IMG/VR virus record: IMGVR_UViG_3300009085_000019 | Location: 1 to 37,109 of that record | Direction: 5' to 3' (one strand) | DNA length: 37,109 nt | Origin: a virus | Shown: positions 1-37,109 of the stretch, one piece after another | Position numbering within the stretch: the first letter of the stretch is position 1 | How the letters are laid out: every line of letters begins with the position of its first letter | The notes under the pieces: model-generated | What the model saw: the letters and a program-made list of their open reading frames with translations, nothing else | Databases searched by the model: none | What the model was told of the DNA's origin: nothing | Program-made: the position numbers and the translations under genes

Positions 1-85
1 GATGAGCTCGAGGCCACAGTTAATCAGGTGCGTGTGGCCGTCGCCAGAGGAGAGGTCGAGATATCACCAAACTGTAAGCTACTTA
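1..85. repeat. 85-bp direct terminal repeat, left copy
   Basis: Bases 1-85 are identical to 37025-37109. The terminase reading frame runs through the repeat without interruption when the ends are joined (codon GAT of residue 360 is at 1-3 and again at 37025-37027). This is what a circularly assembled or circularly permuted phage genome looks like. The repeat is more likely an assembly overlap than a packaged terminal repeat, because it lies inside a coding sequence. Confidence 0.95.
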
Positions 86-318
86 TACGAACGCTGCGTT
101 CCGGTACTTTCAACAACACTCGAACCGACCTCGATCGCACGCAGACGCTAGGCCATATGGACGCTTTCATGGCTATGGCTTACGGTATCAGACACGCCGT
201 CAAAAACAACCCTTTTCCGCTTTACAACGGAGCAAATCCAAGTACACACTATATTGATACAAGCAACCCAGACATGACAAAATCGGCTAAAACATTTTTA
301 TCAATCTTTAAGGTATAA
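1..318 (+). CDS. terL: terminase large subunit, C-terminal part (starts at 35948)
   Basis: This is the last 105 codons plus stop of the 464-aa terminase that begins at 35948, with the frame set by GAT at 1-3. It carries the end of the nuclease domain: the segment TLGHMDAFMAMAYG (around residues 409-422) supplies the third metal-binding acid of the RNase H-like fold (Asp about 413). A GTG at 28 could look like a start, but it is internal to the terminase. The portal gene starts at 321. Confidence 0.93.
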   Translation, partial: DELEATVNQVRVAVARGEVEISPNCKLLIRTLRSGTFNNTRTDLDRTQTLGHMDAFMAMAYGIRHAVKNNPFPLYNGANPSTHYIDTSNPDMTKSAKTFLSIFKV

Positions 319-320
319 AT

Positions 321-2366
321 ATGAGAGATTTTAACTCGTTTAACGACAAAGTTTATTTTGCAGCGGCTCCCATTGATGAGATAGGCGATAGGCTATCGGG
401 CAAAGTATCAGACTACTATCAATATCTGACAAGCTCAGCGCTAGTGGATCTGTGGCGGCGCTCTTATTATAGTTATTACGGTCTAATGGAAGACACGGCT
501 CTTACTGGCTTTGGCATTTTTGCTATCGGAAGGATCAGAGCTTCGGGTCAAGAGGGTGAAGTAGCAAGCATCAAGGTCAACCACTATCGTAACCTTTTAA
601 CTCACATGCTCGTGCTTACCACAAACGAGAAGCAAGCGCTTAAAACGAGAGCTGTCAACAGTGACTCGGACTCGCTTGCAGCGGCTTACTTGGGCGATGG
701 CCTGATAGAGTATTATTTTAGGGAAAAAGCTATCGACGCTGAGAACAAGGACGCAGTTGAGACGGCTTTGATATTCGGTGAGGCCTATGAGCGGCTCGAT
801 TGGGATCACTCGCTTGGCAATGATATCGGCGTGGGTCCAGACGGCGCCGCAATGAAGGAAGGTGACGTCACTGTAAAAGTTTACACTCCGTTTGACATCA
901 TTCGAGATGTAACCGACGTGACAAACAATTTGAACTGGCATATCTGTCATGACTGCAAGAATCGGTTTGATCTTGCTATCAAATATCCTTCCGTAGCAGA
1001 AGACATTCTCAACATCTCAACAGATATTACAAGCGGCCGGCGCTATGTAGATCCTACTAAGATCATTCCAGCGGCGGGAGTCGGCACGAAGCACACGGAT
1101 TTGATCGATGTTTATGAGTTCTATCACAAGAAAACACCAGCGGTTCCCGATGGCCGTTACACCATCTTTTTGCAAGATGGAACTGTGCTTTTCGATGGTC
1201 CTATGCCTTTTGAAAAATACCCCATTGTGAGGATCGCAGGAGCTAACATCAAAGGAACTTCGTTTGGCTACACGATTGGCTTTGACATTCTAGGCATCCA
1301 GTCGATGGTTGATAAGCTTTACTCTGTGGTGTGCTCCAACCAGCTTGCAGCAGGAATGCAGAACTTCTGGCAGCCACCAGGTAACGGCTGCACAAGAGTA
1401 CAAATTGCTGGCGGTCTTAACCTTATTGAGTCAGTTATCAAGCCTGAAGTGCTCGAGATGCTATCGACTCCTCCAGAGATATTCTCATTCATTGAAAAGC
1501 TCGAGCGGATCATGGAGATGCTTGTCGGTATATCATCGGTCAATCGTGGTGAGACTCCAGAGAACTTGAAGTCTGGTACGGCTCTTGCTTATGTGGCATC
1601 ACAGGCGATCACTTTCAGCTCTGGGCTCCAGCGCTCTTATGTGAACTTGCAGCAAGATATCGGAACATGTCTTCTTTACATACTTAAGGACTTTGTGCCA
1701 ATCGAAAGGCAAGCAGTAATAGCAGGTCAGTTCAACCGGCCGATGCTTACAAGCTACACGGGCGACAAGCTCAATAAGATCGATAAAGTTGTGGTGGAAG
1801 CGACAAGCGCTCTGTCTAAAACTCAGGCAGGAAAGATCCAGATTGCACAGGATCTCTTGCAGTCGGGCCTTATTCGCAGCACACGAGAATATCTCAACGT
1901 GATAACCACAGGACAGATCGACACCATGTGGGAATCTGAGATGAGCGAGATTATGCTCGTTAAAGCGGAAAACGAAGACCTTCGAGCTGGCAAGACGGTA
2001 ACTGCGCTGGCATGTGATGATCACAAACTGCACTGGCTCGAGCATAGAGCGATCTTGGGCAATCCCGAAGCTCGAAATAATCCACAGCTGATTCAAACTA
2101 CACTTACTCACATGGTGGAACACCAGCAGATGGCAATGCAGCTTCAGATCGAAAACCCACAGCTTCTAGCGTGGATGGGCGAAACTCCTATGCCTATGCC
2201 TATGCAAGCTCCGCAGCAAATGGGCGCAATGGTTAATCCACAAAACCCAGTTGAAAAACAGGCTGAAAATGTTAACGCTCCCGCGGCTCCAAACATGCCT
2301 AAAAACGCAGATATGGAGACAAGAGGAGCTTATGAGAAGCAGCAAGCTACACAACAACAGCAATAA
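321..2366 (+). CDS. portal protein (P22-like size)
   Basis: A 681-aa protein immediately downstream of terminase and upstream of the scaffold and coat genes, which is the standard portal position. The portal forms the dodecameric ring through which DNA is packaged and to which the tail attaches. The N-terminal half is rich in aromatic and helical segments (WRRSYYSYYG near residue 45, EYYFREKAIDAENKDAVETA near 130), and the C-terminal 60 residues are Met/Gln/Pro-rich with PMPMPMQAP and a terminal Gln run, like the disordered tails of large podovirus portals. The length is closer to P22 portal (about 725 aa) than to T7 portal (about 535 aa). The ATG at 321 has TAAGG 8 nt upstream. Confidence 0.85.
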   Translation: MRDFNSFNDKVYFAAAPIDEIGDRLSGKVSDYYQYLTSSALVDLWRRSYYSYYGLMEDTALTGFGIFAIGRIRASGQEGEVASIKVNHYRNLLTHMLVLTTNEKQALKTRAVNSDSDSLAAAYLGDGLIEYYFREKAIDAENKDAVETALIFGEAYERLDWDHSLGNDIGVGPDGAAMKEGDVTVKVYTPFDIIRDVTDVTNNLNWHICHDCKNRFDLAIKYPSVAEDILNISTDITSGRRYVDPTKIIPAAGVGTKHTDLIDVYEFYHKKTPAVPDGRYTIFLQDGTVLFDGPMPFEKYPIVRIAGANIKGTSFGYTIGFDILGIQSMVDKLYSVVCSNQLAAGMQNFWQPPGNGCTRVQIAGGLNLIESVIKPEVLEMLSTPPEIFSFIEKLERIMEMLVGISSVNRGETPENLKSGTALAYVASQAITFSSGLQRSYVNLQQDIGTCLLYILKDFVPIERQAVIAGQFNRPMLTSYTGDKLNKIDKVVVEATSALSKTQAGKIQIAQDLLQSGLIRSTREYLNVITTGQIDTMWESEMSEIMLVKAENEDLRAGKTVTALACDDHKLHWLEHRAILGNPEARNNPQLIQTTLTHMVEHQQMAMQLQIENPQLLAWMGETPMPMPMQAPQQMGAMVNPQNPVEKQAENVNAPAAPNMPKNADMETRGAYEKQQATQQQQ

Positions 2367-2375
2367 GGAATAAAC

Positions 2376-3338
2376 ATGGAAAACGTGACTACAGAACAAA
2401 CCGGCGGCGAGATTGAAACCAGCGGAGATTCTGAGCTTAGTGTGCCAGCGGGAATGAATCCCGCCTACGCTAAGGCAAACGCAAAAAAAGCAGCAGCTAA
2501 GACAGCTCCAGAGCCAGAAGTGACAGAAGTCGAGGAGAAGGCGACAGAGCAAGAAAAGAAGGTAGAGGCAGCGCTTAAAAAGCTCAAGATCAAGGGCAGA
2601 GAAGTTGAAGTAGACGACAGCAAGTATCATGAGTTTGCGCAGAAAGGTGCGGCAGCTACCGAGACTTGGCAGGAAGCAGCAAAGATGAAAAGGGATGCAG
2701 AAGCTTTTCTTCATGAGCTCAAGACTAACCCGCTTAAGGTGCTTCGAGATCCTAACCTTGGGGTCGACTTTCGAAAGATTGCCGAAGAGGCCATATGGGA
2801 ACAGATGCAAGAAGAGTCTCTTTCTCCTGAACAGATCGAGCAGAGAAAACGAGACGCAGAGCTTGAAGAGTACCGAGCTGAAAAAGAGGCCAAGAAGAAA
2901 GCATACGAAGAGCAAAAGATGAGCGAGCTTGATCAGCACTACTCAGCAGACTACGACAAGCGGATCACGGCCGCTCTTCACACAGCTGGACTGCCTCGCA
3001 CCACTGGTACAGTTCGGCGCATTACCGACTACATGCTTAATGATGTCCGTAACGGCGTTGAAAGGGATATGGCTGACTACCTTGAGCATGTGCGCCAAGA
3101 CTATATGGCAGACTTCGCAGAGTTCTTTGATGCTACCGACGGCGAAAAGCTCAGTAAGTTCCTTGGCGATAAAAACCTCAAGAAAGTGAGAGAGTCAGAC
3201 CTTAAAAAGATGAAGACGACTACTCCGCAACAAGGGCATACCTTTGTGCCAGGAAAAGGCATGGTATCCAAGCCAGCTAAGAAGCTTGGCGGCGAAGACT
3301 GGGTCAAACAGATCCGTAAAGAGATGCTCGGCAAGTAA
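2376..3338 (+). CDS. scaffold-like capsid assembly protein
   Basis: A 320-aa, highly charged, Lys/Glu/Ala-rich protein between portal and coat genes. After an acidic N-terminus there are long helical stretches of alternating K/E (about residues 45-75 and 145-190) and a basic C-terminus ending VKQIRKEMLGK. Length, charge pattern and position match scaffolding proteins, which guide procapsid assembly through a basic C-terminal coat-binding helix. AAGGA precedes the ATG at 2376. No conserved catalytic residues are visible. The assignment rests on position and composition. Confidence 0.7.
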   Translation: MENVTTEQTGGEIETSGDSELSVPAGMNPAYAKANAKKAAAKTAPEPEVTEVEEKATEQEKKVEAALKKLKIKGREVEVDDSKYHEFAQKGAAATETWQEAAKMKRDAEAFLHELKTNPLKVLRDPNLGVDFRKIAEEAIWEQMQEESLSPEQIEQRKRDAELEEYRAEKEAKKKAYEEQKMSELDQHYSADYDKRITAALHTAGLPRTTGTVRRITDYMLNDVRNGVERDMADYLEHVRQDYMADFAEFFDATDGEKLSKFLGDKNLKKVRESDLKKMKTTTPQQGHTFVPGKGMVSKPAKKLGGEDWVKQIRKEMLGK

Positions 3339-3495
3339 TTCTTCTCATCCCACACATAAAATTAACCATACCTATTGGAAGCAAACGGGCTCTCAGTAGG
3401 CTCCTTCTATGGACAACCGACAAGACAACCTCAATAGCATAATTCCAAAACAAAAGTTTATAAAACATCAATTATTATTTTATTAGAGGTTAATT
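3339..3495 (+). other. 157-bp gap upstream of the coat gene
   Basis: This is the only sizeable gap in the head gene cluster. I find no ORF with a plausible ribosome site and no clear stem with a T run. The last 60 bases are very AT-rich and could hold a promoter or leader giving extra coat mRNA, with a CATAAT box near 3440, but no good -35 box is in register. The coat ribosome site GAGG is at its end. Confidence 0.4.
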
Positions 3496-4779
3496 ATGGC
3501 CGGTGAGAATACACTTACAAGTTTAAATACACAGTTCAAATATATCCAAGACAAAGCGCAAACTTTGCTCCCTCAAAACTCCGTCTTAATGACGCTCATT
3601 CCAGAAATTACAGAGGCGACTAAGGAGGGTCGCAAGTATCTGGTTCCAGTCCAACTTTCGCATGAAAACGGTATAACATACGGAGATGGTTCAGTTTTTG
3701 CCTTGAACAGCGCAAGTGCTGCTGCTTACGACGAGGTGGAAGTCGACGCCCAGCCAGTTATTTTGCTGACTCAAATTTCCGAGTCTGTTGCGAACAGAAT
3801 GGCCAATTCGAAGCAAAGTTTTATCACGGAATCAACTTTACGTGCCAGGGTGATGTATGAATCTTTGGCGCGGTATCTTGAAATCTCCATGCTCTATGGC
3901 AAGTCCACAACCGGCTGGGGTACAGCTCTTTCAACTGCTCAAACTGGCTCAACCGTAGTCAACACAATAGTTATTGATGTTGCTCAGTGGTCTGGTGGTA
4001 TCTGGGGTGGCGCCGTTGGTTCTGTTCTTGAAGCTTATCAAAACGCCAGTGGAACAATCACAAAGATTGCTGACACTGTAAACACAACTTGCACAGTGAC
4101 CAAAGTTGTTGCTTCTACTCGCACAATCACTCTTAGCTGTGCCAGTGCAGCTCTTTCAGCAGCAATTGATACTGCAAAAGCTTCTTACACAGTATTTTTT
4201 GTTCCTAAAGGTGCTTATGAAAACGATATGGTAGGACTCGACTATCAGATCACTGGCGGCGCCGCTTATTTTGGTATCGATCCTACAGTTTACCCACTGT
4301 GGCAAGGTCAAACCTATGCTTGCGGTAGCGCTTCGCTAACCATGGCTAAGGTTCTTTCCGGTGCTGCTTTAGCGGTATCTGTTGGCGGTCTGAATGATGA
4401 TGCTGTTGTGATGGTATCTGCTAAAACTTACCAAAACCTGAACTCTGACCAGGCGGCTCTTAGAATGTATGACTCTTCGTACTCTTCTAAAGAAGCTGAC
4501 AACGGAGCAGAAGGAATTGTTTACGCAGGACCAAACGGCAAGTTGACTGTCATGGTTAACAACGTCGTTAAAGAAGGTGAAGCTTTCTTGATTCCTCCCA
4601 AGTATCTTTCTCGTGTGGGTGCTAAGGAACTTAGCTTCCAAAGACCTGGCAAGACAGACGAGTTTTTCCAAGAAATTCCAGGGTATGCAGGGTACTCCCT
4701 TCGTGCCGGCGCGGAATTCGCAGTGCTCTTATCAAGACCTGCAATGGCCGTGAAGTTTACTGGAATCGTTAACTCTTAA
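3496..4779 (+). CDS. major capsid (coat) protein
   Basis: A 427-aa protein in the coat position after the scaffold, with its own downstream terminator. It begins MAGENTLTSLNTQFKYIQDKAQ, continues into a segment typical of HK97-fold coats (TEATKEGRKYLVPVQ, about residues 37-51) and ends in a beta-rich A-domain-like part (YAGYSLRAGAEFAVLLSRPAM near residues 396-416). A Thr/Ser/Ala-rich middle (about 135-225) probably forms an inserted surface domain. The length is close to the P22 coat (430 aa). The strong terminator at 4794-4821 fits high expression of this gene relative to those after it. Confidence 0.85.
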   Translation: MAGENTLTSLNTQFKYIQDKAQTLLPQNSVLMTLIPEITEATKEGRKYLVPVQLSHENGITYGDGSVFALNSASAAAYDEVEVDAQPVILLTQISESVANRMANSKQSFITESTLRARVMYESLARYLEISMLYGKSTTGWGTALSTAQTGSTVVNTIVIDVAQWSGGIWGGAVGSVLEAYQNASGTITKIADTVNTTCTVTKVVASTRTITLSCASAALSAAIDTAKASYTVFFVPKGAYENDMVGLDYQITGGAAYFGIDPTVYPLWQGQTYACGSASLTMAKVLSGAALAVSVGGLNDDAVVMVSAKTYQNLNSDQAALRMYDSSYSSKEADNGAEGIVYAGPNGKLTVMVNNVVKEGEAFLIPPKYLSRVGAKELSFQRPGKTDEFFQEIPGYAGYSLRAGAEFAVLLSRPAMAVKFTGIVNS

Positions 4780-4793
4780 TCGCTTTCCATGTT

Positions 4794-4821
4794 GAGCGGG
4801 GGTAAGCCTCCGCTCTTTTTT
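4794..4821 (+). terminator. rho-independent terminator after coat gene
   Basis: A 9-bp stem (GAGCGGGGG with CCTCCGCTC, one G-T pair) closes a TAAG tetraloop and is followed by six T. It lies 14 nt after the coat stop codon. It probably lowers transcription of downstream genes relative to coat. Confidence 0.9.
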
Positions 4822-4839
4822 CATTAAAGGAATAAATAT

Positions 4840-5394
4840 ATGACAGCTTCATTGAACATAACGGTCAATGCCTCGAGAGCTGAGCTGAACGATTATATTC
4901 GTTCTTCGACAGATCCCAGAGGCGAGTGCGTAGCGCTAGAAACACTGTTTAGAAGACTTGCTTCTGGAACAATCAGCGGCAACGTAATTGCACAAAAAGC
5001 AGCAGTAGCAGCAGTTCGCGCAAGCGGCACTGTAACTCTTGTTTACTCCGATCTTGCAGCAAACGACACAGTAACCGTGGCTGGTATCACTCTGACTTGT
5101 GTAACCGGAACGCCGAACACTGTGCAGTTTAAAAAAGTAACCGACGCAACAGTAACCGCCGCAAACCTTGCAGCAGCAATAAATGCACTGGCAACAGTGA
5201 ATATTTATGTCAGTGCAACAAGCGCTCTTGGTGTTGTAACTGTTACAGCTAATCAGTCTGGTGTTGTGGGTAACCTTATTACTCTTGCTAAGAACGCAGC
5301 GACACCAGGCGGCATCGCAGTAAGCGGCACAGCACTTGCTGGCGGCACAGGCGGCGCTAACTCTGCTCCCGTAACTTACTCACGAGGTTTATAA
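4840..5394 (+). CDS. putative capsid decoration or head-associated protein
   Basis: A 184-aa protein right after the coat terminator. The N-terminal 60 residues are mixed. The rest is a Thr/Val/Ala-rich beta domain with a pattern seen in many phage structural proteins: TVTVAGITLTCV, then a segment rich in TAANLAAAINA, then VVTVTANQSGVVGN. Such domains occur in decoration and tail proteins, and a related pattern occurs in the nozzle protein at 12283-15156. There is no catalytic motif. AAAGGA precedes the ATG. A head decoration role is inferred from position only. Confidence 0.5.
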   Translation: MTASLNITVNASRAELNDYIRSSTDPRGECVALETLFRRLASGTISGNVIAQKAAVAAVRASGTVTLVYSDLAANDTVTVAGITLTCVTGTPNTVQFKKVTDATVTAANLAAAINALATVNIYVSATSALGVVTVTANQSGVVGNLITLAKNAATPGGIAVSGTALAGGTGGANSAPVTYSRGL

Positions 5395-5403
5395 GGAGGT
5401 TTT

Positions 5404-6003
5404 ATGCTGATAACACGGAATGAAACTCTTATTGACGAGCAGGTTTATACAAGTGCAGCAACAGTAAACTTCTCGATGAACGACTTCGATCAAGGGTCGG
5501 TTCATCTTGTTTGTGTTGATGCTACTCCAGTGGCAAAAGAATTTACCGATACAGATGTTACTGTTTTGGCTAACACAGTTACCATTGCAGCACATGGGTT
5601 TTTCACTGGCTTAAAAGTGGTGACAACGACTTCTGGCGCAGCTCCAGGCGGCTTGGCAGCAGGAACTTATTATCTAATTGTGGTTAACGCTACAACTATA
5701 AAATTTGCGACTTCTTTGGCTTATGCCTTAGCGGGAACTGCTGTTGATATCACTACAGCTGGCGGCGTGGGTGACACACAAACAATTACACCAGCAGTAC
5801 TTGGTACCTGTGCAATTGATCTGTATGGCTCTAACACTGACACAGACTTTGTAACGCTTAGTGTTGGAACTGGAAACTTCACAGCTGGAACGCTGAAACT
5901 TCTTCCAATCGTGGACAAGTTTTACAAAAACTTACAGCTTGTTATGACAGTACCAGCCGGTGCTTTGAAAGTTACAGCTACAGTTTACGGCAAACAATAT
6001 TAA
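5404..6003 (+). CDS. beta-rich virion protein with repeated module
   Basis: A 199-aa protein with a strong ribosome site (AAGGAGG) 9 nt after the previous stop. The first 60 and last 60 residues look like a beta-sandwich of a head or tail accessory protein. The middle (about residues 62-110) is a module with HGFFTGLKV, GLAAGTYYLIVVNA and YALAGTAVDITT. The same module is found near 14440-14640 inside the nozzle protein. The molecular role is unknown; position suggests a head-tail or decoration component. Confidence 0.5.
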   Translation: MLITRNETLIDEQVYTSAATVNFSMNDFDQGSVHLVCVDATPVAKEFTDTDVTVLANTVTIAAHGFFTGLKVVTTTSGAAPGGLAAGTYYLIVVNATTIKFATSLAYALAGTAVDITTAGGVGDTQTITPAVLGTCAIDLYGSNTDTDFVTLSVGTGNFTAGTLKLLPIVDKFYKNLQLVMTVPAGALKVTATVYGKQY

Positions 6004-6021
6004 CCCAAGCGGGGATTTTAT

Positions 6022-9000
6022 ATGTCAACCAATATAGTTTATAACGGAATCGTCTATACTATCCCCGCGACTAATGATGTCGCTTGGGGAGACGAAGTTA
6101 CTCGGTTTTTAACCGCAATACCTACCGGAATGCTAACTAAGACAGGAGGAGCTTGGGTTTTAACCGGCTCGGATCTTGACCTTGGTGATACATACGGACT
6201 AGCAGCCTTATATTTTAAATCACGCTCAGCAGCTATTGCTTCAACTGGCATACTAAGGCTTGCTAGGGCAGATGTGCTTGCTTGGCGCAATACAGCGGAT
6301 GGTGATGATCTTGCTCTATCTGTGAACGCTTCTGACAGACTTCTTTGGGATTCTATCGAGCTTGTGGATCTCTCGACAGTTCAGATTTTAACCAACAAAG
6401 TGATCAACGCACCTGATAACACAATCATGGCGATCAAGGATGTCAATATTGCTCCAGACGCAGCAATATTGTACTCAAAGCTTCTTGTTAGTCCTGCAGA
6501 GATCCCATGGACGGCGGTTGATACCGTATTAAAGATAAAAGACTCTGATATCGCTCCAGATGCAGCAATTGCCGGATCTAAGATTGATGGTGACTTTGGT
6601 AGCACAGCAATCATCACAGCCGGTGGGCTCAGCCTTGGAACTACCTTCCATGTTACCCTTAAAGGCGATCCAAGCGAAGATTACGACTTTGAGTTTCCAG
6701 CAACCGACGGCACCACCGGACAGGCGCTTGCAAAATCAGCTGGCGGCGAGCTCGAGTGGGTATCGATTCCAGGCTTAGGATTGAATGATAACCACGTATT
6801 AGTTGGTAATTCATCAAACTTACCCTTTGCATTAGATACTTCTTCTGTTGGCGACATCTTGGGTGATGAAGCCACAGGATTAACAATAAAAGCTTTAGCA
6901 ATAACCAACGCAATGATTAACGCTTCGGCGGGAATAGCATTCTCCAAACTCGAGGCTTTACCGCTTCCATTATCAGGGGGAACACTTACCGGACTTGTTA
7001 ATCTCGATAACGAGGGTGTGAAGTTTGATACAACCGGCACTTCAGCGACTCCAGCTGTGGGCCAGCTTTATTACGACACAACCTACAAGAGTATGGCTTT
7101 TAAAGAGAGCACCGACACAGTGCTTCAGATCGGTAGAGAGCTCTATCTATACGCTAAGAACAACACTGGTTCAATTATTCCTGATGGCTCACTTGTTTAC
7201 ATAAACTCAGCGGTTCCCGACTTTCCTACAGTCGCCTTAGCTAGGGCAGACGCCGAAGCAACAAGCCATGGAACTATCGGTATGACTACCGAAGCTATTT
7301 CAATTGGCGGCTTTGGGCGAGTAACTACATTCGGTGTAGTTAATGGCGTGACGACAAACGTAGAATCTGACACAAGCTCGGGTCTTGTTGTGGCCGATGC
7401 AACCGATATCTATCTCTCTGCTGTACAAGCTGGAAAATGGGTAAAAACCGCTCCAATTGCTCCTAACCATGTTGTAAAACTTGGTATGGTGCAAAATGCT
7501 GGAGCTGGAGCTTCTGGCTCTGTGTTTATAAATGTAGACACAGGAAACGAGCTTGACCAGCTTCATGACGTGAGAATAACAAGCATAGCAAACAGAGACA
7601 CGCTTGAGTACGACTCCTCGGCTGGATACTGGAAAAACAGGACTGATGTTAAGCAGTACACCAAAGAAGAAACTGGCTTTGTCAATCCAGCTGTAATTGC
7701 ATTTAACTACGATAAAACTACTAGAAAAATAACTCTCAGCCATGCATCTGCTATAATTTATATGTACCAAGGAAAAGCAACAAGTCTTGGGACAAGCTAT
7801 CTTACTACGGCTCATGGCACAGACTTAGACAAGAAGTATTTTTTATACTTTAATAGCGCCGGCGCCGAAGAGTGGTTCGAGTCTTTCCAAGGGTTCGACT
7901 ACGGCGTTTATGTTGCTCAAGTTAATTACGGCACTGTTCATAAATTTTGTGTCAGAGAATGCCATGGACTTATGCAATGGCAGGTGTGGGAAGAGTTCCA
8001 CAGAACTGTGGGAACATATATAGTAAGCGGCGGTCTTGTTCCAGCGGCGAGCTGGACAGCTAACACATATACAACCGTGGCGGTAACTCCTGCAATTGAG
8101 GAGTCAGTGATAGCCGACGAGGACTTGCAAACAACAGTTCCAGCGCTAACCGATGGATCAACTTATACTAGGCTCCATTTTGACTCTGGCTTGGCGGTGC
8201 TAACACCAGGAAGTGCTCTTCCTTTTCCTAACGATGGAACAAACATTCAGTACAACCAGAATCCAAGCTCTGGCACAGCTCTGACGGCGATCACAACTAA
8301 CGCAAGGTTTGTGAACGTATATTGTGTTCATGTACCGGCGGCGGCCGATGCTGACTCGCAGGTTTATAGACATCTATTTCTTACCGGACAGCAAGTTTAT
8401 TCAACTCTTGCAGCGGCGCAGGGCGAGGACTTTAGAACTATCGTTACAGGCGACTTAGCGATGTCGTTCCCTGAGTTTATTCCCTATGCAAGAATCACTT
8501 ACGACAGGCAAACAGCTGGCGGATCTGGAACAACATTTAACGCAATGATACCTACCGGCGGCGTAAGCTACTTAGTGGGTAACAAAGCGGCGCTTGCTTC
8601 GGTCTCAGGCTTTACGCCGACAGATCATAACACACTAACAGGCAGATCCGACGCAGACTCTCACCCCGCTTCGGCGATCACCGGAACTGCGGTAACTCTT
8701 GCTGGAGCTGAAGAGCTAACCAACAAAACACTGACTGAAAGTATCATCAATAACTTCGCTGCTTTTAATCACGAGACAACGCCGGCGGCGGCTGCTGCTG
8801 GAACGCTGAGAGCTTACGCCAAAAACGACAACAAGCTTTACACCATGAACCCAGCTGGTGTTGAAGTCGTAGTCGGATCTGGCTCTGGAGTAAGTAGCGA
8901 GATAAATTACATTGCAAACTTTAACTTTGGTGAGACTGGCAACGGCGCAGTTCCTACAGGCTGGGCAGTTTATGCCGATGCTGCTGCTGCTACTCCAGTG

Positions 9001-10791
9001 GACGGTACTGGTGGATCTCCAACAGTAACCTTCACAGCTTCAACAAGTTCACCGATTAGAGGTCTTGTCTCTGCTGTGCTGACCAAAGATGCAGCAAACA
9101 GACAGGGCGAGGGTGCATCTTACGCTTTCACGATTGACGCCGTTGATAAGAGTAAAAAGCTTGGTATCAACTTTGATATCACGCCAAGCGCAAACTATGT
9201 CTCTGGTGACTGTAGAGTTTATGTTTATGACGTGACAAACAGTGCGCTTTTAACTCCAGCAGCAACCTCGATACCTAACGCAATCGGCACTTTTACCACA
9301 AGCTTTGATCTGACTGCTGGCACGAGTTACCGCTTCATTCTGCATGTGGCGAGCACGAACGCAGCAGCTTACACACTAAAGATTGATAACGTGAGTGTTG
9401 GGTACAAGCCTACTCCACAGGGTGCGGTTGTTGGTGAGTGGATGGTTTGCACTATGACAACCAATAATGTTGCCGCTACTGTGACTTCTAAATATAGGCG
9501 TGTTGGTGATTCAGCTCAATTCAATGTACGAATATTGGCAACGGGCGATGCGACAGGGATAGTTTCATTAAATTATCCTACGGGCATGACATTGGATACA
9601 ACAAAGGTAGGCAGTTCAATTTATTCAGCTTTAGGAAGCGGTCGCCTTATTGATATAAGTACTACCTTTAGTAATGTAATTACAGTTATTACCGGAAACA
9701 GCGCTACTTCAGTAAGTTTCACAATGAACGGCGTTGCAGACCAAGTTGGTACGTCTTCGCCATCAGGCGGGTTTGATAATACTGACTGGATAGATTGTGA
9801 ATTCACCGTCCCCATCGCCGAATGGGCCGGCTCTGGCACTGTGAATCTAGCGCAGAACGATGTTGAGTATGCGAGTAATGACGGTAGCGCCGGAACTGCT
9901 GCTAATACAACGTATTCTACCGGAATGTCTTATGGTCCTTCTGGAAATAATTTTGTAGCAGTAAATAGTACAACTGGTGGAAGTCAACAAACTGCTTATA
10001 AAGTATCTTTTCAATCACCAAGACAACAAAGCGATATTATAAGCATCGAAGTAACAGATTCAACAGGGCAATATATTCCTATATCCAACAACTCAGAAGG
10101 GAATTTAAGAGCTTTTGTTGGAGAAAGTAACTGCGCTTATGGTATGTCTTGGAAAGCTCATGCTACAGAATCAAATAGTATATATGTTTTATTTGGAAAC
10201 AAAGGAAGCGGTCCAATTTCTACAGTGTATGCAGATAACGGAACTGCGTGGTCAACACTAACAGCAAGGAAATGGCGAGTTCGCAAAGCATCGGCCGGCG
10301 CAGCAGTTGGGTTCGGCGCTGCTACTTCAACTAGCTCTGGGCTTGTTGATACTCAGGCACAGACTTTTGCGGGGGTGAAGACTTTTTCTGGTGGAGCTGC
10401 TATCAAAGCTATCACGGCGGCAACAGCAGCTGGTGACATTGGTGAATTAAAAACTTTTACCAATGTCTCAGCACTTCTAGCGCAAGCGTATAAAACTCAT
10501 TATTACTGCGATTTGACCGTAGGGAGATGGTTGTTGACTGGAACAGTCGGTGGGTCAAATACTGTCAACTCCCTGTGGATTTCTCTAGTTTTGTCTGATG
10601 CAGCGGATTCTGGTACAGGAACATATTTAGGAGATATTCCTGGCAATGGAACGACCACCGGAATAGGTGGCCCTGTGTGTCAATATCTGTCTGTAACATC
10701 CGATAAGAGATATTACATTAATGCCTATAGAAATTCAGGTAATGAGACTTTTGGAAATGGCGGTCAGATTATCGCAATACGTTTACCCTAA
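6022..10791 (+). CDS. large tail fibre / receptor-binding protein
   Basis: A 1589-aa protein, the largest in the genome. The N-terminal 350 residues have fibre-type repeats: LTNKVINAP, two copies of DxxIAPDAAI (IKDVNIAPDAAILYSK and IKDSDIAPDAAIAGSK), LPLSGGTLTG and TPAVGQLYYDT. The middle contains TLTGRSDADSHPASAITG and NKTLTESIINNF, again typical of fibre shafts. The C-terminal third has carbohydrate-binding-like beta domains, a segment ending TVPIAEWAGSGTVNL near residue 1275, TQAQTFAGVKTFSGG near 1455, and a globular tip. It should trimerise and bind the host surface. It sits unusually between head genes and the adaptor. No intramolecular chaperone or lyase motif is visible. Confidence 0.75.
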   Translation: MSTNIVYNGIVYTIPATNDVAWGDEVTRFLTAIPTGMLTKTGGAWVLTGSDLDLGDTYGLAALYFKSRSAAIASTGILRLARADVLAWRNTADGDDLALSVNASDRLLWDSIELVDLSTVQILTNKVINAPDNTIMAIKDVNIAPDAAILYSKLLVSPAEIPWTAVDTVLKIKDSDIAPDAAIAGSKIDGDFGSTAIITAGGLSLGTTFHVTLKGDPSEDYDFEFPATDGTTGQALAKSAGGELEWVSIPGLGLNDNHVLVGNSSNLPFALDTSSVGDILGDEATGLTIKALAITNAMINASAGIAFSKLEALPLPLSGGTLTGLVNLDNEGVKFDTTGTSATPAVGQLYYDTTYKSMAFKESTDTVLQIGRELYLYAKNNTGSIIPDGSLVYINSAVPDFPTVALARADAEATSHGTIGMTTEAISIGGFGRVTTFGVVNGVTTNVESDTSSGLVVADATDIYLSAVQAGKWVKTAPIAPNHVVKLGMVQNAGAGASGSVFINVDTGNELDQLHDVRITSIANRDTLEYDSSAGYWKNRTDVKQYTKEETGFVNPAVIAFNYDKTTRKITLSHASAIIYMYQGKATSLGTSYLTTAHGTDLDKKYFLYFNSAGAEEWFESFQGFDYGVYVAQVNYGTVHKFCVRECHGLMQWQVWEEFHRTVGTYIVSGGLVPAASWTANTYTTVAVTPAIEESVIADEDLQTTVPALTDGSTYTRLHFDSGLAVLTPGSALPFPNDGTNIQYNQNPSSGTALTAITTNARFVNVYCVHVPAAADADSQVYRHLFLTGQQVYSTLAAAQGEDFRTIVTGDLAMSFPEFIPYARITYDRQTAGGSGTTFNAMIPTGGVSYLVGNKAALASVSGFTPTDHNTLTGRSDADSHPASAITGTAVTLAGAEELTNKTLTESIINNFAAFNHETTPAAAAAGTLRAYAKNDNKLYTMNPAGVEVVVGSGSGVSSEINYIANFNFGETGNGAVPTGWAVYADAAAATPVDGTGGSPTVTFTASTSSPIRGLVSAVLTKDAANRQGEGASYAFTIDAVDKSKKLGINFDITPSANYVSGDCRVYVYDVTNSALLTPAATSIPNAIGTFTTSFDLTAGTSYRFILHVASTNAAAYTLKIDNVSVGYKPTPQGAVVGEWMVCTMTTNNVAATVTSKYRRVGDSAQFNVRILATGDATGIVSLNYPTGMTLDTTKVGSSIYSALGSGRLIDISTTFSNVITVITGNSATSVSFTMNGVADQVGTSSPSGGFDNTDWIDCEFTVPIAEWAGSGTVNLAQNDVEYASNDGSAGTAANTTYSTGMSYGPSGNNFVAVNSTTGGSQQTAYKVSFQSPRQQSDIISIEVTDSTGQYIPISNNSEGNLRAFVGESNCAYGMSWKAHATESNSIYVLFGNKGSGPISTVYADNGTAWSTLTARKWRVRKASAGAAVGFGAATSTSSGLVDTQAQTFAGVKTFSGGAAIKAITAATAAGDIGELKTFTNVSALLAQAYKTHYYCDLTVGRWLLTGTVGGSNTVNSLWISLVLSDAADSGTGTYLGDIPGNGTTTGIGGPVCQYLSVTSDKRYYINAYRNSGNETFGNGGQIIAIRLP

Positions 10792-10805
10792 CCTTGGAGG
10801 ACTAG

Positions 10806-11021
10806 ATGCGATTATCAAATTCGTTCATCCTCAGCCTCTCAGGCATCATAGCTCTGCTGACCTTAGGGTTAGCTAAGGGTATTGACGTGAGTATGTCTCT
10901 ATCCGGTGTGGTGTTAAGTTACGTCGGTTCGAGAGCTGGACAAAAAGGGGCAATGGTGTTTGCTTCTAGCAGGGATGCTAATTCAAATACAGATGAGATA
11001 ATACGCAGTATAATGAACTAA
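10806..11021 (+). CDS. small membrane protein, holin candidate
   Basis: A 71-aa protein with two hydrophobic segments (about residues 6-24 and 29-44), the second preceded by a short polar turn, and a charged C-terminus. GGAGG lies 8 nt before the ATG. Two short membrane spans and a polar tail are consistent with a class II holin, but no endolysin is adjacent, and a structural or ejection role cannot be excluded. It follows the fibre gene by 14 nt in the same transcription unit. Confidence 0.4.
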   Translation: MRLSNSFILSLSGIIALLTLGLAKGIDVSMSLSGVVLSYVGSRAGQKGAMVFASSRDANSNTDEIIRSIMN

Positions 11022-11041
11022 ATTAAATCGAAAGGAATCAC

Positions 11042-11356
11042 ATGTTTTTAGATGAAACACAAAAAAAATCCAAAACTAAGGCGCTTGAAGACTTAATCAG
11101 CAAGCTTGATGTCATGGACGGCGAGAAAATCGACAAGTCCAAAAAGCCTGTTGTCGCTGAGATGTCAGTTACAGCTATCAAGCCAGAAGGCGAAGAAAAC
11201 GAGCTTGAAGAGTATATGGGCAAAGCTGGACACGAGGGTGTTGAGGCAGCAGAGGAAAAATTGTTCCCAGCTGAGGAAGCAAGTGAAGAACAGGCAATGA
11301 TTTCTCCCGAAGAAAAAGCTAAAATAGAAGAACTTTATCAAAGATATTGCAAATAA
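11042..11356 (+). CDS. small acidic helical protein, unknown
   Basis: A 104-aa, strongly acidic protein (many Glu, few aromatic residues) that appears fully helical and ends in SPEEKAKIEELYQRYCK. GAAAGGA precedes the ATG. It lies between the small membrane protein and the adaptor gene, so a tail assembly chaperone or minor virion role is plausible. Nothing more specific can be seen. Confidence 0.5.
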   Translation: MFLDETQKKSKTKALEDLISKLDVMDGEKIDKSKKPVVAEMSVTAIKPEGEENELEEYMGKAGHEGVEAAEEKLFPAEEASEEQAMISPEEKAKIEELYQRYCK

Positions 11357-11365
11357 GGGGTCTTT

Positions 11366-12283
11366 ATGACTGCTTACACAACAACGGACTTAATTAAGTC
11401 CGTGAGAGTCAGGGGAATGTTACCCGATGCTTCAGAGGGATCTTGGTCAGCAGAGAATATTTTGCTGCTAGCTTCCGAAGAGCTTCGTCTTAATATCATT
11501 CCTTTGATCCTTTCTGTGCGTGAAAAATATTATGAGACTTTTGTCGATGTTAACATGATAGCAGGGCAGTCGATCTATCAGATCCCATCACGGGCCTCTG
11601 GTGGTCTTTTGACTATGGTTCAGTACATCTTTAACCAAGCTGTAACTAACCTTGGTCCTGTGGATGCTTCGGCCGTATCGACAACCCATCAAGGGCTGTA
11701 TCCAAGATCATTCTTCTTTGAAAACGATCACATTGTTATCTATCCGACGCCGACATCAAGCCAAGGTGTGCTTCGGCTCAGATATCCTCAGCGGCCGTCG
11801 CTACTCGAGCAGGTCGCAAACTGTGCTCAGATCACAGCTGTAGATCCAGTGCTTGAAACAGTTACAGTATCGGCTTATCCGAGCGCTTGGGCTCCCGCTA
11901 TGACTGTGGATTTTATAAGCAACACTGTGCCATATACACCATACTGCTTGGACTATCCGATCAATGTTATCACGGCAAATAACTCTGACTTCACAATTAG
12001 CTTTGTGGATCTTCCTTACAACAGAGAGGGAGCTTTGCAGGTTAAGGTCGGAGACTGGCTTGCGCTTGCAGGATATACCCCGCTTCCTGAGATCATGAGC
12101 GAGTTTTTCCCGCTTCTAGCACAGGCGACAGTGGTTAAAGTTTTCGAAGCTACCGGCGATGAAAAAAACATGCAGCTTGCAGCGGCAAAGCTTAAATACT
12201 ACTCGGATACTGCGATCAAGCTTATTACTCCAAGGGATCAGTACGGCAACAAAAAGATCAAGTCTGATTGGAGGAACTGGTAA
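11366..12283 (+). CDS. head-tail adaptor / tail tube connector
   Basis: A 305-aa protein directly before the nozzle gene and coupled to it by a TAATG overlap. It has the sequence style of podovirus adaptors (T7 gp11 or P22 gp4 class): an N-terminal helical part beginning TTDLIKSVRVRGMLPD, LLASEELRLNIIPLILSVRE (residues about 30-50), a beta-rich centre with VDVNMIAGQSIYQIP and FFENDHIVIYPTP, and a helical C-terminus (AAAKLKYYSDTAIKLITPR). It should bind the portal ring and join it to the nozzle. The ribosome site is AAGGGG. Confidence 0.7.
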   Translation: MTAYTTTDLIKSVRVRGMLPDASEGSWSAENILLLASEELRLNIIPLILSVREKYYETFVDVNMIAGQSIYQIPSRASGGLLTMVQYIFNQAVTNLGPVDASAVSTTHQGLYPRSFFFENDHIVIYPTPTSSQGVLRLRYPQRPSLLEQVANCAQITAVDPVLETVTVSAYPSAWAPAMTVDFISNTVPYTPYCLDYPINVITANNSDFTISFVDLPYNREGALQVKVGDWLALAGYTPLPEIMSEFFPLLAQATVVKVFEATGDEKNMQLAAAKLKYYSDTAIKLITPRDQYGNKKIKSDWRNW

Positions 12284-15156
12284 TGGCGCAATCGCTTCAA
12301 ACGAAGATCAGAGGTCTTTACACGTTTCCCAACGACTTTAGCGGCGTACCTGAGGGGTCGCTTTCCAAGGCAGATAACATTGTGATAGACAGAGACTCTA
12401 TCGCAGAGCCAAGGAAGGGTCTTACTTATCTTGGCACGACAACAGCAAGAGCTGACTTAGCGGCCGGCGAACAGTTTGAGAGAATATTTTTTTTTAAAAA
12501 CACAGTTTTCGGGCTGACCTATAACTTTGCAACGGGTTTTAGATACCTTCAATACTTCGATTCGACAAGCGGCTGGCTTCATTGCGGGGGTTCAATTGGA
12601 GCAAACTTAAAGATAACTGCTTTTGGTTCCAATTATCCAAAAATAAGATCGCACCAAGATAGAAACAATCTCTATTTAACTTCAAACGGTGGCTTATTAA
12701 AGGTCGATACTCCAGCGGCTACGCCGGAATACATGGGTGTTCCTGAAGCTCTTCCGATAGTGTTTAACATGTTAAGCGCTACAGACGGCTGGCTTGTCAA
12801 TGGATCGTCGGTAACTTACAGGTCGACGTGGGCCAGAAGGGACGCCAACGGCAATTGGACAGAGGGAGCTCCATCTTCGGCGCTTATTGTAAAAAATGGA
12901 TCGGGCGTACTTTCTTCTGTGCTTTTAAACATCAACTACCCCACACTTTCTCAAGTGGGTGACGTGCTGCGACTTTACAGATCAAAGTCTTATGCAACAG
13001 GTAGCAACGACGAGCTTGTTCAGTGTTACGAAGAGCAGATAGTATCAGGCACTTTTTCAACCGTAACTGATATTGTTGAGGACGCTCTTTTGTCGGGAAA
13101 ATACCTTTACACAAACGAGAATCAACAGACTATCTTTCTCGCTAATTATGAGCCGCCACTTGCTAAGGATATTGCAGCATATAGAGACTGTACTTTTCTT
13201 TCTAATATTCAGGAGAAGTCGACTTATACACTTCAAATCACCAAAACCGACACAGCGGCAAACTTTGGAGCTGTCGTTGCTGGCGACACCATAACCATAG
13301 GATATTCTGTAGTTGACGCACAAACATATACCGGAGTAACCGAAGCAACGTCGCCAGCAGCTCTACAGTTTAGAGTTTACACCACTGGAACTGTGGCAGA
13401 AGACAGCGCTAATACCTCAAAGGATCTGGTCAGAGCGATCAATGCTAATAATCAACTTTTACCAGCGGGGATATGGGCCACATATGAGCCAAACATCACC
13501 GCCGATCTTTTGGGATCTATCGTTATAAAAAGAATATCGTTTGAAGCGGCCGTTGATTTTTTTCTGGTGAACTCAAGTAAGAAACTTGCTTGGATTCCTC
13601 CGCTCCTTCCTTTTGGTCAAGTAGATAACAACTCAACTTCGAGCTATGATGTTCTTCCAAACGTCGTAGCATATAGCAAGCCACAAGAGCCAGAGAGCTT
13701 TCCTCTTTTATATCGCTTTCCGGTGGGTGCTTCGGATAACGCAATCCTAAGAATTCTTCCGCTCAGAGACTCGCTTTTTATCTTAAAAGAGAGCGGCGTC
13801 TGGAGGCTTTACGGCACAGATCCATCTAACTTCCAGGTAGCTCTGATGGATTCCACCGTGAATCTAATTGCTCCTGATACTGCTGTGGTACTTAATAACC
13901 AGATTTATGCTTTAACGACGCAGGGCGTGGTCACGATCAACGAAAACGGCGTGACCATTATCTCAAGGCCGATTGAAAAGGATCTGCTCGATCTATTAAA
14001 CATCAATCCAACGAAGCTAAAAACTGAGTCTTTTGCTGTGGCACACGAGAGCCAGCGAGCCTATTACCTGTGGCTTCCTACCGGCGAAAACGACGTGTTT
14101 CCGACACAGTATTATCGTTACAACGTCATTACTAACAACTGGACTAGGGGAACACTTAGCGCAAAAATTGCTGGCGGCGTGAATCCCTACGACAACCTGA
14201 TGTATCTATCAACTTACGCTCAGCCATGGATGGATGTTGAAAGAAATAGCGGCACAAGCTTCGACTATGCAGACTATGTATCGACTAATGCCATAAGCGC
14301 AGTCGCAGCAAAGACAATAACGATAGCTGGTGCGAGCTCACTTGTTGTGGGCCAGTCCATACTCCAGGATGATGTTTATCTTTCTACTTTTGTGGCCATG
14401 GGCGTGGGCGGTGGATTTGATGAAACCACAAATGTAATTACAAGAAACACACATGGCTATCATACCGGATTAAAAGTAGCGATATCAGGCACAGTCGGAA
14501 CTCTTCCAACAGGTCTTGCGAATGGTTACTACTATGTGATTAGACTTAACGCTAATAGCTTCAGTTTGGCAGCAACCTATGCTCTGGCGATAGCCGGAAC
14601 AGCTGTTAATTTCACAACTAACGGAACAACAGCTGAGTCGTGTCTATTCACTCCAGACAACAACGAAAAATGGGCGACAATAACAGCAGTCGGCACAACT
14701 ACCGTGACAGTTGACTATGCGATACCTTTCAGGATAACCAACGCTATTGTTTCGGCGCCGATATCGACCAACATTAAGTGGAATCCCAACACTTTCCAGA
14801 ATCCTGGCATCAATAAGCAGGTTCGAGAGGTCGCCTTGCTCTTTTTGTCGGACTTTTATGGATCTGGACAGGTATCTTTCAAAACCGACGTGTCGCAGAC
14901 GACTAAATATGAGGCAGTAAGCGGCTCGGTAGCTGGTCCTTGGGGTCAGTTTCCTTGGGGTCTTGCTCCTTGGGGTGGTTTGTTGCGAAGAAGACCTATG
15001 AGGGTAGGGGTGCCAAGAATACACCAACGCTGCTCTTTCATCATCGTGGGCTTCCAACACGGAGTTTGCTTTTCACCGTGGGCGATTCAAGGCATATCGA
15101 TGATTGGTAACAATATCAGCGAGAGAATTGGCAGCGAAGGAGGCGGCGGGATATGA
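12283..15156 (+). CDS. tail nozzle / DNA stabilisation protein (P22 gp10-like)
   Basis: A 957-aa protein starting at the ATG in TAATG at 12283 (GGAGG lies upstream); an in-frame TTG 15 nt earlier is a less likely start. The N-terminus has the hallmark of the P22 gp10 type: LSKADNIVIDRDSIAEPRKG (about residues 30-49). The body is beta-rich (propeller-like), with GVWRLYGTDPSNFQVALMDS near residue 511. The C-terminus has PWGQFPWG and PRIHQRCSFIIVGFQHG, also typical. Two insertions stand out: a TITIG...TYTGVT...LVRAINANN domain (about 340-410) and the HGYHTGLKV module (about 722-790) shared with 5404-6003. It plugs the tail after packaging. Considerably longer than P22 gp10 (472 aa). Confidence 0.8.
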   Translation: MAQSLQTKIRGLYTFPNDFSGVPEGSLSKADNIVIDRDSIAEPRKGLTYLGTTTARADLAAGEQFERIFFFKNTVFGLTYNFATGFRYLQYFDSTSGWLHCGGSIGANLKITAFGSNYPKIRSHQDRNNLYLTSNGGLLKVDTPAATPEYMGVPEALPIVFNMLSATDGWLVNGSSVTYRSTWARRDANGNWTEGAPSSALIVKNGSGVLSSVLLNINYPTLSQVGDVLRLYRSKSYATGSNDELVQCYEEQIVSGTFSTVTDIVEDALLSGKYLYTNENQQTIFLANYEPPLAKDIAAYRDCTFLSNIQEKSTYTLQITKTDTAANFGAVVAGDTITIGYSVVDAQTYTGVTEATSPAALQFRVYTTGTVAEDSANTSKDLVRAINANNQLLPAGIWATYEPNITADLLGSIVIKRISFEAAVDFFLVNSSKKLAWIPPLLPFGQVDNNSTSSYDVLPNVVAYSKPQEPESFPLLYRFPVGASDNAILRILPLRDSLFILKESGVWRLYGTDPSNFQVALMDSTVNLIAPDTAVVLNNQIYALTTQGVVTINENGVTIISRPIEKDLLDLLNINPTKLKTESFAVAHESQRAYYLWLPTGENDVFPTQYYRYNVITNNWTRGTLSAKIAGGVNPYDNLMYLSTYAQPWMDVERNSGTSFDYADYVSTNAISAVAAKTITIAGASSLVVGQSILQDDVYLSTFVAMGVGGGFDETTNVITRNTHGYHTGLKVAISGTVGTLPTGLANGYYYVIRLNANSFSLAATYALAIAGTAVNFTTNGTTAESCLFTPDNNEKWATITAVGTTTVTVDYAIPFRITNAIVSAPISTNIKWNPNTFQNPGINKQVREVALLFLSDFYGSGQVSFKTDVSQTTKYEAVSGSVAGPWGQFPWGLAPWGGLLRRRPMRVGVPRIHQRCSFIIVGFQHGVCFSPWAIQGISMIGNNISERIGSEGGGGI

Positions 15157-15572
15157 GTAAGCTTCCACAAATAAGACGCCTTTTAGTTGAAGACTTTCTT
15201 GACCAAAAAGAGTGGATCGGCAACCTTTTTACACCACTAAATGTGTTCATGGACGGAGTCGTGGCATCGCTTACAAAAGGCATATCGATCAGAGATAACT
15301 GTGCTGGTGATATCATGACAATAACAACAACCAGGGTGCCTACGGTAGCTGAGCCAATAATTCTAGGATGGGATTATAGGCTTGGCACGCCAAAGTCGGT
15401 CCATATCGGCAATGTTGCGAGAGTGGACGGCAATACCTTTGCTTTAACCGCAACGCCAGGTGTGCAGTGGAATTATAGTTCCAAGGATGGAATTTTAATC
15501 ACCAACATATTCGGTGTTGTGCCTAGTCAAGTCGATAAATTCTACATAACTTATGTTATTTTTGCGGGGTAA
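15153..15572 (+). CDS. small tail-associated protein
   Basis: A 139-aa protein overlapping the nozzle stop by ATGA, with AAGGAGG upstream. It starts with a helical stretch (LPQIRRLLVEDFLDQKEW, LFTPLNVFMDGVVASL) and continues as a beta-rich domain. Small proteins of this shape commonly follow the nozzle gene in podoviruses of environmental bacteria. A role in the distal tail or fibre attachment is inferred from position. Confidence 0.55.
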   Translation: MSKLPQIRRLLVEDFLDQKEWIGNLFTPLNVFMDGVVASLTKGISIRDNCAGDIMTITTTRVPTVAEPIILGWDYRLGTPKSVHIGNVARVDGNTFALTATPGVQWNYSSKDGILITNIFGVVPSQVDKFYITYVIFAG

Positions 15573-15574
15573 AC

Positions 15575-16669
15575 ATGGCAATTATTAAAGACGACGAGGA
15601 ATCAAGAAGCAAGGAGCGGCCGGTCGGCGGCGGCACTTCCTACCTTGGCGGTGGGTATTCAGGCGGCGGTGGTGGCTCGAGCTCAAGTCCTAGCTACTCT
15701 CAAAGCGGCGGTGGCGGCGGTGCAGGTGGAAGCTTCACTAACTTGTCGTCTTATCTTTACGGCGGCGATGCACAGGGCCAGGAGCTCGGAGCAGGGCTTG
15801 CGGGTCAAGTCGATACCGCAGGGGAGCAAGCGACTAAAGACATCAATACCTTTGGCACGAATGCGCTTAGCGAGACATCAGCAAAAACTCCACAAGAAAT
15901 GCCTGAAGACGTGACGGCATATGCTTCGTCAATTAATCCAGTTCCTCCTCCAGCGGCCGTAAAGTATTCAGGTCCAGGAGAGGCTACAAAATTTGCAGAT
16001 TATGGCCAGGCGCAAAAGTCGGTTCAAGGTGTGCAGGAAAAACTAAGCAAAGAAAAAGGGCTAGGATCTTTCGAGGGTATTCAAACCATGCTCAAGGGCG
16101 GTAAGGGAGCTGATTACACTCAAGGTATGTCAATGTATGACACCATGTTTGCTAGAAAGGGCGGAAAAGATCAAATTGCAGGAGCTCAGCAAAAATGGTC
16201 AGGTATCGGCGATGCTTTAAAATCAAAAGAGGGTGACGTTAACAAAGCAATTGGCTTTGCTAATGATCAGGCTAACAATATCAATCAAGCTTGGACAGAC
16301 GCTTACTCAACAGCGCAGAATAGAACCAACGCAATTCAGCAAGTAGCGGCCGGTCAGCCTGGAGCTGGAGCTGGTAACTATTCGAGTCCTGCACAGGTTC
16401 CCGTAAAAGCTCCGGTACAAGCTCCCGCACAAGTTCCAACTAAAACGCCAGCTACAAGAGGCAGCGACAAGCTTAATGCTTTTGATAATTTGCTTGTTAA
16501 GTCTCTTCCAAGATCAGAAACGATTTACACTTTGCCAGTTCCATCCGGAGCGAGCAGTAAAGAGTTAAGAGAGAGCGCTGTTGGAACTTTAGCTGAAAAA
16601 GCGCAGGGCGGAATTAATTATTATACGGGAAAAGGCGTAAAAAAAATAAACAAAATGTTAGGGGTATAA
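15575..16669 (+). CDS. glycine-rich internal virion protein candidate
   Basis: A 364-aa protein, first of four large consecutive genes in the ejection-protein position. Residues 15-55 are nearly all Gly and Ser with SGGGGG and GGGGGAGG runs, followed by helical Ala/Gln/Lys-rich sequence. A Pro/Val/Ala stretch (about 268-292, PVKAPVQAPAQVP) precedes the C-terminus. It has no membrane span. Low complexity and position suggest an inner-core or ejected protein; homology is not recognisable by eye. Confidence 0.5.
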   Translation: MAIIKDDEESRSKERPVGGGTSYLGGGYSGGGGGSSSSPSYSQSGGGGGAGGSFTNLSSYLYGGDAQGQELGAGLAGQVDTAGEQATKDINTFGTNALSETSAKTPQEMPEDVTAYASSINPVPPPAAVKYSGPGEATKFADYGQAQKSVQGVQEKLSKEKGLGSFEGIQTMLKGGKGADYTQGMSMYDTMFARKGGKDQIAGAQQKWSGIGDALKSKEGDVNKAIGFANDQANNINQAWTDAYSTAQNRTNAIQQVAAGQPGAGAGNYSSPAQVPVKAPVQAPAQVPTKTPATRGSDKLNAFDNLLVKSLPRSETIYTLPVPSGASSKELRESAVGTLAEKAQGGINYYTGKGVKKINKMLGV

Positions 16670-16670
16670 C

Positions 16671-17999
16671 ATGGCTAATTTCTTAGAATCGACACCATTA
16701 TCAGGGATGTTTTACAACCCTTCTGAAGATGATGAAAAAGCAAGACGGGCAATGCAGCAAGGTGTTCAGGTGCTTCAAGATGTGCCTGATGCTGACTATG
16801 TTCCTGTTGAGTATCAGGGTCCAGAATATGCGGGTGACGTGTATGCAGGATCGGCACAGGCTCCACTCACAGGGCCGTCGGCTTATGAGAATATTAGCCT
16901 TGATCCCGACATGAGAAGAACGCAGTCGGCGCAGATAGCGGCGCTCGAGAGACTACGTGACGAAGGTGGAATGAATCTTGCTGACAAAGCCAATTTGCAG
17001 AGGATTCAAAACGAGGAGCTAGGGAAAGAAAAGTCGCAGAGAGAAGCGATCCTACAGGGTGCGAGAGCAAGAGGCATGGGCGGCTCTGGTAGTGCGCTCA
17101 TGGCGCTTTTGGGATCAAACCAAGCAGGGATGAACAGGCAGTCGCAACGAGACTTGGACATTGCTGGCATGGCGCAAGACAGAGCGCTTCAGGCCGGTGG
17201 ACAAGCGGCAAACCTTGCCGGCAATGTCAGGGGTCAAGACTGGCAGCAAGAGGCAGCAAAGGCCAGCGCATCAGATGCAGCTTCAAAATTTAACGCTTCT
17301 ATGATGTCTAACACTAATCAGTTCAATGTTGGAAACCAGCTTAGGGCGGGGATGAGCAATCAGGCAGCAAGACAGGGTGTTGCAAACCTTGGCGCCGATG
17401 CTGCAAATAGATCACAAACGATGAACCGATTCACCATGCCTGGTCAGCAGTATAGCGACAAGCTTGGAAAAGCTCGGTCGATATCCGATCAATATAGCGG
17501 TCAATCAAAATATTACGGCGATAAATCAAGGGCAGCAATGCAGCAGCAAGGCGAGCTATGGGGCGGGGCAGCTAAGCTTGGCATGGGAGCTTTAAGTTCT
17601 GGCGGCGCTTTTGGCTCTGGCGGCGCTTTTGATTCCAGCAAAAAAGACCCAAATACTGGAGCGGGGTCAGCTCCAAATACTGGAGCGGGATCAGCGCGCG
17701 CGCCACAACAAAATGAAAACAACTATGGTTATGACGAGACAAGCGGATACAATATTGATGAACTCGATCAATATGATGATGGGTCAATCAATTTAGCTTA
17801 CGGCGGTTATGTCGACGGTGAGCCAGCGGTCGAAGGTGACAGTTATGCAAACGACACAGTTAACGCAAAACTATCTCCTGGAGAAGTGGTTGTTCCTCGC
17901 ACCATAGCCGATGAGTCACCACAAGAGATCGGCTCTTATGTTAGCGATGAGCATAAAAAATCTAAGATGAATGCACTTATGAAAATGAGAGGGGTATAA
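16671..17999 (+). CDS. internal virion / ejection protein candidate
   Basis: A 442-aa Gln/Ala/Gly-rich protein. It has a long helical centre (about residues 80-260) with a repeated Asn/Gln/Ala pattern, short tandem repeats (GGAFGSGGAFD, NTGAGSAPNTGAGSA near 315-342) and an acidic segment. Its C-terminus has GGYVDGEPAVEGDSYANDTV and AKLSPGEVVVPRT, a motif recurring in phage virion proteins of this kind. The start ATG follows the previous stop by 1 nt. It probably is packaged in the capsid and ejected with DNA. Function is inferred from composition and gene order. Confidence 0.55.
   Translation: MANFLESTPLSGMFYNPSEDDEKARRAMQQGVQVLQDVPDADYVPVEYQGPEYAGDVYAGSAQAPLTGPSAYENISLDPDMRRTQSAQIAALERLRDEGGMNLADKANLQRIQNEELGKEKSQREAILQGARARGMGGSGSALMALLGSNQAGMNRQSQRDLDIAGMAQDRALQAGGQAANLAGNVRGQDWQQEAAKASASDAASKFNASMMSNTNQFNVGNQLRAGMSNQAARQGVANLGADAANRSQTMNRFTMPGQQYSDKLGKARSISDQYSGQSKYYGDKSRAAMQQQGELWGGAAKLGMGALSSGGAFGSGGAFDSSKKDPNTGAGSAPNTGAGSARAPQQNENNYGYDETSGYNIDELDQYDDGSINLAYGGYVDGEPAVEGDSYANDTVNAKLSPGEVVVPRTIADESPQEIGSYVSDEHKKSKMNALMKMRGV
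17649..17696 (+). repeat. two 24-bp tandem repeats inside the ejection protein gene
   Basis: Two units differing by two bases (17649-17672 and 17673-17696) encode PNTGAGSA twice. A neighbouring pair of 18-bp GGCGGCGCTTTT units lies at about 17600-17635. These are likely slippage-prone linkers. Confidence 0.8.
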
Positions 18000-18001
18000 T
18001 C

Positions 18002-19699
18002 ATGGCCGGTAACTATAGATTTTATAATAATCAAGAGGAAGAACAGGCTCCTTTTTACACAGATAATAGTGTGGAGCTTGGCGCCGAAGACCAAGACTTT
18101 TATCAAGGGCAGCAAGATGCTGAAGTTCCTGTGGCTCCCGCACCTAAGCCAAGTCGCAGCACTTCTTACCCAAGAGATGTAACTAACTATTATCAAAACC
18201 CCGTCGAAGACTACATCAAGCCTATGTCTGATAATATGACCTATCCGGCTCACTCTTTGATCCCAAAAGAGCGCTTGGCAGATCCAAGTAGGCCTCTTCC
18301 CTATGATATCAACCCTGCTGACTGGAAAACAGGTGACGACAACACAGACGCCGAACGAAACCAGCGCAAAATGGTTAGAAACTACACTCAACAGCTATAT
18401 GAGCAGATGGCTAAAACCGGCGATATCGACACAGCTAGAAAAGAAGCAGCTAGAAACGTGAATCTGGCAAATGTTGGCCAAGGCCTCGAGCAGATGTTCA
18501 AGTCGAGATCCGTAGCTCATGGTGGGCCTGGTGTTGATACTGCATATTGGGATGCACAGAGAAAAGGCGCACAAACCGGCGTGGATAACGCAGAGCTTGA
18601 TCGGCGCAGAAAGATTGAAGACTATATCACTAAGAAAAAGCTTGGATCCGAAGCGGTGGCCGAACATCAACAGCTTAAAGACACAGATATCAAGAACAAA
18701 ATGAATGATCCTGAAAGTGATATCTCTATTGCTTATCAAGATGCTTTCCAAGCGAGTTATCCCGATAAGTTTTCAATTAAAACAGATCCAAAAACAGGTG
18801 ATGATTATAATCCTCTTAGCACAATGTCGGCTAATGATCTGTTAGCGGCTTCTAAGATGTTAGAAGGACAGGCTAGACTTGATCTTAATCAGCAGCTTGG
18901 TCTTAGTCGTCTACAGCTTGACAAGGAGCTTGGCGAAGCAAAACTAGCGCAGCCAAGGGGTAACGCAAAATCACCGGAACAAGCAGCGGCAGAGCTCGAA
19001 AGAACTAGGGCGCAAACCGGAGTTTATGGAGCGCAGAAAGCCAAGCTTGAAAGACCACCGGTGGTTAAGCCAGGATCGGCGGCTAGGCCAGCTGTTGGCG
19101 GTGTATCGGGTCAACCCATAAAGCCTTCAAAAGCCTATGATTCGGTCAATAGAGATTATGCGAAAGACTACAACGATTGGACGGTAGGCGGTCGTGCTGA
19201 CTATGAAAAAAACATGCAAACACTAGAACAGGCTCTTGAAGAGATGAACCGCCTTGAAGCCAAGAAACAGGGGTCTTCTGTAAGTGGACGATGGGAAGGT
19301 GGAAAATACAAAGTATTCGGAGAAACAGGTAGATCACCAGAAGGGCTATCGCTACAAAAAAAGGTAGAAAAAGCGGTAATAGGATCGCTAAAGGCCGTAG
19401 CTGGAGCAAATCCGACAGAGGGTGAAAGAGCAGCAGTTTTAGGAACCGCTTTTAATATCAATTTGCCATTAAAAGAAAATATTGAAAATGTAAAATCAAT
19501 TATTGGCGACTTGAATAATAGAGCTATAAGAAACGAAGACAAGGCTCAATACTTTGAAAAAAATAAAACTCTTGAGGGTTATCAGGGTAAAACCGTAGAT
19601 AAAATGGTTAAAATTCAATCTCCAGACGGTGAAATAAGGCCAGTGCCAGAATCTAGCGTAGAAAAATACCTCAAAAAAGGTGGAAAGGTGGTTCAATAA
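18002..19699 (+). CDS. internal virion protein candidate, helical
   Basis: A 565-aa hydrophilic protein with no membrane span, mostly helical and rich in Gln, Lys, Asp and Ala. The Tyr- and Asp-rich N-terminus (NYRFYNNQEEEQAPFYTD) is probably disordered. Long coiled segments occupy about residues 270-355. It lies between two other ejection candidates and overlaps the next gene by TAATG. By position it corresponds to one of the inner-core or ejection proteins of podoviruses (T7 gp15/16 or P22 gp20/16 slot). No enzymatic domain such as a transglycosylase is visible. Confidence 0.5.
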   Translation: MAGNYRFYNNQEEEQAPFYTDNSVELGAEDQDFYQGQQDAEVPVAPAPKPSRSTSYPRDVTNYYQNPVEDYIKPMSDNMTYPAHSLIPKERLADPSRPLPYDINPADWKTGDDNTDAERNQRKMVRNYTQQLYEQMAKTGDIDTARKEAARNVNLANVGQGLEQMFKSRSVAHGGPGVDTAYWDAQRKGAQTGVDNAELDRRRKIEDYITKKKLGSEAVAEHQQLKDTDIKNKMNDPESDISIAYQDAFQASYPDKFSIKTDPKTGDDYNPLSTMSANDLLAASKMLEGQARLDLNQQLGLSRLQLDKELGEAKLAQPRGNAKSPEQAAAELERTRAQTGVYGAQKAKLERPPVVKPGSAARPAVGGVSGQPIKPSKAYDSVNRDYAKDYNDWTVGGRADYEKNMQTLEQALEEMNRLEAKKQGSSVSGRWEGGKYKVFGETGRSPEGLSLQKKVEKAVIGSLKAVAGANPTEGERAAVLGTAFNINLPLKENIENVKSIIGDLNNRAIRNEDKAQYFEKNKTLEGYQGKTVDKMVKIQSPDGEIRPVPESSVEKYLKKGGKVVQ

Positions 19700-21750
19700 T
19701 GGCGACTTCATTTTGGGAAGACGACGCAGAGCCTCAAAGTAGCGGTTCATTTTGGGAAAACGACGCCGCTCCAGCTAAAAGCGAGGCTCCTCCAGCTCAA
19801 GAAGCTGTTGAATATGAAAAGCCAGGGCTTGGCCGAAGACTATATGAGCAAAATGTTGTTATTCCTGTTCGTGCAGCTAGACATCTTGCTCCTTTTCCTG
19901 AAACTATCCAGGAATATGTGCTCGATCCAATTGCCGGCGCTATTTCTGGAGAAAGCGCAGAGGAACATAAGAGAAAGCGGCAAGAATATGACAGGTATTT
20001 GAGAGCCACTTACCCAACAGCCACAGAAGCATATGAGAGCAGAGCTCAGATGGCCGGCGGTCTTATAAAAGCGGCTCTTCCGGTCATTGGATCAACAGAG
20101 GGAATAGTTGAGCAGGTAGCAACAAGGCCAGAGTCTCTTGGCGCAAATCCCGAAACAGCTCTTAACCTTTTACCTTCTATCTTAAGCGCTCCAAGAACAG
20201 CAGCAAAAGCTACAGGATTTATAAAAGCTAGGCCAGATCAGAGACAATCTCTAAAATCATACGGTGAAAAGCCAAGCTATTATGATGAATATGAGCAGCA
20301 AACTGGCGGCAAGCCTGTCAGGGCTCTTGAAGAAGAGGTTCAGACTAACCTTGCGGCAAAAGAAGCGAGTATGTCTCAAAATATTTCTAACCTAACTGGA
20401 GAAGTGGCAGACTTAAAGTCTCAAGATGCTATGCAAGTAGCCAGGGCTATCGACGATATAAAGATGAAGACAGAGCTTGGCACATACGACGGCGATGCAA
20501 TGATTGCTGCTCGTAATAAATTGCGAGAAGACTACAGTAAAACAGCAGAGACGAGGAATAAGATTCTAGAGAAAACTCAAGGTGAGATGAATATTGATCC
20601 TCTTCTAAATCTTGTTGATAACGCTGAAAAAGCTGTTTTACTTCCAGAGCATAAAGCAGCAATTAGATCAGTGGCTGCTGATATCGAGGCTATGTCTGAG
20701 TTTAGAGGACAGGGCGATAATACTTTCCAATCTATATCGCCAAGACAGTTAAATGAGCTGAGAGCAAAGCTTCAAAACAATGTTTCATGGGGTAAACATG
20801 CTCAGCCATGGGAAGTTCAGTATAAAAAATTAGCAAAACAGTTTAATGACATGCTTGATGCTTCTATTCCAGGAAACGAGCCTTTAAGAGCCAAAATACG
20901 TGAAGAAACACTAAGATACAATATTGCTGATGATCTATTCGGCGGCGAGTATCCACTTAAAAGCTTTCAATCGGCGGCAAAAGATCCCATGAAAAGAAGG
21001 GCTCTTGAGAATCTGGCTATTCCAGAGATTCAGGATATTTTGAAAACGATTGACTACAGAGACAACTTTCAAAAGAATCTTAAGTTCGGTGAAAAGCCTA
21101 AAAGTGATGTTATTGAAGAGTATGTGCGAAAAAAAGCGATGCTTGAACAGGCTAAGTCTGAAAAGCTTCCACTTACATCGATGCAAGCTCCTAGCGCCTT
21201 AGAATCGGCAATGATGGAAACCTACAGGAATCCAAAACTTAACGCTTCTAATCAGATCGATCAATATGCTCAAACAGTTCACCCACAAGGGCCAATGGAC
21301 TTTAAGCAAAAGCTCGACGCAACGAAGGTCTTGCGTGATGTCGAGGGAATAAATGTTGCGCAGGGCTCAAGGATGACAAACATTGGTAGAAATGTTGGTG
21401 GCGCCGTAGGTGCTGGAGTTGGAGCTGTTACCGGCAACCCGCTATGGGCTTCAGCTGGAGCTGGCTTCGGCGCAGTTGTTGGTGGATCTTTGGATAATAA
21501 TGCCAGCAATGTTTTTAGAGGCGGGATGAGATATGGTGAAAATATGGCTCCAGCCATATCACTTTCAAAGCTTGGAGCGAGAGCTTCGGGTTATGAAAAT
21601 CAATACACTGGCATTCCTACCGAAAGACTAGCGGGAACAAAATACGAGCGGATGATGTCAAGCGATCCAAAAAAGTCGGCGATCAATCATTATATCCTGA
21701 TGAATCGAGATCCTGAATATCAGGCTTTGATTCTAGGGGGAAACCAGTGA
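19699..21750 (+). CDS. internal virion / ejection protein with glycine zipper
   Basis: A 683-aa protein coupled to the previous gene (TAATG). The N-terminus has the duplicated motif SFWEDDAE and SFWENDAA. Long helical regions cover about residues 200-500. Near residues 555-600 is a glycine-zipper stretch (GRNVGGAVGAGVGAV followed by AGAGFGAVVGGS) of the kind that inserts in membranes. The length and layout resemble large podovirus ejection proteins that build a trans-envelope channel. No lysozyme or transglycosylase catalytic motif is recognised. Confidence 0.55.
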   Translation: MATSFWEDDAEPQSSGSFWENDAAPAKSEAPPAQEAVEYEKPGLGRRLYEQNVVIPVRAARHLAPFPETIQEYVLDPIAGAISGESAEEHKRKRQEYDRYLRATYPTATEAYESRAQMAGGLIKAALPVIGSTEGIVEQVATRPESLGANPETALNLLPSILSAPRTAAKATGFIKARPDQRQSLKSYGEKPSYYDEYEQQTGGKPVRALEEEVQTNLAAKEASMSQNISNLTGEVADLKSQDAMQVARAIDDIKMKTELGTYDGDAMIAARNKLREDYSKTAETRNKILEKTQGEMNIDPLLNLVDNAEKAVLLPEHKAAIRSVAADIEAMSEFRGQGDNTFQSISPRQLNELRAKLQNNVSWGKHAQPWEVQYKKLAKQFNDMLDASIPGNEPLRAKIREETLRYNIADDLFGGEYPLKSFQSAAKDPMKRRALENLAIPEIQDILKTIDYRDNFQKNLKFGEKPKSDVIEEYVRKKAMLEQAKSEKLPLTSMQAPSALESAMMETYRNPKLNASNQIDQYAQTVHPQGPMDFKQKLDATKVLRDVEGINVAQGSRMTNIGRNVGGAVGAGVGAVTGNPLWASAGAGFGAVVGGSLDNNASNVFRGGMRYGENMAPAISLSKLGARASGYENQYTGIPTERLAGTKYERMMSSDPKKSAINHYILMNRDPEYQALILGGNQ

Positions 21751-22115
21751 TTGATAGGCCTCCCAACCCATATTGCCCGATCTGTGGTGAAGCGACAGCA
21801 AAAGGGATTCCAATAGCTAACGGCGTAGGTCCAGCTGATATGCCGTTAGCTACGAAGTTCCTTCACATGTTGCCGTCGTCTCACTTGTTCTATGATTCTG
21901 CTAACCTTCATGACATACTTTACCATATTGGAAAGACAGAGTATGATCGCAAGAACGCAGATAATAAGTTTCTAGAGCATATGCTAGATACAGTGAAAAT
22001 GAAGTGCGTCGGTTACAAGCGGCCATGGTTTACACTGGCGGCTTATAGAAATTATTATGCAGTGAGATTTTTTGGTGGTAAGTTCTTTTCATGGGATGGA
22101 TGCAATGGACGATAA
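21747..22115 (+). CDS. DUF1353-like protein with Cys knuckle
   Basis: A 122-aa protein starting at GTG in a GTGA overlap with the ejection protein stop, with AGGGGG 6 nt upstream. A CPICG knuckle is at residues 9-13. The centre has LHDILYHIGKTEYDR-KNADNKFLEHML (about 53-80), followed by YYAVRFFGG (near 107-115). The LHDxLY ... R..AD..FL...L ... Y..VR.FGG arrangement is that of DUF1353 phage proteins, in which the His-Asp pair recalls phospholipase A2-type active sites. It is often found at the end of virion gene clusters. A lysis or membrane role is possible but not shown. Confidence 0.5.
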   Translation: MIDRPPNPYCPICGEATAKGIPIANGVGPADMPLATKFLHMLPSSHLFYDSANLHDILYHIGKTEYDRKNADNKFLEHMLDTVKMKCVGYKRPWFTLAAYRNYYAVRFFGGKFFSWDGCNGR

Positions 22116-22272
22116 AAGAAAAGAGCATAATAAGCGGCTTTTGGAGCGCATGAAAAACCCTGATGATATGCTAGAAAAATACGACGCAACATCAACATGG
22201 TTTCCGCCTAGACCTATTGATAAAGATAAAATAAAGAGAATTAAAAAAGAAAAAATAGAAGTTGGTGGGTAA
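22105..22272 (+). CDS. small charged protein, unknown
   Basis: A 55-aa protein starting at the ATG at 22105, overlapping the end of the previous gene by 11 nt; an upstream in-frame GTG at 22072 is less likely. It is rich in Lys and Asp (MDDKRKEHNKRLLERMKNP, then FPPRPIDKDKIKRIKKEK) and has no membrane span. No function can be assigned. Confidence 0.45.
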   Translation: MDDKRKEHNKRLLERMKNPDDMLEKYDATSTWFPPRPIDKDKIKRIKKEKIEVGG

Positions 22273-22281
22273 GGATAAAAA

Positions 22282-22482
22282 ATGACAATAGACGGCAATA
22301 CGGCGATAGTTATTAGCTCGGCAATATGGGCTTTTACGTCTTTATCTTCTTTTTTTAAATATGGTGTGATAGTTGAAAGAAATTATAGGGTTTTAGAAGA
22401 CGAAATAAAAGTTAAGCATGACCATATAAAATATCTTGAGAAATATATTGAGGATAACAAAGTAGAAAAGAAGGGTGAATAA
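22282..22482 (+). CDS. single-span membrane protein, possible holin or lysis accessory
   Basis: A 66-aa protein with TAAGGA upstream. Residues 8-28 are hydrophobic (TAIVISSAIWAFTSLSSFF), followed by a charged, probably coiled helix (YRVLEDEIKVKHDHIKYLEKYIED). The N-out or N-in topology with a cytoplasmic or periplasmic coil fits pinholin-like or spanin-like accessory proteins. It is coupled to the next gene by TAATG. Confidence 0.45.
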   Translation: MTIDGNTAIVISSAIWAFTSLSSFFKYGVIVERNYRVLEDEIKVKHDHIKYLEKYIEDNKVEKKGE

Positions 22483-22889
22483 TGGCTTTAGAGACTTTAA
22501 AAGGAATAGAAGAAATTGGTGGTTTTAACATTATTGTAATGGATGAGTTAAGAGATAAATTCCCAGAGAAGTTTAATGAATCTGGTGGAATGGATTACCA
22601 GTGGTTTGAATCTGAGATTAGGCCAAAAAACTTTATTTATCTTAGGCATGATAAAAATAGCTTATCTTTCACTATCCAAAACGGTCCTATTAAAGAAGCT
22701 GGAGTTAACGGTTGTCAAGTCGATACGCTTATTGAAGCTGCAAAGCTGATAATTGAGGGTTTAAATAGTAAATTTCCTTGCATTGAAAATGAAATGACAA
22801 TTCATCGGCTTAAAGAAGCATTAATTTGGTTAAGAGAAAGAAAAATAAATAGAGAAAAAAGAGGGGTAGAAGGCTTGGATAAGCCTTAA
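22482..22889 (+). CDS. phage protein with possible Acb2/Tad1-type helical hairpin
   Basis: A 135-aa protein. A beta-rich central part reads YLRHDKNSLSFTIQNGPIKE-AGVNGCQVDTL, and the C-terminus is a helical hairpin with FPCIENEMTIHRLKEALIWL and REKRGVEG. The pattern NGPxxExGVNGxQ followed by CxENxxxxxxLxEAxxWLxxRxxxRxxRGVEG recurs in many phage proteins. I believe these are grouped with the Acb2/Tad1 hairpin domain, known from sponges that sequester cyclic nucleotide or ADP-ribose signals of CBASS and Thoeris. The family link is from memory and needs a profile search. The stop lies inside a 7-bp hairpin shared with the convergent metalloprotease gene. Confidence 0.45.
   Translation: MALETLKGIEEIGGFNIIVMDELRDKFPEKFNESGGMDYQWFESEIRPKNFIYLRHDKNSLSFTIQNGPIKEAGVNGCQVDTLIEAAKLIIEGLNSKFPCIENEMTIHRLKEALIWLRERKINREKRGVEGLDKP
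22870..22887. terminator. short hairpin between convergent genes
   Basis: A perfect 7-bp stem AAGGCTT / AAGCCTT closes a 4-base loop at the ends of the genes at 22482-22889 and 22890-23756. There is no T run directly after it on the plus strand. On the minus strand a T-rich stretch begins about 10 nt further on, so it could stop the metalloprotease transcript weakly. Confidence 0.4.
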
Positions 22890-23756
22890 CTATTTCCCAC
22901 TATACCAGCAATTAGGTTTTGTTTGAAAACTATACTTCATCATTTCAGCTTTATTCTTAGGGATAATTGCATCATTCCACTGCTTAGTGCTCATAGCTCC
23001 TTCATAGTAAACCGATAGCCTACACCGAGCATTAGGGTGATCTAGCTTAGTTCGCTTTGCTATCGATCTATCAAGATTGTTAAGCGTAGGCACCGGCTCT
23101 TTGTTTAGCGACGCCAGAAGACCGGCTAGGCTCAAAGCGCCTTTAAGTGTTCTTTCACAGACCATTTTATCATTGTCGTTGCCAAACTTCTCACACTGTG
23201 TAAACTGCGAGTAATTGTTGTCGGGTAAAAACCCACAATTGCAGTTATCGCTGCTTTGCTGTGAGAATACTTTTCGAGCACAAACTTGTGTTGAAAAACC
23301 ATCTGACCCACCCTCAGAACTAGCCCAGGAATCCTGATAAAATACGTAGCCATTAAGAAAATGCCCGAGTTCATGACAGATCACCAATGCGAATCCTTCT
23401 GGCTCGACTCTCTTAGCTAGGCCGCCGAACATCGATACTATCCAGTTATCACCGTCCATTTGAGCATAGGCATTAACAGTGTTGTCACTATATTTTCTTT
23501 CCACTATCAAGTTTCCACCAAGCTGCTGAATGATCGGCCCATAAATCTCATCGATATTATCGATGATCAAATTAAAATCTTGCTCACTTGTACCAGACTG
23601 ACCATAGGACTGGTATTCTTCGTGATCTAAATTGTTTTCTGGCAAATAAGATACCTTTCTCGAATTATCTTGATCACTTCCAACGTGAGTCAAAATCTCC
23701 CCAGGTGCAGAACACGACAATGCGGCGCCGAATATCAGCGAATAAACTAATTTCAT
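22890..23756 (-). CDS. lipoprotein zinc metalloprotease (gluzincin-like)
   Basis: The best start is the ATG at 23756 (288 aa), preceded by AAGGAGAG; an in-frame start 42 nt upstream would spoil the signal peptide. MKLVYSLIFGAALSC is a lipoprotein-type signal with Cys15. HELGH at residues 128-132 gives two zinc His and the catalytic Glu, and SSEGGSDGFSTQVC (146-159) supplies a probable third ligand Glu148, with Asp152 in an ExxxD pattern as in M48-like enzymes. Eight or more Cys follow, consistent with a periplasmic or outer-membrane location. It is reversed relative to its neighbours and has its own promoter (moron arrangement). A role in lysis, entry exclusion or host surface change is possible. 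Confidence 0.7.
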   Translation of the reverse strand: MKLVYSLIFGAALSCSAPGEILTHVGSDQDNSRKVSYLPENNLDHEEYQSYGQSGTSEQDFNLIIDNIDEIYGPIIQQLGGNLIVERKYSDNTVNAYAQMDGDNWIVSMFGGLAKRVEPEGFALVICHELGHFLNGYVFYQDSWASSEGGSDGFSTQVCARKVFSQQSSDNCNCGFLPDNNYSQFTQCEKFGNDNDKMVCERTLKGALSLAGLLASLNKEPVPTLNNLDRSIAKRTKLDHPNARCRLSVYYEGAMSTKQWNDAIIPKNKAEMMKYSFQTKPNCWYSGK

Positions 23757-23783
23757 AATCTCTCCTTTTTGTTTGATACATGA

Positions 23784-23792
23784 ATTATACCA
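23784..23792 (-). promoter_or_regulatory. extended -10 promoter for the metalloprotease
   Basis: Read on the minus strand the sequence is TGGTATAAT, a perfect extended -10 (TGnTATAAT). Initiation would fall near 23777, about 20 nt before the start codon. No good -35 box is in register, which is normal for extended -10 promoters. Confidence 0.6.
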
Positions 23793-23865
23793 CGGCAAAA
23801 ATTTGAAATGTGAGCGCTAAGTTGGTAGACTAGACAAATATCAAACAATTATAGGTGGGTGGACT

Positions 23866-24132
23866 GTGACTGATCAGGGGATAATCGGGCTGATTGGGCT
23901 GGTGGCGAGCGGCATAGTCGGGCTCGTGTATTTTATGATGAATAGCATCAAGAGTACGCTTAAACAGAGCACAGACGAGATGCTATCCAAAATAGAAAAA
24001 TTCATCGAAGAACTTGGCGAGATTAAAGAAGTCGTCGCAGTAAAAAGCACGATGCTTGACTACATGCAACGTGAAATCGAAGTTATAAAAAAACAATGCT
24101 GGCAGTGCAAAGATCGGCATAATAAAGATTAA
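23866..24132 (+). CDS. holin-like membrane protein with coiled coil
   Basis: An 88-aa protein with a GTG start at 23866 and AGGTGGG upstream. A single transmembrane helix occupies residues 5-26 (GIIGLIGLVASGIVGLVYFM), followed by a long charged helix (residues 30-78) and a CWQC motif near the C-terminus. This topology matches one-span holins and other phage membrane proteins (hemolysin XhlA-like layout). It is convergent with the minus-strand zinc miniprotein, overlapping by 4 nt. Confidence 0.5.
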   Translation: MTDQGIIGLIGLVASGIVGLVYFMMNSIKSTLKQSTDEMLSKIEKFIEELGEIKEVVAVKSTMLDYMQREIEVIKKQCWQCKDRHNKD

Positions 24133-24299
24133 GACCTTTCCCAGCTATCACATACACAGTAATCATCAATAACAGATTGAAACATATACTTCTGACAAAA
24201 TAATCCATGCCATTCGTTAACTATTGAATGCTTACAATTATCGCAAGCATAATCTGTAATAGTTAATAACCTAAAATTTGGCGCTTCATCTTTGCTCAT
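24129..24299 (-). CDS. zinc-ribbon miniprotein
   Basis: A 56-aa protein with Cys pairs CDNC (19-22) and CVC (48-50) plus Cys35 and His residues, likely one zinc site. Its ATG at 24299 overlaps the stop of the upstream gene (TAATG), so it is the last gene of the minus-strand accessory operon. Similar tiny phage proteins are common, but the function is unknown. Confidence 0.6.
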   Translation of the reverse strand: MSKDEAPNFRLLTITDYACDNCKHSIVNEWHGLFCQKYMFQSVIDDYCVCDSWERS

Positions 24300-24577
24300 T
24301 ATACCCCCAATTGTTCCACTTCTTTTTTAATGTTATCAATATACGCAAAAAACCTTTTCAGCTCTTCACCTTCGAGCAAAAAGCTATCATAAAACCTTAT
24401 GCTTACTCTTTCACCTGTAGCGCAACCATTAGTGTAATGAACTCGACTTTTTATCTCTCCATCCTCTTCCGAGATAAACGTAAACTCACTCTCTAAGTCG
24501 CTTATCTCTTTATTAATGTTAGTGATATACTCTTCAATTTTATTTTCTAGCTCGTGCTTTCTTTTAAGTTTGCTCAT
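24299..24577 (-). CDS. coiled-coil small protein, unknown
   Basis: A 92-aa protein: N-terminal coiled coil (residues 4-35), a short beta-like centre (SRVHYTNGCATGERVSIRFY) and a C-terminal helix. GAGGAAAC precedes its ATG, which overlaps the previous gene by 14 nt. It is part of the minus-strand operon. No family recognised. Confidence 0.55.
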   Translation of the reverse strand: MSKLKRKHELENKIEEYITNINKEISDLESEFTFISEEDGEIKSRVHYTNGCATGERVSIRFYDSFLLEGEELKRFFAYIDNIKKEVEQLGV

Positions 24578-24788
24578 TTGTTTCCTCGTGCTTTGTTTTT
24601 CTTAATAAATCATCTATCTCTTTTGGATGATCCCAATAGTATTGTAGTAACTGGCTTGCAACCCCAGCGCTAGGATTATCAGTTGTTGTGTCTTCAGTTG
24701 GTACTACGCTTATTCGATAATTTGGCTGGTGCTCTGGACAATTACAAGGTCCATTCCAGCAATCTTTTGTATAGCTTTGTTGTTCCAT
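24564..24788 (-). CDS. small Cys/Trp-containing protein, unknown
   Basis: A 74-aa protein. The ATG at 24788 is chosen because it overlaps the upstream stop as TAATG; another in-frame ATG lies 12 nt earlier. The N-terminus has CWNGPCNCPEHQ (about residues 10-21), possibly a metal site, and the C-terminus is an acidic helix. No function is visible. Confidence 0.5.
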   Translation of the reverse strand: MEQQSYTKDCWNGPCNCPEHQPNYRISVVPTEDTTTDNPSAGVASQLLQYYWDHPKEIDDLLRKTKHEETNEQT

Positions 24789-25129
24789 TATTTTTCCCAT
24801 CCTGTATCATATTCGTCACCACGCAAACAGCTTTCGAGCTCTTCCGTCGATATAATCGCTGGATCAGTTTTTAACAACTCGACAGCAGCATTGAGTCTAT
24901 CACTAGCAACAGGCTCACCGAAAGGAGGTCCTTTCACCGTATAATATACTGTAGTGGGCTCAATTATCGGCTCCAGTGGACACCACTTTGGTATTTTATC
25001 ACCGCTTCTATACGCTTTAAGGCTATCTAACGTGACACAACATGTATATCCGTATGTCAGTGTTGATGGCCTCCTAAACGGACAATCGTAGCAATTTGTC
25101 GGCATTTCAATGATGAGTTTAGCTTTCAT
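24788..25129 (-). CDS. Cys-rich small protein, unknown
   Basis: A 113-aa protein starting MKAKLIIEMPTNCYDCPF, with CYDC (13-16), a Cys pair at 30-31 and WCPL (49-52), so probably one zinc site in the first 50 residues. The rest is a linker and a helical part. AAGGTGAAA precedes the ATG, 9 nt after the coiled-coil gene. The layout of an N-terminal P..C..CPF...CPL motif is common in small phage proteins of unknown role. Confidence 0.55.
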   Translation of the reverse strand: MKAKLIIEMPTNCYDCPFRRPSTLTYGYTCCVTLDSLKAYRSGDKIPKWCPLEPIIEPTTVYYTVKGPPFGEPVASDRLNAAVELLKTDPAIISTEELESCLRGDEYDTGWEK

Positions 25130-25138
25130 TTTTCACCT

Positions 25139-25765
25139 TCAATCAAACATAAAGCCAGCTGTTACGCCGATCGTCTTGTTTATGCCACCAAGCATCCCAA
25201 AACCACCCATTTCAAAGCTCGATCCAATCGGTACATTGATGTAAGCACCACCGATAGCAGACTCATAAGTATAAGCATCAACAGCATATTCATCCTTAGT
25301 GCTCGAGCTAGTCTCTATCCCGTCTTGCGAGTAAGCAACCATACCGCCGACAGAGATCCCACGCTTAGCAGGTTTATCGACAAACTTTTCAACTATCTTT
25401 TCAATGGGCTTTTCCACAGTTCTGAGTGTTTCAATATATTTTACTTTCTGCTCCGGACACTCTTTAGCTTTCGGCGCTTCCACAACCCTGTCTTGAGTTT
25501 CTAGAAGTCTTATACGTGACTTTAGATAAGCATTATCGCTTCTAAGCTTCTGTATTGTTCCCTTGTTCTCAGGTGGTTCCCTCTCAGGGACTTTAGCTAG
25601 TTGTTCTTTTAGCTTTGCAATCTCATTCTTATAAGCTTCACACGGATCTTTGTCCTTACACTCTGCATCAACCTTAACTAACTTGAATCCCGCCGGAACA
25701 TCTGAGAGCTTTACTTGCTGCGAAAATGCGGCCGTTGACATGAGTAAAATTATGTATTTTAGCAT
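25139..25765 (-). CDS. secreted coiled-coil protein with beta-rich C-terminus
   Basis: A 208-aa protein with an N-terminal signal (MLKYIILLMSTAAFS, cleavage likely before QQ). A long coiled coil occupies residues 42-90 (EAYKNEIAKLKEQLAK and KLRSDNAYLKSRIRLLE). A basic Pro/Lys linker is followed by 70 residues of short beta strands with Gly (ISVGGMVAYS, GGAYINVPIG, GVTAGFMFD) resembling outer-membrane beta sequence. The gene overlaps the lipoprotein gene upstream by 7 nt and has AAGGAG. It may sit at the outer membrane. A spanin-like partner role with the lipoprotein is an alternative. Confidence 0.55.
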   Translation of the reverse strand: MLKYIILLMSTAAFSQQVKLSDVPAGFKLVKVDAECKDKDPCEAYKNEIAKLKEQLAKVPEREPPENKGTIQKLRSDNAYLKSRIRLLETQDRVVEAPKAKECPEQKVKYIETLRTVEKPIEKIVEKFVDKPAKRGISVGGMVAYSQDGIETSSSTKDEYAVDAYTYESAIGGAYINVPIGSSFEMGGFGMLGGINKTIGVTAGFMFD

Positions 25766-26211
25766 CGTGTTGGACTCCTTGGCTGCGGCATGGGACTACC
25801 GAAGCAGTCGTAACTGTTATAATCACAAGCTCCATAGTTTCTTATTTTGTAGAGCGGCGCCTGAGTATCATATATTGATATCGTGCTCCATGCTCCGTTA
25901 ACGCAAGCGCACACTTTCACACAGTTACTGCATGGCTGCGATGGAAGCGGCACTGGCTGTGGCACAGGATACGGCACAGGAACAGGAATATATGTTGGCT
26001 GTGGAATAGGCTGTGGGTAATATGTTGGAATCGGCTGTGGACGTGGCTTTGTGGTCGTCTGTATCGTTTTACCATCCTCACCATTCATTCCTCTATCGCC
26101 CTTCTCACCTTTTTCGCCTTTATCACCTTTGATTGTGTCTACCTTGTCTTTTGTTCCGCAGCTCATTGAAAATATGACTAATAAACTAATTTTTGCAATT
26201 TTTCGTACCAT
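25759..26211 (-). CDS. proline-rich lipoprotein with collagen-like repeats
   Basis: A 150-aa protein with a lipoprotein signal (SLLVIFSMSC, Cys18). Seven Gly-X-Y triplets follow (GDKGEKGEKGDRG and onward, about residues 30-50). A Pro-rich segment (about 57-94) has repeated PQPIP, PVPYPV, and the C-terminus holds at least six Cys (CSNCVKVCAC). The start at 26211 overlaps the HTH gene by 34 nt. It is probably anchored in the outer membrane and exposed or periplasmic. Collagen-like lipoproteins occur in free-living Gram-negative bacteria, so acquisition from a host is likely. Confidence 0.6.
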   Translation of the reverse strand: MVRKIAKISLLVIFSMSCGTKDKVDTIKGDKGEKGEKGDRGMNGEDGKTIQTTTKPRPQPIPTYYPQPIPQPTYIPVPVPYPVPQPVPLPSQPCSNCVKVCACVNGAWSTISIYDTQAPLYKIRNYGACDYNSYDCFGSPMPQPRSPTRC

Positions 26212-26399
26212 AGTTTTGACATCCTACATGTTTTGTCGTTAAACCGATAAATATGACCAACACTACAACCGAGGTTTAGTGCTACCTGTCTTAATGATCC
26301 GTACTTTTTTAAAGCTTTGTTGATCAGATCCTTCGAAGTTTTCTCGTGCATGTACTCGATCTGTGGTTCTTTGGGAGGCCGTCGTTTCTTTTTAGCCAT
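26178..26399 (-). CDS. HTH DNA-binding regulator of the accessory operon
   Basis: A 73-aa basic protein beginning MAKKKRRPPKEP. Residues 28-55 form a helix-turn-helix: ALKKYGSLRQVALNLGCSVGHIYRF. It has the size of Cro-like or antitoxin-type regulators. It is the first gene of the minus-strand operon after a 9-bp-arm inverted repeat at 26409-26444, so it probably regulates its own operon. It resembles the HTH protein at 32439-32645 in the recognition-helix area (IYRF versus IYRW). Confidence 0.6.
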   Translation of the reverse strand: MAKKKRRPPKEPQIEYMHEKTSKDLINKALKKYGSLRQVALNLGCSVGHIYRFNDKTCRMSKLWYEKLQKLVY

Positions 26400-26408
26400 A
26401 AGTTCTCC

Positions 26409-26444
26409 TGCTTGTTAATCGTGACAATCGATATGTAACAAGCA
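26409..26444. promoter_or_regulatory. inverted repeat upstream of the HTH operon
   Basis: TGCTTGTTA at 26409-26417 and TAACAAGCA at 26436-26444 are perfect 9-bp arms with an 18-base spacer that itself contains ATCG repeats. It lies 9 nt upstream of the HTH start codon and has no T run, so an operator is more likely than a terminator. Confidence 0.5.
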
Positions 26445-26468
26445 AGAGAAACTTTGTCTATACATTTA

Positions 26469-26687
26469 TCAGAAAGTATAAATTGTTTTCTTCTTAAGAA
26501 TAGTCTCAGAGCCTCTAATTATACGGATTCCTTCGGGATCTGACTCCTCTAGATATTCTCTAAGTTCACGAGGAGAGTTCGCAACAAAGAGCGCTTCTTT
26601 GATCACAAAATATTTAGGTTTTTCTTTTTTCGCTTCTGATGTTATATCGTCACAGATTGATTCGTTTGTTTCAAAAGGGTCATTCAT
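26469..26687 (-). CDS. small protein of unknown function
   Basis: A 72-aa protein: an acidic N-terminus then a compact alpha/beta segment (KYFVIKEALFVANSPRELREYL ... PEGIRIIRG) of the kind common in phage small proteins. It is divergent from the gene at 26752. No function is visible. Confidence 0.5.
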   Translation of the reverse strand: MNDPFETNESICDDITSEAKKEKPKYFVIKEALFVANSPRELREYLEESDPEGIRIIRGSETILKKKTIYTF

Positions 26688-26751
26688 TTTTCATGCTCCA
26701 AAAAATAAGATATATATATTGTATGTATATATTAAAAATAGGGATTTTACC

Positions 26752-26928
26752 ATGGCAAATCATAAAAGGATCGACCCGCACACTATAGCTTGTTTTCGGA
26801 TAAGCAAGAAAATATGGGCAAAGTTCGCCCGTTTATACCCAAACAAGTCAGAAAAATTACGAGACTATATAGATAAGGAAATAGAAAATGACAGTTGTAG
26901 CAAAAATGAGAGTCGTACTCGAAAGTAG
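26752..26928 (+). CDS. small basic protein, possible ribbon-helix-helix
   Basis: A 59-aa protein starting at the ATG at 26752 in a CCATGG context; a longer upstream frame lacks support. The segment RIDPHTIACFRISKKIWAKF followed by KLRDYIDKEI could be a strand and two helices like a ribbon-helix-helix regulator. Its end overlaps the next gene by 41 nt. Its divergent upstream region is AT-rich (TATATATATT), suggesting early promoters. Confidence 0.45.
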   Translation: MANHKRIDPHTIACFRISKKIWAKFARLYPNKSEKLRDYIDKEIENDSCSKNESRTRK

Positions 26929-27196
26929 CTGTTTCGACATCAAGGAAAAAATCGTGGTATTGGGGGTTCTGGCTAATGGAGAGCAGTCGATCGAGGATCT
27001 GCATAATTATACCTCGATTTCTAAGGCAATGCTGGAGCGGCTCTGCAATAAGCTTGTCGAAAGTGGTTATTTTGTCATAGAGCGCAAGGTATTTTCACGT
27101 TATTCACGTAAGATGTATAATCTCACTAACAAGCTGTTTGAACAGGACATTGTTAATGTGGGTAAAAACCCTATTGACTTGCTGATATATCAGTAA
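26888..27196 (+). CDS. winged-helix regulator candidate
   Basis: A 102-aa protein. Residues 16-75 have the pattern of a winged helix: KIVVLGVLANGEQSIEDLHN, TSISKAMLERLCNKLVESGY, then a basic wing (ERKVFSRYSRKMYNLT). The layout recalls small MarR/IclR-like or phage regulatory domains. It begins inside the previous gene and is followed by the structured leader of the initiator candidate. Confidence 0.5.
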   Translation: MTVVAKMRVVLESSCFDIKEKIVVLGVLANGEQSIEDLHNYTSISKAMLERLCNKLVESGYFVIERKVFSRYSRKMYNLTNKLFEQDIVNVGKNPIDLLIYQ

Positions 27197-27210
27197 TATT
27201 TATTTGTCGA

Positions 27211-27260
27211 TGAATCCTAAAGTAAAAAAGCAGCAAACCGTTTAAGATTCACTGCTTTTT
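27211..27260 (+). terminator. attenuator-like interleaved hairpins
   Basis: Hairpin A pairs 27211-27221 (TGAATCCTAAA) with 27241-27251 (TTTAAGATTCA), one mismatch. Hairpin B pairs 27225-27233 (AAAAAGCAG) with 27252-27260 (CTGCTTTTT). B resembles a weak terminator with A and T tracts on both sides. Because the left arm of B lies in the loop of A, they must form a pseudoknot or exclude one another. Confidence 0.5.
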
Positions 27261-27282
27261 ATTTAGCGAACTCTGTGTCATC

Positions 27283-27395
27283 AGAGGATTTTGAATTGTG
27301 AGCTCTAACTCGTCAATTCATAGGTGTAAATATACAAAATAAATTTTTGTTGCAACACTAAAAAATCCTCTCTTTAACAAAAAAGAAAGGATTTT
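27283..27395 (+). promoter_or_regulatory. RNA leader with hairpin over the ribosome-binding site
   Basis: A stem pairs 27362-27369 with 27388-27395 (8 bp), then after one mismatch 27371-27375 with 27382-27386 (5 bp), around a 6-base loop. Its right arm contains the AAAGGA ribosome site and ends one base before the ATG at 27397. Upstream, AGAGGATTTT at 27283-27292 is perfectly complementary to AAAATCCTCT at 27362-27371, the left arm, so it could compete and free the ribosome site. A 7-bp inverted repeat (TGAATTG 27292-27298 / CAATTCA 27314-27320) lies between. Confidence 0.5.
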
Positions 27396-27396
27396 A

Positions 27397-28290
27397 ATGT
27401 TATCAGACAACTGCACTTCAAAAAAAATAAACTTATCCACTCTTGGAATGAAAAATTCCCTTGAACATATCAAGTTCCCAACAAAATCTGAAAAAGCGGT
27501 TCTAACCAAGATGCACGAAAAATGTCCATTAACAGCAAATGGTCACGATCTTGATGCTTACTTCGATTATGCAAACGGTTCCCTTGGCTATCTCACAGAT
27601 AGGTGCGGTGAGACTGTCAGGGTAGCCAAGGAAGGGCTGCAAGCAAGAGGGGTTATACTTATAGATGGTCTGACTTGGGAGCAGTCACAGATCGAAAGGG
27701 ACGGTAAGATAGTCAGGGTAAGAACTCCGCACAATCAGCGTATCGAGTTTACACATGAATACAAAGTCTGGTTCAAGGCTTGCGTCACAGCCAAAAAGAT
27801 ACTCGGTGATAGGAAGTGGGGTTATTGTGACGGATATATCCAAAAGCGGGCTCTATCCCGCCTAAGATCCTCCTTGGCTATGGCTCGTTTCAAGGAGAGC
27901 GCTTTCAGCAAGGTGTTTATAAACATGGGGAAAACCTGTGAAGAGGTACAACAAAAATTGGTAACCCCCCTTACCAATTTTCTTGGTACATTTAATAAGA
28001 CACAAAATTCAAATTCAATAATTAAAGACAATAATAGAATCGGCTACGGTCTTCACTCAGATGAAAAGGTTTCCATAAAAGAAAAATTCATAAATCCTCT
28101 GATAGCGAACTTATCAGCATGTTCAAACAAGACAGTTAAAACGTGGACAGACGCCACGAATAAGATAGTTACTCAATTATTTCAATCAGGTATGACTAAA
28201 GTCGAGATCATTAGAACAATGATCAGACAAGGATATGTTAATACCGTGAATGAATTTGAGGCTAAATATTCACATCCAATGAACTGTTAG
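27397..28290 (+). CDS. winged-helix protein, replication initiator candidate
   Basis: A 297-aa basic protein. Residues 30-95 look like the helix-turn-helix at the N-terminus of phage replication proteins: TKSEKAVLTKMHEKCPLTAN, LGYLTDRCGETVRVAKEGLQ and ARGVILID. A Lys/Arg-rich middle (about 125-170) and a helical C-terminus follow. The gene lies upstream of ERF in the early block, which is where an initiator (lambda O-like slot) would be, and there is no other replication candidate. No ATPase or nuclease motif is visible. Translation is probably controlled by the leader structure. Confidence 0.4.
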   Translation: MLSDNCTSKKINLSTLGMKNSLEHIKFPTKSEKAVLTKMHEKCPLTANGHDLDAYFDYANGSLGYLTDRCGETVRVAKEGLQARGVILIDGLTWEQSQIERDGKIVRVRTPHNQRIEFTHEYKVWFKACVTAKKILGDRKWGYCDGYIQKRALSRLRSSLAMARFKESAFSKVFINMGKTCEEVQQKLVTPLTNFLGTFNKTQNSNSIIKDNNRIGYGLHSDEKVSIKEKFINPLIANLSACSNKTVKTWTDATNKIVTQLFQSGMTKVEIIRTMIRQGYVNTVNEFEAKYSHPMNC

Positions 28291-28317
28291 TCCTCACTTA
28301 GGACAATCAAGCATTGA

Positions 28318-28350
28318 TGTATTGACACTTTTCCTGCTCTAGGCTAGTTA
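28318..28350 (+). promoter_or_regulatory. promoter-like element, copy 1
   Basis: TTGACA at 28322-28327 with a 17-base spacer before a weak -10 position (TAGTTA). The block 28318-28346 is an exact 29-base match to 28609-28637. It would start a transcript near 28357, ending at the terminator at 28398-28432. Confidence 0.5.
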
Positions 28351-28356
28351 TCAATT

Positions 28357-28432
28357 ATGTTGAGTCTGCGTCTGCATACTTAATATATTTAAGCTAGTAA
28401 CGGTCAGGGCAACACTTGGCCGTTATTTTTTT
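28357..28432 (+). ncRNA. possible short RNA or attenuated leader
   Basis: Between the promoter-like repeat (28318-28350) and the strong terminator (28398-28432) there is no ORF with a ribosome site. A transcript would be about 75 nt, with a small stem (CTTAA/TTAAG) before the terminator stem. Either it is a small RNA, or a leader that limits read-through into the zinc-ribbon gene at 28444. The 5' end is an estimate. Confidence 0.3.
28398..28432 (+). terminator. rho-independent terminator
   Basis: TAACGGTCA pairs with TTGGCCGTTA-side bases (about 9 bp with one T-G pair), followed by seven T (28426-28432). It lies 11 nt upstream of the gene at 28444. Confidence 0.85.
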
Positions 28433-28443
28433 AAGGGGGCTGT

Positions 28444-28596
28444 ATGAAACTCAGTGAGGTTAAAATAATGTGCCCACATTGTGGCAAGGTTTCAACTAAT
28501 GATGAGTGGGAGCATAGCGAGGTTACCTATTATGAGTGGTGTCCACTGTGTGGTGGTAGATCAGATATGCGTGATTTGGAAGTGGTACAGGAATAA
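28444..28596 (+). CDS. zinc-ribbon miniprotein, paralogue 1
   Basis: A 50-aa protein, starting ATG at 28444 after AAGGGGG. Two CxxC knuckles, CPHC (9-12 region) and CPLC (33-36 region), make a rubredoxin-type zinc ribbon. The C-terminus GGRSDMRDLEVV matches GQVSDRRDLWVV of the protein at 32878-33033, so the two are paralogues. The role is unknown; such ribbons often contact nucleic acid or host proteins. Confidence 0.65.
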   Translation: MKLSEVKIMCPHCGKVSTNDEWEHSEVTYYEWCPLCGGRSDMRDLEVVQE

Positions 28597-28608
28597 AAAA
28601 GAGAAACT

Positions 28609-28641
28609 TGTATTGACACTTTTCCTGCTCTAGGCTATTAA
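28609..28641 (+). promoter_or_regulatory. promoter of the ERF gene (element copy 2)
   Basis: TTGACA at 28613-28618, 17-base spacer, TATTAA at 28636-28641. The first 29 bases repeat 28318-28346 exactly. Initiation near 28648 would give a leader of about 23 nt before the ERF start codon with AAGGAG. Confidence 0.65.
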
Positions 28642-28670
28642 TTGAGCTCAATCACGATGAAGGAGCAACA

Positions 28671-29393
28671 ATGGAAAACGAACAAAGAGAGAAACCAAGC
28701 GAATGCTTCCCAAAGATATACTCAATCATGGCCAAAGTCCTGGCTGATGTCGGTAGTGTGTCAAAAGATCGCAAGTCAGTGGGTAAATTTACTTTTGCCT
28801 ACAGGGGAATCGATGATGTCATGAATGCGCTGCATGAGGCTTTTGCTACTCATGGGCTATTCATTACACAGAGTGTTCTATCTCACGATATGAGCGTGAT
28901 AGAAGGCCGTGGAATACATCACATCATGAAAGTAGAATTCGGCTTCTACGCAGTCGATGGCAGCTCTATAAAGAGCACTGTCATGGGTGAGTGTATCGAA
29001 AACGGCGATAAAGGCACCGGCAAATGTATGAGTTATGCTCTTAAGACGTGCTTGCTTCAAACTTTCCTCATACCCACAGAAGACGAGTCGAAAGATCCCG
29101 ATAGCACTAATCAGCCAATAACAAGAGCTCAGCAATACCAGCAAGGGCAGCAGAGGCAGCAACAGCAACAAGCGCCACAGCCACAAGTTAAAAAAGAGGC
29201 TGCACAGACGCCGGAAATGAACGCCATCAAGGAATCAATAGTCAAGATCCTTGAAACAGAGGGTTATGATTGGCTCGGTAAAACGGGCAAGAGCAAAGAT
29301 TACCTAATCGGAAAAACGAAAGACGAAACTGATATCGGTAAGTTAAATTCGTTTTGGATCACTATTCAAAAGTTGATATCCGCCGAAGGATAG
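28671..29393 (+). CDS. erf: ERF-type single-strand annealing protein
   Basis: A 240-aa protein of the ERF recombinase family, which anneals complementary single strands and, as in P22, helps circularise or recombine the genome. Diagnostic features are the N-terminal YSIMAKVLADVGSVSKD, FAYRGIDDVMNALHEAFATHG (about residues 42-62), and GTGKCMSYALKTCLLQTFLI followed by the acidic PTEDESKDPD (about 115-145). A Gln-rich linker (QQGQQRQQQQQ, about 155-170) leads to a small C-terminal domain, as is usual for SSAPs. AAGGAGCAACA precedes the ATG, and it has its own promoter. Confidence 0.85.
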   Translation: MENEQREKPSECFPKIYSIMAKVLADVGSVSKDRKSVGKFTFAYRGIDDVMNALHEAFATHGLFITQSVLSHDMSVIEGRGIHHIMKVEFGFYAVDGSSIKSTVMGECIENGDKGTGKCMSYALKTCLLQTFLIPTEDESKDPDSTNQPITRAQQYQQGQQRQQQQQAPQPQVKKEAAQTPEMNAIKESIVKILETEGYDWLGKTGKSKDYLIGKTKDETDIGKLNSFWITIQKLISAEG

Positions 29394-29418
29394 AGTACAT
29401 AGTAATTCTATCGTGATG

Positions 29419-29454
29419 CAAGGGAGTGTGGCTTGAGCTAGTTACGCTCCCTTG
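29419..29454. terminator. hairpin between convergent genes
   Basis: An 11-bp stem CAAGGGAGTGT / ACGCTCCCTTG (one T-G pair) with a 14-base loop lies between the stops of ERF and the minus-strand gene at 29460. No long T run follows on either strand, so termination strength is uncertain. Confidence 0.45.
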
Positions 29455-29459
29455 TTGCG

Positions 29460-29996
29460 TTATCCGATCTTGACGCCAGACTTACTTGCCCAATTTTGCA
29501 GATCCTCAAAAGTTCGGATCACAACACCATCTTGTAGTGTAAGACAGTTTCCATTCTCGAGGGTTTTTATCAAATCATCAAAAGTCGGGATCTTTCCTCC
29601 AGCTCGTAGCGCCTGGCTTTTCGCCAAACATACAGGACACAGCTCGAACTTATCAGTGTAGGAGTTATTAAAAACAGTATCAGTTATGACGTCAATCGGC
29701 ACTTGGCTCGTCTCTGAGTAAAGCACCCAGTTCAATGGTTCGACTATCACTTTCTCCCCATTGCCAAGAGTTACCACTCCAGAAACACAGATTTTTATGA
29801 TCTTGGGAGCTGCTGCAAAATAGCTCGAGACATCGCCGTTTTCCACGATCTCATTCGGGTCAAATGGTTTTTGGACTTGTTGTTGGGGAACATCAATAAA
29901 CGTGTTTTCAACATACGGCAAATTTAGATAGGGAGTCCACTGCCTTGCATACGATCTTTTTGGCACACGAGTATATAAAACCCCAAAATCACTCAT
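29460..29996 (-). CDS. unknown protein with CPVC motif
   Basis: A 178-aa protein. The N-terminal 50 residues are Tyr/Pro/Gln-rich (SYARQWTPYLNLPY, VPQQQVQKP), followed by a beta-rich region (VSGVVTLGNGEKVIVEPL) and a helical C-terminal part with one CPVC pair (about residue 120). It is transcribed against ERF and the paralogue pair. No family recognised. The rightward promoter region upstream of 30103 could also serve it divergently. Confidence 0.55.
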   Translation of the reverse strand: MSDFGVLYTRVPKRSYARQWTPYLNLPYVENTFIDVPQQQVQKPFDPNEIVENGDVSSYFAAAPKIIKICVSGVVTLGNGEKVIVEPLNWVLYSETSQVPIDVITDTVFNNSYTDKFELCPVCLAKSQALRAGGKIPTFDDLIKTLENGNCLTLQDGVVIRTFEDLQNWASKSGVKIG

Positions 29997-30024
29997 AGGA
30001 ATCCCCTTCTTTATTGAACATATA

Positions 30025-30053
30025 TTGACATGGGCAGAAACTCACAATAACAT
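30025..30053 (+). promoter_or_regulatory. promoter of the tandem paralogue genes
   Basis: TTGACA at 30025-30030, 17-base spacer, TAACAT at 30048-30053. Initiation near 30060 would leave about 43 nt before the ATG at 30103. Confidence 0.5.
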
Positions 30054-30102
30054 ACCCATATACATATCCGTACATACAAAATAATTTTATGAGGTTTTCT
30101 CC

Positions 30103-30411
30103 ATGGCAGAAAAAACGACTTATGAACTCGTGTGCGAACAGCTCGCAAACGACGTTTTAGTGCAAGCTCGAGCAGCTAACCAAGCTTTTATCAGCACGAT
30201 GGCTGGCATCAATGCAGTTCACGCTCGTTGCGCTCAGGTTATCGATAAAAGAATAGCTGAGTTTGACCTTGAAAAAGCACGAGCACAGAGCGCAATCGAT
30301 CCTGTGAGCCAGAGTTTTTGGTTATCAAAAAGCGCAGGGGATTCAGGCAATATTCAGGTAGGAACATCACAACTTCTCGAAATTCTTCGCCAAGTACAGG
30401 CAAAGAAGTAA
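30103..30411 (+). CDS. unknown small helical protein, tandem paralogue 1
   Basis: A 102-aa protein, Ala- and Gln-rich and probably all helical, with no membrane span or catalytic motif. Conserved blocks shared with its neighbour are ANDxxxQARAxNQAF, TMAG, RCAQV, SAIDPVSQS and QVGT ... LLEILRQ. The two genes share about 60% of residues by eye and align without gaps. GAGG lies upstream. It has its own promoter and the pair is closed by a double terminator, so the proteins may be abundant. No function recognised. Confidence 0.6.
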   Translation: MAEKTTYELVCEQLANDVLVQARAANQAFISTMAGINAVHARCAQVIDKRIAEFDLEKARAQSAIDPVSQSFWLSKSAGDSGNIQVGTSQLLEILRQVQAKK

Positions 30412-30435
30412 AACATAAACGCCAGGGGAGGAATT

Positions 30436-30741
30436 ATGGCAGAGACTTCAGTTTTAGAGTTAATCAATGATCAGTTTGCAAACGACATTGCTATGCAAGC
30501 ACGGGCTTCTAACCAAGCTTTTGTTGGCACAATGGCAGGTAGCAACGCAATCCACAGTCGGTGCGCTCAAGTTCTCGATAAGCGAGTATCTGAGTATGAT
30601 ATCGAGGAAGCAAGATCCGCTTCTGCAATCGATCCTGTGTCTCAGAGCTACATGCTTAGCAAGGCAGCTCAGGACGGCGGCAATGTGCAAGTAGGAACAG
30701 CGCTACTTCTTGAAATTCTTAGACAAGGGCAAGCTAAGTAA
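30436..30741 (+). CDS. unknown small helical protein, tandem paralogue 2
   Basis: A 101-aa paralogue of the protein at 30103-30411, 24 nt downstream with GGGGAGG as its ribosome site. Gapless similarity over the full length shows a gene duplication that has diverged but kept the reading frame and conserved blocks (SAIDPVSQS is identical). Both copies appear intact, suggesting distinct or additive roles, or a hetero-oligomer. Confidence 0.6.
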   Translation: MAETSVLELINDQFANDIAMQARASNQAFVGTMAGSNAIHSRCAQVLDKRVSEYDIEEARSASAIDPVSQSYMLSKAAQDGGNVQVGTALLLEILRQGQAK

Positions 30742-30772
30742 GGTATCATTTATTGAATGTACACTCCTTAAT

Positions 30773-30836
30773 GGAATAGACTATTTTAGAGCTAGTCTAT
30801 TCCGAATAGACTAGTTTAGAGCTAGTCTATTTTTTT
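30773..30836 (+). terminator. tandem duplicated terminator hairpins
   Basis: First hairpin: GGAATAGACTA (30773-30783) / TAGTCTATTCC (30793-30803), 11 bp. Second hairpin: AATAGACTAG (30805-30814) / CTAGTCTATT (30822-30831), 10 bp, followed by five more T. They are near-identical direct repeats. The stop of the minus-strand gene at 30827 lies in the second stem, so the structure may stop transcription from both sides. Confidence 0.8.
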
Positions 30837-31246
30837 ATGTTTCGATAGAGAGCAAGGTGCAGGTCGTATAGCTCTTTGATGATAGGCTGTAAGTCGGATT
30901 GTATATAGCTTTGGGTCTTATAGATTTTATCCATCTTGTCTCTTATTGAGCTGATAGCATCACAGGCTATACTAAAGGGATCTGCTTCTGGTGTTGTGGG
31001 CTGCACAGCAAAAAAAGACGGAGCTACAGGAGGCTTGGCCATATTTTGTTCCTCTTTGAAAAGTGGTTGGGTTGGTTTTGGGTCGTTGCCTGAAGAGATA
31101 GACTGGATATTATTTACTATTTGCGCTGCTTTCTGAGCACCATCTAAAATGGTATCCAATATATTTTTTTGCTCAGTCGCCTGGCTTCTCGCAATTTCTT
31201 TCGAAAGTTCTAACATAGATAATAGTTCTCCTAGCGACATGTCCAT
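30827..31246 (-). CDS. helical protein of unknown function
   Basis: A 139-aa protein: two helical regions (about residues 1-48 and 90-139) joined by a Pro/Gln-rich linker (KPTQPLFKEEQNMAKPPVAPS). The start at 31246 has no clear ribosome site; a second ATG lies 6 nt later. TACAAT on the minus strand ends 4 nt before the first ATG, so the message could be leaderless. It is convergent with the paralogue pair. No family recognised. Confidence 0.5.
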   Translation of the reverse strand: MDMSLGELLSMLELSKEIARSQATEQKNILDTILDGAQKAAQIVNNIQSISSGNDPKPTQPLFKEEQNMAKPPVAPSFFAVQPTTPEADPFSIACDAISSIRDKMDKIYKTQSYIQSDLQPIIKELYDLHLALYRNIKK

Positions 31247-31292
31247 GAATATTGTATATACAGTATTATCACGATATTGAGAAAGGGAATTT

Positions 31293-31481
31293 ATGAAAGT
31301 ATTCTACATTTTACGAGCAGGGGTCGAAAAAATCCGCAAGAAGCTTTGTCCCCACAGATGGGCATACAAAAAAACCGTAACACTCATAGGACGCAGATAT
31401 GCCGAATATGTTTGCGTAAAATGCGGCAAGTCTGGACATCTACGCTATGATCACGATTATGAAATTAAAAATGTAGGATAA
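31293..31481 (+). CDS. small zinc-binding protein
   Basis: A 62-aa basic protein with CPH (about 19-21) and CVKCG (41-45), probably one zinc site, and basic flanks. GAAAGGGA lies before the ATG. Its stop overlaps the next start (TAATG). It is the first of a run of tiny rightward genes. Confidence 0.55.
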   Translation: MKVFYILRAGVEKIRKKLCPHRWAYKKTVTLIGRRYAEYVCVKCGKSGHLRYDHDYEIKNVG

Positions 31482-31597
31482 TGAAAATGGAAACATATAT
31501 GTACTGGTATATTTTTGGAATGACTAATGGCGTCGCATGGGGAGCTCTAATCCTGGCGGCTATTTTGTACATCGTTGGAAAAAATAGGAAAAGTTAA
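31481..31597 (+). CDS. 38-aa membrane peptide
   Basis: Starts at the ATG in a TAATG overlap at 31481 and ends in another TAATG overlap at 31597, which is good support for a real gene despite its length. The sequence is one hydrophobic span (YMYWYIFGMTNGVAWGALIL and on) with a basic tail GKNRKS, so a positive-inside C-terminus is likely. Confidence 0.5.
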   Translation: MKMETYMYWYIFGMTNGVAWGALILAAILYIVGKNRKS

Positions 31598-31815
31598 TGA
31601 GCACAGAGATTATGCTACTCCTAAGCTTCATTATGAGCTTTTTTGTGAGCGCAGCAATATGTAAACTGCTATCTAATCCAAGGAAAAAGAGAGCTCCAGA
31701 CTACAACGGATATGACGCTAAAATAGATAAGTTTTTTTGTCCCCAGTGCGGCCGTGAGATCACTATGGCCGCTACTTTTTTTGAAGTTTGCCCTTTTTGC
31801 AGAGATTCTTATTGA
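31597..31815 (+). CDS. membrane-anchored zinc-ribbon protein
   Basis: A 72-aa protein with one N-terminal transmembrane segment (residues 4-24) and a cytoplasmic zinc ribbon, CPQCG (48-52) and CPFC (65-68). It is coupled to the preceding peptide by TAATG. The promoter/operator region for the next gene overlaps its last bases. Confidence 0.55.
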   Translation: MSTEIMLLLSFIMSFFVSAAICKLLSNPRKKRAPDYNGYDAKIDKFFCPQCGREITMAATFFEVCPFCRDSY

Positions 31816-31861
31816 CACTAATGTCAAAGATAGATACAACTCTTTTTGACAACAACGTCAA
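31812..31861 (+). promoter_or_regulatory. promoter with two palindromic operators
   Basis: TTGACA at 31812-31817, a 17-base spacer and TACAAC at 31835-31840 form a promoter. TTGACACTAATGTCAA (31812-31827) is a palindrome with 6-bp arms that includes the -35 box. TTGACAACAACGTCAA (31846-31861) is a second palindrome with 5-bp arms at the start site. Centres are 34 bp apart, about three helical turns. Confidence 0.6.
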
Positions 31862-31878
31862 TTTTTAAGGAGCAAAAA

Positions 31879-32046
31879 ATGGTACCCTACGAAGTAAAAC
31901 AAGAGTTAAAAAAATACGCTGGCTTCCCACAAGTTACTGCAAATTGGAATGAAAAAACAAAAAGGTGGGGATTCCTATCATATGACTACAAAAAAGGATC
32001 CTCGTGGGTTGGCTGGATGTTAACAGCAAGTAAAGCACCAAATTAA
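31879..32046 (+). CDS. small protein of unknown function
   Basis: A 55-aa protein. The ATG at 31879 is chosen because TAAGGAG lies 9 nt upstream and downstream of the second operator; a longer frame starting at 31846 would begin inside that operator. Sequence MVPYEVKQELKKYAGFPQ and a Trp/Lys-rich C-terminus suggest a small compact fold. No family recognised. Confidence 0.5.
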   Translation: MVPYEVKQELKKYAGFPQVTANWNEKTKRWGFLSYDYKKGSSWVGWMLTASKAPN

Positions 32047-32056
32047 AGAGAGGCAT

Positions 32057-32455
32057 ATGTTAGAATCATATCATTCACAAGACTGCGATATTTGCGGCAA
32101 TAATGGGCCATGCTTTTATTGCGGCAAGAGAAACGTCGATGCAACAGAGGTTAAAGTCTTATCAATCATGGACGTTATTCAGCGACCACATGTCATGGTT
32201 GCTGTTGATATGACTAACGATGGTCATATCAAGACACACAAAATCACCAAAGAACAGATCGCAGATATCGGGGAAGCATACTGTAAGGAAGTTATAAACC
32301 TCACTCCTTTTGAGACGGTTTGGGGTATCCCTGACATGCCAGTTTCAAAGTTATTTGATATCAAAGTTGATGACATCAAAAAGACAAAAACACTCGTTAG
32401 CTTAAACGGAATATCAACAATTTACATTGGACTTATATATGACAATATCGCATGA
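32057..32455 (+). CDS. small protein with N-terminal zinc motif
   Basis: A 132-aa protein with CDICG (10-14) and CFYCG (19-23) at the N-terminus, then an alpha/beta region (VMVAVDMTNDGHIKTHKITK). AGAGAGG precedes the ATG. Its end overlaps the HTH gene by 17 nt. No function recognised. Confidence 0.55.
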   Translation: MLESYHSQDCDICGNNGPCFYCGKRNVDATEVKVLSIMDVIQRPHVMVAVDMTNDGHIKTHKITKEQIADIGEAYCKEVINLTPFETVWGIPDMPVSKLFDIKVDDIKKTKTLVSLNGISTIYIGLIYDNIA

Positions 32456-32645
32456 ACAAGAGCTACTTAATGATGTTTTGAGGTATAGAGATGTGAAAAT
32501 ACTAGCTCAAATCCTAAGGGTAGCAAAAAAATCAATCTATCGGTGGATCGACGGCGAGTGTAAGCCACACACCGAGTCATACAAAAAACTATTAGAATTG
32601 AAGGTGGCAGATGTTGAGAAAAATCGAACAGCCAGGAGGCCCTGA
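32439..32645 (+). CDS. HTH regulator
   Basis: A 68-aa protein with a helix-turn-helix at residues 16-40 (DVKILAQILRVAKKSIYRWI), typical of small phage repressors or Cro-like proteins. It shows IYRW followed by C..(x)..Y.KLLEL, parallel to IYRF ... YEKLQKL of the minus-strand HTH protein at 26178-26399. It overlaps both neighbours. A candidate to bind the palindromes at 31812-31861, which lie two genes upstream. Confidence 0.55.
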   Translation: MTISHEQELLNDVLRYRDVKILAQILRVAKKSIYRWIDGECKPHTESYKKLLELKVADVEKNRTARRP

Positions 32646-32778
32646 TGGGGCTATGTACCTGGTCGCATTTATAGTAGTTATCATGCTTATACTCAGCGGA
32701 TTTTTTGCGGGATGGGTTGTCTCAGACTATTTGCGTAAGGAAAAGGTGTGCGAAAATGGAGTTTTAAGACAAAGATAA
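32611..32778 (+). CDS. single-span membrane protein
   Basis: A 55-aa protein whose ATG at 32611 follows GAAGGTGG and overlaps the end of the HTH gene by 35 nt. Residues 16-38 are a strong transmembrane helix (YLVAFIVVIMLILSGFFAG), followed by a basic tail. Gene order and topology are like small exclusion or holin-type proteins, without further support. Confidence 0.5.
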   Translation: MLRKIEQPGGPDGAMYLVAFIVVIMLILSGFFAGWVVSDYLRKEKVCENGVLRQR

Positions 32779-32881
32779 TGAAGACAAAGAGAATGTAAAG
32801 GAAATCATAGAATTTTTGATAGAAGAATTAAGTTGGATGAAAATTCAGCTTGAAGAGATGAGAGAAAAGGGGCGGAAATGA
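32756..32881 (+). pseudogene. small coiled ORF with in-frame TAA at codon 4
   Basis: Frame from ATG 32756 reads MEF, then TAA (32765-32767), then 37 codons of a charged, helical peptide (EDKENVKEIIEFLIEELSWM and on) ending in TGA at 32879, which overlaps the next gene start as ATGA. The codons after the stop look coding and are well placed between two real genes, so a single-base nonsense change in a small gene, or an unusual start, is likely. Confidence 0.35.
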
Positions 32882-33033
32882 AATTCGGTGGTATAAAATT
32901 GCTATGTGAAAAATGTAGTCAACTATCTGGAACTAACGACTTTGAGTTTAACGATGTAACTTATGATGCTACATGTCCACTTTGTGGCCAAGTATCAGAT
33001 AGAAGAGATTTATGGGTGGTACTAAGTGAATAA
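32878..33033 (+). CDS. zinc-ribbon miniprotein, paralogue 2
   Basis: A 51-aa protein with CEKC (10-13) and CPLC (33-36). The C-terminal segment GQVSDRRDLWVV matches GGRSDMRDLEVV of the protein at 28444-28596. Its ATG overlaps the preceding frame (ATGA), preceded by AAAAGGGG. Its end overlaps the next gene by 8 nt. Duplicated within the genome about 4.4 kb apart. Confidence 0.6.
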   Translation: MKFGGIKLLCEKCSQLSGTNDFEFNDVTYDATCPLCGQVSDRRDLWVVLSE

Positions 33034-33277
33034 TAACTGGAGAAAAATGATCAAAGATGTTCTTCCTGTTGGTGAAACAATAATAGCTTGCACAATCAGT
33101 GATGAAGGGCTCGATCGAGAATTTGATGATGGTTACGGTGGGTCAGAGGGAGCTCCGTTTACGGCTTGGAGTGAGAATTGGGTCTTCTTTCCGATCTGTT
33201 ACGATGGTGCTGAGTGGGTAGGAAGAGCTCCAAGGAATCCATGCGATACAAGCATGTCACACCAGGGTGGTCAGTAA
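33026..33277 (+). CDS. DUF551-like small protein
   Basis: An 83-aa protein with a GTG start at 33026. WRKMIKDVLPVGETIIACTI at the N-terminus is the W..v.d.LP...... pattern of DUF551-type phage proteins, followed by WSENWVFFPICYDGAEWVG. Function of the family is unknown; such genes are frequent in accessory regions of phages and prophages. Confidence 0.5.
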   Translation: MNNNWRKMIKDVLPVGETIIACTISDEGLDREFDDGYGGSEGAPFTAWSENWVFFPICYDGAEWVGRAPRNPCDTSMSHQGGQ

Positions 33278-33418
33278 ATGAGTAACACAATATTTATGAT
33301 TGGCGCAATTGTGGTCAAGGGCGATATCCCATGGCTAACGATCTGTTCACTAGTGGCTGTTGGTGTGGTTGCGGATATCGTGTCGATGATGAAGCTAAAA
33401 CTTGTGAGAAAGCACTAA
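33278..33418 (+). CDS. 46-aa membrane peptide
   Basis: Starts at the ATG directly after the previous stop. The sequence has a hydrophobic segment at about residues 18-38 (PWLTICSLVAVGVVADIVSM) and a basic C-terminus (KLKLVRKH). It is convergent with the resolvase gene and overlaps it by 4 nt. Confidence 0.4.
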   Translation: MSNTIFMIGAIVVKGDIPWLTICSLVAVGVVADIVSMMKLKLVRKH

Positions 33419-33924
33419 GGACAAGACGACTCATAGTCAACTTCGATAAATGAAAAGTCTTTTGGCATTACGATGTTGTTAGTTAAACCACCGTAATATG
33501 CAATAAAGAAAGCATCTATTACACCATTATGCTTATTTTTAATCGTGCCGAAACCAGGGTTCATGCGAATGAAGCTTGCTTTGGAGTGCTCTTTTCCAAC
33601 GACTCCTTTTGACTTGCCGTTAACTTTCCTTTGCCAAGCTTGCGGCGACACGAGTTCGTGTGGGTACTTCTGCAAAAAAAGAAGGAGCTGATAGAAGTAA
33701 CCGCCAAAGTTAAAGTTGTTCTTGGTTCCCCAGACGGACATACCATGCACTTTCTCGATGTAGGTATAGTATGCTTCTGAGAAGCGAAAGCATGACTTTA
33801 GTATGTCTGCATTTAGTATGTTGTCTTCTCTAAATGGGAGGGCCATCCAACGCACCAGTTTAAATTCAAGATCAATCTCTGCTATGGCTCCAGTCCGACC
33901 TGGGTCAATTCCTATCAGCTTCAT
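33415..33924 (-). CDS. RuvC-like Holliday junction resolvase
   Basis: A 169-aa protein from ATG 33924 (a GTG 3 nt upstream is also possible; AAGGA precedes both). MKLIGIDPG has the first RuvC metal ligand Asp7; YIEKVHG supplies Glu57; GVIDAFFIAYYG near residue 150 supplies the last Asp. KGKS-type basic sequence in the middle fits the DNA-binding part. It would resolve branched DNA before packaging or help recombination with ERF. It overlaps the HNH gene upstream by 20 nt on the same strand. Confidence 0.75.
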   Translation of the reverse strand: MKLIGIDPGRTGAIAEIDLEFKLVRWMALPFREDNILNADILKSCFRFSEAYYTYIEKVHGMSVWGTKNNFNFGGYFYQLLLFLQKYPHELVSPQAWQRKVNGKSKGVVGKEHSKASFIRMNPGFGTIKNKHNGVIDAFFIAYYGGLTNNIVMPKDFSFIEVDYESSCP

Positions 33925-34240
33925 CACGTTTTTCCTTTATTTTATAAGCGAGCTGTCTTTTACGGTTTAAGTCAAAAGCACTTAATCCAACAAATTGATT
34001 ATAAATTTTATAGTCTCTTAAATGTCCTAGCACCAAGTGACAATAGTTGCAAAGCGTTATTAGATTTGATGGGTTAAGTTCACGATCGGGATCAACATCA
34101 AACGGAATGATATGGTGAACTTCAAGCTTTTTTGTGCTTTCACAAGCCTCACAGCGGCCGTTAGTTTTCAAGTGCTTAGCTCTTACACCTCTCCATTTTG
34201 AGCTTCTACCCTGGAGTTTAAACTTTATATAGTTAAGCAT
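33905..34240 (-). CDS. HNH endonuclease
   Basis: A 111-aa protein with an HNH motif: CEAC (30-33) and CNYC (64-67) as zinc ligands, LEVHHIIPF (39-47) with catalytic His42/43, NLITLC with Asn59 and His68. The basic N-terminus and C-terminal KRQLAYKIKEKR are DNA-binding. Small HNH proteins close to the terminase genes often support DNA packaging cleavage, but here it is about 1.4 kb from TerS and on the opposite strand. It overlaps the zinc protein upstream by 8 nt. Confidence 0.8.
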   Translation of the reverse strand: MLNYIKFKLQGRSSKWRGVRAKHLKTNGRCEACESTKKLEVHHIIPFDVDPDRELNPSNLITLCNYCHLVLGHLRDYKIYNQFVGLSAFDLNRKRQLAYKIKEKRDEADRN

Positions 34241-34469
34241 TGATACCCCACAGGTTATTAGGCATTGGAATAATATCGCCGTGGTTCTGCTTAGGCATAC
34301 CTGGCTCGATGAGAGCTCCCATCATGGGTGTCGATAGAATCGTTAGGCCTCGTGAGCATTCGGGGCATTGGTAAAAAATTTTAAACTCACAACTATCTCT
34401 GAAAATTGACAGCGCTCGGTCGCAATATGGGCAGAATCCTGTGATCCAGTAGTCTCTGATTTCAGTCAT
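34233..34469 (-). CDS. zinc-ribbon small protein
   Basis: A 78-aa protein with CPYC (13-16) and CPEC (35-38), a zinc ribbon, and a Pro/Met-rich C-terminus. It is the first gene of a three-gene minus-strand operon with HNH and RuvC. Such ribbons may help recruit the nucleases to DNA; inference only. Confidence 0.55.
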   Translation of the reverse strand: MTEIRDYWITGFCPYCDRALSIFRDSCEFKIFYQCPECSRGLTILSTPMMGALIEPGMPKQNHGDIIPMPNNLWGINA

Positions 34470-34492
34470 GTCTATACCTCTAAATTATCAAG

Positions 34493-34501
34493 TGATATAA
34501 T
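34493..34501 (+). promoter_or_regulatory. extended -10 promoter
   Basis: TGATATAAT is a perfect extended -10. Initiation near 34508 would drive the rightward genes from 34532, perhaps through to terminase and the head genes. No good -35 is in register. Confidence 0.5.
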
Positions 34502-34531
34502 TACTTTATAAACAAACCGCAGGGGATAGCA

Positions 34532-34861
34532 ATGACGAGAAAAAAAGCGTTAACTATTTGCCGGTCTGTGCGAGCTAAAACAATCTGGGCTATGGACTTT
34601 GATTATTTGCCACAGCTCAATGACGAACAGATCGGATTCCTAGCGGATTTTTGCAACTTTTACTACCATGGTTCACCCCATAAAGTTGAAAGCTTGCAAA
34701 TTACCCAAAAGCTAAGAAAAGAGTCTTATAATCGTAATAATAAAGCAGAAAGTGATATTTACACGAAGTTTAAGAAAGAAGGGGAAGAGCTGGCAGATAG
34801 TATGCCTGATTTTTATGATGAAGATTATATCATTGAGTTTATTGACAAAAAGTATATATAA
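34532..34861 (+). CDS. small protein of unknown function
   Basis: A 109-aa protein with CAGGGG upstream. It is mixed in charge, with an acidic C-terminus (DSMPDFYDEDYIIEFID). Sequence AMDFDYLPQLNDEQIGFLADFCNFYYHG near residues 20-47 suggests a small helical fold. No family recognised. Confidence 0.5.
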   Translation: MTRKKALTICRSVRAKTIWAMDFDYLPQLNDEQIGFLADFCNFYYHGSPHKVESLQITQKLRKESYNRNNKAESDIYTKFKKEGEELADSMPDFYDEDYIIEFIDKKYI

Positions 34862-34879
34862 ACAATAACATGATATTGT
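34862..34879. promoter_or_regulatory. 18-bp inverted repeat, operator candidate
   Basis: ACAATA (34862-34867) and TATTGT (34874-34879) form a dyad with a 6-base spacer, just upstream of TATAAT at 34885-34890. It lies immediately after a stop codon and 25 nt before the next start. The TATAAT box is very close to the start codon, so its use as a promoter is uncertain. Confidence 0.35.
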
Positions 34880-34903
34880 CTATATATAATTTTGAGGTGT
34901 TTT

Positions 34904-35143
34904 ATGTCAGAACAAGAAGCTCAAGTAGAAGCTCCAAAAGCAAAACTATCAACAATGCTACGTTCTATAAGCCAGCTTTTGATGTCGGGTTCGTTTCCTG
35001 GTACACATGCTCAGATTATAGTGCAAAGTATCGGCGTACTTGAAGTTTTAGCTACTTCAGAAGAGAAAAAAGAAGCGGAAAGAGAAGAAGTAAAGCTTGA
35101 AGTTGTGAAAGAGGAGGCTGTCTATGTCGAAGACGGAGTTTAA
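34904..35143 (+). CDS. small helical acidic protein
   Basis: A 79-aa protein starting at the ATG at 34904 with GAGG upstream (a longer frame from 34892 is unsupported). A helical centre (LSTMLRSISQLLMSGSFPG) is followed by a highly charged Glu/Lys tail. It overlaps the next gene by 20 nt. No function recognised. Confidence 0.5.
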   Translation: MSEQEAQVEAPKAKLSTMLRSISQLLMSGSFPGTHAQIIVQSIGVLEVLATSEEKKEAEREEVKLEVVKEEAVYVEDGV

Positions 35144-35372
35144 AGCTGGAGGGTCTGCGAAACATAAGCTTGATAAACCTTCAAGAGTGGTTCCCGCTTT
35201 CTCTGTGATAAGAGTCGCCGGTGGTTGGGCTTTTGTGAGATTGATGGTGGATCAAGACTATAATGTATTATCTGCTGAAGTATCTCAGCCAGATACCAAA
35301 CCCATCATCACGGAACGCTTTCGTATTGAGGTGGGCAAATACTGGGGAACGCTTGATGAGCAAACTATATAA
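35124..35372 (+). CDS. small protein of unknown function
   Basis: An 82-aa protein beginning MSKTEFKAGGSAKHKLDKPS. A beta-rich middle (FSVIRVAGGWAFVRLMVDQDY) suggests a small beta fold. It overlaps the neighbouring genes at both ends and belongs to the cluster leading into terminase. GAGG upstream. Confidence 0.5.
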   Translation: MSKTEFKAGGSAKHKLDKPSRVVPAFSVIRVAGGWAFVRLMVDQDYNVLSAEVSQPDTKPIITERFRIEVGKYWGTLDEQTI

Positions 35373-35625
35373 GCTCCGGCTGACAGATGAAAACGGCGTT
35401 ATGTCTTTGACGAACGTCTCTCTCATTGCGTCAGTGCTCAGAGCTACGCTTATGCCACACGCTACTTTCGTGGAATTCACGCTGGTAGCTGTGTGCTTAG
35501 CGTCGTATCAATTCAAAAGATGGTTACAATCTCGGCAGACAAACGAGCAGAAATTCGAACAAAGAATCGTCTCTGTTGAGAATGCGCTTAATCTAATTAA
35601 GTCGGCTATTACATTGAAAAGATAG
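35356..35625 (+). CDS. small membrane-associated protein, unknown
   Basis: An 89-aa protein starting at ATG 35356 (GGGGAAC upstream; overlaps the previous stop by 17 nt). A hydrophobic span is at about residues 39-52 (FVEFTLVAVCLASY), followed by a charged helix. Topology resembles small holin-type proteins, but no lysis partner is adjacent. Confidence 0.4.
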   Translation: MSKLYKLRLTDENGVMSLTNVSLIASVLRATLMPHATFVEFTLVAVCLASYQFKRWLQSRQTNEQKFEQRIVSVENALNLIKSAITLKR

Positions 35626-35646
35626 GCCAATTAAGTAGGGGAAAAA

Positions 35647-35958
35647 ATGGCTACTAAAAAGAAAGATGGAGCGAGAGGGATGGGTAGGCCTAAGGGCTCA
35701 ATCAATCGCGTTTCACTGGCTCTTAAAGACAGCCTCGAAGAAAAGGGCTTCGACATTGTACAGAAGCTTGTTGATCTTTATAAAAACGGCGACTTTGACG
35801 ATAAAGACAGAACAAGAATACTCTTTAGACTCATGGAATATACACATCCAAAACTTAAAGAGAGAGAAGTAACCGTCGGCGGTGAGGTGGTTGATACTCC
35901 AACGCCTGTACATATAACGCTTGGCGATCTGATTAAGGTCGCAAGAGATGATAACTAA
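35647..35958 (+). CDS. terS: terminase small subunit candidate
   Basis: A 103-aa protein directly upstream of TerL with an 11-nt overlap and AGTAGGGG as ribosome site. The N-terminus GRPKGSINRVSLALKDSLEE looks like the DNA-binding N-terminal part seen in some TerS-like proteins, followed by helices (FDIVQKLVDLYKNGDF) and a short C-terminal part. Size and position fit TerS, which recognises the packaging site and forms a ring. The identification relies on position and general style. Confidence 0.6.
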   Translation: MATKKKDGARGMGRPKGSINRVSLALKDSLEEKGFDIVQKLVDLYKNGDFDDKDRTRILFRLMEYTHPKLKEREVTVGGEVVDTPTPVHITLGDLIKVARDDN

Positions 35959-37109
35959 GGCACAGGCCAGGGCGTATCTTTGGACTCACGGTGATCTACA
36001 GTACAAACTGTGGGAACAGCAAGAAATCATATATCAAACAATCAGGAAACTTCCACGCAATGTACAGATCGTGGTTGTGCTTTGCTCGAGACAGTTTGGG
36101 AAGTCTGTGCTCGGTACGATCCTTGCAACAGAAGACTGTCTTCGCAATCCCGATGTTGTCGTGATGATAATCGGACCCACTATCAAGCAAACGAGGTCTA
36201 TTGTCAGACCACGAATGAAGCTCATCACAAGAGATGCACCAGAAGGGCTTATCAGGACAGTGAAAAGTGAGGACACTTGGTACTTTTCCAACGGCGCCGA
36301 GCTCAAACTTGGTGGGTTCGATACTAACGCCGGCTCAGAGCGTGGAAAAACGCTCTATAAAGTTTACATTGAAGAGATTGTCGACTCAGATCCCGATGGC
36401 TACCTTGAGTTTTTGCGCTCTGACTTGGGTCCAGCGCTTACTCACAGCAAGCATAGCCAGATCATCTATTTGACGACACTTCCAAAGATCCCCGATCATC
36501 CATTTTGCCTTGAAACTGTGCCAACAGCAGAAGAGAATAACGCTTTCTTCAAATTTACGATCAAGGACAACAAGAAGCTCGATCAAGATCAGTACGACGC
36601 TTGCGTGAGGATGTGTGGCGGAGAGCACACAGCAGACTTCAAGCGAGAGTACATGTGTGAGCAGATCAGAGACTCGACAATCATCCTGTGTCCAGAGTTT
36701 GACGACAAAATACATGTGATGGATATAGTGCTACCGGAATACTGTTCATTGTGGATAGGAGGAGATGTTGGAGGAATCAGAGATAAGTCCGTATTTTTGC
36801 TTATGGCATATGACTTTCCACGAAACAAAATATTGGTACTTGATGAGAGAGCGTACAACCCTGATACCGGCTCAGCTATCATGGTTGCAGGTGCGACAAA
36901 CATGGAGCAACAGTATCAGATTCCAGGAAAAATCAAACTCATGGCGAGGTATGTGGATTCGGACGGACAGCTTAGGGTGGATTTTATGCAACAACATAGT
37001 TATCCGGTTGCGCTTCCGAGGAAGGATGAGCTCGAGGCCACAGTTAATCAGGTGCGTGTGGCCGTCGCCAGAGGAGAGGTCGAGATATCACCAAACTGTA
37101 AGCTACTTA
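35948..37109 (+). CDS. terL: terminase large subunit, N-terminal part (continues at 1-318)
   Basis: This is the packaging motor ATPase and nuclease. Joined across the genome ends the protein is 464 aa, and residue 360 begins at base 37025 (= base 1). Visible motifs in order are a Walker A-like CSRQFGKS (about residues 46-53), a Walker B-like KVYIEE (138-143) and the coupling motif TTLP (176-179). The RNase H-like nuclease domain follows, with Asp in IGGDVGG (about 273) and LDER (299-301). The start ATG at 35948 overlaps the end of the upstream small terminase candidate by 11 nt, the usual TerS-TerL coupling. The portal gene follows 2 nt after the stop. Its length is normal for phage TerL. The apparent truncation is only the window edge. 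Confidence 0.95.
   Translation, partial: MITKAQARAYLWTHGDLQYKLWEQQEIIYQTIRKLPRNVQIVVVLCSRQFGKSVLGTILATEDCLRNPDVVVMIIGPTIKQTRSIVRPRMKLITRDAPEGLIRTVKSEDTWYFSNGAELKLGGFDTNAGSERGKTLYKVYIEEIVDSDPDGYLEFLRSDLGPALTHSKHSQIIYLTTLPKIPDHPFCLETVPTAEENNAFFKFTIKDNKKLDQDQYDACVRMCGGEHTADFKREYMCEQIRDSTIILCPEFDDKIHVMDIVLPEYCSLWIGGDVGGIRDKSVFLLMAYDFPRNKILVLDERAYNPDTGSAIMVAGATNMEQQYQIPGKIKLMARYVDSDGQLRVDFMQQHSYPVALPRKDELEATVNQVRVAVARGEVEISPNCKLL
37025..37109. repeat. 85-bp direct terminal repeat, right copy
   Basis: This is the exact second copy of bases 1-85 and marks closure of the genome. Removing one copy leaves about 37,024 bp. Confidence 0.95.

Follow-up and report, generated by a model that had tools for sequence, protein, structure and literature searches.

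Hairpins that hide a Shine-Dalgarno (SD) site are a well-known kind of element. SD-hiding helices have been described for the phage T4 genes e, soc and 49 and for I-TevI (PMC3014915), counter-transcript control for pT181 (PMC3861533) and for the copG-rnaII-repB region of pMV158 (PMC4485353), and for MS2 a leader that is open for a short time before it reaches its final fold (described in PMC6733600). Here we analyse the leader of a 297-aa phage gene which can be set beside each of these systems and which is plausibly a new member of the SD-hiding kind.

As in T4 e, soc, 49 and I-TevI, and also in mobE of Aeh1, a phage gene has its SD and start region enclosed in a local helix predicted to block the 30S subunit. 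The locus differs from e, soc and 49 in that no promoter was found inside the 5´ arm, the gene is a different one and an upstream complement of the arm is present. With the repC attenuator of pT181 it shares a hairpin that directly precedes a (putative) initiator gene, but here the hairpin is probably a poor sense terminator, the antisense RNA is only putative and the protein is unrelated by any search. The resemblance to pMV158 lies in the small upstream genes, which a terminator-like stem separates from the putative initiator; in contrast to pMV158, no conserved antisense promoter and no CopG or RepB homology were detected. The maturation-gene leader of MS2 and the metastable hairpins of H. 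pylori aapA3 have in common with our locus a co-transcriptional order of alternative pairings around the SD, which here was computed, by equilibrium folding of growing chains only.

Genome and gene neighbourhood

The window, i.e. the whole stretch of DNA analysed, comprises 37,109 bases and corresponds to one virus record (IMGVR_UViG_3300009085_000019). It is probably a complete genome, because an 85-base direct repeat is found at both ends (1-85 and 37025-37109). The best match of its 681-aa protein (321-2366) is to a phage of Silvanigrella, at 27% identity. The 297-aa gene has a winged-helix-like (wHTH) gene as its 5´ neighbour (26888-27196) and an ERF single-strand annealing gene as its 3´ neighbour (28671-29393). 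Farther downstream, two tandem 30-base hairpins (GAATAGACTAGTTTAGAGCTAGTCTATTCC, 30774-30831) stand between convergent genes and are followed by a T run; they likely form a double terminator.

A predicted hairpin over the ribosome site

27362-27375, + strand: left arm of the SD hairpin, AAAATCCTCTCTTT, pairs with 27382-27395
27382-27395, + strand: right arm of the SD hairpin, AAAGAAAGGATTTT, carries the ribosome site AAAGGA (27386-27391)
27397-28290, + strand: 297-aa gene, putatively regulated, without family, with a 93% identical homologue in a relative (L003, see below)

The two arms form 13 Watson-Crick pairs, only three of them G-C, with one mismatch (C27370/A27387) and a 6-nt loop. The last base of the stem is 27395, and only 27396 separates it from the ATG at 27397. 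A first-pass annotation of this DNA had already described the hairpin, with its 13 pairs, single mismatch and position over AAAGGA one base 5´ of the ATG, and its coordinates are correct to the base. RNA folding of 27190-27430, which that annotation had proposed as a check, gave a minimum free energy (MFE) of -56.1 kcal/mol (z -5.8), and folding of 27350-27430 gave -14.1 kcal/mol (z -4.1). Hairpins with 13 or more pairs and no more than one mismatch were present in one of 300 shuffles of 27197-27450, and elsewhere in the 37-kb window there is only one (34853-34888). On these grounds the SD hairpin is beyond chance expectation.

Opening the SD at 27397 is computed to cost 10.5 kcal/mol, the second highest value among 49 start sites of the phage, which are those chosen as likely genes; most of the 49 cost less than 6 kcal/mol and the highest, at a minus-strand gene with its start at 26399, 12.5 kcal/mol. 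For every transcript start tested, the predicted unpaired probability of the GGA is 0 to 0.003 at 37 C, and the GGA is predicted to be closed at 10-50 C. The SD of the 297-aa gene is thus, by prediction, held in a stable local helix of the full mRNA, and it is very probably covered by an RNA hairpin. The thermosensor logic suggested in the first-pass annotation found no support: even at 50 C the predicted pairing of the GGA exceeds 99% (at most 0.7% unpaired), and the SD helix is not predicted to melt.

The costliest start site belongs to an HTH_50-like gene with an SD-hiding hairpin of its own (AAGTTTCTCTTGCTTGTTA/TAACAAGCAGGAGAACTT, within 26399-26470, minus strand), which is stronger than that at 27397. 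In L003 its lower stem over the SD is kept; the apical part is quite different and holds a 13-base insertion. If both hairpins act as they appear to, the phage employs the same device at two of its control genes (26399, minus strand, and 27397, plus strand).

Conservation in a single relative

We found one independent homologue of the 297-aa gene, in the record IMGVR_UViG_3300037041_002147 (L003). Protein searches of viral and genome contigs, tblastn against phage and plasmid records, blastn against phage records and searches with exact leader patterns yielded no further relatives; ERF- and portal-based searches did find relatives, all without a homologous leader. The SD hairpin of L003, in an alignment made partly by hand, shows no substitutions and single-base indels in four homopolymer (A and T) runs, by which the basal A-U pairing becomes one longer and the mismatch turns into a bulge; the stem is kept.

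The first-pass annotation had looked to related leaders for covariation, and for a loss of complementarity where the gene is conserved as a sign against its reading. In L003 the gene and the complementarity are both conserved, the latter by identity: neither for the SD hairpin nor for the decamer pairing (see below) was a compensatory substitution found in this one relative. The complementarity thus stands, weakly, and the covariation does not.

The leader differs from L003 at 18 of 196 aligned bases, compared with 13 of 59 fourfold sites in the N-terminal part of the gene (p 0.012). Since differences are fewer than at the fourfold sites, the leader appears to be moderately constrained, and selection may have acted on it. 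If pairing is assigned from the structure of the window only, differences fall on 3 of 126 paired and on 15 of 70 unpaired columns (p 2e-5); if it is assigned from L003 only, the effect is weaker (7 of 126 and 11 of 70, p 0.036). Identity between the two phages is about 90% over the stretch bounded by the upstream stop and the end of the 297-aa gene, with flanks at 55-80%, and the boundaries of this putative cassette (27189-28290, leader plus gene) lie near the two stop codons. Leader and gene therefore look like an exchanged cassette, or may be more constrained; given the resemblance to an exchanged cassette, part of the conservation probably reflects recent common descent. A long-range helix in the MFE structure (TTGTCGATGA/TTATCAGACAA) was rejected, one of its pairs being broken in L003 by G27406A. 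Elsewhere in L003 (9698-9910), an open frame almost only of Trp, Leu and Arg codons (LWLWLW...) represents a degenerate hexamer-like repeat array.

The upstream decamer

27225-27260, + strand: terminator-like stem AAAAAGCAG/CTGCTTTTT with an 18-nt loop (repeat search), T runs on both strands
27271-27286, + strand: local hairpin H1, CTCTG (27271-27275)/CAGAG (27282-27286), -4.9 kcal/mol
27283-27292, + strand: decamer AGAGGATTTT, all ten bases complementary to the left arm, identical in L003
27293-27319, + strand: hairpin H2, GAATTG...CAATTC; L003 retains the arms and has a different centre

The decamer is indeed the exact reverse complement of 27362-27371, as the first-pass annotation had stated. 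Its 5´ half is held in H1, which had been overlooked, as had the stem at 27225-27260, located 3´ of the upstream wHTH gene (stop 27196). The 23 nt from 27270 to 27292 are identical in L003.

Shuffles of the upstream leader never produced a perfect complement of at least 10 nt to the 14-nt left arm (0/2000), and did so in 38 of 2000 cases when both arms and the loop were allowed. In terms of strength the pairing is borderline, its free energy being equalled or exceeded in 31 of 1000 shuffles (57 of 1000 for L003). Roughly every second random place in the window also reaches the energy added by the decamer; these places are on the whole richer in G+C. The pattern of decamer, N56-86 and left arm also matches 12 other contigs, none with a relative of the 297-aa gene in the DNA examined; the arrangement alone hence arises by chance at that scale. 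The decamer is real; as a switch it is weak.

The first-pass annotation had proposed that the decamer would free the ribosome site. Our folding does not support this for the finished leader, in which the site is predicted to stay paired despite the decamer: relative to the full ensemble, the one with the decamer paired is higher by 2.9-7.3 kcal/mol, depending on which of four transcript starts that include the decamer is used for the complete leader. In growing transcripts, folded to equilibrium at each length and not kinetically, H1 is the first structure predicted, pairing of the decamer to the left arm follows at RNA ends of about 27369-27390, and the SD hairpin together with H1 takes over from about 27393; the order in L003 is the same. 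The decamer-paired left arm leaves four bases free (27372-27375), a toehold which can start displacement, so that the decamer-held open state is expected to be short-lived.

A proposed translation brake

Hairpin 27362-27395 is best explained as a cis-acting passive translation brake like those of T4 e, soc and 49, a reading to which we give an even chance. An RNA containing the leader is presumably made, and in the finished mRNA the hairpin would bury the SD of the 297-aa gene, ribosome starts would become rare and the protein, perhaps a replication initiator, would stay at a low level. The brake would be lifted if the hairpin were opened, be it by a trans factor or in a shorter mRNA. The decamer alone would not keep the site open, as it would pair with the left arm before the right arm is transcribed and then be displaced. 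We favour the brake because the hairpin exceeds chance, its SD opening cost ranks second of 49, the GGA is predicted closed, the stem is retained in L003 and a second SD is hidden at 26399 (minus strand). Against it stand the reliance on one relative, the fact that all hairpin changes are homopolymer indels without compensatory substitution, and the terminator-like character of the hairpin's minus strand. Should this reading hold, a hidden ribosome site restricts a key early protein in a phage of which few relatives are known.

Alternative explanations

Among the rivals a two-state switch survives best, and we consider it unlikely. Its four segments (27271-27275, 27282-27292, 27362-27371 and 27388-27395) would pair 1:2 and 3:4 in the off state or 2:3 in the on state, the choice being made by a ligand, a protein or a ribosome on segment 1 (27271-27275). 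All four are present and unchanged in L003, growing chains of both phages run through H1, decamer:left arm and finally H1 plus SD hairpin, and the 10-nt match is absent from all 2000 shuffles. The on state is nevertheless the unfavourable one in the full leader, by the 2.9-7.3 kcal/mol given above, the energy of the alternative pairing is borderline, and the left arm offers the toehold for displacement. The bistability seen by the first-pass annotation shrinks to RNA ends of about 27369-27390, after which the emerging right arm replaces the decamer. Its riboswitch logic also found no backing, as the leader matches no aptamer among the known families of Rfam at gathering score. A leader peptide was rejected too: the small frames of the window's leader differ in L003, and by eye no conserved peptide is seen.

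Ranked next, and rather improbable, is a hairpin that serves mainly as a bidirectional terminator or as a DNA site (operator), with SD occlusion incidental. The A tract before and the T tract after the stem, on both strands, would suit this, and the minus-strand copy passes the terminator scan. The hairpin, however, has only three G-C pairs and a short sense T run, and with a terminator that reaches the start codon the gene would truncate its own message.

Counter-transcript control of the pT181/pMV158 type comes just behind and is likewise improbable. An antisense RNA from the leader or gene start would pair with the leader and either set the SD hairpin or stop transcription. In pT181 repC, an upstream pre-emptor stretch can pair with the 5´ arm of the hairpin; the decamer, an upstream complement of the 5´ arm, is positioned like it. 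The minus strand offers terminator-like sites at 27395-27362 (T6; T7 in L003) and, by inspection, at 27260-27225 (T6), as well as a promoter-like site at 27316-27288 (9/12). In L003 the stem at 27225-27260 is unchanged and its loop diverged, as in antisense specificity loops. Together with the decamer and the terminator-like minus strand, this stem has the layout that a system of this type requires, which keeps the rival alive. Promoter-like sites, on the other hand, occur at shuffle frequency (7 vs 6.9), the one at 27316-27288 has a 19-nt spacer and, by inspection, a changed -10 in L003, and the sense T run at the end of the SD hairpin counts only four bases (five in L003). This run lies inside the stem, and on the plus strand the terminator scan does not report the hairpin.

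A four-segment kinetic gate, in which the decamer would briefly open the site during transcription before closure for the life of the mRNA, is very unlikely in our view. Only nascent transcripts would then yield the putative initiator, whose supply would keep pace with ongoing transcription; the leader offers a small test case for whether co-transcriptional refolding can open a ribosome site only on nascent RNA. Equally remote is timing by transcript length, with long early transcripts closed and a shorter one from inside the left arm open, which has its precedent in the SD-hiding helices of T4 e, soc, 49 and I-TevI (PMC3014915) and suits a leader located 3´ of an upstream operon, but for which the plus strand of the leader holds no sigma-70-like promoter of at least 9/12 (a consensus that may not cover phage-specific promoters) and no 8/12 candidate that would start inside the left arm.

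The 297-aa protein and a candidate origin

27946-27989, + strand: dyad GTACAACAAAAATTGGTAA-CCCCCC-TTACCAATTTTCTTGGTAC, origin candidate inside the 297-aa gene (repeat search)

Returning to the gene under the presumed brake, searches of Pfam, PHROGs, NCBIfam and PDB gave no significant match to its protein, and the AlphaFold model, at pLDDT 38.6, is too poor to tell anything about the fold. No sequence or fold similarity to a phage replication initiator, lambda O-like or other, was found. The replication-initiator role proposed in the first-pass annotation thus lacks backing from sequence or structure; what speaks for it is the ERF/RuvC/HNH neighbourhood and the origin-like dyad in the gene, and from its neighbourhood the protein may be an initiator. 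A block of 152 bases in the gene (27875-28026), which contains the dyad, is identical in L003, synonymous sites included. The dyad is followed by an A+T-rich run (region 27875-28040). This region may be an origin of replication that lies inside a gene, like that of lambda O, or else the product of recent recombination.

Leader and gene also have a 12-base inverted match in common (ATCAGAGGATTT/AAATCCTCTGAT, in 27264-27291 and 28092-28111), which adjoins a 9-base direct match (TAGCGAACT); perhaps these mark a shared protein site, perhaps they are due to chance.
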